A stretch of DNA of 64,000 bases from an uncultured Flavobacteriaceae bacterium (GTDB taxonomy: Bacteria > Bacteroidota > Bacteroidia > Flavobacteriales > Flavobacteriaceae): assembly GCA_913045325.1 (NCBI GenBank), contig CAJWPZ010000004.1, positions 1 to 64,000 of the forward strand. The letters are read 5' to 3'. Shown piece by piece: positions 1-64,000 of this stretch. How positions within the stretch are numbered: position 1 is the stretch's first letter; each line of letters starts with the position of its first letter. A program made the position numbers and the translations under genes. The notes under the pieces were generated by a model, which ran no database searches, had not been told where the DNA came from, and saw only the letters and a program-made list of their open reading frames with translations.

Positions 1-75
1 GTTCTTTGAGTTGTATAGATAAAAGTAGTGTAAGCCTTTTAGAAGGTTTAACAACTGGTTAGCCCCTATAAAAAA

Positions 76-99
76 AGCCCTCACATTGCTGTGAAGGCT
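76..99 (-). terminator. Rho-independent terminator of tRNA-Asn
   Basis: A 10-bp stem (one mismatched position) with a 4-nt loop lies just 3' of the tRNA gene. On the minus strand it is followed by six T residues (positions 76-71). It fits an intrinsic terminator for the tRNA transcript. Confidence 0.7.
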
Positions 100-110
100 T
101 CTAATTTTCG

Positions 111-184
111 CTCCTCTTCTTGGGCTCGAACCAAGGACCCTCTGATTAACAGTCAGATGCTCTAACCAACTGAGCTAAAGAGGA
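111..184 (-). tRNA. tRNA-Asn (anticodon GTT)
   Basis: Read on the minus strand, the segment folds as a cloverleaf. The 7-bp acceptor stem pairs 178-184 with 112-118, and the discriminator base is G (complement of position 111). The D-loop has the usual AGCTCAGTTGG sequence, the T-loop has GGTTCGAGCC, and the anticodon loop CTGTTAA gives anticodon GTT, hence asparagine. The 3' CCA is not encoded, so it must be added after transcription. The gene is 74 nt long. Confidence 0.95.
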
Positions 185-269
185 ATTTCATATAGAAAAA
201 TAAAGACTACTGTCTCTAGCGATGCCCAATATCAAAGTGTTTAAAACACTAATGATTGTTAGGCGGGTG

Positions 270-297
270 CAAATATAAATTAATTTTTTATCTGCAA
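270..297 (-). promoter_or_regulatory. Promoter of tRNA-Asn
   Basis: On the minus strand, TTG (297-295), a 17-nt spacer and TATATTTG (277-270) match the Bacteroidota vegetative promoter TTG-N17-23-TAnnTTTG. It points toward the tRNA. A perfect 15-nt palindrome, AGTGTTTAAAACACT (236-250), lies in the precursor leader between promoter and tRNA. Confidence 0.6.
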
Positions 298-318
298 CAA
301 CTACTTTTTTTGTTTTTT

Positions 319-1635
319 TTAGCCTCCAAAGAAGTATCTATAGATATCATTCCCGTTGGCAAATAAAACCAGGGCAATAAGCAAGAAAAACCCAGCCATT
401 TGGGCATACTCCATAAATTTATCATTGGGCTTACGGCCACTGATCATTTCATATAATAAAAACATCACATGCCCACCATCTAAGGCAGGGATCGGCAAGA
501 TGTTCATAAAGGCTAATATAATAGATATAAGGGCTGTTGTTTGCCAAAAACTAGTCCAGTCCCAGGTGTCTGGAAACAAGCCTCCAATGGCTCCAAAACC
601 ACCAACCTGTGAGGCTCCTTTTTGGGTAAACACATACTTAAATTGGGTTACATAATCTTTCAAGACATCCATACCATAACCAACACCGCCAGTGATACTC
701 TCTCCAAGGGTGTATTGTTTGCGTATAGAATTGCCGTAAGGTCTTAGGCCTATTTGTCCAGTCTCATTAGGAGTAGCTTTTAAAGTAAGCTGCGCTCCAT
801 CACGAGATATTAAAAAGACATTCTCTTTTTGCCCGTTTTCTTTTACCAGTTTCTGGAATTCATGCCAAAAAACAATAGGTGTTCCGTTTACCGCCAATAT
901 GGTGTCGTCTACTTTAAATCCTGCAGCCGCAGCTGGAAAGCTCTCATCACCAATCACGCCCATTACAGGAGCTACTCTTTGGGTAAAGGGTCTTAGCACA
1001 TCATTTTCAAACATTAGAGTGCCAATATCCTCAGGCATTTCTATGGTTTGCTTTTCTCCAGTAGCATGCAATACCTCAATGGTGTTTACATCACGTAAAA
1101 ATAAATGTTTATTGATTGCTGTTACATTTTCAAAAGCGGCACCATTTACCGATAAAATCTTATCTCCATCCTGGAAACCGTAGCTGTTAAAAGACTCGTG
1201 CACTGCAAAACCATTTGGTAGCTGCTCGTTGGTTGTAATGTCTTGCCCATAGAAATTTAAAATTCCCATGTAAATCACAAATCCAACAATAATGTTTACC
1301 GTAACCCCTCCAAGCATAATGATAAGTCGTTGCCATGCTGGCTTAGATCTAAACTCCCATGGCTGAGGTGGCAAGGCCATTTGTTCCTTGTCCATGCTCT
1401 CGTCAATCATACCAGATATTTTAACATATCCTCCTAGTGGCAACCAACCTATACCATACACCGTATCTCCTATTTTTTTACTGAAAAGTGCAAACTTTAC
1501 ATCAAAAAACAAGAAAAATTTCTCTACCCTAGTTTTAAATAGTTTGGCGGGTATAAAGTGCCCTAGTTCATGAAGAACGATTAAAAAAGACAGACTTAGT
1601 AATAATTGTATCGCTTTAACGAAAAATGGACTCAT
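319..1635 (-). CDS. rseP: RIP metalloprotease RseP (site-2 protease)
   Basis: Inner-membrane zinc metalloprotease that cuts substrates, classically anti-sigma factors, within the membrane. The 438-residue length is typical. The zinc site HELGH is at residues 22-26 in the first membrane segment, and the conserved LDGGH motif is near residue 386 in the last helical core. The middle contains two PDZ-like regions, with the phrases GFQDGDKILSVNG and GFKVDDTILAVNG. In many Flavobacteriaceae this gene sits next to a SCO1 gene, as it does here. A hairpin (1661-1685) and a TACTTTTG box (1742-1735) lie upstream. Its substrate may be an anti-sigma factor, but the sequence does not show which one. Confidence 0.95.
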   Translation of the reverse strand: MSPFFVKAIQLLLSLSFLIVLHELGHFIPAKLFKTRVEKFFLFFDVKFALFSKKIGDTVYGIGWLPLGGYVKISGMIDESMDKEQMALPPQPWEFRSKPAWQRLIIMLGGVTVNIIVGFVIYMGILNFYGQDITTNEQLPNGFAVHESFNSYGFQDGDKILSVNGAAFENVTAINKHLFLRDVNTIEVLHATGEKQTIEMPEDIGTLMFENDVLRPFTQRVAPVMGVIGDESFPAAAAGFKVDDTILAVNGTPIVFWHEFQKLVKENGQKENVFLISRDGAQLTLKATPNETGQIGLRPYGNSIRKQYTLGESITGGVGYGMDVLKDYVTQFKYVFTQKGASQVGGFGAIGGLFPDTWDWTSFWQTTALISIILAFMNILPIPALDGGHVMFLLYEMISGRKPNDKFMEYAQMAGFFLLIALVLFANGNDIYRYFFGG

Positions 1636-1835
1636 AGCTTAATAAAATAGATTGTTATTTTCTGGTTTATTTCTCCAAAACCAGATCAAAAAAAGCAAAG
1701 ACCTTTATAAAACATACAGCCTTGCTCTTGGGTACAAAAGTAACCTATTATATAGTGCAAAAAAAATGTTGTTTTTAGACTTTTTGCAGCACTAAAATAG
1801 AAGTATCCAAAGCAGCTTTTACCATTTTTAGGTCG

Positions 1836-1843
1836 TATTTTTG
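1836..1843 (+). promoter_or_regulatory. -7 box of the SCO1 gene
   Basis: TATTTTTG matches the Bacteroidota -7 consensus TAnnTTTG, 21 nt before the ATG at 1865. I see no good -33 TTTG at the expected distance, so the call rests on one element. Confidence 0.35.
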
Positions 1844-1864
1844 TAGCCTATTGTTTTAGAATCT

Positions 1865-2563
1865 ATGCTACACTTTTTTTCAAAATATAAACTCCTTGCT
1901 ATTGTTTTAATGGGGCTATCTGTGGTTATCGTTTCTATTATTTACAGTATCCTTACCCCCATAGAGGTGCTGCCGGTATACCAACCCTCCCAGGTAAGTG
2001 CGGCATTGGTGTCTCCAGAGATACAACACCAAAAAAAATACCACACTGTAGGAGACTTCAGTTTAACCAATCAAAACGGTGAGACCGTAACCCAGGCCAC
2101 CTACGATAATAAGATTTATATCGCAGATTTTTTCTTTACCACCTGTCAAACCATTTGCCCAATTATGACTGGCAATATGGTGCTTTTACAAAAGAAACTT
2201 CGCAACAACCCAGAAGTACTACTACTCTCCCATACTGTAATGCCAGAAATAGACAATGTGCAACAACTTAAAAAATACGCAATAGAAAAAAAGATAGACA
2301 GCAATAAATGGAACTTGGTTACAGGAGCTAAAAAAGAAATCTATACCCTAGCCAGAAAACAATACCTTGCTGCCAAAGAAAACCCAGATGATCCCCTAGG
2401 GCTTGTCCATACAGAAAATTTTGTTTTAATTGATGCCCAAAAAAGAATACGCGGCTTTTATGACGGCACCCTAGCACAAGAGATGGACCGGGTGATACAT
2501 GATATTTCGGTACTTCAAAACGAAGGTAAAAAGTCAATATTCTTTGGCCTTATTACCTACTAA
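1865..2563 (+). CDS. SCO1/SenC-family copper protein
   Basis: Membrane-anchored periplasmic thioredoxin-fold protein of the SCO family, which delivers copper to or reduces the CuA centre of cytochrome c oxidase. Residues 9-31 form one N-terminal membrane anchor. The copper-binding CxxxCP motif is at C94-C98 (TCQTICP), and the third ligand is probably H182 in the phrase LVHTENFVLID. Length 232 aa is normal. It diverges from rseP. The start ATG has a -7-like box 21 nt upstream. No other oxidase gene is in the window, so the target is inferred from the family only. Confidence 0.9.
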   Translation: MLHFFSKYKLLAIVLMGLSVVIVSIIYSILTPIEVLPVYQPSQVSAALVSPEIQHQKKYHTVGDFSLTNQNGETVTQATYDNKIYIADFFFTTCQTICPIMTGNMVLLQKKLRNNPEVLLLSHTVMPEIDNVQQLKKYAIEKKIDSNKWNLVTGAKKEIYTLARKQYLAAKENPDDPLGLVHTENFVLIDAQKRIRGFYDGTLAQEMDRVIHDISVLQNEGKKSIFFGLITY

Positions 2564-2642
2564 AAAAGTATTCTGTTTGTTAATGTGCAAAGCAACTAAT
2601 GACAGAATGTTACGTTAAAATTTCACAATACACAGACGAAGC

Positions 2643-2673
2643 TTTGTGGGTCAATTTCAAATAATTATTTTTG
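2643..2673 (+). promoter_or_regulatory. Consensus promoter of the lipoprotein gene at 2757
   Basis: TTTG (2643-2646), a 19-nt spacer and TATTTTTG (2666-2673) match the Bacteroidota consensus exactly. The start codon at 2757 would leave a leader of about 77 nt. Confidence 0.6.
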
Positions 2674-2756
2674 GCTATATACATTTAAGCCAAATAAAAT
2701 GCTGTGGCCAAACAGTTACAATGTGCACTATAGGTGCTAATCTAAAACAAATTAAA

Positions 2757-3500
2757 ATGATAAAAAATATACAAATTATTAGCTTGCTAGCATTATTTCT
2801 AGTGAGTTGTGGAGTTCCCCAAAACGAGCACAATACCCTTAAAAAAGAGCTGGAAGAAGTAAAAAAAGAGTTGGACGAATGCATGAACGGAGTATCTCAT
2901 GCTTTTGAAAATCACTCGATGAGGACGCTCTCTGTCGAAAAGAGAATTGCTTTTATGTCTGGACATGTGGAGTCAGGTTTAGCACTTTATCGAGCGGGAA
3001 AACCAGAACAAGCATCAAAGCATTTGTTACATCCTGTATCGGAAATTCATCAACAGGAGCGTGCGGGAATTGAGGCCTTGGGTTTTACCCCTGAAGTATT
3101 TAAGTCCGTATCTGAGGCGTTAAGCGAGGGAAGACCTGCATCAGAGATAGAACCTATGTTAGTTTCGGCCGAGGAGAATATAACACTTTTGCAAAATAAT
3201 TCGGGGGGTGATTTGGTCGAGATGATACGTTTCTTGATGGAAAAGGTAGTAGAGGAATACAACGAAGGTGTGCGCGATGGAGAGATAGTGGAAGCTGGAG
3301 AATATCAAGACGCTTTCGGCTTTTCGGTAGTAGCTCTCAAAATGTCGAAACGAGTAAAAAGCGAGCGGTCTGATCAACTTATTGTAGAGGCCACTAAATT
3401 AGTAGCAATGTGGCCAGAAATAGGCCCGCTTGCCGATTCTAAGCCTGAGTCTTTGAAAGATATTTTAGAACAGACAAATAAAATTCTTGAAAACTTATAA
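2757..3500 (+). CDS. Putative lipoprotein, unknown function
   Basis: I do not recognise the family. The chosen ATG at 2757 begins a short lipoprotein signal, with hydrophobic residues 5-15 and lipobox LVSC (Cys18). A longer frame opens at 2646, but it has no signal sequence and begins inside the predicted promoter. After the lipid anchor come a heptad-rich Lys/Glu coiled-coil segment (about residues 23-48) and then a mostly helical domain. Codon use differs from neighbours: TCG, GCG and CGA, rare elsewhere in the window, are frequent here. This suggests recent acquisition. 247 aa. Confidence 0.75.
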   Translation: MIKNIQIISLLALFLVSCGVPQNEHNTLKKELEEVKKELDECMNGVSHAFENHSMRTLSVEKRIAFMSGHVESGLALYRAGKPEQASKHLLHPVSEIHQQERAGIEALGFTPEVFKSVSEALSEGRPASEIEPMLVSAEENITLLQNNSGGDLVEMIRFLMEKVVEEYNEGVRDGEIVEAGEYQDAFGFSVVALKMSKRVKSERSDQLIVEATKLVAMWPEIGPLADSKPESLKDILEQTNKILENL

Positions 3501-3536
3501 TTGCTCTGTAAAATAGATAATAGAAAACATTGAGAT

Positions 3537-3728
3537 TTGCTAGCAACTATAGGGGAGAAATTCGAAAAGAATGAAACAAGCCAGCAGTATTATTTATTTT
3601 TATTGGCAGCTGGTTATTTAGTTAACAAGTTTGTGTGGTCTGCTATCTCAGACAAAAATAAAAAAGCGGTAGCCACCCTAGATGCAGGAAACACAAAATG
3701 CGGTAATGATAATTGTGGATGCCACTAA
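3537..3728 (+). CDS. Possible small protein with a Cys-rich C terminus
   Basis: This is a 63-residue frame with a TTG start directly after an in-frame stop, so the start is uncertain. It has one hydrophobic stretch (about residues 18-36) and ends in a cysteine/histidine tail, CGNDNCGCH, that could bind a metal. There is no clear promoter. It follows the lipoprotein gene by 36 nt. It may be a real small membrane protein, a gene remnant, or chance. Confidence 0.3.
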   Translation: MLATIGEKFEKNETSQQYYLFLLAAGYLVNKFVWSAISDKNKKAVATLDAGNTKCGNDNCGCH

Positions 3729-3748
3729 AGGGGCATTGCACTATTGTT

Positions 3749-4156
3749 TTAAAGTTTAATTCCTTTCTTAGAAACTTGTAATTGATATCCTAATTCTTTG
3801 CCGCTAGAATCAACAGGATACGGGAGTAATTTCAGGGCTGTAAACACAGAGTCTTTTGTAGTGGCAATAATCGTTTTACTTTCGTTTTGAAAAACTACCG
3901 TCATTTCTTGAGGCTCTTCACCGGTTACCCTAACAAGAATTTTTACTACCGCTTCCCCGGCCCAAATGCAGGTTGTATCTCTAGGACATCTAGAATCTTC
4001 TAAAACGGCAACCAGGGTTATAGCAACCTCAGATTTAGTAATTGTCTTGCCAAGGGGTGCCATAAAAGTAGAAGCGGCTGGATCTTGTTTTTGAGCTAAT
4101 GCTTGACAAGAAACAATAATACTAGCGATGCTGAGAATAAGTAGTAACTTTTTCAT
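3749..4156 (-). CDS. Small lipoprotein with DSRCP..CIWAG motif
   Basis: The first residues form a lipoprotein signal, with lipobox IVSC at Cys17. The body carries the phrase DSRCPRDTTCIWAGEA, a cysteine pair plus Trp motif that recurs in uncharacterised secreted proteins of Bacteroidota and other phyla. Two hydrophobic beta-strand-like stretches surround it, so a small beta-sandwich is plausible. It is just downstream of the metal ABC transporter, with 24 nt between the genes, and may be cotranscribed with it. Function unknown. 135 aa. Confidence 0.8.
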   Translation of the reverse strand: MKKLLLILSIASIIVSCQALAQKQDPAASTFMAPLGKTITKSEVAITLVAVLEDSRCPRDTTCIWAGEAVVKILVRVTGEEPQEMTVVFQNESKTIIATTKDSVFTALKLLPYPVDSSGKELGYQLQVSKKGIKL

Positions 4157-4180
4157 CGGTGTGGTGGTTTAAAAAAACAA

Positions 4181-5341
4181 TTAACCTCTAAATAAAAAGA
4201 AGTCGTCCTTTAGGTGTTCTATTTTGTCGTCTTTGTTTGTAATGATATACTCCAGTGCAGCTTGAGTGAAACTAAGCCCCTTTTGGGTCAAAGAAATAAC
4301 CTCATTGGTAATGCTAATCAGGTTATTATCTAAGGCTAGCTTTACAACTGTATTTGCTTTTACCTGTTGCCAATTAATGTGCTCTCTTAAATGATTGATG
4401 TGCCGTTCCTCTTCTTCTTGATGATTATTTAAGTGCAATAAAAAGGTAAGTAAAGATACTTCTGTGCGCTGTTGTTTTTGACGATACATGACAGACAACA
4501 CTCCTTTATTAGGAGCAAAAAAGTACACCAGTAAAAACACCAAGGCAAGTACTGTTGTAATAGACCCTGCAATAGAGGCATCCAACCAGTGCGCTAACCA
4601 ATAGCCGCTAATGGCTGCAAAAACACCAAAGCACACAGAAATCCATAGCATCTTCTTAAGGTCTGCTGTAAGTAAATATGCGGCTGCAGCGGGAGCGATC
4701 ATCAGCGCAACAACCAATATGGCCCCTACGGCGTCAAAAGCTCCTACCACAGTAATAGAGGATACAGACATTAGCCCGTAATGCAAAATAGCAGGAGAAA
4801 AACCTAGGGCAGAAGACAAGCCAACATCAAATGTGCTTACTTTTAATTCCTTAAAAAACAAATACAACAGCAGCAAAGTAATAAGTAAAATAACGCCCAT
4901 AATCCAGGCTGCTTTTGGCCCAAGATCTGCTCCAAATAACAGAAACCTATCAAAGGGAGCGAAAGCCAGTTCGCCAAGCAACACAGCGTCTACATCTAAA
5001 TGAATGTCATTGGCGTTTTTAGCAATTAATAACACCCCAATACTAAAAAGGGCAGGAAAAACAAGACCAATAGCAGTATCTTCTTTTACAAGGCCTGTTT
5101 TTTGGATGCGCTCCACCAAAACCACTGTAATAATTCCAGTACCGGCCGCTAAAATAATTAACACTGGAGAGTTAAGATCTTGAGTTATAAAAAATCCTAA
5201 AACAATTCCTGGCAAGATAGAGTGGCTAATAGCATCACTAATTAAAGCCATTTTACGCAACACCAAAAACACTCCTGGAATAGCACAAGAGACTGCAACC
5301 AAAGCGGCAATAAGTTGTATTTCTATTTGAGGATTACTCAT
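4181..5341 (-). CDS. Metal ABC transporter permease with C-terminal winged-helix tail
   Basis: ABC-3 family permease (TroD/MntB/ZnuB type) for divalent metal uptake. About eight hydrophobic helices fill residues 10-275. The cytosolic tail of about 100 residues is Lys/Glu/His-rich (HLNNHQEEEERHINHL) and ends in a sequence that looks like a winged helix, with the phrase LISLTQKG-like VISLTQKGLSF. Similar DtxR-type tails are known on some TroC/TroD permeases. I chose the ATG at 5341 because it overlaps the upstream permease stop by 8 bp; a start at 5380 would overlap by 47 bp and adds no recognisable sequence. 386 aa. Confidence 0.9.
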   Translation of the reverse strand: MSNPQIEIQLIAALVAVSCAIPGVFLVLRKMALISDAISHSILPGIVLGFFITQDLNSPVLIILAAGTGIITVVLVERIQKTGLVKEDTAIGLVFPALFSIGVLLIAKNANDIHLDVDAVLLGELAFAPFDRFLLFGADLGPKAAWIMGVILLITLLLLYLFFKELKVSTFDVGLSSALGFSPAILHYGLMSVSSITVVGAFDAVGAILVVALMIAPAAAAYLLTADLKKMLWISVCFGVFAAISGYWLAHWLDASIAGSITTVLALVFLLVYFFAPNKGVLSVMYRQKQQRTEVSLLTFLLHLNNHQEEEERHINHLREHINWQQVKANTVVKLALDNNLISITNEVISLTQKGLSFTQAALEYIITNKDDKIEHLKDDFFLFRG

Positions 5342-6458
5342 GTTGAGTTTGTTGATTAAAAAGATTTTGAGCCTCAGCAAAGCCTTTTGAGGTGAGAGAC
5401 CACTGTTGTTTATTGAGGAGTATCCATTGGTTTTCTTCCATTTTACGCAATGATTTTTTAGTAAAACCTTGAAAATTATTTAATATTCTTATGGTGTGAG
5501 GGTGGTCAATGTTTTCATGAGTTTGGGCAATGCCATACATAAACTGGAGGGTTTTTTTAAGCTGTAAATCACGCCTGTTTTTTAGGAGCCTTATTTGTTT
5601 AAATAACAGCCCTCTTGTGGGAGAAAAAACAAAAGAAACGACCACAAAAAAACTAGCCACCAACACAATTACAGGTCCTGTAGAGAGGTTGTTTTGTGTA
5701 GCGCTAATAGCAGTACCAAATACTCCAGAAAAACCTCCTATTAATGCAGCAAGAAAAACCATCGTAGCTAAGGTGTTTGTCCATTGCCGTGCAGCGGCTG
5801 CAGGAGCCAATAGCATAGCGCTCATTAAAACTACTCCTACCGTTTGTAGCCCAATTACAATTGCTAAAACAATAAAAAAAGTAATTAAAATATCTATAAA
5901 TTTTGTGTTAAACCCTAAGGTTTTGGTATAGTCTTGGTCAAAAAGCAGTAGTTTAAATTCTTTCCAAAACAACAGCACTACCAAAAGAGCGATACCTGTA
6001 ACAATTACCATAAGCCTTACATCACTCTCTACTAGGGTAGCTGCTTGGCCAAACAAATACTTGTCTAGACCTGCTTGATTTGCGTTGGGTTGTTTTTGTA
6101 TATAGGTAAGTAGCATCATACCAAAACCAAAAAACAGTGACAAAATAAGCCCTAAAGCAGTATCGCTTTTTAAGTGAGTTTTGGATATCATTCCACGAAT
6201 CCAGAAGGCGCCAATTAAACCACTTACCAGAGCTCCCAAAAGTAAAATATTGGTGTCTTTGGCTCCTGTTATTAAAAAGGCAACTGCAATTCCAGGCAAG
6301 GCGGCATGAGAAATAGCGTCTCCCAACAAACTTTGCTTTCTCAAAACAGCAAAGCTCCCCAACATACCGCAAATAATACCCAATACGGCCGTCCCTAGGC
6401 TAATGGTACGCAGTGTGTAGTCTGTAAATAACAGATCGAAATACTCGGTGATACTCAT
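5334..6458 (-). CDS. Metal ABC transporter permease with C-terminal winged-helix tail
   Basis: First of two ABC-3 permeases in the operon (TroC/MntB type), paired with the next gene to form the membrane channel. Hydrophobic helices run through about residue 285. The remaining 90 residues are cytosolic, polar and end in a winged-helix-like segment (phrases KKSLRKMEENQWILL and WSLTSKGFAEAQ). It lies 5 bp downstream of the ATPase gene and overlaps the second permease by 8 bp, so translation is probably coupled. 374 aa, longer than a bare permease of about 280 aa because of the tail. Confidence 0.9.
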   Translation of the reverse strand: MSITEYFDLLFTDYTLRTISLGTAVLGIICGMLGSFAVLRKQSLLGDAISHAALPGIAVAFLITGAKDTNILLLGALVSGLIGAFWIRGMISKTHLKSDTALGLILSLFFGFGMMLLTYIQKQPNANQAGLDKYLFGQAATLVESDVRLMVIVTGIALLVVLLFWKEFKLLLFDQDYTKTLGFNTKFIDILITFFIVLAIVIGLQTVGVVLMSAMLLAPAAAARQWTNTLATMVFLAALIGGFSGVFGTAISATQNNLSTGPVIVLVASFFVVVSFVFSPTRGLLFKQIRLLKNRRDLQLKKTLQFMYGIAQTHENIDHPHTIRILNNFQGFTKKSLRKMEENQWILLNKQQWSLTSKGFAEAQNLFNQQTQHE

Positions 6459-6463
6459 TGGGC

Positions 6464-7201
6464 TTATTTATTTACGGCAACTTTATAATTAATACCATAG
6501 GTCTTGGTTAGGTTATCATCATTGAAAATATCTTTTACTGGTCCAGTGGCAATTTTCTTTACATTTAAAAACGTAACCCAATCAAAATATTCTGGGACTG
6601 TTTGTAAATCATGATGAACAACCACTACTGTTTTCCCTGCTTTTCGGAGCTCTTTTAAAATATTAATAATTGCTATTTCTGTAGAAGCATCAACTCCTTG
6701 AAAGGGTTCATCCATAAAATAAATAGATGCGTTTTGCACCAATGCTCTTGCCAAAAAAATACGCTGTTGTTGCCCACCGCTTAGCTGGCTAATTTGTCTG
6801 CTTTTAAAAGAGAGCATATCTACTTTCTCAAGAGCTTCTAGTGCTGCCTTTTTTTGCTTTTGTCCTGGTCTTTTAATCCAGCCCAAACTACCATAGGTTC
6901 CCATCATTACCACATCTAGTGCTGTGGTAGGGAAATCCCAATCTACACTCCCTTTTTGAGGTACATAGGCAACTAGTTTTCGTTGTTTTTTATAAGGTTC
7001 CCCATAGATGGCCACGCTACCTGCAATGGGGTCTATAATGCCTAAAATAGCTTTTATTAGGGTAGATTTTCCTGCACCATTAGGTCCAACAATCGCCATT
7101 AAAACCCCTTGTGGAATCACCAAATCTATATCCCACAAAACGGGTTTGTAATTATATGCTACGGTTAAGTCATCTACTTGTATGGCAATTTTTTGTGTCA
7201 T
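6464..7201 (-). CDS. Metal ABC transporter ATP-binding protein
   Basis: ATPase subunit (TroB/ZnuC/MntA type) that drives metal import. Walker [10 protein letters not shown] is at residues 39-47, the signature LSGGQ at 140-144, and Walker B with catalytic Glu in IYFMDEP at 160-166. The switch His is in VVVVHHDL near residue 196. It lies 3 bp from the binding-protein gene and 5 bp from the permease, in one operon. 245 aa, usual length. Confidence 0.95.
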
Positions 7202-7204
7202 ATG

Positions 7205-8113
7205 TTATTGTAAGGCGTTAACAATGGTCTTTACATTATAGAGGAACATTCCTATATAGGTGCCCTCTACAGAACCCGCATCTCCAAGAGCATCGCTATA
7301 CAAAGAGCCGCCAATGGAAACCTGATGGCCTTTTGACAGCACTGCAGCCTCTAATGCTTCTATAGTTCTTCTTGGCACAGAGCTTTCAATAAATACAGCT
7401 TTCACCTTATTTTTTATGATATATTCAGAGAGCTGCTGCACGTCTTGTACACCAGCTTCGGTGGCGGTAGAGAGCCCTTGAAGCCCAACTACTTTAAAGC
7501 CGTAGGCCTTCCCAAAATAATTAAACGCATCATGAGCCGTAACCAAAATTCTCTTCTCTGGCGCAAGGGTAGCAATCGTGTTTACAACAGTTGTTTGTAA
7601 GAGATCTAATTCTTGCTGAAATGCGATGTTATTTACAGTATAGCTCCCTGCGTTTTTAGGATCTTTATTTGATAAAACATTCGTTACTTTGTCTGAAAAC
7701 TCCTTAAAGTATTGAATATTAAACCACACGTGGGGATCATAATTAGAGGCAAAATAGTCTGAGCCAATCAAGCCATCTTTTGCTAAAAATTCTCCCAAGG
7801 CTACAGTTGTTTTTTGAGCTTCCATTTTTTCAAAAACCTCCACTAGTTTTCCTTCTAGATGCAATCCGTTATAAAAAATAACATCTGCATTAAATAGTTT
7901 CGAAACATCACCCTCACTTGCTTTGTATAGGTGAGGATCTACTCCAGCTCCCATTAACCCTTGTATGTTAATAAGATCACCACCTATGTTTTTTACTAGG
8001 TCGGTTAGCATCGATGTGGTAACCACAACATTAAGTTTACCGTTGTCTTGTTTATTGTTTTTACATCCTAAAACAATTATTACTGCTAGTATTGTTATCG
8101 CTCTTTTCATCAT
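7205..8113 (-). CDS. Metal-binding lipoprotein of the ABC importer (TroA/ZnuA family)
   Basis: Cluster A-I solute-binding protein that captures Mn2+, Zn2+ or Fe2+ in the periplasm. The start at 8113 gives a lipoprotein signal with lipobox VLGC (Cys17); a start at 8161 would place an extra polar stretch before the signal. Candidate metal ligands are the His residues in GVDPHLYKA, DPHVWF and VTAHDAF, plus an acidic residue in the C-terminal lobe. The long His-rich loop typical of many ZnuA proteins is absent, which leans toward Mn or Fe. It begins 1 nt after the regulator stop codon. Metal choice is inference. Confidence 0.9.
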   Translation of the reverse strand: MMKRAITILAVIIVLGCKNNKQDNGKLNVVVTTSMLTDLVKNIGGDLINIQGLMGAGVDPHLYKASEGDVSKLFNADVIFYNGLHLEGKLVEVFEKMEAQKTTVALGEFLAKDGLIGSDYFASNYDPHVWFNIQYFKEFSDKVTNVLSNKDPKNAGSYTVNNIAFQQELDLLQTTVVNTIATLAPEKRILVTAHDAFNYFGKAYGFKVVGLQGLSTATEAGVQDVQQLSEYIIKNKVKAVFIESSVPRRTIEALEAAVLSKGHQVSIGGSLYSDALGDAGSVEGTYIGMFLYNVKTIVNALQ

Positions 8114-8114
8114 T

Positions 8115-8768
8115 TTAATTTGTTTGAACGTATAAATTTTCTGCAATTTGTTTAGATACAAAAAATTGATCTCTCCCTGCCTGAATCATCATAGAACCAT
8201 CAAAAAACTCTTTGCCCAAGACATTGATTTTGGTGCCAATACTTATTTTCTTTTTGTCTAAATATTGTAGATACTCTGGGCTGGATTCTTTCACTCCAAC
8301 ACAAATGCCTATTTGGTTTTTAATAAGTTCGGAGAGCAATCTTTTTTCTGCCTTTTTAATATTTCCGTCTTTGTCCGGAATAGGATCTCCGTGTGGATCA
8401 AAATCTGGATGACCCAAAAAAGCATCTAGTCTTTTAATTAACTCTACAGAATTTATATGTTCCATCTGCTCAGCAATCTCATGTACCTCATCCCAATGAA
8501 AATTGAGCTTATCAACTAAAAAAACTTCCCAAAGCCTATGCTTTCTTACCACATAAGCTGCTGCTTTTTTTCCTTTTTCAGTTAATTGAACTCCCTTATA
8601 TTTTTTATATACTAGCATTTTTTTATCTGCTAGCTTTTGCATCATATCTGTTACCGAAGAAGCTCGGGTCTGCATACGCTCAGCTAAAGCGTTAGTGCTT
8701 ACCTCACTCTTGAGTTTGCGCTCTAAATGAAAGATTGTTTTTAAGTAGTTTTCTTCTGCAAGTGTCAT
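8115..8768 (-). CDS. DtxR/MntR-family metal-dependent repressor
   Basis: Three parts are visible. An N-terminal winged helix (residues 1-65) has the recognition phrase TRASSVTDMMQKLADK. A dimerisation and metal-binding domain (about 66-140) contains the family pattern HRLWEVFL...EVHEIAEQMEH. A C-terminal SH3/FeoA-like domain extends to 217. It heads the metal ABC operon and probably represses it, and possibly the divergent TonB receptor, when metal is plentiful. The ATG at 8768 is chosen because a -7 box (8787-8794) lies 19 nt upstream; the ATG at 8789 falls inside that box. Mn versus Fe cannot be settled by reading. Confidence 0.92.
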   Translation of the reverse strand: MTLAEENYLKTIFHLERKLKSEVSTNALAERMQTRASSVTDMMQKLADKKMLVYKKYKGVQLTEKGKKAAAYVVRKHRLWEVFLVDKLNFHWDEVHEIAEQMEHINSVELIKRLDAFLGHPDFDPHGDPIPDKDGNIKKAEKRLLSELIKNQIGICVGVKESSPEYLQYLDKKKISIGTKINVLGKEFFDGSMMIQAGRDQFFVSKQIAENLYVQTN

Positions 8769-8786
8769 ATTGATTTTATATAAGAG

Positions 8787-8794
8787 CAAATATA
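8787..8794 (-). promoter_or_regulatory. -7 box of the metal repressor operon
   Basis: On the minus strand this reads TATATTTG, a perfect TAnnTTTG. It lies 18 nt before the ATG at 8768. A TTTTTG occurs only 12 nt further upstream, too close for a normal -33 element. Confidence 0.45.
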
Positions 8795-8818
8795 ATTTTT
8801 TTTATTCAAAAACTAATG

Positions 8819-8834
8819 TTTAGCTTTGCCTAAA
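8819..8834. promoter_or_regulatory. Candidate DtxR/MntR operator
   Basis: TTTAGCTTTGCCTAAA is an inverted repeat with arms TTTAG and CTAAA around six bases. It resembles the TTTAGG-N4-CCTAAA layout of DtxR-family sites. It sits between the divergent repressor and TonB receptor genes, about 25 bp upstream of the repressor -7 box, where binding could block both promoters. Binding is inferred from position and symmetry. Confidence 0.5.
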
Positions 8835-8870
8835 ATTATAATTATATACCCCTAACAATTTGTTTTCCCT

Positions 8871-11177
8871 ATGAAAAATTTTCTTTTACTCTTGCTTTTT
8901 ATAAGTCTTTCCTCCCATGCTCAACAAACTAACAGTATCATTAAAGGAAAAGTGACTTCAATGAACCAAGCTGTTCCCTTTGCTTCTATCTACTTAAAAG
9001 GTGGCTCTAAAGGCACAACCGCCTCAGCAAATGGAAACTATAGTTTAGAATTACCCCAAGGCACCTACACCTTAATTGCACAATCGCAGGGCTATACTCT
9101 TGCAGAAAAAAGTATAGAAATTAATGCAGAAAAAACCATTACGCTACATTTTGAACTAGAGCCAAATGACGAAGTTTTAGCAGAAGTAGTTGTTACTGGA
9201 ACCCGAACACCTAAACGAAGAACAGACTCTCCTGTAATTGTAAATCTAATTAATAGTGAAACATTAGCGCAAGTTGTTGCTACAGATTTATCTGAAGGAC
9301 TTAGATTTCAGCCAGGATTGCGCGTTGAGACAGACTGCCAGACGTGTAACTACACGCAGCTAAGAATGAATGGTCTTCAAGGTGGCTACTCACAAATTTT
9401 AATCAACAGCCGCCCTATTTTTAGCCCACTAACTGGTTTGTATGGCTTACAGCAAATCCCCGTAAACATGATTGAACGTATTGAAGTGGTTCGCGGCGGT
9501 GTTTCAGCACTATATGGATCTAGCGCTATAGGTGGTACTGTAAATGTTATTACTAAAATCCCTAAAAAAAATGAATATAGCTTAAATTATACCTTTGAAA
9601 GTCTTGATGGTGATACCCAACAGCATGTGTTAAGCGGAAATGCGACAGTAGTTAGTAAAGACTATAATGCTGGGGCTACTTTTTTTGTGAACCGTCGAGA
9701 AAGAGGAGTTTTTGATGCAAATGGTGACAACTATTCTGAGTTACCTTCTCTAAAAGATAATTCTTTTGGTGTGAATGCTTTTATTCTTCCCACAGAAAAT
9801 TCAAAATTAGAAATGAGTTTTTCTAGTTTATATGAATACCGGTACGGAGGGGAAATTACGGATAAAGTAGCATTTCTCGCAAAACAATCTGAAGAACGCA
9901 CCCATAATGTATTGATGGGGAGTCTTGATTATCAAATTAATTTCAATGAAGATAAAAGTTCATTTATAGCCTATTATGGCGGGCAGCAAACAGATCGTGA
10001 TCACTACACAGGAATCATCCCAGATGATCCAATACAACAACAAGCATTTTATGAAAACCCTCCCTACGGAATATCAGATGTAAGTACACATCAAGGGGGT
10101 ATCCAGGTGAATCATAGATTTGATCGTTTCTTGGGTGGAAAAACGACACTTACCGGTGGTGTTGAATATGTTTATGACGATGTTTTTGATGAGATTCCTT
10201 CCTACCAATTTCTTGTGGATCAAACCACAAAAAACCTAGGTGCATTTGTTCAAAATGACTGGGATGTTACTGAAAAAATAAATTTCTTAGCTGGTTTTAG
10301 ATTGGATGATCACAACCTTGTAGACAATGTAATTTTTAGTCCTCGTATGTCACTGCTGTATAAATTTCAAGAAACAACCCAATTTCGTGCGGGTTGGGGA
10401 ACAGGTTTTAGAGCTCCACAGGCATTTGACACAGATTTACATATCGCTTTTGCAGGGGGAGGAGTTTCTAGAATTGCTTTAGCTGAAAATTTAATAGAAG
10501 AACGTTCTAACAGTTTTACAGCCTCCGTAAATTATGATAAAGCAACAGAACATTTTATTGCTGGTTTTACAGTGGAAGGATTTTATACACATTTAGATGA
10601 TGCGTTTTTCTTATCTCCAGTGGGAGAAGACGAATTTGGCGAACTCTTTGAAAAAAGAAACGGTAGCGGAGCAACAGTAAAAGGTATCACACTGGAAGGA
10701 CGGGCTAATTTTGATTATGTTTTCCAGGTAGACGCTGGGTTCACCATCCAATCTAGTAAATTTGATGATGCCGTAGAAACTATTGAAGACCTCGCCCCTA
10801 AACAGGAATTTTTAAGAACCCCGAACCAATATGGATATGCAACAGTAACATATACTCCTACCAAACAGTGGACTGCTAGTGCAAATCTTGTCTATACAGG
10901 ACCTATGGATATCGCACACTTTGCAGGCGAAAATACAGGACAAACGGTTGATGAATATTTTAGAACCCCTTCTTTTACGGAACTAAGTTTTAGAGTAGCA
11001 CGCAAATTTGAGCTTGATAATATAGGAACAGGGCTCGAATTATACGGAGGTATTAAAAATGTAACTAACAGTTATCAAGACGATTTTGATACTGGAAAAA
11101 ACAGAGATAGTAACTTTGTATATGGACCAGGTTTGCCTCGAAGCTTTTTTGTAGGTTTGACCATAAACTCTTTATAG
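8871..11177 (+). CDS. TonB-dependent outer-membrane receptor
   Basis: Signal peptide (residues 1-18), a carboxypeptidase-regulatory-like beta domain (about 23-98), a plug domain (about 105-230, with IERIEVVRGGVSALYGSSAIGG) and a beta-barrel to the C terminus at 768, total 768 aa. It belongs to the small classical TonB receptors, not the larger SusC type; no susD gene follows. The plug has an unusual cysteine pair, C156 and C159 (CQTC). Its position opposite the DtxR/MntR repressor and ABC importer, across a shared operator, suggests it imports a metal or metal chelate. A thioredoxin-like gene follows after 3 nt. Confidence 0.93.
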   Translation: MKNFLLLLLFISLSSHAQQTNSIIKGKVTSMNQAVPFASIYLKGGSKGTTASANGNYSLELPQGTYTLIAQSQGYTLAEKSIEINAEKTITLHFELEPNDEVLAEVVVTGTRTPKRRTDSPVIVNLINSETLAQVVATDLSEGLRFQPGLRVETDCQTCNYTQLRMNGLQGGYSQILINSRPIFSPLTGLYGLQQIPVNMIERIEVVRGGVSALYGSSAIGGTVNVITKIPKKNEYSLNYTFESLDGDTQQHVLSGNATVVSKDYNAGATFFVNRRERGVFDANGDNYSELPSLKDNSFGVNAFILPTENSKLEMSFSSLYEYRYGGEITDKVAFLAKQSEERTHNVLMGSLDYQINFNEDKSSFIAYYGGQQTDRDHYTGIIPDDPIQQQAFYENPPYGISDVSTHQGGIQVNHRFDRFLGGKTTLTGGVEYVYDDVFDEIPSYQFLVDQTTKNLGAFVQNDWDVTEKINFLAGFRLDDHNLVDNVIFSPRMSLLYKFQETTQFRAGWGTGFRAPQAFDTDLHIAFAGGGVSRIALAENLIEERSNSFTASVNYDKATEHFIAGFTVEGFYTHLDDAFFLSPVGEDEFGELFEKRNGSGATVKGITLEGRANFDYVFQVDAGFTIQSSKFDDAVETIEDLAPKQEFLRTPNQYGYATVTYTPTKQWTASANLVYTGPMDIAHFAGENTGQTVDEYFRTPSFTELSFRVARKFELDNIGTGLELYGGIKNVTNSYQDDFDTGKNRDSNFVYGPGLPRSFFVGLTINSL

Positions 11178-11180
11178 AAA

Positions 11181-11672
11181 TTGAATAGTAGATTCATTTT
11201 AGTAATTGCAGTACTACAGCTAAGTTTGGCTGGTTTTGCGCAAAACCAGCCAAAAATACAATGGTTAGATTTTAGTCAATTGGAAGACTCCTTAGCAACA
11301 AATCCTAAAAAAGTTTTTATAGATTTTTATGCAAATTGGTGTGCTCCTTGTCTAAAAATGCAGAAAGATGTTTTTACAAAAAGTGCTATTATTAAAGAAC
11401 TGAACCTACATTATTATGCAGTAAAAATGAATGTAGAATCTAAGGACACCATTGTTTTTGGAAATCAAGTTTTTATAAATAAACGCATAAATAAACGCAA
11501 TCCAGTACATCAAATACCATTGCTGATGGCAAGCCAGAAAAACAAGGAGTTTAGCCTACCGGCTTTGGTTTTTTTGGATGAAAACTTTAAAGCAACCGCA
11601 CGTTATTTTCAGTATTTAAACACCAAACAACTTTTGGAAATAATAGTGTCTGAAAATAACCGAATCGATTAA
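11181..11672 (+). CDS. Periplasmic thioredoxin-fold protein
   Basis: The protein has a signal peptide (about residues 1-20) and a thioredoxin-like domain with active site WCAPC (Cys54, Cys57) preceded by FIDFYANW, and a cis-Pro region [10 protein letters not shown]. It probably exchanges disulfides in the periplasm. The best start is TTG at 11181, only 3 nt after the receptor stop, so it is most likely cotranslated with the receptor. Its stop codon overlaps the stop of the convergent gene in the four bases TTAA (11669-11672). A role in reducing the receptor plug cysteines is possible but inferred. 163 aa. Confidence 0.85.
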
Positions 11673-12424
11673 AAGCCGCGCTCCTTTTGGAGACTTTCGT
11701 AAGATTCTTGGACTTCTCTAAACTTTTGTTCTGCTCCTTTTTTATAGGCCTCATCCATGTCTATAAGTTTGTCTGGATGGTACTTTTTGGCCATGGTGCG
11801 GTAGGCTTTTTTAATTTCAGCAACAGTAGCTGTTTTGTCTATTTCTAAAATTTTATAAGCCCTGTCCGGATTCTTAAAAAACATTGCTTTTATGCTATGA
11901 AAATCTGCAGACTCAATAGAAAGATATCCTGCAATTTGGTTGATCATATCAACCTCGCTGGTTGTTACAGTTCCGTCAGCACTGGCAATACTAAACAAAA
12001 AATGTAAAATTTGCAATCTGGATTCATACCGCGTTTTTGAACGAATATCACTTGCGATACCCTTGGCAGATATATCGCTTTTTTTTATGACATCATTAAA
12101 CACCTTAAAAGTGGCATTGGCTCTATCTTTTCCGTAGGCCTGGACAAAGTATCTGCGCACAAAGTCTAACTCACTTTGGCTTACTTTGCCATCTGCTTTG
12201 ATAACAAATGATGCCAAGGATAGTAGATTAATTTCAAAATCTGCAGGGTTTACTGTTTTACCTCGTTGTTGATCAAACAAATCTCTAAAAACATCTCGCT
12301 GACCGCCAGAATTTCTTCTATTACTCTTATACCGGTCAATAAAAGACCCTAAGAAATAGCCCGCAATTGCTCCCGGAAACCTATAAATACTATACCCAAC
12401 TACTGCTCCAAAAATGCTAAACAT
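11669..12424 (-). CDS. TerB/DnaJ-domain membrane protein (DjlA-like)
   Basis: The order is an N-terminal glycine-rich membrane segment (residues 1-26), a TerB-like helical domain (about 60-170) and a C-terminal J domain with the diagnostic HPD in KKYHPDKLI. This matches the architecture of DjlA, a membrane-anchored DnaK co-chaperone. I used the ATG at 12424, because residues before it in the longer frame look random and a TATATTTG box sits at 12450-12443. 251 aa. Confidence 0.9.
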
Positions 12425-12442
12425 ATATACTGTATTAAGACA

Positions 12443-12450
12443 CAAATATA
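12443..12450 (-). promoter_or_regulatory. -7 box of the DjlA-like gene
   Basis: The minus strand reads TATATTTG, 18 nt before the ATG at 12424. No -33 element at the usual spacing. Confidence 0.35.
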
Positions 12451-12540
12451 CGCAAAGCAATACGCTAAATTGTTACATAATATGGAATTGAAATTGTGGA
12501 GGTGTCAGAAATTTTAGCAAATTTTAACCAACTTATTGAG

Positions 12541-12548
12541 TATCTTTG
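12541..12548 (+). promoter_or_regulatory. -7 box of the bacilliredoxin gene
   Basis: TATCTTTG fits TAnnTTTG and lies 31 nt before the ATG at 12580. It falls inside a longer frame open from 12496, which supports the downstream start. No clear -33 element. Confidence 0.4.
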
Positions 12549-12579
12549 TAGCTCGACAAACAATTTAAATATTAAAATT

Positions 12580-12990
12580 ATGTACCCACCAGAATTAGTA
12601 AAACCTATGCGTGAAGAACTCACAAATATTGGGTTTACAGAATTACATACACAACAAAACGTTACAGATGCACTTAGCAAAGAAGGAACTACCCTAGTGG
12701 TGGTAAACTCTGTTTGTGGTTGTGCTGCTGCAAATGCACGCCCAGGAGCTCGTATGTCTTTACAAAATGACAGTAAACCAGACCACCTAGTAACTGTATT
12801 TGCAGGAGTGGATCGTGATGCTGTAGATGCGGCACGCGCACAAATGGTGCCTTTCCCTCCAAGTTCACCTTCTATGGCGTTATTTAAAAATGGAGAGCTT
12901 GTACATATGCTAGAGCGTCATCACATCGAAGGCCGCCATGCAGATATGATTGCAGAAAACCTAAAAGGAGCTTTTAACGAGCACTGCTAA
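12580..12990 (+). CDS. BrxA/BrxB-family bacilliredoxin
   Basis: Small thiol protein of the YphP/YqiW (DUF1094) family. In Bacillus these remove bacillithiol from oxidised proteins. The active-site CGC is at Cys46-Cys48 in NSVCGCAA, followed by the conserved ANARPG. 136 aa from ATG 12580, the family length; the in-frame start at 12496 would add 28 residues upstream and lies before the promoter box. Whether this organism makes bacillithiol is not shown here. Confidence 0.92.
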   Translation: MYPPELVKPMREELTNIGFTELHTQQNVTDALSKEGTTLVVVNSVCGCAAANARPGARMSLQNDSKPDHLVTVFAGVDRDAVDAARAQMVPFPPSSPSMALFKNGELVHMLERHHIEGRHADMIAENLKGAFNEHC

Positions 12991-13009
12991 TCTATAAAAA
13001 CATCCTATT

Positions 13010-13048
13010 AAAAATTCCGTTCTCTATTTTAAGGTGATCGGAATTTTT
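13010..13048 (+). terminator. Possible terminator of the bacilliredoxin gene
   Basis: Arms AAAAATTCCG (from 13010) and CGGAATTTTT (to 13048) form a 10-bp stem with a 19-nt loop, ending in a T run. The loop is large, so the call is moderate. Confidence 0.5.
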
Positions 13049-13088
13049 TATTTTTATACCTTAAACAAAATTTTAAAACCAAACACCT

Positions 13089-13826
13089 TTGCTAAAAATC
13101 ATAAGCTATCCTATTAGTTTTTTATTTTACCTGTGTTTTGCTTGTGCTTTAGCAGTATTTCATATAGGGCAATGGGTGGGGTTTACCTTTTTTGGCTACA
13201 AAGGGCACAAAAAAGCTGTAGATGTTTTAAACTGGACCATACTCAAAGTCTTGCATGTTCTTGGCACTCGTTTTAGTTTTACTGTAGAAGAAGAAATTCC
13301 AGAAAATGTTCCTTTAATCATTGTTTCTAACCACCAAACCACCTGGGATATCCCCTCTATTATTTGGCATCTAAGAAAAAGACATCCTGCTTTTATTGCT
13401 AAAAAAGAATTAGGGAAAGGCATTCCATCAATTTCCTATAACCTCACCCATGGTGCCTCGGTATTAATAAATAGAAGAAAACCACTAGAGGCTACTCAGC
13501 AAATTATCAAAATTGGGCAGTACGCAGCAAAAAACAACAGAAGTGTTGTCATTTTTCCCGAAGGTACCAGAAGTAAAGACGGAACTCCCAAGAGCTTTAA
13601 AGAACTAGGGCTTAAGATTCTCTTTGAACAAATGCCGGGGGGATATGTATTGCCAATTACAGTAAATAACTCCTGGAAATTGCAGCAATATGGATTCTTC
13701 CCAATGGGCTTGGGGGTGCACTTAAAACATCACATACATCCTGTAATAAAAATTTCAGATCACTCACATCAAGAGCTTATAGCCGTTACTGAGCAAATTA
13801 TTACAAAAAACATTGTCACTGAATAA
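13089..13826 (+). CDS. plsC: 1-acyl-sn-glycerol-3-phosphate acyltransferase
   Basis: Membrane enzyme that adds the second acyl chain to lysophosphatidic acid, giving phosphatidic acid for phospholipid synthesis. The catalytic NHxxxxD motif is NHQTTWD (H82, D87), and the substrate motif FPEGTRS is near residue 158. The N terminus is hydrophobic (residues 8-36), anchoring it to the membrane. The start is TTG at 13089; there is no in-frame ATG before the hydrophobic segment. 245 aa. Confidence 0.9.
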   Translation: MLKIISYPISFLFYLCFACALAVFHIGQWVGFTFFGYKGHKKAVDVLNWTILKVLHVLGTRFSFTVEEEIPENVPLIIVSNHQTTWDIPSIIWHLRKRHPAFIAKKELGKGIPSISYNLTHGASVLINRRKPLEATQQIIKIGQYAAKNNRSVVIFPEGTRSKDGTPKSFKELGLKILFEQMPGGYVLPITVNNSWKLQQYGFFPMGLGVHLKHHIHPVIKISDHSHQELIAVTEQIITKNIVTE

Positions 13827-13829
13827 TCC

Positions 13830-15527
13830 TTAGTTTACAAAGAGATCTATCGTTACTTTGTTTTGAAGATCTTTCATGGCAATAATCTTAGTTTTTTTGG
13901 TCTGGGTAGGTAAGCCGTAATCTTGAAATACCGTATATTTTAAATACGTTGGGTTTTTAGGTCTTTCATTGGATAAAAACTCCATATTAACAACCCAAGT
14001 ACCTGGCTGGGCATCATCAATGATATGTTCTTTAATGGCATATCCTTGAGAAACCTCATCCTGCAATAAAGTTTTAGATTCAAACCCTGTGTGAGTCCAG
14101 TTAAAAAACTTGCGCTCAGGACTCACAAATTGGATATCAAAATCTACGTCAGGTTGTGTCCATTGAAATACCATTCTAATATCCTTTTTATAATTAAGAC
14201 TCAGTAGTTCATTAGGTAATTTTTCAAAGGGTACTTTAGATTTATGAAAGGCTAGTAGGTGTCTAAGTTCATTATAGGCCAATTCTTGTATTGCAGAACA
14301 GTCTACATTTGGTATTGTATTGTATACAATTTGATACAGTAAGGTAAAGGCTAGCTCATAATCTCCAGCAGCTTGATGAGCCAAGGCAAGGTCCCTGTAC
14401 CCTTGAGAGCTATCTGGCCTTAAAGCTAGTATACGAGTGTAAATGCTTACTACTTTTTTATACTCTGCTCGCTGTTCCAAGATAAAGGCATAAGCCTTTA
14501 AGGCCTTTATATTGTTAGGGGCTAGAGAGGCAATGGTAGATAATATTTTAAAAGAGTAGCCTTTATCCCATCTCAAAAAGTAATCAGAAGATTCAATATA
14601 AAAAGGAATGGTGCTTATTGTCTTTTCTTGGGTTTCAAAAATAGCTTTGGCCTGGGCAAATGTGGTCGCCTTCTCTAGGGCAACCAGGGTAGTAGGTTTG
14701 GTCTTTACTGAGGCCAATAAAGGCACTGTTTCAATATACTGGTTGCCTTTAACTTGCAATGATTTTATTTTCTCTTTTGTGGTTACGTTGTTTGCTTTAC
14801 CAAGCTTTGTCTCAATAAAAATAATCCCTCCAGATCCTAATTGCCCGTAACGAAGCGTGGCAGTTAATCCTTTTAATAATTTTATAGATGAAATTTCACT
14901 TGGGCTCAAAGAGTTGAGGATACTTTGGTCTAGTAGTGCACCGTCCAAAACAACTCTAGGAGCCTGTGAGGTGATGGTTCTATTTCTAGTAAAAAGTATG
15001 GACTGATTGAATCCTGGCATCCCAAATATTTCTACCCCTGGCATTTTTCTTAAAATATCAAATACAGTTACATCTGTGCCTTTAATATCCTCTTCTGTGA
15101 TTTCCATGCCAGAACTGTACCCTAAAGATTTTTTGTTTTTTCTTCCATAGGCCGTTTCTTCGTATTGGTCTTTAGATTTTGATTTACCTTTAAGTACCAC
15201 CTCATCTAAGAGCTGGCCGTCATAATCTAGTTCAATTGTCATTGAAGCACCCCTTTTGATAGACATCTCTTTATACTCCATTGCAAATGAGGTAATTTCA
15301 AAAACAGTGTCATCTAGAGTTACCTTGATAGAAAACTCACCCTTTAAGTTGGTTACTGCCTCATTAAAGGTGTTTTTTACTGTTATGACAGCTCCTTGAA
15401 TGGGGCCGTCTACATTTTTAACAACGCCAGTAACTACTTCTTTTTGCTGTGCAGCAAGTACAGATACGCTCAAAAAAAAACATAACTGAATAAGCGATTT
15501 TGTACCTGAAATTAAAACACTTTTCAT
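13830..15527 (-). CDS. TonB-plug domain protein without barrel, with helical repeats
   Basis: A mosaic of 565 residues. Signal peptide 1-26, a carboxypeptidase-regulatory-like beta domain (about 30-105), a TonB plug-like domain (about 130-243; phrases VVLDGALLDQSILNSL and EISSIKLLKGLTATLRYG, ending GGIIFIETK), TPR-like helices (about 325-400) and a C-terminal beta domain (about 445-565) resembling the DUF2135 type, with PGTWVVNMEF. No beta-barrel follows the plug, so it cannot be an ordinary receptor. It ends 4 nt from plsC in convergent orientation. Export across the inner membrane is likely; the function is unknown. Confidence 0.85.
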   Translation of the reverse strand: MKSVLISGTKSLIQLCFFLSVSVLAAQQKEVVTGVVKNVDGPIQGAVITVKNTFNEAVTNLKGEFSIKVTLDDTVFEITSFAMEYKEMSIKRGASMTIELDYDGQLLDEVVLKGKSKSKDQYEETAYGRKNKKSLGYSSGMEITEEDIKGTDVTVFDILRKMPGVEIFGMPGFNQSILFTRNRTITSQAPRVVLDGALLDQSILNSLSPSEISSIKLLKGLTATLRYGQLGSGGIIFIETKLGKANNVTTKEKIKSLQVKGNQYIETVPLLASVKTKPTTLVALEKATTFAQAKAIFETQEKTISTIPFYIESSDYFLRWDKGYSFKILSTIASLAPNNIKALKAYAFILEQRAEYKKVVSIYTRILALRPDSSQGYRDLALAHQAAGDYELAFTLLYQIVYNTIPNVDCSAIQELAYNELRHLLAFHKSKVPFEKLPNELLSLNYKKDIRMVFQWTQPDVDFDIQFVSPERKFFNWTHTGFESKTLLQDEVSQGYAIKEHIIDDAQPGTWVVNMEFLSNERPKNPTYLKYTVFQDYGLPTQTKKTKIIAMKDLQNKVTIDLFVN

Positions 15528-15605
15528 AGGTTTTCTTTTGTTTGGTTCTAAGTAAAATTACCGATATTTATATTTAGACGCCAAAAAGACAAATTTGTTT
15601 CAATT

Positions 15606-15617
15606 ATTGACGTCAAT
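15606..15617. promoter_or_regulatory. Palindrome in divergent intergenic region
   Basis: ATTGACGTCAAT is a perfect 12-bp inverted repeat between the divergent plug-protein and HD-hydrolase genes. It could bind a dimeric regulator. No evidence beyond symmetry and place. Confidence 0.25.
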
Positions 15618-15657
15618 TTTATGTTAAATACTTTTTAAATGCTATTAATCACATATT

Positions 15658-16326
15658 ATGCCGAAAAACAACTCTAGCTTTAATTTTTTAATCCAAAATA
15701 CCATTGCCTTCGTACAACAAGAATTAAACGATGCCGAAGGCGGTCATGACTGGTTTCATGTGCAAAGAGTATACAAAAATGCATTGTTAATTTCTGAAAA
15801 TGAAAACGTAAACAAAACCATCGTGGCCCTTGGTGCCCTTCTACATGATATTGCAGATAGCAAATTTCATAATGGAGATGAAACTATAGGCCCTAAAAAA
15901 GCAAAAGCATTTTTACAAACTCAAGCCGTATCTCAAGACACAGTCACACACATTATAAAAATTATTGAAAACGTTTCTTTTAAAGGAGGAAATACCCTCA
16001 AAACATTTCATTCTAAAGAGCTGGAAGTGCTGCAAGATGCAGACAGGTTGGATGCAATAGGAGCTATAGGTATTGCCCGCACTTTTAACTATGGCGGGTT
16101 TAAAAACAGAGTCATTTATAACCCATTGATAAAACCAAAACTAGAGATGACACCCCAGGAGTATAAAGCCTCTGATGCTCCTACTATAAATCATTTTTAT
16201 GAAAAATTACTAAAATTAAAAGACAAAATGAATACCTCTTCAGGTAAAAAAATCGCCCAAGAGCGCCATGTGTTTATGGAGAGCTTTCTAGAACAGTTCT
16301 ACCAAGAGTGGAACGGGGAAAAGTAA
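15658..16326 (+). CDS. HD-domain phosphohydrolase (YedJ-like)
   Basis: Metal-dependent phosphohydrolase of the HD superfamily. Visible ligands are H34 in DWFHVQRV, H63-D64 in LLHDIAD, and the later Asp in QDADRLDAIGAIG. The layout matches the YedJ/YpgQ subgroup, of which some members hydrolyse nucleotides. Substrate unknown. 222 aa, usual length. It converges on the crotonase gene with 10 nt between them. Confidence 0.9.
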   Translation: MPKNNSSFNFLIQNTIAFVQQELNDAEGGHDWFHVQRVYKNALLISENENVNKTIVALGALLHDIADSKFHNGDETIGPKKAKAFLQTQAVSQDTVTHIIKIIENVSFKGGNTLKTFHSKELEVLQDADRLDAIGAIGIARTFNYGGFKNRVIYNPLIKPKLEMTPQEYKASDAPTINHFYEKLLKLKDKMNTSSGKKIAQERHVFMESFLEQFYQEWNGEK

Positions 16327-16336
16327 TTTTGATGCT

Positions 16337-17119
16337 TTACTTTCCTGGAAAAATAGGTTTTCTTTTTCCTAAAAATGCCTGTGTGCCTTCTTTAAAATCT
16401 GCGGTCCCAAAACATTTTCCAAATTCTGTTATCTCAGATTCAAAACCGTTTTTCCCGTCCTCAAAACCTGCGTTTACTGCATTAATTGCAGCGGCAATTG
16501 CCACTGAAGAATTCCGAGCAATTTTACTTGCTATTTTTTGAGCAAGAACAAGCAACTCTTCTTGTGTAGTGACATGATTTACCAAGCCATACTCATGAGC
16601 CTTTGTTGCATCTATCATACCCGCAGTCATGATAAGCTCCATGGCGCGCCCTTTACCAACTAATTGGGGCAAGCGCTGTGTGCCACCATAGCCAGGAATA
16701 ACACCCAAAGAAACCTCGGGAAGACCCATCTTTGCGGTATCACTTGCTACCCTAAAGTGTGCGGCCATTGCCAATTCCAAACCGCCTCCTAGGGCAAATC
16801 CATTTACGGCAGCAATCACTGGTGTTTGCAGATTTGCAACAAAGTCAAATAATAAAGCTTGTCCTTGAGCGGCCAAATTTTCTCCCTGTGCAACAGAAAA
16901 ATCTGCAAACTCACTAATATCTGCCCCAGCAACAAAAGCTTTATCTCCGCTTCCGGTAATGATAATTACCTTGGTTTGAGTATCTGTGTCAGCTTGTTGA
17001 AAAGCATCATGTAATTCTTCAATGGTTTGACTATTTAAAGCATTTAATTTTGAAGGTCTGTTAATAGTGATGGTGGTAATACCACTTTGGCTTTGGGATA
17101 GAATATTGATGTAACTCAT
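16337..17119 (-). CDS. Enoyl-CoA hydratase/isomerase (crotonase family)
   Basis: Cytosolic crotonase-fold enzyme, probably hydrating 2-enoyl-CoA in fatty-acid or short-chain acyl-CoA breakdown. Oxyanion-hole segments are AGADISEF and NGFALGGGLELAMA, and the catalytic Glu region is LPEVSLGVIPGYGGTQRL. 260 aa. It lies 45 nt downstream of the histidine kinase on the same strand. It resembles 3-hydroxybutyryl-CoA dehydratases (Crt), but exact substrate is not readable. Confidence 0.92.
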   Translation of the reverse strand: MSYINILSQSQSGITTITINRPSKLNALNSQTIEELHDAFQQADTDTQTKVIIITGSGDKAFVAGADISEFADFSVAQGENLAAQGQALLFDFVANLQTPVIAAVNGFALGGGLELAMAAHFRVASDTAKMGLPEVSLGVIPGYGGTQRLPQLVGKGRAMELIMTAGMIDATKAHEYGLVNHVTTQEELLVLAQKIASKIARNSSVAIAAAINAVNAGFEDGKNGFESEITEFGKCFGTADFKEGTQAFLGKRKPIFPGK

Positions 17120-17164
17120 AGTTTGTGTTGGTATAAAATAGCGTCGTAAAAATACTAAAATTGA

Positions 17165-18628
17165 TTAGGGTAAGGTAGGTATTGACACTTTAAAAATAGT
17201 GTTTTTACTCTTTGAGGATATCAATGAAATACTACCGCCATAGGCCTCTACAATACTCTTAACCATTGCCAAACCTAGACCCATACCACTGTTTTTTGTA
17301 GTAAACTTAGGCTCAAAAACCTTGTCTTTATTGTCTTTGGAAATACCAATACCGTTATCCTCAACGGTAATAACAGCAAAGCGATCTTCCGTAAATATAC
17401 GTACATCAATTCTTGGGTTTTCTTGTGTAGATTGCTCCAGGGCTTGGGTACTGTTTTTTACTAGGTTATTGATTACTCGTATGAGCTGGGAACGATCAAA
17501 TCTGGCAATAATTTGCTCGTGCTCGGGGGTAAAGTGAATATACTCTTCATTAAAAATATCAAGGGCTAGCTTGGTGATCTTTACAATATTTAAGCTCTCG
17601 TCTTTTTGGGCTGGCATCTGAGCGTAGTTTGAAAAAGCAGAGGCAATCGAGCTCATGGTGTCAATTTGCTCTATAAGGGTGTTGCTGTACTCCTTTATTT
17701 TTTCATTAATATCTGGGGCCTTGGCATCAAACTTTCTCTGAAAACTCTGTACTGTGAGTCTCATTGGAGTTAAAGGGTTTTTAATCTCGTGAGCCACTTG
17801 CTTTGCCATTTCTCGCCACGCCGCTTCTCGCTCGCTGGCAGCCAATTGAGCAGCACTAACCTCCAGCTCATCAATCATACCATTGTACGCCTTTACTAAA
17901 TTGGTGATTTCTGCAGTTGTATTTTCTGAAACATCAATGCGTTTATTGCGCTTGTCTAGCCTGGTGTCAATAATTTTTTGAGAAATTATATTGAGAGACT
18001 TTGTGATATACTTTGATAAAAAGTAAGCCAAAATTATGGCAATGCCCAGCATAAGTAGATAAGCAACTGCCAATCTAGAAAGGCTCTCTTTTAGTTCGTC
18101 TTTTATAAACCCATCTTCTTCTATGTAAGACAAATTTAAAATAGCCAATGGCGCTGAGTTACTGTCTGTAATAAAACTGTAAGATGATTGATAGTTTTGA
18201 TCTGCTGCTTTAAATTCTTCAATAAAGGTTTTTTCAGAAGAGGCTAGTAAGGCATCTAGCACATAGGGTTGCAAATTTTTGCCTACTGTGTCTTTGCCAA
18301 TCGAGTTTTTAGATTTTTTAAGCAAGCCCCCTTTTAAATCATAGAAACTGAGCTCCAGGTTATGGATGCGATTAATTTCATAAATCTCATCTTTAAAAAT
18401 CAGGGCAATGTACTTTGTTTGTATAGGGTAAGAGGCGTCATTAAGGACGTAGTTAATGTGCTTTTTAATATTTTGCTGCTTCCGCTCTAGCCTATCATGG
18501 TGGTAATCTTCTGCCTCTTCACGGTACTGATAAACCGTTACGGCGGCAATTAAAATAGAGGCCAACACCACCAGGATTAACATGGAGAGAAAGATTCTAT
18601 TTCGCAGAGATTGTGTGTAAAACTTCAA
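17165..18628 (-). CDS. Sensor histidine kinase (NtrY-like)
   Basis: Membrane sensor kinase. TM1 at residues 12-33, an extracytoplasmic domain of about 150 residues, TM2 at 186-206, HAMP (about 207-260), a HisKA dimerisation helix with phospho-acceptor H280 in AHEIKNPLTPMRL, then an ATPase domain with N box (NNLVKNSTQAL), G1 (DNGIGIS) and G2 (GMGLGL). The NPLTPM phrase is typical of the NtrY class. No response regulator gene is next to it, so the partner is elsewhere. 487 aa. Confidence 0.93.
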   Translation of the reverse strand: MKFYTQSLRNRIFLSMLILVVLASILIAAVTVYQYREEAEDYHHDRLERKQQNIKKHINYVLNDASYPIQTKYIALIFKDEIYEINRIHNLELSFYDLKGGLLKKSKNSIGKDTVGKNLQPYVLDALLASSEKTFIEEFKAADQNYQSSYSFITDSNSAPLAILNLSYIEEDGFIKDELKESLSRLAVAYLLMLGIAIILAYFLSKYITKSLNIISQKIIDTRLDKRNKRIDVSENTTAEITNLVKAYNGMIDELEVSAAQLAASEREAAWREMAKQVAHEIKNPLTPMRLTVQSFQRKFDAKAPDINEKIKEYSNTLIEQIDTMSSIASAFSNYAQMPAQKDESLNIVKITKLALDIFNEEYIHFTPEHEQIIARFDRSQLIRVINNLVKNSTQALEQSTQENPRIDVRIFTEDRFAVITVEDNGIGISKDNKDKVFEPKFTTKNSGMGLGLAMVKSIVEAYGGSISLISSKSKNTIFKVSIPTLP

Positions 18629-18734
18629 GGATATTAGTTTTGTAAGGTTGTGCTACCGAAAGATAACAATAATTAGACCGCTTTTATATATACGGGTTGT
18701 AATTATAGGCCTAAAATTTCAGCAAACAAATGGC

Positions 18735-19268
18735 TTATCGCTCTCGTATGCGTTTATATAGTTTAAAACCAAGCATTAGTAGTAAGGCAAAAACAATGAT
18801 GCCAACAGTGCCGTAAATCCAACTCACCGCATTTTTTAAAATAACCAAAAACACCACCGCAAAGAGTATAAGGGTCGCTCCCTCATTAAAAATGCGCATA
18901 AAATTTCCAGAGTATGTAACCTTATCATTTTGCAGGTCTTTGAAGATAAAATGGCACTTTATGTGGTAGCAAATAAGCGCCACTACAAAACCAAGCTTCA
19001 CTTGCATCCAAGGCTCTTCAATGTAAAAAGGACGAAGTGCCAGAAGCCAAATAGCAAACCCAACAGCCAAAAATAGAGAGGGCCAAGTAATAATATACCA
19101 TAAGCGCTTAGCCATAATTTTGAGTTGATCTCCTAAAATTTCTTTAGCAGGAGATTCTTTATCATAGGCCTCTATTTGATATACAAATAAGCGGACAATA
19201 TAAAACAACCCTGCAAACCAAGTGATCACAAAAATTAAGTGCAAAGATTTAATATAATCGTATTCCAT
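18735..19268 (-). CDS. hemJ: Protoporphyrinogen IX oxidase HemJ (CopD-like)
   Basis: Membrane enzyme that oxidises protoporphyrinogen IX to protoporphyrin IX, the penultimate step of heme synthesis. Conserved N-terminal phrase LHLIFVITWFAGLFYIVRLF includes H10, the likely heme ligand. Four to five membrane helices follow. 177 aa. It was long annotated as UPF0093 or CopD. Its position within 7 kb of the main heme genes supports the call. No hemG or hemY gene is in the window. Confidence 0.88.
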   Translation of the reverse strand: MEYDYIKSLHLIFVITWFAGLFYIVRLFVYQIEAYDKESPAKEILGDQLKIMAKRLWYIITWPSLFLAVGFAIWLLALRPFYIEEPWMQVKLGFVVALICYHIKCHFIFKDLQNDKVTYSGNFMRIFNEGATLILFAVVFLVILKNAVSWIYGTVGIIVFALLLMLGFKLYKRIRER

Positions 19269-19272
19269 ACCA

Positions 19273-19280
19273 CAAAGCTA
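19273..19280 (-). promoter_or_regulatory. -7-like box directly before hemJ
   Basis: The minus strand reads TAGCTTTG, 4 nt before the hemJ ATG. If used, the mRNA would begin at or very near the start codon. No -33 match, so this may be chance. Confidence 0.3.
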
Positions 19281-19294
19281 ATAGAAGCAAACAA

Positions 19295-22200
19295 TTATTG
19301 CTCTATAAATAAATAGTTAAGTTGTTTTTTGTTAAACTCTTGGTTAAAGGTCTTAATTTCTCCGGAAATAAGTGCCTCTAAGGTGTCTAACTCTTTAGTA
19401 ATAGCCTTTGTTAATTCATTCTTTACAGCAATGTCTTGGGTAGTGGGTGGAAAATCATCCATACTCACCAAGCTATTTAAATGCGCTAATTTATTGGTTA
19501 ACCTAATAGGAAAGTTTAAAGGATCTTGCCCACTTTTGTTTTTGGTTTGATACAACGCTTTTTCTATATCACTGAACTGCTTGCTTAGTGTATCTGCCTT
19601 TTCTATTAACTCTTTTATAGCCTCATTGCTTTTGTATTGTTTTTTAAATGCTTTTAACTGCTTGTTTATTGCGCGTATTTTTTCTATTGAGGTATGCGCT
19701 TTATCTACCGTAGTATTTACATCTGTGATAAAATCGAATTGCCTTTGCATGCCTGCCACATCTGTCTCTGCATTTTTATCTGCTAGGATTGTAAACGCTC
19801 TAGATTGTGCTGGCTTATTTTCTACCTCCAAAACTACTTTATACGCTCCAGGAACAGCTTGTGGCGCACTGGTGCTTGCCCACCATAAAATCATACCGGG
19901 GAGTCGTTTGGCGCCTTTACCGCGCATATTCCAAGTATGGTAATTAGACCCTCCAGAAACACTAAGGGCATCAATATTTTTAGTTTTATCTGGGGTTGTG
20001 CTAAACTTTTTAATAGTGTCATTGGCCATAGAGAGATAACTCAAAGTTACTTTTTTGTCTTTACTATTTGCAAGGTTAAAATAGGTCATCACCCCGCTTG
20101 GATGGTTGGCTCCCTCTGTTAAACTCCCTGTCCTTGAACCGCCGCCCATTCTATAGGTGTCTTTGGGTGCGAATAAATAATTAGCACTACTTTTTGCATC
20201 ATTTAATTGATACAACACGCTTAAATCATCTATGATCCATAAGCTCCTCCCTTGGGTTGCTACAATCAGGTTCCCGTCTTTGATAGTTAAATCTGTGATA
20301 GGTACGATGGGAAGATTGAGCTGAAATTTTTGCCAAGAGTCACCCTCATTAAAAGAAATATACATGCCCGTTTCTGTGCCTGCATACAACAGCCCTTTTT
20401 GATTTGGGTCTTCTCTTACCACCCTTGTAAAATGCTCTTTATTGATCCCTTTTGTAATTTTTTGCCAAGAGGCTCCATAATCTGTGGTTTTATATAAGTA
20501 GGGGCTAAAATCTCCTGTCTTGTATTTGGTTCCTGCCACATAACACGTTCCTGGATCATACACAGAGGGTTCAATGCTGTTTATCATCATCCACTCTGGC
20601 ATGCCTTTTGGGGTAACGTTGCTCCAGTCTTTGCCGCCATTTTTAGAGACATGAATAAGGCCATCATCACTTCCAGTCCAGAGCAGTCCTTCTTTTAAAG
20701 GGCTTTCTGCGGCAGCAAAAATGGTACAATAATATTCTACAGAGGTGTTGTCTTGGGTAATAGGCCCTCCAGAAGATTTTTGTTTCTCTGGGTCGTTTCT
20801 AGTTAAATCTGGGCTTAGTAATTCCCAGCTTTCTCCCTGGTTGGTTGTTGCGTGCAGATGATTTGAAGCAGTGTATAATTTCTTTGGGTTGTGAGGAGAA
20901 AAGAAAATAGGGAAATTCCATTGAAACCTATATTTCATGTCCTCAACACCATGCCCCATTGGGTTATCTGGCCAAACACTAATGCTGCGTACCGTGTTTT
21001 TTTGATGGTTGTACCGCGTTAAAAACCCATCATAACTTCCGCCGTATACAATATCATTATTTAATGGGTCTACCGCAATGTGAGCGCTTTCGCCTCCTGC
21101 AGTAGCCTCCCAATTATCTTCTCCAATACTGCGGCTTTCTGTGCGGTGAGCAATGCGGATAGTGCTGTTGTCTTGCTGGGCCGCGTATATCCTGTAAGGA
21201 AACGCATTATCGGTCGTCACTCTGTAAAATTGTGAGGTGGGTTGGTTGTAATAGGTGCTCCAAGTCTGGGCGCCATCATAAGTTATTTGTGCGCCACCAT
21301 CATCTCCAATGATCATTCTGTTAGGGTCTTCTGGGGCAATCCATAAATCATGATGATCTCCATGAGGAGCGTTATAGGTGCTGTATGTTTTTCCTCCATC
21401 TGTGCTTTTATGGTAACGTACGTTTAGAACATACATCACATCCTGGTCTTTAGGATCTGCATAAATGCGGGTATAGTACCAAGCACGTTGGCGCAGTTTA
21501 CGCTCGTCGTTAATTTTAGTCCAGGAATCTCCGCCATCATCACTTCTGTAAACCCCGCCTTGTTTTTCGTTTTCTACAATAGCCCAGACACGCTCACTAT
21601 TTGCTGGAGATACCGTTACGCCAATTATCCCTAGGGTACCCTCTGCAAAGCCCTTATGGATAGAAATTTCTGTCCAAGTCTCACCGCTGTCTACACTTTT
21701 CCAAAGGGCAGAACCATCACCACCGCTACTTAGGCTATAAGGTGATCTTCTTACATTCCAGGTAGAGGCATATAAAATTCTTGGGTTGTTAGGGTCCATA
21801 ATTAAATCTACGACGCCTGCGTTTTCATTGGCAAATAAAGTTTTACGCCAAGAGGTGCCGCCATCTGTACTTTTATAAACACCGCGCTCTTGTGTGGGTT
21901 TGTAAATGTTGCCCATTACGGCAGCATACACCGTGTTGTAGTCTGTGGGGTGTACTACTATTCTTGGCACATGACGGCTGTTTTTAAGACCTGCCTGGGC
22001 CCATGTTTTTCCTGCATTCTCTGACTTCCAGACACCGTATCCAGAAGATACGTTTCCACGCACGGTCTTCTCACCACCACCTACGTAAATTACATTGGCA
22101 TCACTTTGGGCAACTTCTATGGCGCCAATAGAGCCGCCAAAAAAGCCGTCGCTAATGTTTTTCCAGCTTCTTCCGCCATTTTTGGTTTCCCAAATACCGC

Positions 22201-22405
22201 CACCTGCAGCGCCAAAATAGTAAAGATTTGGTTTACCAGGCACTCCTGTTACAGCGGCGCTTCTACCACCTCTAAAAGGGCCAACAAGTCTATATTCTAG
22301 GGCGTCATAAAGCGCCTGGTCATACTCTTGGGCTGTAAGAGATTGATTTTGTATACTAAAAAAAAGAACTGCAATGAGCAGTAAGGATGTTTTAATGGCT
22401 TTCAT
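19295..22405 (-). CDS. Large secreted BNR/VPS10-type beta-propeller protein
   Basis: About 1036 residues with a signal peptide (1-24). Many Asp-box/BNR repeats (SxDxGxTW-like phrases such as STDGGTSWRK, SVDSGETWTE, SDDGGDSWTK) build one or two large beta-propellers resembling the sortilin/VPS10 N-terminal region. The C-terminal 250 residues are a beta domain followed by long helices. The ATG at 22405 is chosen because it starts the signal peptide; a frame open to 22657 would run 217 bp into the MATE gene. Not a proven sialidase: Asp-boxes are structural. Substrate unknown. Confidence 0.88.
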   Translation of the reverse strand: MKAIKTSLLLIAVLFFSIQNQSLTAQEYDQALYDALEYRLVGPFRGGRSAAVTGVPGKPNLYYFGAAGGGIWETKNGGRSWKNISDGFFGGSIGAIEVAQSDANVIYVGGGEKTVRGNVSSGYGVWKSENAGKTWAQAGLKNSRHVPRIVVHPTDYNTVYAAVMGNIYKPTQERGVYKSTDGGTSWRKTLFANENAGVVDLIMDPNNPRILYASTWNVRRSPYSLSSGGDGSALWKSVDSGETWTEISIHKGFAEGTLGIIGVTVSPANSERVWAIVENEKQGGVYRSDDGGDSWTKINDERKLRQRAWYYTRIYADPKDQDVMYVLNVRYHKSTDGGKTYSTYNAPHGDHHDLWIAPEDPNRMIIGDDGGAQITYDGAQTWSTYYNQPTSQFYRVTTDNAFPYRIYAAQQDNSTIRIAHRTESRSIGEDNWEATAGGESAHIAVDPLNNDIVYGGSYDGFLTRYNHQKNTVRSISVWPDNPMGHGVEDMKYRFQWNFPIFFSPHNPKKLYTASNHLHATTNQGESWELLSPDLTRNDPEKQKSSGGPITQDNTSVEYYCTIFAAAESPLKEGLLWTGSDDGLIHVSKNGGKDWSNVTPKGMPEWMMINSIEPSVYDPGTCYVAGTKYKTGDFSPYLYKTTDYGASWQKITKGINKEHFTRVVREDPNQKGLLYAGTETGMYISFNEGDSWQKFQLNLPIVPITDLTIKDGNLIVATQGRSLWIIDDLSVLYQLNDAKSSANYLFAPKDTYRMGGGSRTGSLTEGANHPSGVMTYFNLANSKDKKVTLSYLSMANDTIKKFSTTPDKTKNIDALSVSGGSNYHTWNMRGKGAKRLPGMILWWASTSAPQAVPGAYKVVLEVENKPAQSRAFTILADKNAETDVAGMQRQFDFITDVNTTVDKAHTSIEKIRAINKQLKAFKKQYKSNEAIKELIEKADTLSKQFSDIEKALYQTKNKSGQDPLNFPIRLTNKLAHLNSLVSMDDFPPTTQDIAVKNELTKAITKELDTLEALISGEIKTFNQEFNKKQLNYLFIEQ

Positions 22406-22440
22406 AGCTTTTTTTTGAAGATTAAAGATACTAAAAAAAC

Positions 22441-23814
22441 CTACGTTTTTGACAAGTCTTGTCTGATTGCGCGGCGCAGAAAATATCCTGTTACTAGTGT
22501 AGAACAAACATCTGCCATAGGGAATGAAACCCAAACACCCCAAACGCCAAAATAGGTTGGCAGTATTAAAATTAACGGGATTAAGAAAAATCCTTGCTTT
22601 GTTAAACTCAGTAATAATGCCGGTGTAACCCTCCCTATGGCTTGAAAATAAGAACACCCAATGAGCTGCACTACAATAACAGGCGTGGCTGCAAACACCC
22701 AGCGCAGTGCATTAGGTGTTCTTTCCAGAAGGGCCATGTTATCTCTAATATTATTGGCTTCTATAGCTTTGTCGCTAATAAAAACGCCCACAAAAGATTC
22801 TGCAAAAAGCATGATAAGGGTAAAAATAAGCAGCGCCAATATCCCTGAATACTTAATAGAGATGTTAATGGCCTCTCGCACCCTTTGCAATTTTTTAGCA
22901 CCATAATTGTAGCCTGCTATAGGCATAAAACCTTGATTAACGCCAATAACAGGAAACAGCGCAAACATCAGTGCCCTGCTTATAATACCGTAACTAGCTA
23001 CATCAATGGCATCACCCACTCTAATGAGTATGTTATTTATTAAAACGGTTAATACTGCAATAACCCCTTGTCTGGCTAGGGTGACAAAACTAAGACCGCT
23101 AATTTCTTTTACAATTGTATTGTTTAATAAAAAACTTTGAAGGGTAAGACGCAGCTCACTTTTAAAGATAAAAAACCATAAAATAAAGCCAAAGCAAATA
23201 CCATAGCTAATAAAAGTGGCCCAAGCAGCTCCTTCCATGCCCATGCCCAAGACATTAATTAAAACATAATCCATACCAATATTTCCTATGGCGGGAAGCA
23301 TCATGGCGTACATGGCAAACTTTGGTTTGCCCTCTGCGCGTATTACGCTATTACCCATCATACACATGGCTAACATCACGATGCCGTATAAAACAATCCG
23401 GTAATAGGTTAATGCCAGGTCTCTAAAACTATCATCTGCACCGAAAAAATTTATTAACGTATCCTGAAAAACAAGCCCAACAATGGCTAGAAACCCTGAA
23501 GATAAAAAAGTTAAGGTGCTCATGTTTCCAAAGACATCAAGTGCCTTGGTTTGTTGCCCAGCACCTAGTGCCCGTGATAAAACAGAACTACCTCCAATAC
23601 CAATAGCAAGGCCTAGTGCTGCTATAAAAAAAGTGATTGGAATAACTACCGTTATGGCAGAGATGGCCAATGGGCCAATCCATCGTCCTACAAATATAGT
23701 ATCTACAATCATGTTTAATGACATGACCAAAATACCAATTGAGGCAGGAACTGCTTGCTTTATTAGTAAACTACTAATAGATTGAGTCCCTAATAAATCT
23801 GAATTTTTTTTCAA
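22441..23814 (-). CDS. MATE family efflux transporter
   Basis: Twelve predicted membrane helices in two MatE repeats; typical phrase ISSLLIKQAVPASIGILVMSLNMIVDTIFVGRWIG at the N terminus shows the family (paraphrase: two short conserved stretches, QAVPASIGI and DTIFVGRWIG). 457 aa. Such proteins export drugs, dyes or metabolites against Na+ or H+. It starts 24 nt after hemH on the same strand, so the two are probably cotranscribed. Export of a porphyrin or of heme is a possibility from context only. Confidence 0.92.
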   Translation of the reverse strand: MKKNSDLLGTQSISSLLIKQAVPASIGILVMSLNMIVDTIFVGRWIGPLAISAITVVIPITFFIAALGLAIGIGGSSVLSRALGAGQQTKALDVFGNMSTLTFLSSGFLAIVGLVFQDTLINFFGADDSFRDLALTYYRIVLYGIVMLAMCMMGNSVIRAEGKPKFAMYAMMLPAIGNIGMDYVLINVLGMGMEGAAWATFISYGICFGFILWFFIFKSELRLTLQSFLLNNTIVKEISGLSFVTLARQGVIAVLTVLINNILIRVGDAIDVASYGIISRALMFALFPVIGVNQGFMPIAGYNYGAKKLQRVREAINISIKYSGILALLIFTLIMLFAESFVGVFISDKAIEANNIRDNMALLERTPNALRWVFAATPVIVVQLIGCSYFQAIGRVTPALLLSLTKQGFFLIPLILILPTYFGVWGVWVSFPMADVCSTLVTGYFLRRAIRQDLSKT

Positions 23815-23838
23815 GGTTTTTTCTCTTTTAAGGAGAAT

Positions 23839-24879
23839 TTATGCAATCGCGGTATCCGTATTTACTGTTTGCCAGTCTTCAACCCAATTGGCAAGCAATT
23901 GAGCAAAAGAGTCTCTGTCATTTAAACACGGTATGGTGTTAAATTCTTTACCACCAACTTCGTGAAAAATCTCTTCCCCTTCCATGGCAATTTCTTCTAG
24001 TGTTTCTAAACAATCACTTACAAAGGCCGGTGTAACTACGGCCATTTTTTTTAGCCCCCCTTTACCCATGCGCTCTATTGTTCTATCTGTATAGGGTTGT
24101 AACCATGGGTCAAAACCAAGACGAGATTGGAAGGTGGTAGAATAGGTGCCGCGTTCTAGTTTTAAATATTTTGCGACGTTAACTGTCGTGATTTCACATT
24201 GATGTCTGTAACAAAACTCATGTTGCTTTGATCCTTTTTTAAAGCAGCACTTTCCGTCCATTTTACAAGCTCCGCTTGTAATGTCACTTTTTCTTATATG
24301 ACGCTCTGGTACTCCGTGATAGCTAAACAATAAATGCTCGTAATCTAATGTTTTAAGCTTCTCTCCGATACTTTCTGCCAAAACCTTAACATAGTCTTCT
24401 TTATGATAAAAAGCAGCAGTGCGAGTGATCGTTAGTTCTGGGAAATGTTCTGCAACCAACTCATCAACTTTTACGTCAATAGTCTCTGTGGTAGCCATCG
24501 CAAATTGAGGATATAATGGGATGGTTTTTATTTCTGTACACCCTTTATCTACAAGTTCTTGTAATCCTTTTTTAAGGGTCATTGAGCCGTAACGCATAGC
24601 CAAGGCAACAGGAATGTCTACTTTTTCTTGCACCTTTTTTTGCAAGCGCTCAGAAAGCACAATTAATGGAGAACCTTCTTCCCACCAAATTTTTGCATAG
24701 GCCTGTGCAGATTTTTTAGGCCGGGTATTTAAAACAATCCCTCTTACAAGTAATATTCTTGCCCATCTAGGCACGTCAATTACCCGCTCGTCCATCAAGA
24801 ACTCACCCAAATATTTTTTTACGTCTTTAGGATCTGTACTATCTGGTGATCCAAGATTTACTAAAAGAACTCCTTTCAT
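23839..24879 (-). CDS. hemH: Ferrochelatase
   Basis: Inserts Fe2+ into protoporphyrin IX to form protoheme. The catalytic His is H188 in SYHGVPERH. A Cys-rich stretch follows (C205, C211, C212, C223, C228), which I recall as usual in Flavobacteriaceae orthologues and which may hold an Fe-S cluster or zinc. The late conserved Glu-rich segment ETLEEIAMEGEEIF is present. 346 aa. A TATTTTTG box (24990-24983) gives a leader of about 100 nt. The MATE gene follows closely. Confidence 0.96.
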   Translation of the reverse strand: MKGVLLVNLGSPDSTDPKDVKKYLGEFLMDERVIDVPRWARILLVRGIVLNTRPKKSAQAYAKIWWEEGSPLIVLSERLQKKVQEKVDIPVALAMRYGSMTLKKGLQELVDKGCTEIKTIPLYPQFAMATTETIDVKVDELVAEHFPELTITRTAAFYHKEDYVKVLAESIGEKLKTLDYEHLLFSYHGVPERHIRKSDITSGACKMDGKCCFKKGSKQHEFCYRHQCEITTVNVAKYLKLERGTYSTTFQSRLGFDPWLQPYTDRTIERMGKGGLKKMAVVTPAFVSDCLETLEEIAMEGEEIFHEVGGKEFNTIPCLNDRDSFAQLLANWVEDWQTVNTDTAIA

Positions 24880-24982
24880 AAAATTTTTAAATAACTTCTC
24901 TGGGCTAAAGCATGAGACTGTTTTGATATTTTAATAATGTAGGGTAAAACCACTACAAGCACCTATGTATTTCGACTCTTAA

Positions 24983-24990
24983 CAAAAATA
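24983..24990 (-). promoter_or_regulatory. -7 box upstream of hemH
   Basis: The minus strand reads TATTTTTG, about 100 nt before the hemH ATG. No TTTG at 19 nt further upstream. Confidence 0.35.
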
Positions 24991-25098
24991 CCTTTAAAAA
25001 ATGGGTTCTTGTATTTAGCCCGCGTAGATTAACATAATAATAAGAAAATGCATGCTGGCGAGACATTAAGTTAAGGCATCTTTAGGTATTTTTAAAGC

Positions 25099-26007
25099 CT
25101 ATGCCCCCTGAGCTACAATAAACTTTTTAGGTGTTGTGCCAAATTTTTTCTTAAAGGCTGCAATAAAATGACTCGCGGTACTGTAGCCAACTTTAAGACC
25201 AACCTCATTTACATTATGGGATCCCGAAATCAATAATTGACGTGCAACTTCCATCTTATAATCAAACAAAAAGGCAAATACAGGGTCGCCATAGATTTGT
25301 TTAAACCCTTCTTTTAATTTATTTATTGGAAGCTGTATTTCATCGGCCAGCTGCTTAAGGGTAGGTGGTTCTGACATACGGGCAATGATAATTTGTTTGG
25401 CTTTTTTAATTTTAACAACATTTAGCTCATCTGCCAAAAAGGGACACTGCTCAATATCCACATCTTCCTCTCTATTAAAATAGAGGCTCAACAGCTCGTA
25501 GGCTTTTCCTTTAAAGTATAAGGGCTTAATAGAGCTGTGTAAGTTGTAGTTCATCAGCTGGTTAAGCACTATGGCCATCGAGGGAGAAATTTGGGCATCT
25601 TTATAATACTTCCTGTCTTTATTTTCTCCACTTAAAAAGGAGATATAGCTGGTTTCATTAGAAAACAGTGTGTGAAATATTTTGATTGGAAGTAAGACAG
25701 AAATCACCCAAGAATTTGGGGCTACCATTACCTCAATAGGTAAATCTCTTTGAGGATTGTACAAAAGTAAGGAACCGCTCTCTTGAATGGGCAACCTGTA
25801 ATTCCCGTTATTAAAACCAAAAGATCCTGAGCCTTTCACGCAGAAATGAAATTGGATAAAATCTGCATTTACGTCTCTTTTAAAGAGTTGATTTTCAGTT
25901 GTTTCATTGTTAAATTTTAAAATATAAAACCCCGGCTCAATCATGGTTTCTTTATAGATACCTTGAGCGATACTTTTTGATAGGTTTGAGATGTCTTGTG
26001 AGTTCAT
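25099..26007 (-). CDS. AraC-family transcriptional regulator
   Basis: An N-terminal cupin-like sensing region (about residues 20-130) and a C-terminal double helix-turn-helix (about 205-300), with LKQLADEIQLPINKLKEGFKQ-type first helix pair and the conserved GYSTASHFIAAFKKKFGTTP second pair (20 residues). The ATG at 26007 is preferred over 26061 because family members begin near there. It is divergent from hemA by 204 bp and may regulate the heme operon; effector unknown. 302 aa. Confidence 0.9.
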   Translation of the reverse strand: MNSQDISNLSKSIAQGIYKETMIEPGFYILKFNNETTENQLFKRDVNADFIQFHFCVKGSGSFGFNNGNYRLPIQESGSLLLYNPQRDLPIEVMVAPNSWVISVLLPIKIFHTLFSNETSYISFLSGENKDRKYYKDAQISPSMAIVLNQLMNYNLHSSIKPLYFKGKAYELLSLYFNREEDVDIEQCPFLADELNVVKIKKAKQIIIARMSEPPTLKQLADEIQLPINKLKEGFKQIYGDPVFAFLFDYKMEVARQLLISGSHNVNEVGLKVGYSTASHFIAAFKKKFGTTPKKFIVAQGA

Positions 26008-26138
26008 TCTATTTAGAATTGATATAAATAACAAACAGTCATTGTTTTGTAAATACAGCAATATAGTAACTTACAGCGATTTTTTATAGAATAATAAGTA
26101 AAAATAACAGATATCGATATTATTGATGCCTCTTGCGT

Positions 26139-26170
26139 TGTTTTTTGATTGTCAATGCATCTATTTTTGC
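26139..26170 (+). promoter_or_regulatory. Promoter of the hem operon
   Basis: TTG (26139-26141), 21-nt spacer, TATTTTTG (26163-26170). The leader to the hemA ATG would be about 35 nt. A 10-bp palindrome ATATCGATAT lies just upstream (within 26112-26124) and might be a regulator site. Confidence 0.5.
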
Positions 26171-26211
26171 CATGCTGATGCTCTTTTAATTACAGGGGCA
26201 ACTTTCGGTCT

Positions 26212-27486
26212 ATGAAAAACAACGCTAAAAGCCCATATTGCGCATCTTCTGAGGGCACATTCTTTGCCATTGGCCTTAATTACAAAAAGGCTGATGCAGA
26301 AGTAAGAGGGCGATTTAGTGTTTCAGTAAATGTTCAAAAAGACATTTTAACTGCCAGCAAAAAATCAGAAATAAGATCACTTACCCTTATTTCTACTTGT
26401 AATAGGACAGAGCTTTATGGTTTTGCCCAAAGGGCCAAAGACTTGATTGTGTTGTTGTGTGAGCATACCGCTGGAAGTATTTCTGAGTTTGAAAAAGTAG
26501 CCTATGTACACCAAGATCAAAAAGCGGTATCACACCTTTTTAGAGTTGGTACTGGTCTTGATAGTCAAATCTTAGGAGATTTTGAAATTATAAGCCAGGT
26601 CCGTAAAAGCCTGGGTCGCTCCAAAAAAATGGGAATGTTAAACCCATATATGGAACGTCTTGGAAATGCCGTAATACAAGCAAGTAAGCGTATTAAAAAT
26701 GAAACCGATATATCTACTGGTGCAACCTCTGTGAGTTTTGCCGCGGTGCAGTACATTATGGCAAGAGTGCCGTATGTGAGTGAAAAAAATATTCTCCTTT
26801 TCGGAATTGGAAAAATTGGCCGTAACACCTGCGAAAATCTTATAAAACACACCAAAAACGATCACATAACCCTTATCAATAGAACCAAGACCAAGGCAGA
26901 GGTGATGGCTGGAAAATTTAATCTGGTTGTGAAAGATTATGCCAATATACAAAGCGAAATTGCCCAAAGCGACATCATGATTGTTGCAACAGGATCCCAA
27001 CAACCCACCATAAGTAAAGAGCTACTGTACCTAAAAAAGCCTCTTTTAATTTTAGACCTATCTATTCCAAAAAATGTAGCCAATAACGTTACACAAGACC
27101 CTAACGTTACACTGATACATCTAGATGAGCTTTCTAAGGTAACAGACGCGACCCTAGCCCATAGACAATCACAAATACCGCTAGCTCAAAACCTTATAAA
27201 AGAAGTTGAGGCAGAGTTTGATACTTGGGCACAACACAGGAGTTTTGCACCAACAATAAAAGCATTAAAAAGCAAACTTGGTGAAATAAAAATCGGTGAA
27301 ATTGATAATCAACGTCGCAAAATTTCTAATTTTAATCAAGAACAGGCAGAAATTATTAGCGATAGAATTATCCAGAAAATAACCACTCAGGTTGCAAACC
27401 ACTTAAAAAATACCAGCAGTAACCCCACAGAAACGGCAGGTTTAATTGAACAAATTTTTAAATTAAACCAGGAGCATCATGAATAA
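26212..27486 (+). CDS. hemA: Glutamyl-tRNA reductase
   Basis: First committed enzyme of C5-pathway tetrapyrrole synthesis; it reduces glutamyl-tRNA to glutamate-1-semialdehyde using NADPH. The catalytic Cys is C63 in STCNRTELYG. The NADPH-binding phrase LLFGIGKIGRNTC is near residue 200, and the C-terminal helical dimerisation domain fills about 310-424. 424 aa, normal. It opens the heme operon and overlaps hemC by 8 bp, so translation is coupled. Confidence 0.97.
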   Translation: MKNNAKSPYCASSEGTFFAIGLNYKKADAEVRGRFSVSVNVQKDILTASKKSEIRSLTLISTCNRTELYGFAQRAKDLIVLLCEHTAGSISEFEKVAYVHQDQKAVSHLFRVGTGLDSQILGDFEIISQVRKSLGRSKKMGMLNPYMERLGNAVIQASKRIKNETDISTGATSVSFAAVQYIMARVPYVSEKNILLFGIGKIGRNTCENLIKHTKNDHITLINRTKTKAEVMAGKFNLVVKDYANIQSEIAQSDIMIVATGSQQPTISKELLYLKKPLLILDLSIPKNVANNVTQDPNVTLIHLDELSKVTDATLAHRQSQIPLAQNLIKEVEAEFDTWAQHRSFAPTIKALKSKLGEIKIGEIDNQRRKISNFNQEQAEIISDRIIQKITTQVANHLKNTSSNPTETAGLIEQIFKLNQEHHE

Positions 27487-28393
27487 GGTAATTAAAATAG
27501 GCACTAGAGATAGCCAACTTGCCCTATGGCAAGCACATACGGTTCAAGACAAATTACAGGCTTTGGGGTACAGCACAAAAATAGTTTCTGTAAAATCTCA
27601 GGGAGATCTTAAACTAGACACCCCTTTATACGAGCTAGGAATTACAGGTGTTTTCACCAAAATACTAGATGTTGCCATGTTAAACAATACTGTTGATATC
27701 GCAGTACATTCTTTAAAAGATGTTCCTACCGCACTACCCAAAGGAATTGTGCAGGGAGCTGTATTAAACAGAGCTAGCACTCAAGATATTCTTGTTACAA
27801 AACAAGCTATTGACCTCTCAAAACCCTGCACAATCGCAACAGGGTCATTAAGGCGCAAGGCACAGTGGCTACACCAATACCCAAACCACACAGTGGTAAA
27901 TCTACGCGGCAATGTAAATACCCGTTTACAAAAACTACAAGACAATCCTTGGCAAGGGGCTATTTTTGCTAAAGCTGGGCTTGAGCGCATAAAGGTATTG
28001 CCGAAAAATTACACCAATCTGTATTGGATGACTCCTGCACCCGCACAAGGGGCTATGGTTGTTGTTGGTTTGCAAGATGATCTTTTTTGTTTGCAGGCAA
28101 TTGAAAAATTAAATCACGCCCCATCACAAATATGCACACAAATAGAGCGTGATTTTTTAAGAACTCTTGAAGGAGGATGTACTGCCCCCATCGGGGCGCT
28201 TGCAAAAATAGAAGGCGATACCATACAATTTGTAGGTTCTTTATTCTCCCTTGACGGCACTAAAAAAGTAGCAATAGAAAAAACTATTTCTCTCCATCTA
28301 GCGAGCACAGCAGGCGAAGCTATTGCAAAAGAGTTGCTGCAAAGAGGAGCAGATGTACTTCTCAAAGAAATTAAAGAGCGCATGAATTTATAG
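27479..28393 (+). CDS. hemC: Hydroxymethylbilane synthase (porphobilinogen deaminase)
   Basis: Joins four porphobilinogens into hydroxymethylbilane. The dipyrromethane cofactor attaches to Cys234 in GGCTAPIGA. Substrate-binding phrases are HSLKDVPTALP and ATGSLRRKAQW. 304 aa. The ATG overlaps the end of hemA by 8 bp; hemD follows after 6 nt. Confidence 0.97.
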   Translation: MNKVIKIGTRDSQLALWQAHTVQDKLQALGYSTKIVSVKSQGDLKLDTPLYELGITGVFTKILDVAMLNNTVDIAVHSLKDVPTALPKGIVQGAVLNRASTQDILVTKQAIDLSKPCTIATGSLRRKAQWLHQYPNHTVVNLRGNVNTRLQKLQDNPWQGAIFAKAGLERIKVLPKNYTNLYWMTPAPAQGAMVVVGLQDDLFCLQAIEKLNHAPSQICTQIERDFLRTLEGGCTAPIGALAKIEGDTIQFVGSLFSLDGTKKVAIEKTISLHLASTAGEAIAKELLQRGADVLLKEIKERMNL

Positions 28394-28399
28394 CTAAAA

Positions 28400-29053
28400 A
28401 TGAAAAACATTTTATCTACAAAAAAACTAAACCCAGATCAAAGAGAGCTTTTCTCTCAACAAGGGTTGTGTCTTGTAGATTATAATGCCATTGCTATCGT
28501 ATTTTTAAATTTTAAAGCTCCAAAGCCAATCAATAATGCAATTTTTACAAGCCAACAATCGGTACACTCTTTTTTAGCAAAAACCCAAGGAGATTTGGGA
28601 CTTAAAAATTGTTTTTGTGTTGGTAATAAAACAAAAACACTTTTAGAGAAAAATGGGCTAAATGTGATAGAAATTGGTCAAAATGCAGCAGAATTGGCGC
28701 AAAAAATACTAAAAAACCACAAAAACAAGGTTTTTTATTATTTCTGCGGGACCATCAGAAGAGAAGAGCTCCCAAATGCACTAAAAAGTGAAAAAATGAC
28801 CCTTTTTGAGGTAAAAACATACAAAACAGTACTAAAAACAAAGAAATTTGATCAAAAATGGGACGGTATCTTGTTTTTTAGCCCAAGTGGGGTAGCGAGT
28901 TATATTTCAGAAAATAAACACCAAACAAACACCTATGCTTTTTGCATTGGGCAAACAACAGCATCTAGTGCAAGAAAACATTTTAAAAGGGTTGTTGTTG
29001 CAAACACAAATACAATAGAAAGCGTGTTAGAAAAAACCATAGAAGTTATATAA
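28400..29053 (+). CDS. hemD: Uroporphyrinogen-III synthase
   Basis: Closes hydroxymethylbilane with D-ring inversion to give uroporphyrinogen III. The family is poorly conserved; the call rests on the phrases IFTSQQSVHSF and FFSPSGVASYI, which are the two active-site loops, the 217-aa size, and the place between hemC and hemE. The protein is very Lys/Asn-rich, as expected in this AT-rich genome. Confidence 0.93.
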   Translation: MKNILSTKKLNPDQRELFSQQGLCLVDYNAIAIVFLNFKAPKPINNAIFTSQQSVHSFLAKTQGDLGLKNCFCVGNKTKTLLEKNGLNVIEIGQNAAELAQKILKNHKNKVFYYFCGTIRREELPNALKSEKMTLFEVKTYKTVLKTKKFDQKWDGILFFSPSGVASYISENKHQTNTYAFCIGQTTASSARKHFKRVVVANTNTIESVLEKTIEVI

Positions 29054-29062
29054 AACTACAAT

Positions 29063-30094
29063 ATGATTAAAAATGATTTATTCTTAAAAGCCCTAAAGGG
29101 AGAGATAGTAGATAGACCTCCTGTTTGGATGATGAGACAAGCGGGTCGTTATTTGCCAGAGTTTATGGAAATTAAGGCAAAGTATGATTTCTTTACTCGG
29201 TGCCAAACTCCTGAGCTTGCCAGCGAAATCACCGTTCAGCCTATTCGCAGATACGGCATGGACGCCGCTATATTATTTTGCGACATCCTGGTGATCCCTC
29301 AGGCAATGAATATAGAAGTTGAGATGAGGCCAGATGTTGGACCTTGGCTTCCAAACCCGATACGGTCTCAAAAAGATCTTGACAGGGTAGTGGTTCCAGA
29401 TATTCATCAAAGTTTGGGATATGTGATGGAGGCTATTAAAATGACCAAAGAAAAACTCAACGATGAGATTCCATTAATTGGTTTTGCAGGGAGCCCCTGG
29501 ACTATCTTATGCTACTGCGTACAGGGCCAAGGAAGCAAAAATTTTGACAAGGCAAAACAGTTTTGCTTTACCCAACCTGTTGCTGCTCATGAGTTACTTC
29601 AAAAAATCACAGATACCACCATTGCCTATCTAAAAGAGAAAGTAATTGCCGGAGTTGATGCTGTACAAGTTTTTGATAGTTGGGGAGGCATGCTATCTCC
29701 CGTTGATTATGGGGAGTTTTCTTGGCAATATATCCAACAAATTATTGACGCTTTAAAAGACCATGCCCCTGTAATTGCCTTTGGAAAAGGGTGTTGGTTT
29801 GCCTTAGATAGCATGTCAAAAAGTGGTGCAAGCGCCCTGGGTATAGACTGGACATGCTCTGCGAAAAATGCACGGTCTTTAACTGGCGGGAAGATTACCC
29901 TGCAAGGTAACTTTGATCCAACAAGGCTTTTTAGCCCGCCTAAGGAGATAAAAAAACAGGTGAAACAGATGATTGACGCCTTTGGGAAGGATCGATATAT
30001 TGTAAATCTAGGACATGGTATTTTACCTAATATCCCTACAGAAAATGCTGCCGCATTTATTGAGGCGGTAAAAGAATATAAACAAGAGCAATGA
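29063..30094 (+). CDS. hemE: Uroporphyrinogen decarboxylase
   Basis: Decarboxylates the four acetate side chains of uroporphyrinogen III to give coproporphyrinogen III. The N-terminal signature [16 protein letters not shown] is complete, and the catalytic-site stretch [11 protein letters not shown] follows later. 343 aa, normal length. Its stop overlaps the start of the next gene in ATGA (30091-30094). Confidence 0.97.
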
Positions 30095-30576
30095 GCATCT
30101 GGGGGCGCATAACAAAATTAAATCTTGACCAGCTATGTAAGTTGTCGCTACTATTTTTGTCTCGCCCGCAGTATATTATACCTACAATTAGTGCAACAAA
30201 AAAAACACTGCTTGTTTGTGATAGGCTATATAAAGATACCCATCACCAAAGTAATAAAGCCAATGCATTTAGGCATGCCCTTTGGAATGTGCTGATTTGT
30301 AGAAAAGTAATGAAATATTCCAAAAACAAGCAAAAAAGTGTGTTTTGGGCCCAAAAAGTAGCTGATTTGTACGAAAAAGTGACTCAAAATGAAGTTTTAG
30401 ACCAAGAAATGGATTTACACAATAACACCATTGGCAGAATCTTTTTTTTGAACCATTTAGAGCAAAAAGAGGTAAAAATCATTGATTTATTGCAAAAAAT
30501 GAGTCAAAAAGCGCAAAAAACAAAGAAAATTGAACAAATGCACCAGCATAAAAATGAGTTGGTATATTTGACATAG
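30091..30576 (+). CDS. DUF6973-like protein in the heme operon
   Basis: I read a motif set of the DUF6973 type: [12 protein letters not shown] near residue 53, a helix with Glu further on, and [10 protein letters not shown] near 110. The conserved His, Glu, Asp and Asn residues look like a metal or catalytic site, but no activity is established. No signal peptide; Lys-rich, basic, 161 aa. The ATGA overlap with hemE shows translational coupling. The reason for its place in the heme operon is unknown. Confidence 0.8.
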
Positions 30577-30590
30577 TAAAAAAATAAAGT

Positions 30591-31328
30591 ATGGTGCAAA
30601 ATATTTTTAAAGGCATTAAGGCATACGCAGGCGCATTGGGTCTTATTAGTACTTTGGGTTTGTGGAAATACTTTGCTATTCCTGTTTTAATTAGCTTTGT
30701 TACAGCAGCCCTAATAGGGCTATCTGCCTGGGGCTGGAGTGATAATGTTGCCAACACCATAGACCTGCTTTGGGTTTGGGAATGGGGAGCAGATTGGTTT
30801 CATGGGGTTGCAGAAATACTTGGAGGGGTGCTAATCATTGTTTTAGGTTTAATTGTCTACAAACATATTGTAATGGCTTTGAGCGCTCCTTTTATGAGCC
30901 CAGTATCTACAGCAATAGAGCGTCACTTTTTGGGAGAACAGCACATCCACAGAGATACCAGCAACACCTCTCAATTATGGCGCGGTATACGGGTTAATGT
31001 AAGAAATTTAACCATGGAGGTTTTCATTACAATACCACTACTTGTTTTAAGTCTGGTTCCGGTATTAAATATTATTACAACGCTACTAATATTCTTGGTA
31101 CAGGCATACTATGCTGGTTTTGGTAATATGGATTATACACTAGAGCGCCATTATGGATATAAAGAAAGTGTGCAGTTTGTAAAAAGGCACAAAGGTGTTG
31201 CCATTGGTAATGGTATACTATTTACAATTATGCTATTTATTCCTGTTATTGGGGTGCTACTAGTACTGCCTTTGTCGGTAACGGCTGCCACATCACAAAC
31301 TATTAGATTTATTAAAGATAAAAAATGA
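30591..31328 (+). CDS. EI24/CysZ-like membrane protein
   Basis: Integral membrane protein of 245 aa with about four to six hydrophobic segments. The layout and the phrase YYAGFGNMDYTLERHYGY match the EI24 domain family, which includes the sulfate transporter CysZ. Sulfate transport is not shown here. It overlaps hemF by 4 bp (ATGA, 31325-31328), so it is made together with heme enzymes. A role in moving a heme intermediate or in membrane attachment of the pathway is conjecture. Confidence 0.88.
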   Translation: MVQNIFKGIKAYAGALGLISTLGLWKYFAIPVLISFVTAALIGLSAWGWSDNVANTIDLLWVWEWGADWFHGVAEILGGVLIIVLGLIVYKHIVMALSAPFMSPVSTAIERHFLGEQHIHRDTSNTSQLWRGIRVNVRNLTMEVFITIPLLVLSLVPVLNIITTLLIFLVQAYYAGFGNMDYTLERHYGYKESVQFVKRHKGVAIGNGILFTIMLFIPVIGVLLVLPLSVTAATSQTIRFIKDKK

Positions 31329-32227
31329 AAGAACAATTTGTAGCCTATATTAAAGACCTTCAAGACACCATTACCTCTAAAATAGAGGCTATTGATGGAG
31401 GGGCTACTTTTAAGCAAGATCTTTGGGAACGGCCTCAGGGCGGCGGCGGGCGCACAAGAGTTATTGAAAACGGTACCGTATTTGAAAAAGGGGGAGTAAA
31501 CATAAGTGAGGTCTTTGGAGAATTGCCAAAAAGTATGCAAACATACTTTGGGGTTGAGGAGGCTGATTTTTTTGCCTGTGGGCTTAGTTTGGTGTTGCAT
31601 CCTTTAAACCCTATGGCACCAACGGTACATGCTAACTGGCGTTATTTTGAGATGTATGATAAACAAGGTACTTTAATAGACCAATGGTTTGGCGGAGGAC
31701 AAGACCTCACCCCGTATTATTTGTTTGAAGAAGATGCCAAGCATTTTCATCAAACCTGTAAAGCTGCATGTGATATTCACAATCCTTTATTTTATCCAAA
31801 ATACAAAGCGCGTTGTGATGAGTATTTTTACAATCCACATAGAGAAGAAGCAAGAGGTGTGGGAGGGTTGTTTTTTGATTATTGTAAAAAATCTCCAGAG
31901 ATGCAAATCAAAGATTGGTACAATTTTGTTACACAAATTGGAGATAGTTTTCTTGATGCTTATACCCCTATAGTTGAAAAAAGAAAAGAATTACCGTATA
32001 CACCAGCACAAAAAGATTGGCAAGAAATACGCCGTGGCAGATATGTAGAGTTTAATTTAGTGCACGATAAAGGGACCCTCTTTGGTTTAAAAACCAATGG
32101 CCGCATAGAGAGTATTTTAATGAGCCTACCGCCACGCGTGCAGTGGCGGTATGACCACCAACCAGAACCAGGTAGTGAGGAAGAAAAATTAATCAAAGTG
32201 CTTAAAGACCCCGTTAATTGGGTGTAG
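31325..32227 (+). CDS. hemF: Oxygen-dependent coproporphyrinogen-III oxidase
   Basis: Aerobic enzyme that converts coproporphyrinogen III to protoporphyrinogen IX with O2. Signatures: PMAPTVHANWRYFE, WFGGGQDLTPYYLFEEDAKHF (shown as two short stretches, WFGGGQDLTPYY and EEDAKHFH), and the C-terminal GRIESILMSLPP. 300 aa. It implies an aerobic life style. The protoporphyrinogen route via HemJ fits. hemB follows after 50 nt. Confidence 0.97.
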   Translation: MKEQFVAYIKDLQDTITSKIEAIDGGATFKQDLWERPQGGGGRTRVIENGTVFEKGGVNISEVFGELPKSMQTYFGVEEADFFACGLSLVLHPLNPMAPTVHANWRYFEMYDKQGTLIDQWFGGGQDLTPYYLFEEDAKHFHQTCKAACDIHNPLFYPKYKARCDEYFYNPHREEARGVGGLFFDYCKKSPEMQIKDWYNFVTQIGDSFLDAYTPIVEKRKELPYTPAQKDWQEIRRGRYVEFNLVHDKGTLFGLKTNGRIESILMSLPPRVQWRYDHQPEPGSEEEKLIKVLKDPVNWV

Positions 32228-32277
32228 TAATAATTTGGCAATAGAGCCCATTTCTACTGCCGCAAGACTCAAAAAAA

Positions 32278-33261
32278 ATGATACTAAGAAGAAACAGAAG
32301 ACTCAGAACAACACAGGCCATCAGAAGCCTAGTGAGAGAAACAAGTATTGCGCCAACAGATTTTATAGTTCCTGTGTTTATCGTTGAGGGTAAAGGGATA
32401 AAGCAAGAGATTCCATCTATGCCAAACTACTACCGGTACTCGTTAGATCTAATGCAAAAAGAAATACTAGAGTTGTGGGCTATGGGTTTAAAAAGTGTCT
32501 TGTTATTTGTAAAAGTTGCTGAGCAGTTGAAAGACAACAAAGGTACAGAGGCTTTAAATGCTCAAGGGCTAATGCAGCGAGCTATTAAAACCATAAAAGA
32601 GGTATGCCCAGAGATGCTTGTAATGACAGATGTGGCATTAGACCCTTACTCAAAATATGGTCATGATGGTATTGTTGAGCATGGGATCATACAAAATGAC
32701 GCCACAAATAGTGTCTTGGCAGAAATGGCGCTGAGCCACGCCCAGGCAGGAGCAGATATTATTGCCCCAAGCGATATGATGGATGGACGTATTTTTGATA
32801 TCCGGTCTTTGCTAGAACAAGAAGGATTTCATAACACAGGGATTATGAGTTATAGCGCCAAATATGCTAGCGCTTTTTACGGCCCTTTTAGAGATGCTCT
32901 GCAAAGCGCACCTGTTGCTCTTAAAAACATCCCCAAAGACAAACAAACCTACCAAATGGATCCTGCAAACAGGAAAGAGGCTATTAAAGAAACCCTTATG
33001 GATGTTGAAGAAGGGGCAGACATTGTAATGGTAAAGCCGGGCTTGTGCTATCTAGACATTGTAAGAGAGGTAAGAAACGCCGTTGATGTACCTGTGGCGG
33101 TATATCAAGTAAGTGGAGAATACGCTATGTTAAAAGCTGCGGCAGAAAAGGGATGGCTAGATCATGACGCGGTGATGATGGAGCAGCTATTAAGTATCAA
33201 AAGAGCAGGAGCTCACATGATTGCTAGTTATTTTGCTAAAGATGCTGTAAGACTTCTTTAA
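32278..33261 (+). CDS. hemB: Porphobilinogen synthase, Mg-type
   Basis: Condenses two 5-aminolevulinates to porphobilinogen. Schiff-base Lys residues are in the segments SAKYASAFYGPFRD and VMVKPGLCYLD. The metal-switch region reads DVALDPYSKYGHDG, with Asp and Ala where zinc enzymes have cysteines; this indicates the magnesium-dependent form. 327 aa. Last gene of the heme operon; a short AT-only hairpin (33275-33292) follows and may act as terminator. Confidence 0.97.
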   Translation: MILRRNRRLRTTQAIRSLVRETSIAPTDFIVPVFIVEGKGIKQEIPSMPNYYRYSLDLMQKEILELWAMGLKSVLLFVKVAEQLKDNKGTEALNAQGLMQRAIKTIKEVCPEMLVMTDVALDPYSKYGHDGIVEHGIIQNDATNSVLAEMALSHAQAGADIIAPSDMMDGRIFDIRSLLEQEGFHNTGIMSYSAKYASAFYGPFRDALQSAPVALKNIPKDKQTYQMDPANRKEAIKETLMDVEEGADIVMVKPGLCYLDIVREVRNAVDVPVAVYQVSGEYAMLKAAAEKGWLDHDAVMMEQLLSIKRAGAHMIASYFAKDAVRLL

Positions 33262-33328
33262 TGGCCTGTTATTTTATTATTTAAAAATAATAGTGTAATT
33301 TTAATGTCTACTCCCCGCTCACATTAAC

Positions 33329-34042
33329 ATGATAAAACGTATAAAACTAGAGCACATCCTATTTCTGGATATTGAAACTGTTCCTCAATTTGCTAATTAC
33401 GACTCACTAGACAAGGACACAAAACTACTTTGGGAGGCTAAAACAAAATACCAGAGAAAAGAAAACTTCACTCCCAAAGAATTCTACGACAGGGCCGGTA
33501 TTTGGGCAGAGTTTGGTAAAATAGTCTGTATTTCTGTGGGGTACTTCAAGCAAAAAGAAGATCCTAGAAACTTTAGAGTTACCAGCTTCTATGGAGAGGA
33601 GAGTGACATTTTAAAAGATTTTAAAACCTTACTAGAAACCCATTTTAACAAATCTAACCACCTGTTGTGCGCTCACAACGGAAAAGAATTTGACTTCCCA
33701 TACATTGCGAGGCGTATGGTTATTCTAGGAATCGATTTGCCGGAAAAACTCAATTTGTTTGGCAAAAAACCCTGGGAGGTTCCACACCTAGACACCCTAG
33801 AATTATGGAAGTTTGGAGACTACAAAACCTTCACTTCTCTTAGGCTTATGGCGCACGTTTTAGGAATCCCATCTCCAAAAAATGATATCTCAGGAGATCA
33901 GGTGCGGGATGTGTTTTACAAAGAAAATAACATTTCCAGGATTGTTACCTACTGTGAAAAAGACACCGTGACGGTGGCGCAAATTATCTTAAAATTAAGA
34001 AACCAGGACTTGTTGAGCGCTTCTGAGATTTTATCTGTGTAG
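33329..34042 (+). CDS. PolB-like 3'-5' exonuclease
   Basis: DEDD-superfamily exonuclease domain: Exo I FLDIETVPQF (residues 13-22), Exo II in LCAHNGKEFDFPYIARR (near 115), Exo III with YCEKDTVTVAQ (near 212). There is no polymerase domain, so this is the stand-alone PolB-like exonuclease family found widely in Bacteroidota. Substrate is presumably DNA; its process is unknown. 237 aa. Confidence 0.88.
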   Translation: MIKRIKLEHILFLDIETVPQFANYDSLDKDTKLLWEAKTKYQRKENFTPKEFYDRAGIWAEFGKIVCISVGYFKQKEDPRNFRVTSFYGEESDILKDFKTLLETHFNKSNHLLCAHNGKEFDFPYIARRMVILGIDLPEKLNLFGKKPWEVPHLDTLELWKFGDYKTFTSLRLMAHVLGIPSPKNDISGDQVRDVFYKENNISRIVTYCEKDTVTVAQIILKLRNQDLLSASEILSV

Positions 34043-34079
34043 GTGTCATTTCTATGTTTCTCGAAATAAAAATTGTGTG

Positions 34080-34109
34080 TTGTCTCCATCTGTGATTTAA
34101 CTATCTTTG
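34080..34109 (+). promoter_or_regulatory. Consensus promoter with almost no leader
   Basis: TTG (34080-34082), exactly 19 nt, then TATCTTTG (34102-34109). The ATG of the ABC gene is at 34115, so the transcript should start within a few bases of the start codon. Confidence 0.6.
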
Positions 34110-34114
34110 ATACA

Positions 34115-35803
34115 ATGGCTACAAAAAAAATACTTGATGTATCAGGGTTAAACATTTCTTTTGGGAAAAACAAAAAGACAACAACCGTTGTTAACAGTAT
34201 AGACTTCTCCTTGTATGAAAACGAAATTTTAGCCATTGTAGGAGAATCTGGAAGCGGGAAATCTGTCACGTCAAAGGCTATTATGGGCTTGCTCTCAGAT
34301 AAAAACACCCATATTAAAGGCCGTATAGAGTTTGAGCAAACCTCCTTACTCTCTATAGGCCCTAAAGAGTTTGCTGGGCTTCGAGGCAATGATATTGCCA
34401 TGATTTTTCAAGAACCAATGAGCGCTTTAAACCCTTCATTAACCTGTGGTTTCCAAGTTGCTGAAATACTATTGCATCACAATAAAGTAACTGCCTCACA
34501 GGTAAAGAAGGAAGTGCTTCAGCTTTTTGAAAAAGTAAAACTTCCAAGACCCCAAGATATTTACACTAGCTACCCACACCAAATAAGTGGAGGACAGATG
34601 CAGCGTGTTATTATCGCAATGGCTATTGCTTGCAAGCCAAAAATATTAATTGCAGACGAGCCAACAACGGCCCTTGATGTTACTGTTCAAAAAGAAATTT
34701 TACAACTTCTCAAAGATTTACAAAAGCAAACCGGCATGAGTGTGCTTTTTATCTCTCATGATTTAGCCCTAGTGTGTGAGCTTGCAGACCGAGTGGTGGT
34801 GATGTATAAAGGAAGTATCATAGAAAAAGGGTCTGTGAAAGAAATATTTGAGGCGCCAAAAATGCCTTACACTAAGGCGCTACTAGCGTCAAGACCTACT
34901 CTTGATGTGCGGTATAAAATCCTTCCAACCATTGCCTCAATAGCAGATAACAGCTTTACTCCAAAAAGCATAAGCGCCCAACAACGCGCAAAAAAACATC
35001 AGAAAATATACACCAAAACTCCTTTATTGCGAGTAGAGAATATTGCTAAATCTTATTTTTCTAAGGTTGGTTTTTTTGGTCAAACACAAGAAATTAAAGC
35101 TGTAAACGGAGTTAGTTTTGATGTTTTTGAAGGAGAAACCCTGGGGCTTGTAGGGGAGTCTGGATGTGGAAAATCAACCCTAGGAAAAGTGATCCTTCAG
35201 CTTGAAAAAGCTACAAAAGGGGCTATTTTCTATAAAGGAAAAGAAATCACTTCGCTAAAAAGCAAAGATCTAAGGTCTTTGCGCAAAGATATTCAGCTTA
35301 TTTTTCAAGATCCATACGCTTCTTTAAACCCTCGCAAAATTATTGGAGAGGCTATAATGGAGCCCATGGAGGTTCATAATATAGGAGGCTCTAAGAAACA
35401 GCAAAAAGAAAAAGCAATGAAACTGCTGTCTCGCGTTGGGCTAGAGAGTAGTTATTTTCATAGGTATCCACACGAGCTCTCTGGAGGGCAGCGCCAGCGA
35501 GTTGGAATTGCAAGAACCATTGCCATGGAGCCTAAACTAGTTATTTGTGATGAGAGTGTTTCTGCTTTGGATATTTCTGTTCAAGCGCAAGTTCTTAATT
35601 TATTAAATGAGCTTAAAGAAGATTTTGGGTTTACCTACATCTTTATTTCTCATGACTTAGCAGTTGTTAAGTATATGGCAGATCAATTATTAGTGATGAA
35701 TCAAGGAGCCATTGAAGAGCTAGGGGATGCAGATGAAATTTATGCAAACCCTGTAAAAAAATACACCAAAAAACTCATTGATTCTATTCCAAAAGGAATT
35801 TAA
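34115..35803 (+). CDS. Dipeptide/oligopeptide-type ABC ATPase, two fused NBDs
   Basis: Two complete ATPase domains in one chain, as in DppD-DppF fused. Domain 1 (about 1-265): Walker A GESGSGKS, signature SGGQMQR, Walker B LIADEP. Domain 2 (about 300-562): Walker A GESGCGKS, signature LSGGQRQR, Walker B VICDES. The binding loop after each domain has the PxTKxLL/I-like phrase [12 protein letters not shown]. The ATG at 34115 follows the promoter; the frame open from 34073 is upstream. Permease and binding-protein genes are not adjacent, so the substrate is inferred from family only. 562 aa. Confidence 0.92.
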
Positions 35804-35812
35804 AAAAGGGGA

Positions 35813-36466
35813 TTAAAATTTCATTTGAGGAATCTCACCCTCTATAATTAGCTCTCCTAAAGTAGCTTCTTGTATCTGTGAAACACTCACCCCAGGGGCC
35901 CTTTCTAGTAGCTTAAACTTTCCGTCCACAACTTCTAAAACAGCAAGATTACTTACAATTTTTTTAACGCAATTTACACCCGTTAGAGGGAGGCTACATT
36001 GTTTTAATAGTTTTGACTGTCCTGCTCTATTGGTATGCATCATGGCAACAATTATGTTTTCTGCACTTGCAACCAAATCCATGGCGCCGCCCATCCCTTT
36101 TACCATTTTACCCGGGATTTTCCAATTGGCAATATCTCCGTTTTGAGACACCTCCATGGCTCCTAGAATAGTTAAATCTACGTGTTGGCCTCTTATCATT
36201 GAAAAACTAGTTGCGCTGTCAAAATAAGACGCTCCCTTAAGGGCTGTAATAGTCTGTTTCCCAGCGTTTATAAGGTCTGCGTCTTCCTCGCCTTCAAAGG
36301 GAAAGGGGCCCATACCAAGTATCCCGTTCTCGCTTTGAAATTCTACCTGTATATCGTCTCGCACAAAATTTGCCACCAAAGTAGGTATACCAATTCCAAG
36401 GTTTACATAATAGCCCTCCTTTACCTCTTGGGCGATGCGTTGTGCTATTTGATTTTTGTCTAACAT
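35813..36466 (-). CDS. scoB: 3-oxoacid CoA-transferase subunit B
   Basis: Catalytic subunit of succinyl-CoA:3-ketoacid CoA-transferase, which moves CoA from succinyl-CoA to acetoacetate. The catalytic Glu is in SENGILGMGPFP near residue 41. 217 aa. Subunit A is 45 nt upstream, in the same operon. The 3' end lies 9 nt from the ABC ATPase gene in convergent orientation. Confidence 0.95.
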   Translation of the reverse strand: MLDKNQIAQRIAQEVKEGYYVNLGIGIPTLVANFVRDDIQVEFQSENGILGMGPFPFEGEEDADLINAGKQTITALKGASYFDSATSFSMIRGQHVDLTILGAMEVSQNGDIANWKIPGKMVKGMGGAMDLVASAENIIVAMMHTNRAGQSKLLKQCSLPLTGVNCVKKIVSNLAVLEVVDGKFKLLERAPGVSVSQIQEATLGELIIEGEIPQMKF

Positions 36467-36511
36467 ATTTTTTTATTTAATGTATTGCCTTGATGTGGGT
36501 GCTTTTTTTTG

Positions 36512-37210
36512 CTATAGTTGTCTTACGGTTCTCTGCTCTATACGCTTTTGATACTGCTTTCCTTGAAAAATTCGTTGCACAAAAATACCTGGAATATGAA
36601 TTTGATTTGGATCCAACTCACCTGCTGGCACCAACTGCTCAACCTCAGCTACTGTGATTTTGGCTGCTCCACACATATTTGGATTAAAATTTCTTGCCGT
36701 ACCCTTAAAAATTAAATTTCCTGCAGTGTCTCCCTTCCAGGCTTTTACGAAAGAAAATTGCGCATTAAAAGCGTGTTCGAGCAGGTGCATTTTTCCATTA
36801 AATTCTCTAGATTCTTTACCCTCGCCTACCTCGGTGCCGTATCCCGCTGGCGTATAAAAAGCCGGCACACCACTTTGTGCAGCCAAACATCGCTGAGCTA
36901 GGGTTCCTTGGGGTATGAGCTCTACATCCAACTCACCGCTTAACATTTGGCGCTCAAACTCTGCGTTCTCTCCAACATAAGAGGAAATCATTTTCTTGAT
37001 TTGTCGTTTTTGAAGCAATAAACCAAGGCCAAAATCGTCTACCCCAGCGTTGTTTGAAATACAGGTTACTTTTTTAACATCAAGGCGTACCAATTCTGCA
37101 ATTGCATTTTCTGGAATACCACATAAACCAAAACCTCCTAACATAAAAGTCATCCCGTCCTGTACGCCCTTACAAGCCTGTTGAACATTTACCACTGTTT
37201 TATTAATCAT
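36512..37210 (-). CDS. scoA: 3-oxoacid CoA-transferase subunit A
   Basis: CoA-binding subunit of the same transferase, with the signature GGFGLCGIPEN at residues 25-35 and a glycine-rich GTLAQRCLAA segment. 232 aa. It precedes scoB, giving the usual A-B order. I see no strong promoter; the start is 26 nt after the terminator hairpin of the upstream PBP gene. Confidence 0.95.
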   Translation of the reverse strand: MINKTVVNVQQACKGVQDGMTFMLGGFGLCGIPENAIAELVRLDVKKVTCISNNAGVDDFGLGLLLQKRQIKKMISSYVGENAEFERQMLSGELDVELIPQGTLAQRCLAAQSGVPAFYTPAGYGTEVGEGKESREFNGKMHLLEHAFNAQFSFVKAWKGDTAGNLIFKGTARNFNPNMCGAAKITVAEVEQLVPAGELDPNQIHIPGIFVQRIFQGKQYQKRIEQRTVRQL

Positions 37211-37235
37211 GTGTCTTTAATTTTTCATAAAAATA

Positions 37236-37272
37236 CAAAAGCCAAAGTACATTACACATACTTTGGCTTTTG
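37236..37272 (-). terminator. Terminator of the ricT-gldH-PBP1A cluster
   Basis: A perfect 14-bp stem (CAAAAGCCAAAGTA and its complement) with a 9-nt loop. On the minus strand a T-rich stretch follows. It lies 18 nt past the end of the PBP gene. Confidence 0.75.
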
Positions 37273-37290
37273 TTTGATGTTTTTAAGAAC

Positions 37291-39606
37291 TCAAAAATCA
37301 AATTCATCTGGTACCTGGTCTATATCTTCAGAAACCGTTTGTGCCTTCCATTTCTCACAATCTACCTCAATTGTAAGGTCTGGCGGAACTATAAACTCGT
37401 CTTTTGATATCTCTAAACGCTCATCATTGTAGCAATCTTTCATGTACAAGGCCCAAACAGGTAGCGCCATGGTGGCTCCTTGCCCGTACATTGTAGACTC
37501 GAAATGAACAGAACGATCCTCGCCCCCAACCCAAACTCCTGTAACAAGATTAGGGACCATACCCATAAACCAACCATCACTATTGTTTTGAGTGGTTCCT
37601 GTTTTACCTGCTATTGGATTTTTAAACTCATAAGGATACCCCGTTACTGTAGTTTTGTATGCCCTATTGGCGCCGGTTTTATGACGTAGTCTAGAACCAG
37701 ATCCGGCCTCGGTAACTCCCTGTAATAAATTAATAGTGACATAAGCTGTTTCACTACTTATAACATCTTTTGTTTGAGGAGTGTGTTGGTATAAAACAGT
37801 ACCGTTTTTGTCTTCAATTCTGGTTATAAGTGATGGCTTTACATACACACCCTGATTAGCAAATGTGCTATAGGCTCCAACCATTTCATATAAAGATACA
37901 TCTGGTGTCCCCAGGGCTAGAGAAGGTACGGGCAACATATTTTTTGTGTCTATCCCCATTTTCTCAACCAAAGTAATCACTGGCTCTGGGCCAACGCGGT
38001 CTATTAGTCTTGCAGTAACGGTGTTTATAGAGTTCGCCAATGCTTTTGTTAACGATAGCATGCCTCCATATTTATTACTAGAATTCTTTGGGCACCAATC
38101 ATTCATGTTTCCTCTGGTACCCGCCGGGATACAGAAAGGAGTATTAGGCAAGCTGTCACAAGGAGACATATGCATTTGATCTATGGCGGTGGCATATACA
38201 AATGGCTTAAAGGTGGAACCAATTTGCCTCTTACCCGTTGAAACCATATCATACTTAAAGTGTTTGTAATCTATACCGCCCACATAAGCCTTCACTTCTC
38301 CCGTTTGAGGATTCATGGACATCATAGCGCCCTGCAAGTAATTTTTATAGTACCTGATGGAGTCTCTAGGGGTCATTATTGTGTCTATATCTCCGTTCCA
38401 AGAGAAAATGCGCATCTTTCGTTTTTTATCAAAACTTTTTAAAATTTCTTCTTTGCTTTTACCCTCTGCGGTCATTGCTCTGTAGCGTTCGCTTCTTCGT
38501 ATTGAGTTTTTTATAATTCTATCAATTTCTTCGGGCTCTACATCTCTAAAAGGAGCGGTTTTGTTGTATTTATTTTGCTTTGTAAATTCTTTTTGCAGGT
38601 TAGACATATGGCTTGTCATTGCCTTTTCTGCATAGCCCTGCATGCCAGCATCAATAGTGGTGTATACTTTTAATCCATCTCTGTAGATGTTAAAGTTAGT
38701 GCCATCGCTCTTTGGATTGTTTTTAGTCCAATCTCCCATAAAAGCACGTGCATACTCTCTAAAATAAGTTGCCAAGCCCTCCACATGTCCTTGTGGGGTA
38801 TAATTAAACTCTAGGGGTGTTGCCTGCAGGCTATCCTTTAGCTCTTTTGAGATAAAATCATACTTCTGCATTTGAGATAAAACAACATTTCTTCGATTTT
38901 TAACCCCCTGTGGGTTTCTCAAAGGGTTGTACAGGGAAGAGTTTTTAAACATCCCAACCAACATAGCAGATTCTGAAACATTTAATTGGCTAGGTGCTTT
39001 GTCAAAATAAATATTACTCGCAGATTCTATACCGATAGCCTGGTTTAAAAAATCATACTCATTAAAATACATCGTTAGTATCTCATTTTTAGTGTAACGC
39101 CTCTCCAAACGTGTTGCAATAATCCACTCTTTAACTTTTTGTATCCCTCGTTGAAATTTATTTCTAGAGGCCTGGTCTGTAAATAACTGCTTAGCAAGTT
39201 GCTGAGAAATAGTACTAGCCCCACCTTTGCTTCCTAAATAAACAGCAGCACGAAGTGTCCCTCTAATATCAATACCGCTATGGTCATAAAAACGAATGTC
39301 TTCGGTGGCCAAAAGGGCGTTTTTAAGATGCTCTGGCAACTCCTGAAATGCAACTGGAGTTCGGTTTTCTTTGTAAAATTTACCAATAACCTTTCCGTCT
39401 GTAGAGATAATTTCTGTGGCAAGATTTTTTTCTGGATTTTCGAGACTTGTTTCGTCTGGAAGACTCCCAAAGACACCAAGCGAGGCCAATAAAAACAACA
39501 AAGCAACGGCCGCTACAACACTCAATAGCAAAAGCCAAAACAAGGTAACGATACTACCTTTTTTTTTAGTTTTCTTTTTTTTTCTGGTGGTTTTCTTTTG
39601 AGCCAT
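37291..39606 (-). CDS. Class A penicillin-binding protein (PBP1A)
   Basis: Bifunctional peptidoglycan synthase. A basic cytosolic N terminus and one membrane helix (about residues 19-45), then a GT51 glycosyltransferase domain with catalytic Glu in TEDIRFYDHSG (near residue 98) and a second conserved QQLAKQLF region, then a transpeptidase domain with SxxK STFKPF (near 464), SIN (near 530) and KTGTT (near 663). 771 aa. Same strand order ricT-gldH-PBP1A is usual in flavobacteria. Confidence 0.95.
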   Translation of the reverse strand: MAQKKTTRKKKKTKKKGSIVTLFWLLLLSVVAAVALLFLLASLGVFGSLPDETSLENPEKNLATEIISTDGKVIGKFYKENRTPVAFQELPEHLKNALLATEDIRFYDHSGIDIRGTLRAAVYLGSKGGASTISQQLAKQLFTDQASRNKFQRGIQKVKEWIIATRLERRYTKNEILTMYFNEYDFLNQAIGIESASNIYFDKAPSQLNVSESAMLVGMFKNSSLYNPLRNPQGVKNRRNVVLSQMQKYDFISKELKDSLQATPLEFNYTPQGHVEGLATYFREYARAFMGDWTKNNPKSDGTNFNIYRDGLKVYTTIDAGMQGYAEKAMTSHMSNLQKEFTKQNKYNKTAPFRDVEPEEIDRIIKNSIRRSERYRAMTAEGKSKEEILKSFDKKRKMRIFSWNGDIDTIMTPRDSIRYYKNYLQGAMMSMNPQTGEVKAYVGGIDYKHFKYDMVSTGKRQIGSTFKPFVYATAIDQMHMSPCDSLPNTPFCIPAGTRGNMNDWCPKNSSNKYGGMLSLTKALANSINTVTARLIDRVGPEPVITLVEKMGIDTKNMLPVPSLALGTPDVSLYEMVGAYSTFANQGVYVKPSLITRIEDKNGTVLYQHTPQTKDVISSETAYVTINLLQGVTEAGSGSRLRHKTGANRAYKTTVTGYPYEFKNPIAGKTGTTQNNSDGWFMGMVPNLVTGVWVGGEDRSVHFESTMYGQGATMALPVWALYMKDCYNDERLEISKDEFIVPPDLTIEVDCEKWKAQTVSEDIDQVPDEFDF

Positions 39607-39708
39607 GCTATGCTACTTTTTGTGTTAGGGCCTGAAAATATAAATACATTTTATTTGTTTAAAACAGTATCTGTTTGGCTCTCTTTTATTTGGATGGTTG
39701 CATATAAA

Positions 39709-40191
39709 CTACTTTATAGTTTCAATACTATAGCCTATATCTGTAATTCCCTCAAGTTTGCTAACGCCTTGCGACTCCCCATTATTGCGCACTGCATGTG
39801 AAATATGCAGGGTGTAATTTCCTTTTTCACTAAACGCAAGGTTCTGTTTATAAAACAATTTATTTTCCTTGAAGTTCCCAATACCTGTTCCTAGCCAAGA
39901 CCCATCTGGTCTTGCCATTTTATATTCTAGTGTGTCAACCACTTTTTTGCCATAAGGATGTTGCATTGAAACAATCAAAAACAGATTGCTAAAAGGGTAC
40001 TTGTTGTTATTTCTTACAGTAATAAATGCATTATAAGTAGCTAAACTATCCAGCCTTGGCAGCTCAAAAATAGCAGGATCTTTTACCTGCCAACCCTCTG
40101 GGTTAATTGCCTTGGTGTCTGCAGTTACAGCGCTATTATTACAGGCAATAAAAAGCAGGGATAAAACACTTGCAAAAAAACAGTTATACAT
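39709..40191 (-). CDS. gldH: Gliding motility lipoprotein GldH
   Basis: GldH is a lipoprotein needed for gliding and for the type IX secretion machinery in Flavobacterium. Lipobox FIAC at Cys17; the body is a small beta-sandwich-like domain with typical phrases YPFSNLFLIV and DGSWLGTGIGN. 160 aa. It overlaps the ricT stop by one base and precedes PBP1A, the conserved order. It suggests gliding or a T9SS in this organism, though no other gld/spr gene is here. Confidence 0.9.
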   Translation of the reverse strand: MYNCFFASVLSLLFIACNNSAVTADTKAINPEGWQVKDPAIFELPRLDSLATYNAFITVRNNNKYPFSNLFLIVSMQHPYGKKVVDTLEYKMARPDGSWLGTGIGNFKENKLFYKQNLAFSEKGNYTLHISHAVRNNGESQGVSKLEGITDIGYSIETIK

Positions 40192-41474
40192 TACTTTTTA
40201 GGATTGTTGGGTTTATTGCGGTTGTTTCGGTTTTTATTTCTTGGATTTGGTTTGTTTCCTTCGCCAGGAGTTGCTCCCGTTTGTTTTTTATGTCTAGCGT
40301 TGGGCTGGGTTTGTTTTCCAGCTCCAGCGGCTACTGGTCTTCTAGAATTGCGCTTTTTCTTCTTTCTGCGCTGTGATGATTTTGGTTTGTCAAAACGGGT
40401 AAGACTGTCTTGACCCACTACATTACTGAAAAGCTCGGTGTTGTCAATCTTGGTTTCTATTTTATAATCTTCAAGGTTGGCAACGATATCCCCGCTTTTA
40501 TTAAGGGCAATAATTTCATTAACGCGTTCTAGGGTTAATTCATGCCAATTCATGGCTTCTTTTTCATAGGCGAACCACAACAAGCCCTTGAAAATGTCAG
40601 TTTTTTGACAAATAGCATTGCCTTTCTCTGTTTTGAGTTTAACATCACTTTTAGGGAAGGTTGCTAGTGTATCTATGTAGGTGTCCAGCTCAAAGTTTAA
40701 ACAGCACTTTAATTTACCGCATTGACCTGCAAGTTTTTGAGGATTTAAAGAAAGTTGTTGGTATCTAGCCGCGGAGGTGTTTACAGACCTAAAATCTGTT
40801 AGCCAGGTAGAACAGCACAGTTCTCTACCGCAAGAACCAATACCGCCCAAGCGGGCTGCTTCTTGTCTAAAGCCCACTTGCTTCATTTCAATACGAGAAT
40901 TAAACGTGCGTGCAAATTCTTTAATTAATTCTCTAAAATCTACGCGCTCCTCTGCGGTGTAATAAAAGATAACTTTAGAGGCATCTCCTTGAAACTCTAC
41001 ATCGCTAATTTTCATGCGCAGCCCTAGCCTAATTGCAATGACCCGAGAGCGTTTTTGGATATCTGCTTCACGATCTCTTACCTTTTGCCATATGTCAATA
41101 TCTTTTTGTGTGGCTTTTCTATAAAGAATTGGCAGTTTGGTGGCGTCTGGATTTTCTTTTTTCTTTTTCATTTGTACGCGCACCAACTCACCAGCAAGGG
41201 TCACAATACCAATATCATGTCCAGATTCTGCTTGAGTGGCAACAATATCTCCAATGCTTAGGGAAAGATTTTCGTTGTTTTGATAAAAGTGTTTGCGTCC
41301 ATTTTTAAAACGCACTTCAACTCCTGTATAAGGAGTCATATTTGCAGGAAGCGACATATTTGAAAGCCAATCAAACACCGTTAATTTGTTACAACCATCG
41401 GTCCCACAAGTACCATTGTTCTTGCAGCCTTTTGGTTGTCCATCGGCGCCAGAGGCACAGCTAGTACAGCCCAT
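40191..41474 (-). CDS. ricT: PSP1-domain protein RicT
   Basis: RicT (YaaT) family protein. In Bacillus it forms an Fe-S-containing complex with RicA and RicF that affects RNase Y. The N terminus is Cys-rich (C3, C6, C17, C23, C28). The PSP1 core carries the paired cysteine phrases CGRELCCSTWL and CGKLKCCLNF. The last 60 residues are basic and low-complexity, rich in Asn, Lys and Arg, as often in Bacteroidota. 427 aa. Confidence 0.92.
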   Translation of the reverse strand: MGCTSCASGADGQPKGCKNNGTCGTDGCNKLTVFDWLSNMSLPANMTPYTGVEVRFKNGRKHFYQNNENLSLSIGDIVATQAESGHDIGIVTLAGELVRVQMKKKKENPDATKLPILYRKATQKDIDIWQKVRDREADIQKRSRVIAIRLGLRMKISDVEFQGDASKVIFYYTAEERVDFRELIKEFARTFNSRIEMKQVGFRQEAARLGGIGSCGRELCCSTWLTDFRSVNTSAARYQQLSLNPQKLAGQCGKLKCCLNFELDTYIDTLATFPKSDVKLKTEKGNAICQKTDIFKGLLWFAYEKEAMNWHELTLERVNEIIALNKSGDIVANLEDYKIETKIDNTELFSNVVGQDSLTRFDKPKSSQRRKKKKRNSRRPVAAGAGKQTQPNARHKKQTGATPGEGNKPNPRNKNRNNRNKPNNPKK

Positions 41475-41680
41475 ATTAATTATATATAGTGGAGTTTTGG
41501 AATTATTGTTTATTGACTTCCGTTAGACCTATGCGATCATCAACCTCATTGTTCAGTTACATCTTCACGGTGTTTGAATAAACAAATCATTAAAACCAAG
41601 AAACTCTCGAATGAATAAAACACTATTGTTTACAATGTAAAGGTATTAAATCTTACAGAATAAAAATTCAGAATTATAAA

Positions 41681-42712
41681 CTACTTCTTAAATTGAAGCT
41701 TCTGAGATCTTCCCTTTTTAAATATTTTATTGCTTGCATGAGTTCCTTTGCGAAGTTCTTTTTGCTGCTCAAAGGGTAGCTGTATAATTTGATGACACTC
41801 ATCACTACAGGTATGCTCCATTTTTTCAGCACAAACATCGCACTGAATAAACAACAAATGACATCCTTCATTAGCACAGTTTGTGTGGCTATCAAAAGGG
41901 CTCCCGCATTGATGGCAATTAGAAATAACATCGTCGCTAATGCGCTCGCTGCGTCTGTGATCAAAAACAAAGTTTTTTCCTAAAAATTTATTTTCTAATC
42001 CTTGATCTTTCACCTGGCGGGTGTATTCTATAATTCCACCCTCCAACTGAAATACATTTTTAAACCCTTTGTGTTTGTAATAGGCGCTGGCTTTTTCACA
42101 ACGAATTCCTCCGGTGCAGTACATCACCAATTTTTTGTCTTCTTTATGATCTTGAAGGTCTTGCTCTATAACATCTAAAGAATCTCTAAAAGTGTCTACA
42201 TCTGGAGTAAGGGCGTTTTTGAAATGTCCTATTTCACTTTCGTAATGATTGCGCATATCTACCAAAACAGTATCTGGATCTTCTATTAAATCGTTAAAGG
42301 TGTTGGCGTCTAAATGAACTCCTTTATTGGTGACGTCAAAGGTGGTGTCATTAAGCCCGTCTGCAACAATTTTATGTCTCACCTTGACTTTTAACTTTAA
42401 AAAAGATTTTAAGTCTTGCTCCACTGCAATGTTTAATCTACAATTTTCCAAAAAATAAATACCGTCTAAAAAGGCTTTAAATTCACTGAAATTTTTTCCC
42501 GGAACAGAAAGTTGTGCGTTTATTCCTTCTTTGGCTACATATATACGCCCCAAAACATCTAGGGCATCCCAAGCAATAAACAAATGATTTCTGAAAAGTT
42601 CTGGATTACCAATATGGGCATATTGATAAAAGGAAAGTGTTAAGCGTTCGTCTGCGGCTTGTTCTAGCAGAGCGGCTCTTTCTTTGGCACTTAGAGTATT
42701 GTACAGTTGCAT
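41681..42712 (-). CDS. trhO: tRNA uridine-34 hydroxylase TrhO (rhodanese family)
   Basis: TrhO (YceA) hydroxylates U34 of some tRNAs with O2 to 5-hydroxyuridine. An N-terminal ferredoxin-like domain comes first (about 20-125), then a rhodanese domain with CTGGIRC at C199-C205, then a Cys/His-rich C-terminal zinc-type region (about 265-315). 343 aa, slightly longer than average. Its promoter is a good match, TTG-N19-TACTTTTG, 36 nt upstream. Confidence 0.93.
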   Translation of the reverse strand: MQLYNTLSAKERAALLEQAADERLTLSFYQYAHIGNPELFRNHLFIAWDALDVLGRIYVAKEGINAQLSVPGKNFSEFKAFLDGIYFLENCRLNIAVEQDLKSFLKLKVKVRHKIVADGLNDTTFDVTNKGVHLDANTFNDLIEDPDTVLVDMRNHYESEIGHFKNALTPDVDTFRDSLDVIEQDLQDHKEDKKLVMYCTGGIRCEKASAYYKHKGFKNVFQLEGGIIEYTRQVKDQGLENKFLGKNFVFDHRRSERISDDVISNCHQCGSPFDSHTNCANEGCHLLFIQCDVCAEKMEHTCSDECHQIIQLPFEQQKELRKGTHASNKIFKKGRSQKLQFKK

Positions 42713-42748
42713 GCTATACCAATGTTAAGGGTTAAAAAGAATAATGTT

Positions 42749-42778
42749 CAAAAGTAGAAAAAAAGACACGCAAAGCAA
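42749..42778 (-). promoter_or_regulatory. Promoter of trhO
   Basis: On the minus strand TTG (42778-42776), 19-nt spacer, TACTTTTG (42756-42749). Consensus spacing. The leader to the ATG at 42712 is about 30 nt. Confidence 0.6.
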
Positions 42779-42821
42779 TATTAAATGGATTAAATACTTC
42801 TTTTTCATGAATATAGAGCAA

Positions 42822-42853
42822 GGAAACCTTCCAAAATTTGGAATGTTTCCAAA
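42822..42853. promoter_or_regulatory. Tandem inverted repeats on the recA promoter (candidate operator)
   Basis: Two GGAA-N3-TTCC elements, GGAAACCTTCC (42822-42832) and GGAATGTTTCC (42840-42850), lie 18 bp apart. The second extends to the perfect palindrome TTTGGAATGTTTCCAAA (42837-42853), and the two share TTCCAAAATTTGGAA (42829-42843). They cover the -33 box of recA. It fits an operator for a dimeric repressor of the DNA-damage response; it does not resemble the E. coli LexA box. Confidence 0.6.
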
Positions 42854-42867
42854 TATTTGTATATTTG
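42837..42867 (+). promoter_or_regulatory. Promoter of recA
   Basis: TTTG (42837-42840), 19-nt spacer, TATATTTG (42860-42867): an exact Bacteroidota consensus. The predicted start near 42873 gives a 5' leader of about 115 nt. Confidence 0.75.
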
Positions 42868-42988
42868 CATTGTTCAATTACTTAAAAGTACTTGTTCACA
42901 ACCTTTAAAAAACAAGCATGGTTTTAATTGTTTCAAGTAAAACGAAGGTTTATTTTTAACATCAAAATAAGACAAAAAAAACAGCATT

Positions 42989-44002
42989 ATGGCAGATAAA
43001 GAGAAAGAGGCAAAATTAAAAGCACTAAAACTTACCCTGGATAAATTAGACAAAACATATGGTAAGGGAACCGTAATGAAAATGGGAGACCAAGCCATTG
43101 TTGATGTAGAGATAATACCCTCAGGATCATTGGGTCTTGATGTGGCCCTTGGCGTGGGTGGATATCCAAGAGGAAGGGTGATTGAGATCTATGGCCCAGA
43201 ATCTTCGGGAAAAACAACACTAACAATTCATGCAATAGCAGAGGCACAAAAAAAGGGTGGTATTGCAGCTTTTATTGATGCAGAACACGCCTTTGACAGA
43301 TACTATGCAGAGAGCCTTGGTGTAGATGTTGAAAATTTAATTATCTCTCAACCAGATAATGGAGAACAAGCCCTAGAAATTGCAGACAACCTAATACGTT
43401 CTGGAGCAATTGATATCATTGTTATTGATTCTGTGGCTGCCTTAACTCCAAAAAGTGAAATTGAAGGAGAAATGGGTGATAGTAAAATGGGATTACACGC
43501 CCGTTTAATGTCACAAGCATTAAGAAAACTAACTGGATCAATTTCTAAAACCAATTGTACGGTAATATTTATCAATCAATTGCGTGAAAAAATTGGTGTT
43601 ATGTTTGGAAACCCAGAAACTACAACAGGTGGTAACGCCTTAAAGTTTTACGCATCTGTGCGTCTAGACATAAGACGATCTACTCAAATTAAAGACACTA
43701 ACGGTAATGTTTTAGGAAATAAAACCAGGGTAAAGGTTGTAAAAAACAAAGTAGCTCCTCCCTTTAAGTTAGTTGAGTTTGACATCATGTACGGAAAAGG
43801 AATCTCTAAAGTTGGAGAAATCATTGATCTTGGTGTAGATTTTGAAATCATTAAAAAAGCAGGGTCTTGGTTTAGTTATGACGAAACCAAACTAGGTCAA
43901 GGTAGAGACGCGGTTAAAACATTACTACTAGACAACCCAGAACTTATGGAAGAACTAGAAATTAAAATAAAAGATTGTATCAAGGCCCTAGCGGGTGCAT
44001 AA
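42989..44002 (+). CDS. recA: Recombinase RecA
   Basis: DNA-strand exchange protein for recombination and the damage response. Walker [10 protein letters not shown] is at residues 69-77; Walker B region [12 protein letters not shown]; loop L2 contains [19 protein letters not shown] (19 residues). 337 aa, normal. The acidic tail of enterobacterial RecA is absent. It stands alone with its own promoter, long leader and strong terminator. Confidence 0.98.
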
Positions 44003-44342
44003 CTAATTCCTTAAGCACATCAAGAAATACTGTTGCTGTCTTGATTGGAGTGGTAAAAATGTTTTAAAACAGGGTTTGGTTTTGTATAAAACCAAACCCT
44101 GTTTTAATTTTAGTACCTTTTGCAGGTGTTTAACGTTTCCATTTTAGATAAGAACTTTTTTAAATTATGTTAAAAAGTTAATATTAAAATCTTTTTTAGG
44201 ACGTTATAGTGGCGCTACTGTTTTACAAATAAAAAAAGACGCTACGCAACCCTCTTCACAATCAAGCATCTAGTTGGTGTAGAAGCCAATAATTTATAGC
44301 TTATTGTGTAAAACAATTGCGAACAAACCAAGGCAACTACAT
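44003..44342. other. Intergenic region between recA and the sigma-factor gene
   Basis: 340 bases without a supported protein gene. It holds the recA terminator (44064-44107). The remaining 235 bases are AT-rich; I find no consensus promoter, tRNA or open frame I trust. A near-palindrome AGTGGCGCTACT (within 44208-44219) is the only notable symmetry. The leader of the sigma gene must lie here. Confidence 0.6.
44064..44107 (+). terminator. Strong terminator of recA
   Basis: A perfect 20-bp stem (core AAAACAGGGTTTGG with its complement) closed by a 4-nt loop GTAT at 44084-44087, followed by an AT-rich tract with TTTT. One of the longest hairpins in the window; it should stop transcription in either direction. 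Confidence 0.85.
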
Positions 44343-44876
44343 TTGACTTTAAACCAAATCATACAAGGCTGTAAAAAGAAGGACGCTAAGGCACAAGCAG
44401 AGCTCTACAAGCGCTACAGTGGAGTGTTGTACTCTATTTGTTTGCGATACTCTCCCAACAAGGTAGAGGCAGAAGACAACTTGCAGGATGCTTTTATTAC
44501 TATTTTTAATAAAGCAGAACAGTTTAAAGAAAAAGGCTCTTTTGAGGGTTGGATAAAAAGAATAACTGTAAATACTGTGCTTCAAAAATATAGAAAACAA
44601 AAAGTGTTTACTATAACTGATGAAGCGCAAATTGAGGATACCGCCGACCAACAGGTTGTTGATAATGGCTTGCCACTTGATTATTTACTCAGTATTATTC
44701 AAGAGCTGCCCCAGAGATACAGACTGGTGTTTACCATGTATGTTATGGATGGGTATTCTCATAAAGAAATTGGAGCCTTATTAGAAATTAGTGATGGAAC
44801 CTCAAAGTCTAATTTAGCTAGAGCAAGAGGGATTTTAAAAACAAAAATTGACGACTATAACAAAGATAGTCTCTAG
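44343..44876 (+). CDS. ECF-type RNA polymerase sigma factor
   Basis: Sigma-70 family, ECF layout. Region 2 (about residues 15-85, with LYSICLRY, EDNLQDAFITIF and GSFEGWIKRITVN) and region 4 (about 115-172, LPQRYRLVFTMYVMDGYSHKEIG). No ATG fits: I chose TTG at 44343, giving MTLNQIIQG as in family members; another TTG at 44304 would add 13 residues. 177 aa. The next gene, 34 nt downstream, is probably its membrane anti-sigma factor. Confidence 0.92.
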   Translation: MTLNQIIQGCKKKDAKAQAELYKRYSGVLYSICLRYSPNKVEAEDNLQDAFITIFNKAEQFKEKGSFEGWIKRITVNTVLQKYRKQKVFTITDEAQIEDTADQQVVDNGLPLDYLLSIIQELPQRYRLVFTMYVMDGYSHKEIGALLEISDGTSKSNLARARGILKTKIDDYNKDSL

Positions 44877-44910
44877 TACATAAAACCTTGCTGATAAAAA
44901 CAGCAGACCT

Positions 44911-46329
44911 ATGAAACAAAAAAAGAACATAGATCAACTCTTTAACGAGCGACTGGCAAATCACAAGCAGGCTCCCGGCTCTCATGTTTGGGATAATATT
45001 CAGGCGCGTCTAGAAAAAGACAAGAAAGATCGTGTTATTGCTATATGGTATAGAGTGGCAGGGGTTGCAGCAAGTTTGGTTTTGATTTTCTATTTAGCAG
45101 GTTCTTTAGGTGATACGCAAAGCAATAGTATTGTTGAGCAGCAACTAGATGTGAAAAGCGACAGCAACACAGTTCCAAAAATTAATAAAACACTTGAAAT
45201 ACGTTTGCCTGAATACAAATCTGGCATTACCTCCACAAATAAAGACGCGCAAAACAAGACAATTACACCACAGGTAAAAGAGAAAGACAATAACACTCCA
45301 AAAAAACAAATTATTGGCTTGACAAACCAAGAAAGCGCAGTAGCTAAAGGGACTATTAAAAAAGACCTCGTTGTGCCAACAAAAAATTTGACCCTAGCGG
45401 TTGTAAAACCAAAAAATCCACCTGTTGTTAAAGAAAATAAAGAAACAGTAACCAGCCCGGTGGTTGCCAATCCTAGCAGCGTCTCAGCAATAGCCGAGAT
45501 AGAAAAGACCAACACGGCATCGGCAGAGAAAAAATCTATTTTTGATGCCATAAAAGAGCAAAAGCAACTGGAGTCTAAAGAGGCTGTAGCCAAAAAAAGC
45601 GCCCAAGAAAATCTTTGGGAAATTACACCCAACATCGCTCCCGTATATTTCAATACCTTAAGTCAAGGATCATCAATAGATGCTAGCTTTGCAGACAACA
45701 CCCAAAAGGGTGATGTAAATATAAGTTATGGTATTGGTGTGCGCTACGCGCTGAGTGATCGATTAAAAATTCGCTCTGGAATAAACAATGTGTCTCTTAG
45801 TTATAGTACATCAGATATAGAACTAGGTGATGGCCCGGTCTCGGCAGCATTAAGAAATATTGATTACAATAGAGAAGGTATTGTGGTAATCGCGCAAGAT
45901 TTAGGCACATTTGCTAGTCAAAATCAAGACGGAACCTTTGGTGAAATAACTCCAAAATCAACAAACGGAGAAGCGTTTATAAATCAAAATATTAGCTATT
46001 ACGAAGTGCCTTTAGAATTAAGCTACACGCTTTTTGACAGCGCTTTTGGCCTAGATGTCATTGGAGGGGTTAGCACACTTGTTTTAGGAGAAAACCAAGT
46101 ATCTGTTACCGCAGGGAATTACAGTGAGGTTCTTGGGGCTGCAAACAACTTATCTAGCATCAGCTTTGCCTCTAACATAGGGCTTGGATTACATTATAAA
46201 ATGTCTAGTAACCTTAGACTTAATGTTGAGCCTATGTTTAAATACCAGTTAAATCCATATACAGATTCTTCTGTGAGTTTTAAGCCATACTACCTTGGTG
46301 TATACACCGGGTTAAGTTTTAAGTTTTAG
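44911..46329 (+). CDS. Anti-sigma factor spanning both membranes (TM plus OM barrel)
   Basis: 472 residues in three parts. A cytosolic N terminus of about 45 residues (HVWDNIQARLEKDKKD), a single membrane helix at 46-64, a Lys/Pro/Thr/Gln-rich disordered linker (about 70-230), and a C-terminal beta-domain (234-472) like an outer-membrane barrel that ends in an aromatic residue (GLSFKF). This matches the dual-membrane anti-sigma (Dma) class described in Bacteroides. Position right behind an ECF sigma gene supports it. The ligand or stress sensed in the outer membrane is unknown. Alternative: a periplasmic beta-domain that does not enter the outer membrane. Confidence 0.8.
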   Translation: MKQKKNIDQLFNERLANHKQAPGSHVWDNIQARLEKDKKDRVIAIWYRVAGVAASLVLIFYLAGSLGDTQSNSIVEQQLDVKSDSNTVPKINKTLEIRLPEYKSGITSTNKDAQNKTITPQVKEKDNNTPKKQIIGLTNQESAVAKGTIKKDLVVPTKNLTLAVVKPKNPPVVKENKETVTSPVVANPSSVSAIAEIEKTNTASAEKKSIFDAIKEQKQLESKEAVAKKSAQENLWEITPNIAPVYFNTLSQGSSIDASFADNTQKGDVNISYGIGVRYALSDRLKIRSGINNVSLSYSTSDIELGDGPVSAALRNIDYNREGIVVIAQDLGTFASQNQDGTFGEITPKSTNGEAFINQNISYYEVPLELSYTLFDSAFGLDVIGGVSTLVLGENQVSVTAGNYSEVLGAANNLSSISFASNIGLGLHYKMSSNLRLNVEPMFKYQLNPYTDSSVSFKPYYLGVYTGLSFKF

Positions 46330-46332
46330 GAA

Positions 46333-46365
46333 ACTTCAAAGCAAAAATAACTGTTGTTTTGAAGT
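46333..46365 (+). terminator. Possible terminator of the sigma/anti-sigma operon
   Basis: Arms ACTTCAAA and TTTGAAGT (8 bp) with a 17-nt loop, followed by GTTTTAATT. Weak to moderate. Confidence 0.45.
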
Positions 46366-46409
46366 GTTTTAATTGTTCTGTTTTGCCTTCTTGGGCAAAC
46401 AACTTCACT

Positions 46410-46441
46410 AAAAATCATCTCATCGCCATGGGGTGATTTTT
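46410..46441. terminator. Bidirectional terminator hairpin
   Basis: Arms AAAAATCATC and GGTGATTTTT form a 10-bp stem with one G-T pair and a 12-nt loop, between convergent genes. It touches the stop codon of the minus-strand gene and has T runs in both directions. Confidence 0.6.
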
Positions 46442-47193
46442 TATTTCATAAACTCTTTTACCTCAGCAAGAGCAATACTCAAAATAACAGGGGCAGCGCT
46501 ATAACTTGCAATTTCGTGTTGATTGTAATGAAGTACCAGGCTGTCTTGACTAAAACCCAGGCTATTGGGCATGGTAAAAGTATTGCCATCAAACCAAAAG
46601 TAATTGGCATTAATGCTGCTTTGCTCCGGAATATTAAACGCTTTTCTAAATTTTGTTTCGGCAAATGCGCTTAGGGCATCATAGCGCTTAAAAAGGGTTT
46701 GATTTGTGAGCTTCTCCCCTGTTTTTATGTCAAAATTGATATACATAAGGTCTTGATAGCCGTGTGCGCCCCCAGTGTATTTGTATTGCTTAAATTCTAA
46801 GGACAACAGCAACTCGTCTCTGAAAGTCTCCGTTACCAGAGCCTCAACAAAATACTCGGCTGCCAAGTCTGGGAACTCTGCATGGTCACGCCAATAAGAA
46901 TCCACAAATCCTTTTGCGGCTGCCTCTATGGTTAATGCCGTTGGCTCTTTTGATGGATCCTCCAGATACAGCGATGCGGCAATAAAAGAATTTATAGCCG
47001 TATTTAATTCTATTTCGCGATTGTTCTGGGGGGCATACAAGAGATAGTCAATAGCAATATTTGGGCAATCTCTAGAGGCGCAACTAGGTAAATCCCCTTG
47101 AGAGAAAGAGCGTGGCTGTGGCTGAAATAACTCTGTGGTACAACCACAAAAAACCACCACCAAAAAGAACAAACACCAAAATCTTAAGTTCAT
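46441..47193 (-). CDS. DUF3298/RsiV-like lipoprotein
   Basis: Lipoprotein signal with Cys18 (VVFCGC), a DUF4163-type first part, and a C-terminal DUF3298 domain containing the characteristic YTGGAHGYQDLMYINFD region. RsiV and PdaC-related proteins share these domains, but here the chain carries no kinase or sigma-binding part. Function unknown; the fold binds lysozyme or glycans in some relatives. 250 aa. A TAATTTTG box sits 4 nt before the start. Confidence 0.88.
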   Translation of the reverse strand: MNLRFWCLFFLVVVFCGCTTELFQPQPRSFSQGDLPSCASRDCPNIAIDYLLYAPQNNREIELNTAINSFIAASLYLEDPSKEPTALTIEAAAKGFVDSYWRDHAEFPDLAAEYFVEALVTETFRDELLLSLEFKQYKYTGGAHGYQDLMYINFDIKTGEKLTNQTLFKRYDALSAFAETKFRKAFNIPEQSSINANYFWFDGNTFTMPNSLGFSQDSLVLHYNQHEIASYSAAPVILSIALAEVKEFMK

Positions 47194-47197
47194 TTCA

Positions 47198-47205
47198 CAA
47201 AATTA
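47198..47205 (-). promoter_or_regulatory. -7-like box directly before the DUF3298 gene
   Basis: The minus strand reads TAATTTTG, 4 nt before the ATG. Without a -33 element it may be chance. If real, the message is leaderless. Confidence 0.3.
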
Positions 47206-47239
47206 CTACGGTATTTTTAACCCTAGAGAAGGACAAAAA

Positions 47240-47830
47240 TTATTTATAAAAGTTCATTTCATCCAAATACTGCCAAACATTTTCGGGCAATAGAGGCCGG
47301 ATATTTTTTTGATTTTTGATTCCGTTTCTAATAGCCGTAGAAGATATCTCCATGATCGGGGCTGATACTTTGGTTATATTAGGATGGTTCTCAAACAAAG
47401 CAATTGCTTTGTTTGGGCTCAATCTAGGATAGACAAACAGCTCGTATCTAGAGAGTATTACCTCGTAGTTTTTCCACTTATGGAAACTCTTAAGGTTGTC
47501 TTCTCCCATAATTAGACAAAATTTCTGCCCTGGGTGCTTTTCTTCTAAAAAAGCCAAGGTATTGACCGTGTAATTGGGCTGGGGCAAATCAAACTCGATG
47601 CCGCTTGACTTGATTTTGGGATACTCCTCTAAGGCAATATCAACCATCATTAGGCGGTGATTGTCCTCTAGTAAAGAGCTTTTCTTCTTATGAGGGTTGT
47701 GAGGCGTTACAACCATCCACACCTGGTCTAAATCACTAAACTCTACCATGTGATTGGCAATGGCCAAGTGACCCACATGAATAGGATTAAAAGTGCCAAA
47801 ATAAAGTCCTATTTTTTTTGAACCTGTCAT
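47240..47830 (-). CDS. nadD: Nicotinate-nucleotide adenylyltransferase
   Basis: Makes nicotinate adenine dinucleotide from nicotinate mononucleotide and ATP in NAD synthesis. The nucleotidyltransferase motif GTFNPIHVGH is at residues 12-21 and the C-terminal ISSTAIR near 163. 196 aa. It follows gmk directly (stop and start adjacent), in a yicC-gmk-nadD operon. Confidence 0.95.
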   Translation of the reverse strand: MTGSKKIGLYFGTFNPIHVGHLAIANHMVEFSDLDQVWMVVTPHNPHKKKSSLLEDNHRLMMVDIALEEYPKIKSSGIEFDLPQPNYTVNTLAFLEEKHPGQKFCLIMGEDNLKSFHKWKNYEVILSRYELFVYPRLSPNKAIALFENHPNITKVSAPIMEISSTAIRNGIKNQKNIRPLLPENVWQYLDEMNFYK

Positions 47831-48460
47831 TTATTCTTCTTCTGAAATACTATGAGGATTATCTAATGCAGCTGCGTTTATAAATGGTTTAGCGATATGG
47901 CTAGATACCAACTTGGTTGCTTCTTGTAAAGCGTGCTCTAGGGTGTCATTTAAAATAATCTGATCAAACCTAGGGGCCGTTGCCATCTCTACAGAGGCTT
48001 TGGCAATGCGCATATTTATTTTCTCATCACTTTCTGTTTTGCGGTTTTTGAGCCTTATTTTTAACTCCTCTACACTAGGAGGCTCTACAAAAACAGCTAG
48101 GGTTCTCTCAGGAAACTTTCTTTTAATTCGTAGCCCGCCAACTACATCAATATCAAAAATAACATTCTTCCCCATGGCCCAAATACGCTCTATTTCACTA
48201 TTTAAAGTGCCATAAAAATTATCACGGTACACTTCTTCCCATTCTAAAAAGTTGTCTTGCTTCATGTGAGATTTAAAGTCAGAAAGACTTAAAAAATAAT
48301 ATTCTTTGCCGTGCTGCTCTTCCCCGCGAGGCTCCCGAGAGGTAGCAGAGACCGAAAACTCTAGGTTTAAGTCCTGTTGTTTTAATAAATGCTGCACAAT
48401 GGTTGTTTTCCCGCTTCCAGAGGGGGCAGAAAACACAATTAACTTTCCTCCTATAGCCAT
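47831..48460 (-). CDS. gmk: Guanylate kinase
   Basis: Phosphorylates GMP to GDP. P-loop SAPSGSGKTT at residues 11-20, GMP-binding phrase SREPRGEEQHGKEYYFLS (18 residues), and lid region RLKNRKTES. 209 aa. Start overlaps the last base of the YicC gene, so translation may be coupled. Confidence 0.97.
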   Translation of the reverse strand: MAIGGKLIVFSAPSGSGKTTIVQHLLKQQDLNLEFSVSATSREPRGEEQHGKEYYFLSLSDFKSHMKQDNFLEWEEVYRDNFYGTLNSEIERIWAMGKNVIFDIDVVGGLRIKRKFPERTLAVFVEPPSVEELKIRLKNRKTESDEKINMRIAKASVEMATAPRFDQIILNDTLEHALQEATKLVSSHIAKPFINAAALDNPHSISEEE

Positions 48461-49317
48461 TATAATACGTTTAAAGCTTGTTCTTTTATTTTCTCTAACT
48501 CATCTTTCATCTGAACCACCAATTGTTGCATTGGGGCAAAATTACTCTTACTACCAATTGTATTGATTTCACGACCAATTTCTTGAGTAATAAAACCTAG
48601 TTTTTTACCATTGCTGTCTTTACTGTGAATGGCCTCTTTAAAATAACTTAAATGATTCTCTAGACGCACTTTTTCTTCTGTGATATCGTATTTTTCTAGA
48701 TAATATATCAGCTCTTGTTCAAACCTGTTTTCGTCCACTTTTTCTTTAAGTTCACTTACTGCGCTGCGTAGGCGCAGTTTCACGCTCTCAATGCGCTGAC
48801 TGTCTATTATTAAAACCTCTTGCAGGTGCTTACCAATAATAGAAATGCGTTGCAAAAAGTCATTTTTTAAAACCTCTCCCTCATCTGTCCTGTAAATGTT
48901 TATTTCAACTAAGGCGCGGGTTACCGCCTTTAAAATTTCAGAAAACTCATCTTCGTCAATCTCTTCTCGCTCTGTCTTTAGAGCGTCTGGCATTTTAACG
49001 GCCATCTTTAAAAGCTCTATTTGATCTGCAGCAACAACCACAGAGAGTTGCTTCATGTATTGCCTTAGGGTAGTTTCGTTGATCTTGGTGGCTGTTTGTT
49101 CTCCCGTAGATTCAACAAACAAGTTCAAATCTATTTTTCCTCGCGTAAGCCCTGATGCTAACAATTTACGAATGTTTAGCTCTTTTTGTCTATATGCAGA
49201 CGGAACCCGAGTGTTTAAATCTAAACTTTTGCTGTTAAGAGATTTAATTTCTACGGTTATTTTTTTGGTTGGCAATTGTATCACGTGCTTGCCGTACCCT
49301 GTCATGGATTGAATCAT
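48460..49317 (-). CDS. YicC-family endoribonuclease
   Basis: YicC/YloC family; E. coli YicC is an endoribonuclease. N-terminal MTGYGK (residues 5-10), helical middle, and C-terminal DUF1732 with HLSYFKEAIHSKDSNGKKLG (20 residues) followed by the FITQEIGREINTIGSK end. 285 aa. First gene of the gmk-nadD operon, a conserved order. A TACCTTTG box lies at 49357-49350. Confidence 0.93.
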   Translation of the reverse strand: MIQSMTGYGKHVIQLPTKKITVEIKSLNSKSLDLNTRVPSAYRQKELNIRKLLASGLTRGKIDLNLFVESTGEQTATKINETTLRQYMKQLSVVVAADQIELLKMAVKMPDALKTEREEIDEDEFSEILKAVTRALVEINIYRTDEGEVLKNDFLQRISIIGKHLQEVLIIDSQRIESVKLRLRSAVSELKEKVDENRFEQELIYYLEKYDITEEKVRLENHLSYFKEAIHSKDSNGKKLGFITQEIGREINTIGSKSNFAPMQQLVVQMKDELEKIKEQALNVL

Positions 49318-49349
49318 GGGTTGTATTTAATATTGTATTAATAGGATGT

Positions 49350-49357
49350 CAAAGGTA
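49350..49357 (-). promoter_or_regulatory. -7 box upstream of the yicC operon
   Basis: The minus strand reads TACCTTTG, 32 nt before the ATG. No good -33 partner. Confidence 0.4.
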
Positions 49358-49387
49358 CACAAATCATCAGTGCTTTGTATATTCTCT

Positions 49388-49759
49388 CTAGTCTAAGGGA
49401 TTTCCTTGTGCGTCAAAACGGGTCTTTAAATGTTTTTCTGTAGCATACAGTACGTAGAGCAGTAACAGGGTGTTTGTAACGATGGTAATTAACACGTTTA
49501 ATTGTGGATACAAAAAGTAAAACACCACAGGAATAAAAAAACTATATAAAGAGATGTTGAAAAAAACCAAAGAGGAGTATTTATTGGCTGCATCCCAAGT
49601 GACCTGGTTTTTCATAGACTTTTGAGTTCTATAGCCGTACAAGTGATTTATTTTTTTTGGCGGAAATTTTTTAAGCAACCACCCAAGTAGCAGCATAAAA
49701 ACGCAGTAGCCAAGAGCTATGTATAACTGGTTTTGATCTGTATATTGGTTTGATATCAT
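49388..49759 (-). CDS. SdpI/YhfL-family small membrane protein
   Basis: Four hydrophobic segments in 123 aa. The phrase KINHLYGYRTQKSMKNQVTWD (within the loop; short form NHLYGYRTQKSMKN) is the conserved SdpI-family signature. SdpI gives immunity to the toxin SDP in Bacillus; distant relatives are of unknown function. It overlaps the upstream hydrolase gene by 4 bp. Confidence 0.82.
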   Translation of the reverse strand: MISNQYTDQNQLYIALGYCVFMLLLGWLLKKFPPKKINHLYGYRTQKSMKNQVTWDAANKYSSLVFFNISLYSFFIPVVFYFLYPQLNVLITIVTNTLLLLYVLYATEKHLKTRFDAQGNPLD

Positions 49760-50727
49760 AGCATAGAATTTAAAAAATCTAACACGCGAACCTCAGAGTA
49801 ATACTCGGCATTTGTAACATGAAATCCAACATGACCTCCAGTGTCTGGAACTTCAAGATAGATATTTTCGTGTTGTTTTGCAAGCTCAAAAGGATAGCAC
49901 GCGGGTGCCAAAAAGCTGTCGTTGGCGGCATTTAATATGAGTACGGGTTTTTTTATGTTGGGCAGGAACGCTTTGGCGCTACTTTTTTGATAGTATTGTT
50001 CCGCATTTTTAAAGCCATGCGCAGGAGCGGTATATGTGTTATCAAAATCAAGTAGCGTTTTTACTTGATTGAGTTTTTCTTTAGACATCAACCCGGGAAA
50101 TAATTTCATTTTTCGTTTGTACTTTTTACGCAAGTCTTTCAAGAAAACAAGGGAGTATGGCTTGTTGGTTTTTGTCATCAAAGAGTCTAAGGAAGACTGC
50201 AAATCAATTGGGGCAGAGATCGCAATTCCTGCAACAATTTTGTGTGATACCTCTCTTGGTTCTCCAAGATATTTTAACAGCAAATTTCCTCCCAAACTAA
50301 ACCCTACAAGTGCAATATTTGTGTACTGCTCTTGAGTGAGTATGTGGTCTATAAGTTCAGATAAATCCTGGGTACGACCACTGTTGTAGGATAGGTACAG
50401 GCGATTTTCTTCGCCGCTACACCCTCGATGATTCATCGCGGCCACATCCCAGCCGCCTTGAATTAGGGCTTTGGCCTGCCCCTGCATATACACCCTTTGG
50501 GCATCTCCCTCAAGACCGTGTAACAGAATGGCTACTTTTTTACTTTTATCTCCTGTAGTGTTGTGATAGCTCCAGTCTATGTCCACAAAATCGCCATCGG
50601 TGAGTTCTAGCCGTTTTCTTACCTGAGCTACCTTAGGAATGGGACGTAATTTGGCAGAATAAATAGTAGAAAAATGCCCGCTTTTAAAAAGGCCTTTGGC
50701 TTTATACCCGGAGCTAATAATTGGCAT
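49756..50727 (-). CDS. Alpha/beta hydrolase, YheT family
   Basis: YheT-type hydrolase with catalytic Ser144 in GFSLGGN, the oxyanion HGLEG near residue 70, a late acid around FLAP and the His in GGHVGF. The family includes esterases acting on lipids. Substrate unknown. 323 aa. First gene of a two-gene operon with the SdpI-like gene. A TAATTTTG box is at 50770-50763. Confidence 0.92.
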   Translation of the reverse strand: MPIISSGYKAKGLFKSGHFSTIYSAKLRPIPKVAQVRKRLELTDGDFVDIDWSYHNTTGDKSKKVAILLHGLEGDAQRVYMQGQAKALIQGGWDVAAMNHRGCSGEENRLYLSYNSGRTQDLSELIDHILTQEQYTNIALVGFSLGGNLLLKYLGEPREVSHKIVAGIAISAPIDLQSSLDSLMTKTNKPYSLVFLKDLRKKYKRKMKLFPGLMSKEKLNQVKTLLDFDNTYTAPAHGFKNAEQYYQKSSAKAFLPNIKKPVLILNAANDSFLAPACYPFELAKQHENIYLEVPDTGGHVGFHVTNAEYYSEVRVLDFLNSML

Positions 50728-50762
50728 GAATTCAGTGGTTGTAAAAGGGGTTACATGAATCT

Positions 50763-50770
50763 CAAAATTA
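50763..50770 (-). promoter_or_regulatory. -7 box of the YheT gene
   Basis: The minus strand reads TAATTTTG, 35 nt before the ATG. No -33 partner at normal spacing. Confidence 0.35.
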
Positions 50771-50845
50771 CTAAACTTTTAACACATCTTAAGGGTGCAA
50801 AACAATACATTGAAAGTAAATCTCCATTATAAGAAAGGCTATTGG

Positions 50846-50853
50846 TATCTTTG
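50846..50853 (+). promoter_or_regulatory. -7 box of the alpha/beta hydrolase gene at 50916
   Basis: TATCTTTG, about 62 nt before the ATG. No clear -33 element. Confidence 0.35.
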
Positions 50854-50915
50854 GGGCTGTAAAAGACTTATGGTTAAATTAACAGCCTAATTATGACTTT
50901 TACTCATCTTATTAT

Positions 50916-51746
50916 ATGAAACAACTTATCACCAAATCTATCGGCTTTTTTTTAAACGCTGCGGCTGTAATTGCACCTGGCTGGGCTGCAAATTTTGCTT
51001 TTAATTTACTGTGCAAGGTGCGCAGAGCTGGCATTTCAGAAAAAGGAAAAGCGTTTTTTGAAAAGGCAACACAACACACTCTTTTACTTGAGAAAAACAC
51101 CGCTGTACTTCACAAATGGGGTAGTGGTCCAAAAAATATTCTTTTCTTACACGGCTGGGAGAGCAATTCACAGCGCTGGTTGCCATACTATAATATGCTT
51201 GAAAAAGAAAAATACACCATCTACGCCCTTGATGCGCCGGGGCATGGTATGTCTGGAGGAGACAAGCTCAATGTAGAGGTGTTTAGGCAGGCTATTGAAG
51301 CTGCTTTAGCGCGCATCGGGCCCATAGACACTATAATTGGGCATTCCCTTAGTAACACCGCCGTTGGGTATTGTTATATTATGAATCCAAATGTTGATGT
51401 CAAAAAATTTATTGTAATGGGAGCAGCCTCTGGTATGGACGCTGTCTTTACATATTTTAAAGAAATACTTGGGCTCTCAATACGTTCGGTGGCTAATTTA
51501 AGTAAAAAGGTAAATACCATTTTTAAAATACCTCATCAGGAAGTTAAATTAATGTCTTTTTTAGACAAAGTAACCCAGCCGGTGCTAGTTATTCATGATA
51601 AAAACGATGCAGTTACCCCTTTTAAGCCTATCGAAAATGTCTTAAAAAAGCATCCTAAAATAAACACATATATTACCTGTGGGCTAAAGCATGATTTAAA
51701 AGCAGAAGAGGTTTATGCTAAAGTAATTGCCTTTATTGATAGCTAG
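50916..51746 (+). CDS. Alpha/beta hydrolase with GHSLS nucleophile elbow
   Basis: Alpha/beta-hydrolase fold: oxyanion HGWESNSQRW, nucleophile elbow GHSLSN (Ser144), late Asp in VIHDKNDAVTP and His in GLKHDLKA. The elbow has Ser where most relatives have Gly (GxSxG becomes GxSxS), so activity could be altered. Substrate unknown. 276 aa. A thioesterase gene follows after 29 nt. Confidence 0.88.
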   Translation: MKQLITKSIGFFLNAAAVIAPGWAANFAFNLLCKVRRAGISEKGKAFFEKATQHTLLLEKNTAVLHKWGSGPKNILFLHGWESNSQRWLPYYNMLEKEKYTIYALDAPGHGMSGGDKLNVEVFRQAIEAALARIGPIDTIIGHSLSNTAVGYCYIMNPNVDVKKFIVMGAASGMDAVFTYFKEILGLSIRSVANLSKKVNTIFKIPHQEVKLMSFLDKVTQPVLVIHDKNDAVTPFKPIENVLKKHPKINTYITCGLKHDLKAEEVYAKVIAFIDS

Positions 51747-51775
51747 CCAAACAGTAACAAGACAAAAAAAAGAAC

Positions 51776-52252
51776 ATGTATTTAAAAGAGTTTGAAATTA
51801 GATGGAATGACATTGACGCCAATCGGCATTTAGCCAATAGTGCCTATATAAATTTTATGAGCCACACCCGCCTGAGTTACATGCTTGAAAATGGTTTTGG
51901 ACAGGCAAATATGGTTGCCAATAATATTGGCCCTGTTGTATTTTATGAGCATATGTTTTATTTTAAAGAGGTGTTTCCAGGAAACCCAATCACGGTAAGT
52001 TTGGCCCTTAAGGGCATAAGTGAAGACGGAATGTATTTTTCATTTGAGCACAACTTCTTTGACCATACGGGTAAAAATATTGCGCGGTGTGAAATGATGG
52101 GCGGATGGATTGATCTGGCCAAACGAAAACTTAGAAGCCTTCCAGACTCCCTTTTTAATAGTCTTAGCGGTCTAGAAAAAACATCCGATTTTTACACCAT
52201 TACAAAAGAGCATACGCGCAAGCACGGGCAAATCCCTAAAGATTTAAAATAG
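51776..52252 (+). CDS. Acyl-CoA thioesterase (hotdog fold)
   Basis: 4HBT-type hotdog protein, with the catalytic-region phrase RWNDIDANRHLANSAYINFM (20 residues) where Asp acts on the acyl thioester. 158 aa. It probably hydrolyses acyl-CoA or acyl-ACP. It follows the alpha/beta hydrolase on the same strand. The exact substrate is unknown. Confidence 0.9.
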   Translation: MYLKEFEIRWNDIDANRHLANSAYINFMSHTRLSYMLENGFGQANMVANNIGPVVFYEHMFYFKEVFPGNPITVSLALKGISEDGMYFSFEHNFFDHTGKNIARCEMMGGWIDLAKRKLRSLPDSLFNSLSGLEKTSDFYTITKEHTRKHGQIPKDLK

Positions 52253-52266
52253 TAGCGCAAATGAGG

Positions 52267-53178
52267 TTATACCGCCTTACTAATTTGGTTTTTTGATTTT
52301 TTCCGGGTTGCTAGATACACCCCTAAAAAGATAAGTGTGGCCGCAAGCACTCTAATGGTCGTAAGGGTGTCTGCCCCTGTAAAAACCGCAAATACTGTCG
52401 CAATTAAGGGCTGCAGATACATAAATACACCTAAAACAGAAGGGCTTAACTGCTTTAAAGCATATATATTAAATAAATAGGTGAGAACCGTTGTGCCAAC
52501 AACTACAAAAGCCAGTTGCCCTATTGTTTCATACTTAAGATCTAGCCAGTCTACCCTTACAAACTCCTGGTAACCAATAGGAATGTTTATTATAGCGGCA
52601 AACAAGAAAAAGAACTTCATAAGCGTGATGGCGCTATACTTTGCTGTAAGTGGTTTTACAATTATTAAGTAGATTGAGTAGGAAGCTGCGTTAACCAAAA
52701 ACAACATATTTCCTAAGGGTATGTTTGGAGCGTTGGGTTGTGTTTTTTCGCCAAATAAAATAAGCGCTAAGGCTCCGGCCAATCCAAGGGCAATACCTAC
52801 GGCTTTAATTAACGTAATGCGCTCTTTTAAAAACACCCCAGACAACACTAGTAACAAGACGGGGGCAATAGTAATAACAACGCTACTATTAATGGGGGTG
52901 GATAGGCTTAGGCCTTTAAAAAACATCGTCATATTTAACACCATACCAAAAAAGGCGCAGGCTATAATACGCATCCAATCCTTGGTTTGGATGGTTTCTT
53001 TTTTATAAAAAAGTCCTAAAGCCCAAAAAATAACCGCTGCGCCACCAACTCTTAAAAGTATAAACCCATAAGGAGAAATAACAGAGGGCATCAGGCCTTT
53101 TGCTATAGTATGGTTAATGCCATAAATAAAGCTTGCGGCAAAGGCTGCAATAATGGCAAGAAGCCTTGGACTCATCAT
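52267..53178 (-). CDS. EamA/DMT family transporter
   Basis: Ten predicted membrane helices in two EamA repeats. Members export amino acids, nucleotides or drugs. 303 aa. It overlaps the ArsC-like gene by 4 bp on the same strand. Substrate not readable. Confidence 0.92.
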   Translation of the reverse strand: MMSPRLLAIIAAFAASFIYGINHTIAKGLMPSVISPYGFILLRVGGAAVIFWALGLFYKKETIQTKDWMRIIACAFFGMVLNMTMFFKGLSLSTPINSSVVITIAPVLLLVLSGVFLKERITLIKAVGIALGLAGALALILFGEKTQPNAPNIPLGNMLFLVNAASYSIYLIIVKPLTAKYSAITLMKFFFLFAAIINIPIGYQEFVRVDWLDLKYETIGQLAFVVVGTTVLTYLFNIYALKQLSPSVLGVFMYLQPLIATVFAVFTGADTLTTIRVLAATLIFLGVYLATRKKSKNQISKAV

Positions 53179-53531
53179 TTGTTTTGAAGTGATATTTTAG
53201 CCTGTGCAACTACTTTTTTGCTATTGCCAATAAAGATTTGTTCTTGGTTTACAATAACCGGTCGCTTTAAAAAAGTATAGTGCTCAAGTATCAAGCTTTT
53301 ATAATCTTCCTCGCTAAGTGTTTGCTCTTTCAAAGCTCTCTCTTTGTAGAGTCTAGCGCGTTTACTAAAAAGTGCTTGATAGCTACCAGAAAGCTCCTTG
53401 AGGGCCTCCAGTTGTTTTACGTCTATGTGCCTGTTTTTAATGTCTTGAAAAACAAACGCATTAGAAGGCTCAAGTTCCTTGATAATTCTTTTGCAAGTGT
53501 CACAGGTAGAAAGATGGTATATTTTTTGCAT
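53175..53531 (-). CDS. ArsC/Spx-family thioredoxin-fold protein
   Basis: The CxxC is at C10-C13 (STCDTC) and the protein is 118 aa, matching the ArsC/Spx superfamily. It could be an arsenate reductase or a redox regulator; no arsenic-resistance gene is adjacent. It lies upstream of the EamA transporter gene and is cotranslated with it. Confidence 0.88.
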   Translation of the reverse strand: MQKIYHLSTCDTCKRIIKELEPSNAFVFQDIKNRHIDVKQLEALKELSGSYQALFSKRARLYKERALKEQTLSEEDYKSLILEHYTFLKRPVIVNQEQIFIGNSKKVVAQAKISLQNK

Positions 53532-53571
53532 AACCGACGATTTTTTGTGTTTAAACTTAGGGTCAGAGTTC

Positions 53572-54546
53572 TTATTTTATCTTCACAGATTTTAAAATAG
53601 ATTCTAGCTCCAATTGCAAATCTCTTTTTGAACTTGACGGAGCATAGGTAAACCCCTCTAGAATAAGATACCTGTTATTTAGGGTGTCCTTAATAGCATA
53701 ATTAACAAAGGGACCTGCCATCCACTGGTTTTTTATTTCCCAGGTTCCTTTGGTTTCAAAAGCAAATTTAGCGTCTATGGTTGTTGATGTTATATAAGGG
53801 GGGTAGGCTTCTTCTGTAATAAATATATCTCCATCCTCAACAGGTAGTTGTTTACCGGCTACATCATCTCTCATTTTAATAATTTCCTGAAGAGCTGTGC
53901 TGTCTTGAGGTATTGTATTTATTGGCACTTGGTAGATAATAATATTGGTGTGTCCAGATTTAAGTTCTTTGCGTATCCAATAAAAATCTGGCTCAGATTT
54001 GGCGATGTGATACGCAGAGGGTATCTCTAGAGTGAGCCCAAAGGCGGAAGGCAAGGAGTCTAGTCTTAGCTTTGATTTTTTAGTGCGCCTTTGCCTTTCT
54101 TTAATTTCTGAAAGCTTAAACTCTTTTATAATTTTAGGGGCGTTTTTTTTAATTAAAGCAATTAATTTCTCTTGAGATGATGCTGTTATAAAAACGCCTG
54201 TTTGAGGTTTTGCGAACGGGTTTTTGCGAATCACTAAGGTGTCTTTTTCTGCAATAGTAAGGTGTAGAAAAAGGCGCGAGGTTTTTGCAAATCCACTAAA
54301 AACCTCTAGAGGTATTTGTCTTATAGAAAATAGCGGTTCGTCTTGAGGAAGCCCGGGGGTAGGAGCGGCTAGACTGGCAAGAACTTGATCGCCAACAGGG
54401 CCGTTCCAAAATATGTTGGGCGTCACAACTTGCAGTGAGTTAATAGTGCCTACAGAAGGTTTTTTGTACTTTATAGTGGTGTTTGTTGTGTCTCCACAAG
54501 CAACCAAAGCAATAAACGAAAGAAAGAAAATATAGATAGGTTTCAT
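53572..54546 (-). CDS. DUF4837 lipoprotein
   Basis: Lipoprotein signal with Cys17 (LVAC). The domain DUF4837 is visible: IFWNGPVGDQV near residue 46, and the conserved late phrase GTWEIKNQWMAGPFVNYAIK (20 residues). Known only from Bacteroidota, function unknown. 324 aa. It follows the MltD-like gene by 20 nt and is probably cotranscribed. A TAATTTTG box touches its start codon; I think that is chance. Confidence 0.9.
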   Translation of the reverse strand: MKPIYIFFLSFIALVACGDTTNTTIKYKKPSVGTINSLQVVTPNIFWNGPVGDQVLASLAAPTPGLPQDEPLFSIRQIPLEVFSGFAKTSRLFLHLTIAEKDTLVIRKNPFAKPQTGVFITASSQEKLIALIKKNAPKIIKEFKLSEIKERQRRTKKSKLRLDSLPSAFGLTLEIPSAYHIAKSEPDFYWIRKELKSGHTNIIIYQVPINTIPQDSTALQEIIKMRDDVAGKQLPVEDGDIFITEEAYPPYITSTTIDAKFAFETKGTWEIKNQWMAGPFVNYAIKDTLNNRYLILEGFTYAPSSSKRDLQLELESILKSVKIK

Positions 54547-54566
54547 ACAAAATTATTAACTGGTTA

Positions 54567-56153
54567 CTATAGAATTTTAAGTTCCATACCTGGGCTTAAT
54601 TTGACGCTTTTAAGGTCATTTTCCTTTTTAATATCGGCCACGCTTACCCCTGGGTATTGCTGCGCGATACTCCAAAGAGAATCACCTTTTTTTACGGTGT
54701 ATATTTTGGTGTTTTGGCTCTTGTTAGCTTGTTTTTTTATAGCAACACTTGGTATTTTCCTTGGGAATATCACCAAACGCTTACCGATTTTTAAATTATT
54801 GTTTCTAAGGCTATTCCATCTTTTTATCTGGCTTATCCTCACGCCAAACTTGGCGGCAATTTTACCTAAATAATCTCCGCTTTGTACCTTGTAATATGTT
54901 TTTTTATCTAAGTTATTTAGTTCTGGCAGGGGCTTTTCTCTTTTATTAAATGCATGGGTAGCATATGCATATATGGTATCTTGGTTTGCAACAAAAAGAC
55001 CTAATTTATCTACAGGCAATCGCAATGTATAGTTCTGGTTTTTAACAACAGGTATAATACCCAACTTATATTGTGGATTTAAAAACGTTACTTCTGCAAG
55101 ATTAATGTCTGTGAGGTGGGCCACATGGGCTAGGGCAATTTGTTTTTTTACCTCAATGGTGTCTGTTGCTATGTAAGGGATTCTTGGCCCGTCACTTTTA
55201 AAGCCGTGCTGTTCTGAGTACTCAAAAATATACATTGTTGCTAAAAATGCCGGGACATACCCTGCGGTTTCTCGCGGAAGATGTTGTCGTATGTTCCAGT
55301 AATTTATGCGTCCTCCAGATCTTCTAATGGCCTTAGAAACATTTCCTGGACCAGAATTATATGCTGCCAAAGCCAAATCCCAATCACCAAGGCTTTTGTA
55401 AAGCGATTTCAAGTATTTACAAGCAGCCTGGGTTGCTTTTAAGGGGTCACTCCTGTCATCCACATAACTATTAACGTTTAGACCAAACATTTTACCAGTA
55501 CTAAACATAAACTGCCAAAGTCCAGTAGCGCCAACTCTAGAGGTTGCCGTTGGGCGCAAGGCAGACTCTACAATTGCAAGGTATTTAAGCTCCAAGGGTA
55601 TGTTGTAGTTGTCTAAGGCCTGTTCAAACATTGGGAAATAATAGTCACTCAGCGCCATGAGTCTGCCCATGGTTGAGCGGCGGTTCTTGAGGTAGTTTTT
55701 AATAACGCTCTCTAGTGCAGGATTGTACTCCACATTAAAAGGTGTTCTGCTATTTATCTCAGCCAAGCGGGCTTTTAAGGTGTCTGTCGGAAGCTCAACA
55801 TACTCCACGGGCTCATAGGTCATCGTGGTGATGCTGCCATAAATCTGCTCGAACATATCGTTGCTATACAGCTCTTCAAGCCAAAGGCTGTCATAGCGCC
55901 TTGCCAGGGCCATGTCTTGGAGTTTGTTTTTTGTGCTGTCTGGCAAAATCTTCACTGCTAAAGTATCCAGAGAGTTTACAAGCACGTCATTGTCTTGTCT
56001 TGTGTCTTTTACTGGTGTTTTGCTAGGTTGTAAAGAATCTTGGGTTGGTTTAAATGCAGAGCCTTGCCGCTTGTTTTGACCGCCAACCAAAGAGTCTTGG
56101 CTATACCCAAAAGCGCACATTAGCAAAACAATATAACAAAAGAGATGTTTCAT
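54567..56153 (-). CDS. Lytic transglycosylase with two LysM domains (MltD-like)
   Basis: Cuts the glycan strands of peptidoglycan. After a signal peptide (residues 1-18), the SLT domain has catalytic Glu196 in IVESALRPTATS, followed by GLWQFM and AAYNSGPGNVSKAI. Two LysM repeats sit near the C terminus (about 419-463 and 482-526). 528 aa from the ATG at 56153. The upstream in-frame start at 56168 is disfavoured. Anchoring by lipid is not seen. Confidence 0.93.
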   Translation of the reverse strand: MKHLFCYIVLLMCAFGYSQDSLVGGQNKRQGSAFKPTQDSLQPSKTPVKDTRQDNDVLVNSLDTLAVKILPDSTKNKLQDMALARRYDSLWLEELYSNDMFEQIYGSITTMTYEPVEYVELPTDTLKARLAEINSRTPFNVEYNPALESVIKNYLKNRRSTMGRLMALSDYYFPMFEQALDNYNIPLELKYLAIVESALRPTATSRVGATGLWQFMFSTGKMFGLNVNSYVDDRSDPLKATQAACKYLKSLYKSLGDWDLALAAYNSGPGNVSKAIRRSGGRINYWNIRQHLPRETAGYVPAFLATMYIFEYSEQHGFKSDGPRIPYIATDTIEVKKQIALAHVAHLTDINLAEVTFLNPQYKLGIIPVVKNQNYTLRLPVDKLGLFVANQDTIYAYATHAFNKREKPLPELNNLDKKTYYKVQSGDYLGKIAAKFGVRISQIKRWNSLRNNNLKIGKRLVIFPRKIPSVAIKKQANKSQNTKIYTVKKGDSLWSIAQQYPGVSVADIKKENDLKSVKLSPGMELKIL

Positions 56154-56269
56154 ATATATATATAGCAACGCAATTATGCTGCAAAAATTTTACTCAAAAA
56201 TAAGCAATTCAGACACCTGTGTGGTGATTTCCCAAAAAAGCAATAGCCCTGTTAAGGACTGCTTGATGT

Positions 56270-57457
56270 TTAGTCAAGTATTGCTTGTATTCCAGGAAGT
56301 ATTTTACCTTCAAGCATCTCAAGCATGGCGCCTCCTCCTGTAGAAACATAGCTTACTTTTTTACTTAGGTTAAACTGCTTTACCGCGGCAACAGAGTCTC
56401 CTCCTCCAACAAGAGAAAAAGCTCCTTGCTCTGTTGCACTTGCTATAGCGTTTCCTAAAGAGATGGTGCCTTTAGAAAAAAGCTCCATTTCAAAAACGCC
56501 TACAGGACCATTCCATAAAATTGTCTTTGATTTTGAAATCACATTTGCAAAATTGCTGTTTGACTGAGGTCCAGAATCTAGGCCCATCCAGCCATCAGGT
56601 ATTTGGGTAATAGGGCTTATTTGTGTGTTGGCTTTTTCAGAAAATTGATCTGCAGCAATAACATCTACAGGCAAGTGAATTTCTACCGCCTTTTCTTCGG
56701 CTAATTTTAAAATTTGTAGTGCAAGAGCTTGTTTGTCATCCTCCACTAAAGAGTTGCCTATATTTCCTCCTTGGGCCTTAATAAATGTAAAGGCCATACC
56801 ACCACCAATAATAAGGTGGTCAATTTTATCTAAGATATTCTCTATTACTGTTATTTTTGAGGATACTTTTGCTCCTCCAATAACTGCGGTAACTGGTTTT
56901 TGGCTATCTCCTAATACTTTTTCAAGATTGTATATTTCTGAAGCTAATAAAGCGCCAAAACATTTGTCTTTTGGGAAGTGTTCTGTGATAATTGCCGTTG
57001 ATGCATGCGCCCTATGTGCGCTACCAAAAGCGTCGTTTACATAAATATCTCCAAGCCTGGAGAGTCTTTTAGCAAATTCAGGATCCCCGGCTGTTTCCTC
57101 TTTATAATATCTTACATTTTCTAATAACAACACCTCGCCCGGTTTAAGATTGGCTACTGCAGTTTCTGCGATATCTCCTACGCAATCAGGAGCAAATAAA
57201 ACCGGTACGCCTAATGCTTTGCTTGCCGCCTCAACGATGTGTTGCAATGAAAAGGCTAGCTCTTTGTTTTTGGGTCTTCCTAGGTGAGACATTAATACGC
57301 AGCTACCGCCATCTGTCAATATTTTTTCAATAGTTGGTTTGGCTGCCTCTATTCTGGTGGCATCTGTGACAACAAATTCTTTGTTTAGGGGCACATTAAA
57401 ATCTACCCTTATTAGTGCTTTTTTGTCTTTAAAATTAATGTCTTGTATTGTTTTCAT
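56270..57457 (-). CDS. pgk: Phosphoglycerate kinase
   Basis: Glycolytic enzyme making ATP from 1,3-bisphosphoglycerate. N-terminal signature RVDFNVPL (residues 17-24), SHLGRP near 60, nucleotide-binding GGGDSVAAV near 347. 395 aa. A TATATTTG box (57483-57476) gives a leader of about 15 nt. It is divergent from holB. Confidence 0.97.
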   Translation of the reverse strand: MKTIQDINFKDKKALIRVDFNVPLNKEFVVTDATRIEAAKPTIEKILTDGGSCVLMSHLGRPKNKELAFSLQHIVEAASKALGVPVLFAPDCVGDIAETAVANLKPGEVLLLENVRYYKEETAGDPEFAKRLSRLGDIYVNDAFGSAHRAHASTAIITEHFPKDKCFGALLASEIYNLEKVLGDSQKPVTAVIGGAKVSSKITVIENILDKIDHLIIGGGMAFTFIKAQGGNIGNSLVEDDKQALALQILKLAEEKAVEIHLPVDVIAADQFSEKANTQISPITQIPDGWMGLDSGPQSNSNFANVISKSKTILWNGPVGVFEMELFSKGTISLGNAIASATEQGAFSLVGGGDSVAAVKQFNLSKKVSYVSTGGGAMLEMLEGKILPGIQAILD

Positions 57458-57475
57458 GGTTGGTCTTTAATGGGG

Positions 57476-57483
57476 CAAATATA
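57476..57483 (-). promoter_or_regulatory. -7 box of pgk
   Basis: The minus strand reads TATATTTG, 18 nt before the pgk ATG. No -33 at 19 nt. The inverted repeat CTAGA-TTTT-TCTAG (57506-57519) lies behind it and might modulate it. Confidence 0.4.
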
Positions 57484-57542
57484 CAGATTTTGGTGGCAAG
57501 TAAAACTAGATTTTTCTAGCAGTAGTGTTTGTAATATTTACC

Positions 57543-57550
57543 TACATTTG
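57543..57550 (+). promoter_or_regulatory. -7-like box directly before holB
   Basis: TACATTTG ends 3 nt before the ATG at 57554. No -33 at the expected 19 nt. If used, the mRNA would be leaderless. Confidence 0.35.
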
Positions 57551-57553
57551 CAG

Positions 57554-58702
57554 ATGCTTTTTTCTAACACGCTAGGCCAAACACACATTAAAAACCATTT
57601 GCTAAAAAGCATAGAAAATGGTAGAATTCCTCACGCTCAACTCTTTGTGGGTAAAACAGGTAGTGGTGTATTGCCTATAGCCCTGGCTTATGCCCAGGCT
57701 ATTTTATCTAGCAATCACCCCGTTGGATCAAAAGCACATGAAAACTGCATGAGTAAAGTGGCAAATCTTGCTCATCCAGATTTGCATTTTGTGTTTCCCG
57801 TAAACACGAACGAGAAGATTAAAAAACACCCTTTTTCTGCCTTATTTATGGAAGACTGGAGGGCCTTTGTTTCACAAAACCCGTATGGATCTTTGTATGA
57901 TTGGTTGGCGTTTTTAGGTATAGAGAAAAAGCAAGGAAACATCAATGTGGATGAGGCAAAGCAAATGCTTAAAACCTTGTCTTTAAAGGCGTATGAAGGT
58001 GGTCACAAAATCATGATTATTTGGATGGCAGATAAAATGAATACCGCCTGTGCAAACAAGATTTTAAAACTAGTAGAAGAGCCGCCACAGAAAACAGTTC
58101 TTTTGCTATTAACGGCAAATGAACAACAGATCCTAGGAACCATACAATCAAGGTGTCAAAAACTACATTTTCCGCTTCTTTCGGAGGAAGTTATTTCTAG
58201 TCAACTTACTGAAAGTAAGGGGGTTGAAACAAAAAAAGCAAAAAAAATAAGTAGTTTGTCTAATGGAGATTATCACCAAGCCTTAAACCTGTTGAACAAC
58301 CTGGGTGATGATGCTATTTTCGAAAATTGGTTTGTTGATTGGGTGCGCACCGCATTTAAGGCTAAAGGGAACAAAGACTCTATCAACGCGCTTATTTCAT
58401 GGAGTGAAGAAATTGCAAAGCAGGGCAGGGAAACACAAAAAAAATTCTTGGGATATTGCCAAGAAACTTTCAGGCAAGCATTACTTAAAAACTACAAAGC
58501 AGATAGCTTGCTTTTCTTTGATGCGCCCAATACAAAGTTCTCTATTGAGAAATTTGCTCCTTTTATACATCAAAATAATATTTTTGAAATTTCTGAAGCC
58601 TTAGAAATTGCCTCTTACCATATTGAAAGAAATGGAAATGCTAAAATTATTTTTACAGATCTCTCTATTAAACTCACGCGGCTTTTACATGCCAAGGCAT
58701 AA
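57554..58702 (+). CDS. holB: DNA polymerase III delta-prime subunit
   Basis: Clamp-loader subunit with an AAA+ fold. P-loop-like GKTGSG at residues 33-38, a sensor region with EEPPQKTVLLLLTAN, and SRCQKLHF. Family members often lack ATPase activity. 382 aa. I chose ATG 57554, because residues before it in the longer frame (open from 57443) look unlike protein and overlap the pgk start region. Divergent from pgk. Confidence 0.92.
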   Translation: MLFSNTLGQTHIKNHLLKSIENGRIPHAQLFVGKTGSGVLPIALAYAQAILSSNHPVGSKAHENCMSKVANLAHPDLHFVFPVNTNEKIKKHPFSALFMEDWRAFVSQNPYGSLYDWLAFLGIEKKQGNINVDEAKQMLKTLSLKAYEGGHKIMIIWMADKMNTACANKILKLVEEPPQKTVLLLLTANEQQILGTIQSRCQKLHFPLLSEEVISSQLTESKGVETKKAKKISSLSNGDYHQALNLLNNLGDDAIFENWFVDWVRTAFKAKGNKDSINALISWSEEIAKQGRETQKKFLGYCQETFRQALLKNYKADSLLFFDAPNTKFSIEKFAPFIHQNNIFEISEALEIASYHIERNGNAKIIFTDLSIKLTRLLHAKA

Positions 58703-58864
58703 TACAATTCACAATAAGTGTTCTCTATTGCTTTTGTTTAGGTGTATTTAATTTATCTATTAAAAACAGGCTTAAATAAAGCGTTTTAATGGGGGTTTAG
58801 AAAAACCTCGTGCAAATACATGTTTTAAGTGTTTTAATCACGCCTACATGAGCTAAAAGTGGTT

Positions 58865-59710
58865 TTACTCTTTTTTAAAGCAATATATAAGCGACGAATG
58901 CTCTTTAGTTTTTAGCGCCCTTATGTTTGACCACAAACCAATCCATAATGCTTTAATGGAGAACGTGTTTCCGGTTTTGTATTTTTCTGACAGAAGGCTT
59001 ACGTAAAATGAGTCAAAAACCATCGGCCTGGTTTTAAGCAGCTTCATGTTTTTTGAAAATAGCTTTCTCATCCCTTTTTGAGAAAAATGCCATAAATGTC
59101 TTGGCACGTCATAAGCCGCCCAGAAGCCTTTATAATGTTTTGCATCATAAGAATTATAATTTGGAACCGCGACAATTAAAACCCCTTTTGGCTTCAATAG
59201 TTTTTGAATTGCTGTGATGGTCTTTTCTAAATCTGGAAGGTGTTCTAGAACGTGCCAAAGTGTTACAACATCAAATTGCTGGCCTTTAAACTCTTCAATG
59301 CTTTGGTGGAGAGAGATGTTTTTTTTGGCAGCGATTTCTCTGGCTTTTTTATTAGGCTCAACCCCGAATACTTCCCAGGAGTTTTGTTTTATGATCTCAA
59401 AAAATGCTCCGGTGCCTGCTCCAATATCCAAAAGAGTGCCCCTTTGGTTTGACAGTTTATTAACTAGGTTCCTTTTGTTTTTTAAAGACCATTTTTGCAC
59501 CATAGCGTACAAAAAAGGAACACCCCCTTTTTGTGTGTTTGAGTGAGAAATATACGCTTGGCTTTCGTAATAACTCGCTAAGTGCTCAGGTGCTGGCTGG
59601 GGTGTTGTTATTAATATCTCTTTAGAAGAGTCTAGCACCAAATCAAAGGCTTCTTGAGATTTGAAATAATCTTTGGTTGATATATATATGGAGCCTTTTG
59701 GAGTCTTCAA
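58865..59710 (-). CDS. Class I SAM-dependent methyltransferase
   Basis: The SAM-binding motif I is LLDIGAGTGAFFE (near residue 92), with a following acidic loop GVEPN and motif LWHVLEHLPD (near 152). The layout is of the Methyltransf_23/UbiG type. Substrate unknown. 281 aa. It lies just downstream of mnmG; a parS site (59739-59754) sits in the 50-bp gap. Confidence 0.9.
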   Translation of the reverse strand: MKTPKGSIYISTKDYFKSQEAFDLVLDSSKEILITTPQPAPEHLASYYESQAYISHSNTQKGGVPFLYAMVQKWSLKNKRNLVNKLSNQRGTLLDIGAGTGAFFEIIKQNSWEVFGVEPNKKAREIAAKKNISLHQSIEEFKGQQFDVVTLWHVLEHLPDLEKTITAIQKLLKPKGVLIVAVPNYNSYDAKHYKGFWAAYDVPRHLWHFSQKGMRKLFSKNMKLLKTRPMVFDSFYVSLLSEKYKTGNTFSIKALWIGLWSNIRALKTKEHSSLIYCFKKE

Positions 59711-59738
59711 ATGAAATTATTAGCGTTTTAAAATTGGT

Positions 59739-59754
59739 TGTTCCACGTGGAACA
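59739..59754. other. parS chromosome-partition site
   Basis: TGTTCCACGTGGAACA fits the ParB/Spo0J consensus TGTTNCACGTGNAACA at all fixed positions. The surrounding bases extend the palindrome to 18 bp (59738-59755). It lies in the gap 3' of mnmG. Confidence 0.9.
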
Positions 59755-59760
59755 AGGTTG

Positions 59761-61632
59761 TTATCTACCCATATATACGAGCATTACAGAGATGTCGTTT
59801 GGTGAAACGCCGCTAATGCGGGAAGCCTGTGAAACCGTTACTGGTTTTATGGCGCTTAATTTTTCTTTCGCCTCGTAAGACAAAGATTTTAATTTTGAAT
59901 AATCAAAACCCTCTGGTATTTTAATGCCCTCTAACCTGTTTAGTTTGTCTGCATTGTTTTTCTCTTTAGCAATATATCCTGCGTATTTGATCTGTATTTC
60001 TGTTTGTTGAAGGACCTCATGATCCAGATCGTGTTGAGTGATGTAGGAAGATACAAAGTCAATTTTTTGCATATCCTGCATTGTTATATTTGGCCTAGAA
60101 AGTGGTTTAAAAAGTTTGTCACTCTGCTTTACTGTTGCCGAATCTTTTGCTTGTAAAATAGGGTTTATAAGCTCTGGGGTAACGCTGCTTTGTTTGAAAA
60201 AATCAACAAAAGCTTCACTTTTCTGCTTTTTTTCTTCCATTAATCTAAGTCGCTCGTCGCTAGCTAGACCAATATTGTGAGACATGGGTGTAAGCCTAAA
60301 ATCTGCATTATCTTGCCTAAGCAAAGTTCTGTATTCTGCGCGAGAAGTAAACATTCTGTAAGGTTCTTCTGTGCCTTTTGTAATTAAATCATCAATCAAT
60401 ACACCTATATAGGCTTCGTTTCTTTTTATAATAAGTGGCTCCTGCTCACGCACTTGCAAGTGTGCATTTATTCCTGCCATAAGCCCTTGAGAAGCGGCTT
60501 CTTCATAACCGGTTGTGCCATTAATTTGACCGGCAAAAAACAGGCCTTTAATATTTTTTGTTTCTAGGGTATGCCTAAGTTGTGTTGGTGGGAAAAAATC
60601 ATATTCAATAGCATATCCCGGTCTAAAAAACTTAACATTTTCAAAGCCCTTCACGCCTCTTAGGGCTTTAAACTGAACATCTTCTGGTAATGAGGTAGAA
60701 AACCCATTGACATAATACTCAACGGTGTCCCAGCCTTCGGGCTCCACAAATAATTGATGCGAGTCTTTATCTGCAAAACGATTAATTTTATCTTCTATGG
60801 AAGGACAATACCTTGGTCCAACACTATTAATGGCTCCGTTAAACATTGGAGAACGATCAAACCCTTCTCGAAGCAAATCATGAACCTCTAAACTAGTGTG
60901 GCTCATATGGCAATCGCGCTGATGGGTGAGTGGTTTTGTGCTTTTTAAATAAGAAAATTTCTCTGGAGACACATCTCCTGGCTGCACAATCATCTTAGAA
61001 AAATCAAGTGATCTACCATCAACCCTTGGGGGTGTACCTGTCTTCATCCTGCCAGACTCAAAACCAAGGTCAACCAATTCTTTAGTTATTCCGTGGGCAG
61101 CTCTTTCTCCGGCTCTTCCTCCTCCAAATTGTTTTTCTCCTATATGTATCAAGCCGTTTAAAAACGTTCCGTTGGTAAGCACAACTGTTTTGGCCCGAAC
61201 CTCAATTCCTAGTGAGGTTTTTACACCCACAATTTTTTCTCCTTCAACCAAAATACCAGACACCATTTCTTGATAGAAATCTAAGTTTTTAGTTCCCTCT
61301 AGCATCAACCTCCAAGCCTCTGCAAATCTCATTCTATCACTCTGCACTCTTGGGCTCCACATAGCAGGGCCTTTAGACTTGTTAAGCATTTTAAATTGTA
61401 TAGCTGTATTGTCACTTACAATACCACTGTAACCTCCAAGGGCATCTATCTCTCTTACGATCTGACCCTTTGCAATACCACCCATGGCAGGATTACAAGA
61501 CATTTGTCCAATGTTTTGTAGGTTCATTGTTATGAGTAGGGTTTTTGACCCAAGGTTGGCTGCGGCTGCGGCTGCTTCAGAGCCAGCATGACCACCACCC
61601 ACTACAATAACATCGTATTCTTTTTCAAACAT
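59761..61632 (-). CDS. mnmG: tRNA uridine-5-carboxymethylaminomethyl enzyme MnmG (GidA)
   Basis: With MnmE it modifies U34 in several tRNAs. FAD-binding GxGxxG is VGGGHAGSEAA at residues 11-21, followed by the family phrase CNPAMGGIAKGQIVREIDALGG (shown in part: CNPAMGGIAKGQ). The C-terminal helical domain is complete. 623 aa, normal. Perfect parS sites lie on both sides, in the short intergenic gaps. In many bacteria gidA is origin-proximal. Confidence 0.97.
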   Translation of the reverse strand: MFEKEYDVIVVGGGHAGSEAAAAAANLGSKTLLITMNLQNIGQMSCNPAMGGIAKGQIVREIDALGGYSGIVSDNTAIQFKMLNKSKGPAMWSPRVQSDRMRFAEAWRLMLEGTKNLDFYQEMVSGILVEGEKIVGVKTSLGIEVRAKTVVLTNGTFLNGLIHIGEKQFGGGRAGERAAHGITKELVDLGFESGRMKTGTPPRVDGRSLDFSKMIVQPGDVSPEKFSYLKSTKPLTHQRDCHMSHTSLEVHDLLREGFDRSPMFNGAINSVGPRYCPSIEDKINRFADKDSHQLFVEPEGWDTVEYYVNGFSTSLPEDVQFKALRGVKGFENVKFFRPGYAIEYDFFPPTQLRHTLETKNIKGLFFAGQINGTTGYEEAASQGLMAGINAHLQVREQEPLIIKRNEAYIGVLIDDLITKGTEEPYRMFTSRAEYRTLLRQDNADFRLTPMSHNIGLASDERLRLMEEKKQKSEAFVDFFKQSSVTPELINPILQAKDSATVKQSDKLFKPLSRPNITMQDMQKIDFVSSYITQHDLDHEVLQQTEIQIKYAGYIAKEKNNADKLNRLEGIKIPEGFDYSKLKSLSYEAKEKLSAIKPVTVSQASRISGVSPNDISVMLVYMGR

Positions 61633-61653
61633 TTTTAATTGTTTTTTATTGAT

Positions 61654-61669
61654 TGTTCCACGTGGAACA
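61654..61669. other. parS chromosome-partition site
   Basis: A second TGTTCCACGTGGAACA, identical to the one at 59739, in the gap between ybeY and mnmG; extended palindrome of 18 bp (61653-61670). The two sites are about 1.9 kb apart. Confidence 0.9.
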
Positions 61670-61755
61670 ACGCAAGGGCACTAAAGCGGGCGCAAAGATA
61701 GTTAATTATCTTATGGTCAAATAGTTAAATGTCTAATTTGTTGATTTTCAGGAGG

Positions 61756-62172
61756 CTAGACAAATGTTCGGCGGTTTAAGGCCTTGTTTTCCATGCGTGT
61801 CATGGTATCTTGCTCTTGTTTGCTCTTGTCTTTATAGCCGCAAAAATGTAGCACCCCATGAATTATCACCCGATGCAGCTCTTCTAGAAAAGCAACTCGG
61901 TAGGTGCTTGCGTTTTCTTTAACCCGTTCTATAGAAATATAAATCTCTCCATGAATTTGCTTGCCTAGTGAATTGTCAAAACTTATAATATCTGTAAGGG
62001 TGTCGTGGTTTAAAAACTGCACATTTAACCTATGAAGGTAGGCGTCGTCACAAAACACATAGGTAAGATCTCCAGGCTGGTGGTTTTCTTGTAAGATTGT
62101 TTCAGAAATCCAGTGGCTAAGCGACTTTGGGTTTTCAATCTTAAAATCTGTTTCTGAGTAAAATTCAATCAT
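61756..62172 (-). CDS. ybeY: rRNA maturation endonuclease YbeY
   Basis: Zinc-dependent RNase for 16S rRNA 3' end maturation. The motif is HGVLHFCGYKD: two His, then Asp where E. coli YbeY has the third His; I recall this as normal for Bacteroidota. Length 138 aa is short. It overlaps the upstream coiled-coil gene by 8 bp. Confidence 0.92.
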   Translation of the reverse strand: MIEFYSETDFKIENPKSLSHWISETILQENHQPGDLTYVFCDDAYLHRLNVQFLNHDTLTDIISFDNSLGKQIHGEIYISIERVKENASTYRVAFLEELHRVIIHGVLHFCGYKDKSKQEQDTMTRMENKALNRRTFV

Positions 62173-64000
62173 TGGATTTCTTAAAATAGGATTGCACCTT
62201 TTCTTTGTACTCTTGTCGCAAAGGAAGTGATTCTTTGTTTAAAATTTCAGTAGTATTAAAGTATTTTTTTATTTCATCTGCAGACAAACGCAGGGTGTTG
62301 GTATAAGTCTTGCTGTTGCTTATAGATTCGCGCCTGGATTCTTGGCCTTGTTTTAAATCTGCCTCTTTTAATTTTAACAGCTCATACTGCAGGCTAAGCA
62401 TTTTCTCTAAAGTGCGCTGGTTAAAGCCTTTGTCTAACAGCTGTTGCTCTATGGTTTGCATCTTTTTTATTAAATCTCCACCCAGACCCTCAAGACCTAA
62501 TTTACTAAGCCTGTCTTCTAGGTCTTGACGAAGTTGTTGTTGCTGTTTGTAAATCTCAAATAGCTCGGCATCATTGTTTTCGCTTTGATTTGACTGGGAG
62601 GCGTTCCCTTGTTTTGATGAGCTACCACTACTGCCTTGGCCTTGGCCCTCACCTTGGCCTTCTCCTTCTCCTTCTCCTTCTCCTTCTCCTTCTCCTTCTC
62701 CTTCTCCTTCTCCTTCGCCTTCTTCTCCTTCTTGGCCTTCTCCTTCACCTTTTTCGCCCATGCCTTCTTGCATTTTTTCTCCAAGGCTCTTTTGCTTTTC
62801 AATAATGTCGGGAAGCTGAAAGCCCTCTCCTTGACCCTGGCCAGGTTTTGGCATTCCTTGCTTGCCGCTTCCAGAGCCTTGACCCATTTGTTGTTGTTGC
62901 ATGCTAGTGAGCATATTGGTGAGTAGATTTGCCAAGTCATTGGTGCTGGTAACCGCGTATTGCTGAGAACCAACACCTTGAGATATCTGGTTCTCTGCCA
63001 GGCGCTCCATTGCCTTTTTTAGATTGTAATGAACCTGTGTCACAGACTCATTTATTTTCTGACCAATAAGGGGTTGGCGCAGTGAAAGAGAGAACAAACT
63101 ATCGTCTATGTGTTGAAAGTTTTGCTTTAAATCGTTTTGAGTGTTTAAACGTTTTCCAAATAGAGGATTTCCGTATTGTGTGAGTTTAAAAGCCTCCATT
63201 AGCGCTTCTTGCCTAAAGGAAAAAACTACCAGGTTGTCAAGAATTTGACGCAACATAGCCACATCCTCCTCGATTTGCTCTGCTTGAGATCCAGATAAAG
63301 CCATCATCATTTGTTGGCCCATTTCTTGCATCTTTTTTCCAGCCTTTTTTTGGTTTTCTTTGGCGCCAGCTTTGTTTTGTTTCTCAAGTTTTTGAGTTGC
63401 TTGTTGCTGCTGCTGCTCTACCACTTTTTCACCCACCTTGTCTTGTGGAAGCTCCATGGGTGCTTTTAATTTTTGGTTTTCTTTTTTTAACTCTTCAAGA
63501 TCTTTCTGGTATTTCTCAAATTTTTCATTGATTTTTTCTTGCGCCTTTGTGGTGTTCTGCTCCTGGGGTTTTTCTGCAAGTTTACGCTGCTCTTCTCCTA
63601 GCTTATAAAGCTCCTGAGAAAGTTTTTCGCTTTTTTTAGTCACGTAATACCGCTTGGTTAATTCTACGAGCTGTTCTAGGTTTTTTTCTTGATTTTTATT
63701 TTTCTTGGAAAGTTTTTCTAGTTTTTCTGTAAGCTCCTCTTTAGATATTTTGTCTTGTAACTCCTCTAGCTCTTTAAGCAATTTTTCGTTTTCTTTTAAT
63801 TTTTCTTGATTCTCTTGTAGCCTTTTTTCTAACTGTTTCTTAAAGGGGTCTTTTTCTTTGCTTTGTGGTTGAAATTTCTCTAAACTCTCTTGCAGCTGTT
63901 TTGAAAACTGCTGCATCATTTTTTCTTGCTCTTTTTGACGCTTTAAAACATCTTCTAGTTTCTTTTTATCATTCCAGTTAAGAGCCTCTTTCTCTTTTTG
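62165..64000 (-). CDS. DUF4175-type coiled-coil protein (partial, 5' end off window)
   Basis: The reading frame stays open to the window edge: upstream of an internal Met at 63919 the frame continues through about 27 more codons to base 64000, so the start is outside. The visible 611 residues are almost wholly charged coiled coil, rich in Glu, Lys and Gln, then an (Glu-Gly)n tract (62659-62712), then helical C-terminal residues. I recall this layout from Bacteroidota proteins of the DUF4175 family, with N-terminal membrane helices that would lie beyond the edge. Function unknown. Confidence 0.8.
   Translation of the reverse strand, partial: QKEKEALNWNDKKKLEDVLKRQKEQEKMMQQFSKQLQESLEKFQPQSKEKDPFKKQLEKRLQENQEKLKENEKLLKELEELQDKISKEELTEKLEKLSKKNKNQEKNLEQLVELTKRYYVTKKSEKLSQELYKLGEEQRKLAEKPQEQNTTKAQEKINEKFEKYQKDLEELKKENQKLKAPMELPQDKVGEKVVEQQQQQATQKLEKQNKAGAKENQKKAGKKMQEMGQQMMMALSGSQAEQIEEDVAMLRQILDNLVVFSFRQEALMEAFKLTQYGNPLFGKRLNTQNDLKQNFQHIDDSLFSLSLRQPLIGQKINESVTQVHYNLKKAMERLAENQISQGVGSQQYAVTSTNDLANLLTNMLTSMQQQQMGQGSGSGKQGMPKPGQGQGEGFQLPDIIEKQKSLGEKMQEGMGEKGEGEGQEGEEGEGEGEGEGEGEGEGEGEGEGQGEGQGQGSSGSSSKQGNASQSNQSENNDAELFEIYKQQQQLRQDLEDRLSKLGLEGLGGDLIKKMQTIEQQLLDKGFNQRTLEKMLSLQYELLKLKEADLKQGQESRRESISNSKTYTNTLRLSADEIKKYFNTTEILNKESLPLRQEYKEKVQSYFKKSND
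62659..62712 (-). repeat. Hexanucleotide repeat, 9 copies, inside the DUF4175 gene
   Basis: CTTCTC on the plus strand is repeated nine times without a break (54 bp), then degenerates. On the coding strand it gives alternating Gly-Glu. Unit gain or loss keeps the frame, so the tract may vary in length between isolates. Confidence 0.9.

Follow-up and report, generated by a model that had tools for sequence, protein, structure and literature searches.

The window analyzed here, a 64,000-nucleotide stretch of contig CAJWPZ010000004.1 from an uncultured Flavobacteriaceae bacterium, carries on its reverse strand (positions 13830..15527) an open reading frame of 565 amino acids (aa), with an ATG start and a stop codon within this range; the reading frame is intact, and the gene is not broken. 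From the N-terminus, the encoded protein consists of a signal peptide, a CarboxypepD_reg-like domain (CPD), a Ton-box motif, a TonB plug domain, TPR-like helices and a DUF2135-like beta domain. A preliminary description of the locus had correctly given the signal peptide, the CPD, the plug with its GGIIFIETK end, the helices and the beta domain, coordinates included, as borne out by Pfam, NCBIfam, phmmer and hhalign. To these, we add the Ton-box motif at residues 107-112 and the connection of the family to VIT/VWA proteins, both of which were missing from that description.

Domain make-up and structure models

The probable Sec signal peptide, recognized from the sequence, comprises residues 1-27 (15447..15527, reverse strand) and has no lipobox; a lipobox-like pattern was found in none of 74 family N-termini, and no T9SS tail model is among the NCBIfam matches of the protein. 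The protein is predicted to be secreted, probably soluble, and located in the periplasm. The CPD (residues 32-111; 15195..15434, reverse strand), which corresponds to the NTE of SusC, matches CarbopepD_reg_2 (PF13715) with 33.2 bits, against a cut-off of 32.2. At its end, the motif LDEVVL (residues 107-112; 15192..15209, reverse strand) has the place and the pattern of VDEVVV in Bt1763, a SusC of B. thetaiotaomicron. The plug domain, of the SusC type (residues 143-241; 14805..15101, reverse strand), ends in GGIIFIETK at 233-241 and matches PF07715 over residues 143-235 well above the cut-off (34.8 vs 23.9 bits, E 2.5e-8), upholding the earlier call of a plug. The SusC/RagA model TIGR04056 scores 94.7 bits against residues 32-249, under its cut-off of 368 and over model positions 3-212 of 981 only, and the solved SusC structure 5t3r aligns with residues 8-248 (phmmer, E 2e-13). 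Comparison of a family plug profile with the TBDT plugs of the same genome gave an hhalign probability of 98.9, and the plugs of ten family members picked as more diverged gave 97.4 against TBDT plugs.

The TPR-like helices (residues 279-431; 14235..14693, reverse strand) were delineated from weak TPR matches at 327-399, below the Pfam cut-offs, together with blocks of the structure model and the TPR structures that these retrieved. The beta domain occupies residues 447-565 (13833..14189, reverse strand). The C-terminal region of the window protein's clade aligns with VIT-VWA-TPR-DUF2135 proteins over 276 columns at an hhalign probability of 99.9, and the beta domain alone does so at 97.5. PF09906 is over its cut-off in the VIT-VWA-TPR-DUF2135 proteins; it gave no match to the 565-aa protein and none over cut-off in the whole-genome search. 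The DUF2135-like domain, placed by these profile comparisons, has diverged beyond the reach of Pfam in this protein, but the label given to it in the preliminary description is correct. The VIT and VWA domains themselves are absent from the 565-aa protein, as judged by Pfam.

The first AlphaFold2 model, built on a shallow alignment of the window protein with 6 close relatives (7 sequences), had a mean pLDDT of 45.7, and the second, with 6 NTE-plug segments added, reached 55.6. In the second model, the TPR part has a pLDDT of about 76-89 in blocks over residues 281-410, and the NTE is also usable, with ten-residue blocks of the plug at 38-55 and of the C-terminal domain at 26-52. In Foldseek searches with this model, the NTE hit the SusC NTE structure 9hfj (target TM 0.82, rmsd 1.5), and TPR structures were retrieved with the helices; the 50 of 56 matches listed (E <= 0.001) include no TonB-dependent receptor or plug structure, the plug being modeled at low confidence. 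The preliminary description had set its reading against a different fold of the plug-like segment; these models, weak as they are in the plug part, speak neither for such a fold nor independently for that of a plug, and the identity of the plug rests on sequence homology.

The missing barrel and the spread of the family

The 330 residues that remain after the Pfam plug match in the 565-aa protein are made up of the TPR and DUF2135-like parts, and no barrel model in Pfam matched the protein at E up to 1, in agreement with the earlier claim that no barrel follows the plug. A six-frame search of the genome (1.88 Mb, about 90% complete) found 16 plug places, that of the 565-aa protein scoring 38.6 bits. 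In the 14 of the 15 other plug ORFs that were read, 458-844 residues follow the plug; the fifteenth, at positions 8871-11177 of the window, has about 545, as calculated from plug position and ORF length, along with a barrel match. The short post-plug tail is, among the 16 plug places, peculiar to the 565-aa protein. All barrel matches in the genome (9 to PF00593 and 4 to PF14905) lie within plug-bearing ORFs, and no orphan barrel, that is, one without a plug of its own, was found with these models, which match 10 of the 15 other plug ORFs and miss 5 and are therefore of limited reach.

Relatives of the protein are encoded in about a third of the sampled Flavobacteriaceae: 96 of 299 genomes match at E <= 1e-20, the weakest of these matches possibly being SusC-only, and 90 match at E <= 1e-30, their make-up resting on the matches listed. 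In a sample of the phylum, matches at E <= 1e-15 were obtained in 85 of 395 genomes, many covering only SusC N-termini or only TPR-DUF2135 regions. Tandem sets are common, with up to four family genes, and a search for orthologues returned proteins that are 73-85% identical and share the domain make-up. A Pfam scan of 61 complete members, which includes the window protein and leaves out six aligned members (four near-copies of the window protein and two cut by a locus end), found CarbopepD_reg_2 in 60, Plug in 39, VIT in 7 and VWA_2 in 6, with DUF2135 (PF09906) in 21 at E <= 0.01. The plug is diverged in many relatives, lying beyond the reach of Pfam in 22 of these 61; a barrel model is outside the 25 families listed for them, so that at most two members match one. 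A profile of the family plug, partly circular because the family's own plugs were aligned to build it, recognizes the plug in 72 of 86 members, with 308-339 residues remaining after it in every one of the 72. Some members, L081 among them, have the make-up VIT-VWA-CPD-plug-TPR-DUF2135, and in several others of about 720 aa a VWA-like stretch is discernible by eye. On a tree of the C-terminal region (83 rows, 3 near-copies having been dropped from 86; midpoint root only), the presence of the plug, in 69 of the 83 rows, takes four changes, compared with 13.2 in shuffles, which points to several gains or losses of the plug, in either direction. Beside or among family genes at L072, L077, L083 and L094 are CPD proteins of 285-385 aa, the L083 copy having LNEVVV and no Pfam plug.

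A second class of barrel-less plug proteins exists, as judged from domain matches. CPD-plug-vWF_A-VWA-YfbK_C proteins are encoded at L079:13549-15714, L085:10677-13004 and L097:7281-9371, adjoining genes of the TPR-DUF2135 family, and matches spanning from residue 13 or earlier to at least residue 718 occur in 18 of 199 Flavobacteriaceae genomes. YfbK-like vWA proteins have been proposed, in PMC12204202, to act as force transducers driven by TolQ-like motors, an idea that is suggestive but separate.

TBDTs with both plug and barrel (two of them Pfam-checked) were also encountered at L116:1920-4481, L118:1902-4439, L115 and L117, on IMG/VR contigs of 11-253 kb, where they adjoin, by eye, apparent phage helicase or clamp-loader genes. 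The L116 protein has a match over at least 80% in two phage-collection records. The same TBDT match recurs on three IMG/VR contigs of 45-217 kb (L119-L121), in L119 at 1926-4391, where it adjoins a protein of 383 aa whose start resembles that of a lipoprotein.

Constraint on the plug and the Ton-box motif

Few parts of the protein are as constrained as the plug in the window protein's clade, where its dN/dS is 0.05-0.08 at usable dS. For the plug, dN is 0.025 and dS 0.504 between the window and L001 (ratio 0.049), and the ratios for the other parts are 0.204 (CPD), 0.108 (TPR) and 0.050 (C-terminal domain); compared with L004, the plug ratio is 0.081. The plug ratios for L005 (0.030) and L066 (0.129) carry little weight, since dS in several regions is at saturation or could not be computed. 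With a dN/dS far below 1, the plug of this clade is no relic. The TBDT at window positions 8871-11177 is almost identical to that at L001:10355-12661 (dS 0.02-0.11) and is unusable as a selection control; given that the dS of the plug protein between the same two lineages is far higher, at 0.43-0.93, a recent exchange of the TBDT gene between them is suggested.

The Ton-box motif, in the strict pattern [LIVM][DENSG][EQ][VI]x[VIL], is present at the expected site in 58 of 67 aligned family members, with nine departing from it, and anywhere in 63 of the 37,098 windows of the same 67-member sequence set; its mean conservation is 3.0 bits, compared with 1.5 and 1.4 in the flanks. For Bt1763, PMC7782687 places the Ton box DEVVVTG (82-88) between NTE and plug, describes the motif as unstructured and outside the folded domain in the NTE solution structure, reports levan growth defects resembling those of SusD deletion when VDEVVV is deleted or mutated, and suggests that the NTE is a selector among TonB proteins. 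Two TonB C-terminal domains are encoded in the genome studied here. The motif is found behind plug-less CPD domains as well, in 10 of 34 cases within a narrow tail window and in several more just beyond it, this fixed window missing motifs a few residues further on, and may thus belong to the CPD module generally rather than mark TonB use. In a 511-aa relative at L076, the plug is degenerate and the motif, as LDEVTI, is kept, and a 649-aa CPD-VWA-YfbK protein (L067:6598-8547) still has LDEVVI and the beginning of the plug but has lost the remainder; these two cases speak for a function of the motif apart from the plug.

Possible roles and kinship with known systems

Because the plug comes without a barrel, the signal peptide is present and a lipobox is missing, a soluble periplasmic module, as put forward in the preliminary description, is the natural reading. 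The ligand binding that it considered for such a module found no support, whereas a TonB-interacting role is supported by the retention of the whole cassette, the occurrence of the motif far above background and the strong purifying selection on the plug. We tentatively favor a reading, which may well be wrong, in which the SusC-type cassette serves as a handle that TonB can address on a soluble binding protein of the periplasm. By sequence, the N-terminal half is the complete TonB-facing cassette of a SusC-type transporter, with NTE, Ton-box motif and plug, and the C-terminal half corresponds to the TPR-DUF2135 part of VIT-VWA-TPR-DUF2135 proteins. In this reading, TonB would dock on the Ton-box motif and pull the plug domain; the force of ExbBD-TonB might then alter the state of the TPR/DUF2135 part or its hold on a partner, which would be placed on the periplasmic side of the outer membrane, the protein serving as a barrel-less, TonB-driven adaptor. 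Against the TonB handle, a pull on an unanchored protein would need a fixed partner to react against, and the occurrence of the motif after plug-less CPDs, the nine members of 67 that are off the motif, the divergence of the plug and the gene neighbors, among which an HD-domain gene in 12 loci and an acyltransferase gene in 12 have no obvious functional link, all count against it as well.

Somewhat less likely, and close behind, is that a periplasmic scaffold protein has taken over the plug as an ordinary protein-interaction or spacer domain, with LDEVV being part of the CPD module and TonB not involved. The motif found after plug-less CPD domains, the many plugs beyond Pfam and the generic interaction domains that make up the TPR and VWA relatives fit such a scaffold, but conservation within the N-terminal linkers is highest in the motif region, the plug of the clade is constrained as much as the C-terminal domain, and the corresponding motif of Bt1763 is outside the folded domain (PMC7782687). 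By analogy, the plug could alternatively work in trans, entering a barrel that belongs to some other outer-membrane protein and gating or sealing it from the periplasm, which we consider improbable. In favor of this, 58 of 66 members share arginine 181, at the place of the receptors' IRG motif. Precedents for action in trans include the separate T9SS Plug that seals SprA (PMC10994853, PMC8754138) and BamP, a loop of which enters BamA (PMC12611786). However, the genome yielded no plug-less barrel to models that missed 5 of 15 plug ORFs, and a conserved barrel partner nearby, raised in the preliminary description, did not materialize: only 6 of 38 loci have a TBDT-like gene close to the family gene, and L002, L004, L005 and L066 are not among them. 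It is scarcely credible that the protein is a decaying, functionless TonB-dependent receptor in which the barrel was lost and replaced. Such decay would agree with the divergence of the plug in many paralogues and its degeneration in the 511-aa relative, but not with an intact frame, orthologues that keep the same make-up, a plug dN/dS far below 1 and relatives in 90 of 299 genomes; we rejected it on account of the selection on the plug and the distribution of relatives.

The plug is commonly taught as the gate of a barrel. If the TonB handle is real, a gate and a pull-handle have been selected without a barrel, so that both can work alone, and a direct test of TonB moving non-transporter proteins becomes possible; the wide spread of the family hints that the TonB energy system may pull more than import channels. 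In its most general form, the proposal is doubtful: Bacteroidota would possess a barrel-less TonB-dependent class, in which the cassette has moved onto soluble periplasmic VWA, TPR-DUF2135 and YfbK proteins and the force of ExbBD-TonB acts on protein complexes, not only on import channels. Genome annotation tends to call such proteins TonB-dependent receptors, and this would inflate the counts of nutrient transporters in marine flavobacteria.

Among the papers listed in searches of the open-licence PMC literature, none has, by title or beginning of the abstract, a barrel-less plug protein as its subject. Two stand-alone proteins of Flavobacterium johnsoniae that close or penetrate barrels in the outer membrane, T9SS Plug and BamP, may be comparable by role, and the BamP model NF053692 matches residues 12-122 only, and weakly (27.1 bits, cut-off 230). 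With SusC/RagA (TIGR04056; 5t3r, Bt1763), the window protein has the succession NTE, Ton-box motif and plug in common, with homology over residues 8-248, but it lacks the beta-barrel and the C-terminal aromatic and scores far under the TIGR04056 cut-off. The CPD-plug-vWF_A-VWA-YfbK proteins of L079, L085 and L097 likewise employ the SusC N-terminal cassette without a barrel, although the partner domain is VWA/YfbK rather than TPR-DUF2135. Finally, the TPR region and DUF2135 are homologous end to end to those of the VIT-VWA-TPR-DUF2135 proteins (L088, L090, L093); unlike these, the window protein has no VIT/VWA and carries the NTE-Ton box-plug cassette instead, whereas L081 and other members of the family combine both.

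What the first reader, a model, noticed from the sequence alone, without database searches (positions are those of the whole stretch)
42822..42867. Tandem GGAA-N3-TTCC repeats over the recA promoter
Seen: two GGAA-N3-TTCC elements 18 bp apart, linked by a shared palindrome TTCCAAAATTTGGAA, covering the -33 box of a consensus recA promoter. Known: many Bacteroidota lack an E. coli-type LexA box. Inference: this is a binding site for an unrecognised DNA-damage regulator, perhaps binding cooperatively as two dimers.
Basis: partly seen in the sequence, partly recalled or inferred. Interest (0 to 1): 0.75.

Follow-up and report, generated by a model that had tools for sequence, protein, structure and literature searches.

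The report
LexA-type SOS operator pair before recA
The paired GGAA-N3-TTCC boxes in front of recA are almost certainly binding sites for the recently described flavobacterial LexA-like repressor, which switches on DNA repair genes after damage; the system is known, but the strict spacing of the paired sites and the recruitment of recA in this lineage add detail.

Summary
In detail: two GGAA-N3-TTCC sites (42822-42832, 42840-42850), starts 18 bp apart, flank the -33 element of a TTTG-N19-TAnnTTTG recA promoter. Single sites are unremarkable, but a pair is not: only four places in the genome carry a (relaxed) pair, and they precede recA, umuDC, a DEDD/GIY-YIG exonuclease and the gene of an HTH-S24 (CI/LexA-like) repressor. 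That repressor has the Ala-Gly cleavage site and the Ser-Lys dyad, and is the only HTH-S24 protein found. This is the non-canonical Bacteroidetes LexA with its GGA-N5-TCC box, published in 2021 with EMSA and mitomycin data (PMC8565304). New here: across Flavobacteriaceae, strict pairs occur almost only at start-to-start spacings of 18-19 or 21-23 bp (68 of the 75 listed pairs with spacers of 0-25), consistent with cooperative binding of two dimers. The proximal site ends 9-10 bp before the -7 box in both lexA and recA. recA carries these sites in all 10 genus members examined, but hardly outside. In passing: a UmuD subfamily that has lost its catalytic dyad, and probable leaderless lexA mRNAs.

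The parts
42822..42832 (.). Operator O1, GGAAACCTTCC
   Evidence: all half-site bases invariant in five close species, while the N3 centres vary
42840..42850 (.). Operator O2, GGAATGTTTCC, 18 bp downstream of O1; ends 9 bp before the -7 box
   Evidence: same 9-bp register in recA and lexA promoters of relatives
42829..42843 (.). TTCCAAAATTTGGAA, outer half-sites of O1 and O2 facing each other; palindromic except the central base
   Evidence: spacer sequence not conserved across the family, so not thought to be a separate site
42837..42840 (+). -33 element TTTG of the recA promoter
   Evidence: sequence; Bacteroidetes promoter consensus from general knowledge
42860..42867 (+). -7 element TATATTTG of the recA promoter
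   Evidence: sequence; conserved in tandem-site relatives
42872..42988 (+). recA 5' leader (start of transcription inferred, about 117 nt)
   Evidence: inference from the -7 box position
42989..44002 (+). recA, 337 aa
   Evidence: TIGR02012, PF00154
41681..42712 (-). divergent gene upstream (rhodanese/TrhO-like from its sequence, 343 aa); its start lies 110 bp from O1
   Evidence: name from general knowledge, not tested

Best explanation
The two sites are a tandem operator for the flavobacterial non-canonical LexA (a CI-like HTH + S24 autoprotease encoded elsewhere in the genome, G000:C2 about 117290-118057). In undamaged cells one dimer per site, probably touching its neighbour, sits on both sides of the -33 element and blocks RNA polymerase at recA. 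After damage, RecA filaments trigger self-cleavage of the repressor at Ala105-Gly106 by Ser144/Lys183, the sites are vacated and recA, umuDC, the exonuclease gene and the repressor gene are induced. Shown here: sites, promoter geometry, co-occurrence with the repressor gene and other damage genes, conservation, catalytic residues. Shown in the literature for a relative in the same family: binding to GGA-N5-TCC and mitomycin induction of several regulon genes. Inferred: that this protein binds these sites, cooperativity, repression of recA, cleavage.
For: Only 4 places in the genome have the relaxed pair (0 for the reversed control): lexA (3 sites), recA, umuDC and the DEDD/GIY-YIG exonuclease. 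The repressor has PF01381 and PF00717; AAAGYP, Ser144 and Lys183 are invariant in 31 orthologues; the predicted fold matches phage 186/lambda repressors and LexA. It and UmuD are the only S24 proteins found in the genome. All 80 orthologues have at least one GGA-N5-TCC within 160 bp upstream, 72 have two to four. Family-wide strict pairs precede published regulon genes in 26 of 29 inspected loci. All 16 half-site bases at recA are invariant in five close species and only 1 of 6 centre bases is. The published system has the same box, repressor type and targets.
Against: No binding or expression data for this organism. In the one species of this repressor group tested in the paper, recA was not induced by mitomycin C. 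Sites in front of recA are nearly confined to this genus. The UmuD-like S24 protein has no HTH, so is not a rival binder.
Confidence: 0.92

Rival explanations
1. The pair is bound by a different, unrecognised regulator that happens to use GGAA-N3-TTCC.
For: Binding was not tested here. The strict centres at recA (ACC, TGT) differ from the usual TAT/ATA.
Against: The same pairs stand in front of the LexA-type repressor's own gene in 80 species and in front of the published regulon. Published mutagenesis says the centre bases do not matter for binding.
Confidence: 0.05
2. The two sites are independent single operators; the fixed spacing reflects the room left by promoter elements, not contacts between dimers.
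For: Single-site promoters exist: 3 of 10 genus recA promoters and 8 of 80 lexA promoters. The proximal site is locked to the -7 box at 9-10 bp.
Against: The distal site keeps 18-20 or 22-23 bp although no core promoter element constrains it. umuD promoters keep the proximal site near -24 and put the distal one at either 19 or 22 bp. Spacings outside 18-23 are almost absent (5 of 75).
Confidence: 0.3
3. Chance: AT-rich promoter DNA throws up short palindromes.
For: Two strict single sites in 64 kb is ordinary.
Against: Pairs at this spacing are about 1000-fold above expectation, conserved, and found before damage genes.
Confidence: 0.01

Closest known systems
Non-canonical LexA of Bacteroidetes, GGA-N5-TCC group (Sanchez-Osuna et al. 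2021, PMC8565304)
   Same: Same box, same repressor architecture (HTH_3 + S24 with Ala-Gly and Ser-Lys), autoregulation, targets umuDC, GIY-YIG/DnaQ exonuclease and recA; family Flavobacteriaceae; the paper also reports two or more sites in several promoters.
   Different: Its main text does not describe a spacing rule, a register to the -7 box or leaderless transcripts. recA was not induced in the species of this group that it tested; here all genus members examined carry recA sites.
HdiR of Lactococcus / Streptococcaceae
   Same: CI-like HTH + S24 repressor recruited to SOS control of umuC and itself.
   Different: Different lineage and small regulon; the paper treats it as an independent recruitment.
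Phage lambda / 186 CI
   Same: Same domain order and fold by structure search; lambda operators also stand side by side 23-24 bp centre to centre and are bound cooperatively (general knowledge).
   Different: Chromosomal regulator of repair genes; operator sequence differs; spacing 18-19 or 21-23 bp.
Canonical LexA (E. coli type)
   Same: S24 C-terminal domain, RecA-dependent self-cleavage expected, controls recA.
   Different: Winged HTH (PF01726) absent; HTH_3 instead; box unrelated to CTG-N10-CAG.

Membership tests
Bacteroidetes non-canonical LexA, GGA-N5-TCC group | N-terminal HTH_3 (PF01381) plus C-terminal Peptidase_S24 (PF00717) | tested here: met
   PF01381 34.4 bits, PF00717 50 bits, both over cut-off
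Bacteroidetes non-canonical LexA, GGA-N5-TCC group | Ala-Gly scissile bond and Ser-Lys dyad | tested here: met
   A105-G106, S144, K183 invariant in 31 orthologues
Bacteroidetes non-canonical LexA, GGA-N5-TCC group | GGA-N5-TCC sites in its own promoter | tested here: met
   three sites in this genome; at least one in all 80 orthologues
Bacteroidetes non-canonical LexA, GGA-N5-TCC group | Box in front of core SOS genes (umuDC, recA, repair nuclease) | tested here: met
Bacteroidetes non-canonical LexA, GGA-N5-TCC group | Sequence orthology to the tested protein WP_075324850.1 | not tested
   that sequence was not fetched; the family-level distribution fits
Bacteroidetes non-canonical LexA, GGA-N5-TCC group | Specific binding to the box; induction by mitomycin C; RecA-dependent cleavage | not testable with these tools
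   needs bench work; binding and induction published for a relative
Canonical LexA | LexA winged-helix DNA-binding domain PF01726 | tested here: not met
   the only two S24 proteins found are the HTH_3 repressor and a short UmuD; the genome is about 90% complete

The most novel reading that the evidence does not exclude
Probability: 0.55. Interest if true: 0.45.

Novelty: new member of a known kind. Interest (0 to 1): 0.3.

Why it matters
It identifies the control of recA in this marine flavobacterial lineage and ties it to a known but recent SOS system that replaced LexA by a phage-type repressor. The spacing rule makes cooperativity directly testable, and the near-absence of recA sites elsewhere in the family shows how one core gene can enter an SOS regulon within one lineage.

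Tried and rejected
Canonical LexA box or repressor: no canonical LexA among the S24 proteins found. The inner palindrome TTCC-N7-GGAA as a site of its own: spacer sequences vary freely across species. dinB as a target: the genome's Pol IV-type dinB locus (L190) has no GGA-N5-TCC in 3.4 kb. A strict site 27 bp before an enoyl-CoA hydratase gene (L031) is single and was left as probable chance. The other strict single sites lie inside genes, except the umuDC one. The MAFFT alignment was spoiled by loci in mixed orientation and was redone. The structure model is of moderate quality (mean pLDDT 62.5) and was used only for fold class.

Full report
Observation. The window holds GGAAACCTTCC (42822-42832) and GGAATGTTTCC (42840-42850), starts 18 bp apart, 5' of recA (42989-44002). 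The promoter reads TTTG (42837-42840), 19 bp, TATATTTG (42860-42867). O1 lies just upstream of the -33 element; O2 begins on its last base and ends 9 bp before the -7 box. One strict site per 64 kb is expected by chance. A pair 18-23 bp apart did not occur in 400 random sequences modelled on the window, and about 0.001 are expected in the genome.

What else carries the pair. The genome has 20 strict sites and exactly one other pair at 18 bp. It lies before a 256-aa protein with HTH_3 and Peptidase_S24 domains. A relaxed pair search (GGAANNNNTCC-N5..14-GGANNNNNTCC) returns four places and none for the reversed control: this repressor gene (three sites, spaced 18 and 23), recA (18), umuDC (19), and a gene for a DEDD-exonuclease/GIY-YIG protein (19).

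What it is. A 2021 paper (PMC8565304) reports that Bacteroidetes, which lack LexA, use CI-like HTH-S24 repressors as LexA. One group, mainly in Flavobacteriaceae, binds GGA-N5-TCC, shown by EMSA and mutagenesis. Its predicted regulon includes the repressor itself, umuDC, dinB with a polymerase III alpha gene, SplB-like and UDG-linked repair proteins, the GIY-YIG exonuclease and, in several species, recA. GGAA-N3-TTCC is that box with one more fixed base per half. The repressor here has the Ala105-Gly106 bond, Ser144 and Lys183, invariant in 31 orthologues. It is the only HTH-S24 protein found, and its predicted fold is closest to phage 186/lambda repressors and LexA (model of moderate confidence).

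Conservation. 80 orthologous repressor genes all have one to four GGA-N5-TCC sites within 160 bp of the start codon, mostly near -32, -54 and -73. In recA, six of ten genus members keep the 18-bp tandem, three have one site, and one has two sites 42 bp apart. In five close species all 16 half-site bases are invariant and only 1 of 6 centre bases is, the mark of a binding site. Outside the genus, 2 of 84 family recA upstream regions and 1 of 13 in an earlier sample have any GGA-N5-TCC, roughly chance level. A recA tree allows one origin of the tandem, with weak support.

Spacing. In 299 family genomes, strict pairs with spacers of 0-25 occur in 60 genomes; the reversed control gives 17 matches in 15 genomes. 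Of the 75 listed pairs (the list was cut), 70 have start-to-start spacings of 18-23, in two modes: 18-19 (41) and 21-23 (27), with 2 at 20. In lexA promoters the proximal pair is mostly 22-23 and the distal pair 19-20. In umuD promoters the proximal site stays near -24 and the distal one is 19 or 22 bp away. 26 of 29 inspected family pairs precede genes of the published regulon. All spacings are near two helical turns, so neighbouring dimers would lie on roughly the same face. This fits cooperative binding, which remains an inference.

Mechanism. Repressor dimers on O1 and O2 flank the -33 element and exclude RNA polymerase; RecA filaments cause self-cleavage and release. Shown: sites, geometry, co-occurrence, conservation, residues. 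Published for a relative: binding to the box and induction of several targets. Inferred: binding at this promoter, cooperativity, recA induction. A caution is that recA of the tested relative was not induced by mitomycin C; the lineage-specific recA sites found here may explain such a difference, but this is untested.

Verdict. The regulator is known, hence 'new member of a known kind'. The spacing registers and the lineage-specific entry of recA are not described in the main text of the paper; its supplements could not be read.

Noticed in passing
G000:C3:23158-23523 (L022 1159-1524, minus strand): The LexA-controlled UmuD is of a short type (about 122 aa, against about 150) that has lost the Ser-Lys dyad and about 18 residues near the C-terminus. 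None of 29 short UmuDs, sampled over some 20 Flavobacteriaceae genera, has both residues, while six long ones inspected alongside do; nearly all sit directly against umuC. It looks like a conserved pseudoprotease UmuD that cannot cleave itself.
   Followed up: partly
L075-L154 upstream of the repressor gene; also umuD (L022) and the exonuclease gene (L157): A TAnnTTYG -7 box ends 3-5 nt before the ATG in 63 of 80 lexA orthologues, with operators ending 9-11 nt before the box in 62. umuD and the exonuclease gene look alike. These mRNAs are probably leaderless.
   Followed up: partly
L055, L057 and L050, L063, L064, L074: In other Flavobacteriaceae the repressor gene is divergent from UDG-linked radical-SAM (TIGR03916) or TIGR03915 repair genes, sharing the tandem operators.
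   Followed up: partly
G000:C6:25687-26127 (L190): A second Y-family polymerase (Pol IV-type DinB) has no GGA-N5-TCC nearby and seems to be outside the regulon in this genome.
   Followed up: yes
G000:C15:12986-12996 (L031 1487): A single strict GGAATATTTCC lies 27 bp before an enoyl-CoA hydratase-like gene among phenylacetate-pathway-like genes; probably chance.
   Followed up: no

Follow-up and report, generated by a model that had tools for sequence, protein, structure and literature searches.

An ECF sigma factor gene and the gene that follows it, located beside recA in the 64 000 nt stretch of flavobacterial DNA analysed here (the window), likely form a flavobacterial switch of the Dma/Reo type, i.e. 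an autoregulated sensor of the outer-membrane state that drives a lipoprotein programme. The architecture of the pair, its homology and synteny, the promoter motif, the co-occurrence of motif and pair, and the lipoprotein enrichment were all computed here. In the proposed mechanism, residues 1–43 of the anti-sigma factor would hold the ECF sigma factor at the inner membrane, the periplasm would be bridged by a long flexible tether, and an 8-stranded C-terminal barrel would sit in the outer membrane, anchoring the other end. If the outer membrane, or the barrel within it, changed its state, the sigma factor would be freed and would then transcribe from ACGCAAC-N16-YATCT promoters; its targets would be its own operon and mainly lipoprotein genes, whose products carry acidic residues after the lipid-bearing cysteine.

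The gene pair and the predicted architecture of the anti-sigma factor

The features of the locus are given below in window coordinates, with the evidence in brackets.

42989–44002, recA
44066–44105, no strand, inverted repeat (aaaacagggtttggtttt / aaaaccaaaccctgtttt) 3' of recA, probable recA terminator (read directly in the sequence)
44244–44272, + strand, predicted autoregulated ECF promoter, ACGCAACC-N15-CATCTA, 70 nt 5' of the sigma start codon
44343–44876, + strand, ECF sigma factor, 177 aa, TTG start (Pfam, ortholog starts, alignment)
44911–46329, + strand, predicted Dma/Reo-type anti-sigma factor, 472 aa, ending in GLSFKF (Pfam, AF2, homology)
44911–45039, + strand, residues 1–43, cytosolic segment and predicted sigma-binding domain (conservation; putative function)
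45040–45108, + strand, residues 44–66, predicted single membrane helix (AF2 helix 24–65, hydrophobic composition)
45109–45528, + strand, residues 67–206, predicted disordered periplasmic tether of 140 residues (pLDDT under 50)
45529–45582, + strand, residues 207–224, predicted short pre-barrel helix, often KKSIFDAI-like (AF2 helix 210–224, orthologs)
45616–46326, + strand, residues 236–472, predicted 8-stranded outer-membrane barrel with C-terminal Phe (AF2, structural matches, hhalign)

The earlier note had recognized an ECF sigma factor gene followed by a second gene, and the boundaries it gave to both hold, as judged from the TTG start at 44343, the Pfam matches of the sigma ORF (Sigma70_r2, 1e-16; Sigma70_r4_2, 7e-16) and the orthologous loci examined, in 58/58 of which the sigma gene lies directly upstream of the anti-sigma gene; this arrangement is more than chance. 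The sigma stop codon is separated from the anti-sigma gene by 34 nt, while the inverted repeat behind recA probably splits recA from the sigma operon. The frame is also open to a more distant TTG at 44304, yet orthologs favour 44343. Among the 58 sigma orthologs, 55 start with TTG, three with GTG and none with ATG, which suggests that weak translation of the sigma factor has been selected for. A PdaC/DUF3298 lipoprotein gene (window 46441–47193) converges on the anti-sigma gene and is present at this position in the closest relatives only.

The structure of the anti-sigma factor was predicted with AF2 from a single chain together with 38 orthologs. A short cytosolic N-terminus and one membrane helix, both proposed earlier, are borne out by an AF2 helix at residues 24–65 and by the sole hydrophobic stretch of the protein (44–66), which falls inside it. 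In the N-terminal segment (pLDDT 52–69), P22 and W27 are invariant and D8, L10, F11, V26 and I30 near-invariant among orthologs. The linker that follows had been expected to be disordered and about 160 residues long; the disorder is recovered by the prediction, whereas the length is nearer 140 residues, with a range of 105–277 across orthologs. Eight main strands are then predicted between residues 236 and 471, with block pLDDT values mostly of 82–98 and a dip to 72–74 in loop 2. Foldseek matches realigned with VIA-align place residues 232–472 along solved 8-stranded barrels, including NspA (Z 18.0, 3.2 Å over 154 residues), OmpA (Z 16.2–17.8) and OmpW (Z 16.9), closure of the barrel being judged from these full-length structural matches rather than from coordinates. 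In the Pfam scan of the anti-sigma factor, OMP_b-brl alone exceeded its cut-off (29.2 vs 28.7 bits) and no FecR or RseA domain was detected, and a PDB sequence search with the anti-sigma profile returned nothing meaningful. The C-terminal domain is confidently predicted to be an 8-stranded outer-membrane barrel, in agreement with the suggestion of a barrel-like domain ending in Phe; the prediction did not yield a soluble non-barrel fold.

The protein could alternatively be an ordinary inner-membrane anti-sigma factor, the barrel-like domain of which stays in the periplasm. Such a reading is compatible with a location that is predicted and with a Pfam score barely above the cut-off, but it is opposed by the high-confidence 8-stranded barrel, with Z scores of up to 18, and by the terminal Phe, which is invariant among the 38 orthologs, and we regard it as very unlikely.

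Conservation along the anti-sigma factor, expressed as mean top-residue frequency, is highest in the strands (0.85 in strand 7, LRLNVEPMFKYQL), intermediate in the cytosolic segment (0.62) and the membrane helix (0.63), and lowest in the tether (0.26). The predicted extracellular loops 1, 3 and 4, whose sidedness was deduced from a periplasmic N-terminus, reach 0.64, 0.61 and 0.56, which is nearly strand level, compared with only 0.38 in loop 2.

Distribution in Flavobacteriaceae and kinship with Bacteroidales anti-sigma factors

Searching with the single protein recovered relatives from 125 of the 149 Flavobacteriaceae genomes; most of those listed as lacking one are small. At the loci that were read, recA normally precedes the sigma gene, and the sigma/anti-sigma pair is near-core in Flavobacteriaceae and fixed beside recA. 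In many genera, a gene encoding a lipoprotein of 135–145 residues lies between recA and the sigma gene, and it is absent in the clade of the window. This operon lipoprotein (~140 aa) has no Pfam match; its hhalign probability against NigD is 25 %, and its best structural match is the NigD-like 3k0y, with a VIA Z of only 6.2. No second barrel anti-sigma factor was found in the window's own genome (an assembly that is ~90 % complete). The next-best match to the sigma factor in that genome is a second ECF sigma factor (C14:22306–22821, locus L245), which is followed by a 201-aa anti-sigma without a barrel and then by a third gene overlapping the anti-sigma end.

The Dma/Das class is described as specific to Bacteroidota (PMC13088901). 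According to the same paper, Bacteroidales Dma1–3 have the domain order found here, loss of dma1 or dma2 frees Das1 or Das2, Dma1 acts through a NigD-like protein, and a glycan-sensing role has been proposed for Dma2. Reo, the anti-sigma of EcfO, spans the envelope from the cytoplasm to the cell surface, and either its loss or envelope toxins free EcfO, leading to the induction of NigD surface lipoproteins (PMC9308784, PMC13114119); Bacteroidales relatives respond to a BamA inhibitor as well as to envelope toxins (PMC9308784). The expectation that a flavobacterial member would widen the class does not stand, because the class is known and its described confinement to Bacteroidota (PMC13088901) already includes flavobacteria.

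As a test of kinship, the sigma profile was run against four Bacteroidales genomes with NigD. Eight sigma relatives score E < 1e-38, and each is followed by a barrel anti-sigma gene, the product of which has 350–440 residues, a membrane helix and a C-terminus resembling a barrel; in three of the four genomes, the top relative is divergently adjacent to nigD. Comparison of the flavobacterial and Bacteroidales anti-sigma sets by hhalign gave 98.8 % and E 1.3e-16 across the barrel; by this measure, the flavobacterial barrel and those of Bacteroidales anti-sigmas with the same architecture are homologous. A tree of the sigma factors grouped the flavobacterial and Bacteroidales proteins consistently against other ECFs, with weak support (0.69–0.80). 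On the question of ECF21, the barrel-paired sigma factors are the closest relatives in the four Bacteroidales genomes, with tree support of 0.7–0.8. Taken with the predicted barrel, the homology of the barrels supports the reading of the second protein as a Dma that had been made from its architecture; such a protein would be located in both membranes, bind the sigma factor and sense the outer membrane directly.

Another reading takes the operon as the only link between the two products, the barrel protein being some outer-membrane protein with no relation to the sigma factor; it draws on the fact that sigma binding is a prediction. It has to contend with the barrel protein encoded behind the sigma gene at every one of the 58 loci, whose N-terminus and membrane helix are conserved, and with relatives that have been shown genetically to be anti-sigma factors (PMC9308784, PMC13088901), and it appears extremely improbable.

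The Reo/EcfO pair of Bacteroides fragilis and Phocaeicola vulgatus shares with the flavobacterial pair the position of the anti-sigma gene downstream of the ECF sigma gene and the succession of cytosolic segment, membrane helix, long periplasmic part and C-terminal barrel, homology being traced via the NigD-linked Bacteroidales relatives. The regulon of EcfO consists of lipoproteins (NigD) and its own sigma gene, and the one predicted here of lipoproteins and the sigma operon. On the other hand, the flavobacterial genome has no NigD_C match, its regulon lipoproteins are different ones, the flavobacterial pair lies beside recA, and the motif ACGCAAC-N16-YATCT was not found by eye upstream of the sigma genes at the Bacteroidales loci checked. 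At two Bacteroidales loci (L221, L222), TACTGCA occurs in two divergent copies in the stretch that separates nigD from the barrel-paired sigma gene, and may be a promoter element common to this group. Dma1/Das1 and Dma2/Das2 of Bacteroides thetaiotaomicron resemble the flavobacterial pair in domain order and in the pairing with an ECF sigma factor, but the flavobacterial promoter and regulon differ, and vesicle and glycan-locus phenotypes are a feature of Dma/Das. RseA/sigma-E and FecR-type signalling likewise connect the envelope to a sigma factor through an inner-membrane anti-sigma, whereas here the Pfam scan shows neither an RseA nor a FecR domain, the anti-sigma itself carries the outer-membrane part, and, unlike in FecR-type systems, the operon lacks a TonB-dependent receptor.

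Promoter motif and predicted regulon

The motif ACGCAAC-N16-YATCT occurs with equal spacing upstream of 51 orthologous operons (before the sigma gene or the preceding lipoprotein gene), its fixed letters having been partly required by the search pattern. The flanks that were not required are also biased, with C at the eighth position in 48/51 and A or T after YATCT in 49/51 operons; a handful of operons have no exact motif. There is one exact copy in the window (44244–44272) and there are two in its own genome. In 27 genomes with the pair, the motif was found 105 times, compared with three times for the reversed control, these counts being inflated by shared ancestry within the family. It was absent from 18 of 19 mostly small genomes that lack the pair by the single-protein search, with three reversed matches in those 18. 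The exception (G127) has five copies, one of which lies 1.9 kb before a diverged anti-sigma relative found by profile search. Across the order, a slightly stricter pattern was present in 16/20 genomes within the family and in 2/128 outside it. No probability is given for the co-occurrence because of the shared ancestry and the small size of the pair-less genomes; nevertheless, it is firmer ground for linking the motif to the sigma factor than similarity by itself would be.

A search for the regulon, as suggested earlier, led from this motif to a predicted target set composed mainly of lipoproteins. The 105 sites were sorted into target classes by reading their contexts.

Sigma gene directly: 15
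Operon lipoprotein before the sigma gene: 8
Between recA and trhO, facing trhO: 8
Micro-lipoprotein: 16, plus 2 of a cysteine-less variant
Other lipoproteins: 31
Small membrane protein: 3
DegT-type aminotransferase: 2
Inside rmlC, before rmlD: 12
Other, mostly coding: 8

Approximately half of the motif sites precede lipoprotein genes, the regulon being defined by consensus matches; ~20/105 seem to be matches to coding sequence, 12 of these to a single conserved rmlC peptide. In a stricter automatic test, a lipoprotein ATG was present 8–60 nt behind the motif at 30 of 92 distinct sites, compared with 0.39 % of random positions, and the distances from motif to ATG are mostly 13–33 nt. Among 33 lipoproteins encoded behind the motif, 28 carry two or more acidic residues at positions +2 to +7, compared with 4/10 in a small comparison set; at the level of sequence, such acidic residues after the lipid-bearing cysteine resemble the signal for surface export in lipoproteins of Bacteroidota.

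The copies within rmlC (12 genomes) were rejected as members of the regulon; they fall on a conserved peptide, NATLxxDWHL, and a match to coding sequence is the simplest explanation. Their position at the end of rmlC, 65 nt before rmlD, is one where an rmlD promoter could be; such loci are L118 (own genome, one mismatch), L139, L150, L161, L165 and L168. Genera that have the operon lipoprotein carry another copy of the motif, oriented divergently, between recA and trhO, ~190–209 nt before the trhO start (L124, L125, L145, L146, L163, L196 and L202), and in one genome (G125) the motif is found inside a repeated element (ACGCAACCGTGTTTCCTCTTGGGCATCTT) with eight identical copies.

The other exact site of the window's own genome (C28:4534–4562, − strand, L209) lies 21 nt before MNTFLIILASLVATTFFLLHFSCNDTTEPSKKDKE, a micro-lipoprotein of 35 residues. 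Its gene is located near ung and is conserved across genera; the product has no Pfam family, and relatives lie behind the motif in 16 of 27 genomes. The pN/pS ratio over 11 sequences is 0.17, with synonymous sites near saturation. This purifying selection on codons points to a real gene, and the 35-residue product is very probably a genuine lipoprotein. A one-mismatch motif at C5:68482 lies 24 nt before the gene of a 125-residue membrane protein (L113), which by eye is similar to products behind three exact sites in other genera. Beyond the sigma operon, the predicted regulon of this genome comprises the micro-lipoprotein and probably this membrane protein.

Proposed outer-membrane sensing and the predicted lipoprotein programme

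An 8-stranded barrel offers no open channel through which the tether could run, so that transmission must rely on conformation, the assembly state, a partner or proteolysis. From the architecture and kinship of the pair, we infer sigma binding, the dual-membrane topology, the signal and the release step, for which two versions may be considered.

In the first, the barrel would be a substrate of the assembly machinery, and failure of its insertion, or its loss, would lead to cleavage of the tether or anchor and to release of the sigma factor in a ligand-free manner. The C-terminal Phe, as found in assembly signals, the response of the Bacteroidales relatives to a BamA inhibitor and envelope toxins (PMC9308784), and the long unconserved tether, as expected of a passive leash or protease substrate, are in favour of this version. 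However, loops 1, 3 and 4 are conserved beyond the need of a mere reporter and the protease is hypothetical, leaving it plausible, if somewhat short of an even chance.

In the second version, the conserved loops would bind a specific surface partner, such as a part of LPS, a glycan or a regulon lipoprotein, and the tether would relay binding, or its loss, to the sigma factor. The conservation of loops 1, 3 and 4 fits this version, as do the glycan sensing proposed for Dma2 (PMC13088901) and the predicted surface lipoproteins of the regulon, which could feed back. The ligand is nevertheless hypothetical and a flexible tether of 140 residues is a poor transmitter of force or conformation; such direct sensing is conceivable, albeit doubtful.

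Depletion of TamL in Flavobacterium johnsoniae raises 31/47 outer-membrane lipoproteins, including 13/16 surface ones (PMC12045153), whereas depletion of BAM subunits in the same species lowers Sus surface lipoproteins (PMC12611786). The TamL result fits the predicted regulon, while the BAM result indicates that a rise in surface lipoproteins does not follow from every outer-membrane defect.

The present analysis adds near-core conservation in Flavobacteriaceae, linkage to recA, a promoter motif, a predicted lipoprotein regulon and a micro-lipoprotein. No description of the conservation, promoter, regulon or micro-lipoprotein was found in the searched literature, outside which the founding Dma1 and EcfO papers lie, and an earlier mention is possible. 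For the Dma/Reo proteins, the question is what is sensed and how one molecule signals across two membranes. The flavobacterial pair offers a clean test case, as it is near-core, is present in one copy in a small genome, and combines a predicted regulon of few genes with a promoter motif that is conserved and provides a ready reporter and a target list.

More tentatively, the pair may be the main outer-membrane stress response of Flavobacteriaceae, with loops that read a specific partner and a dedicated surface-lipoprotein programme that includes the micro-lipoprotein. If true, such a programme could explain the rise in lipoproteins upon TamL depletion in F. johnsoniae, making the pair a candidate cause of this otherwise unexplained response.
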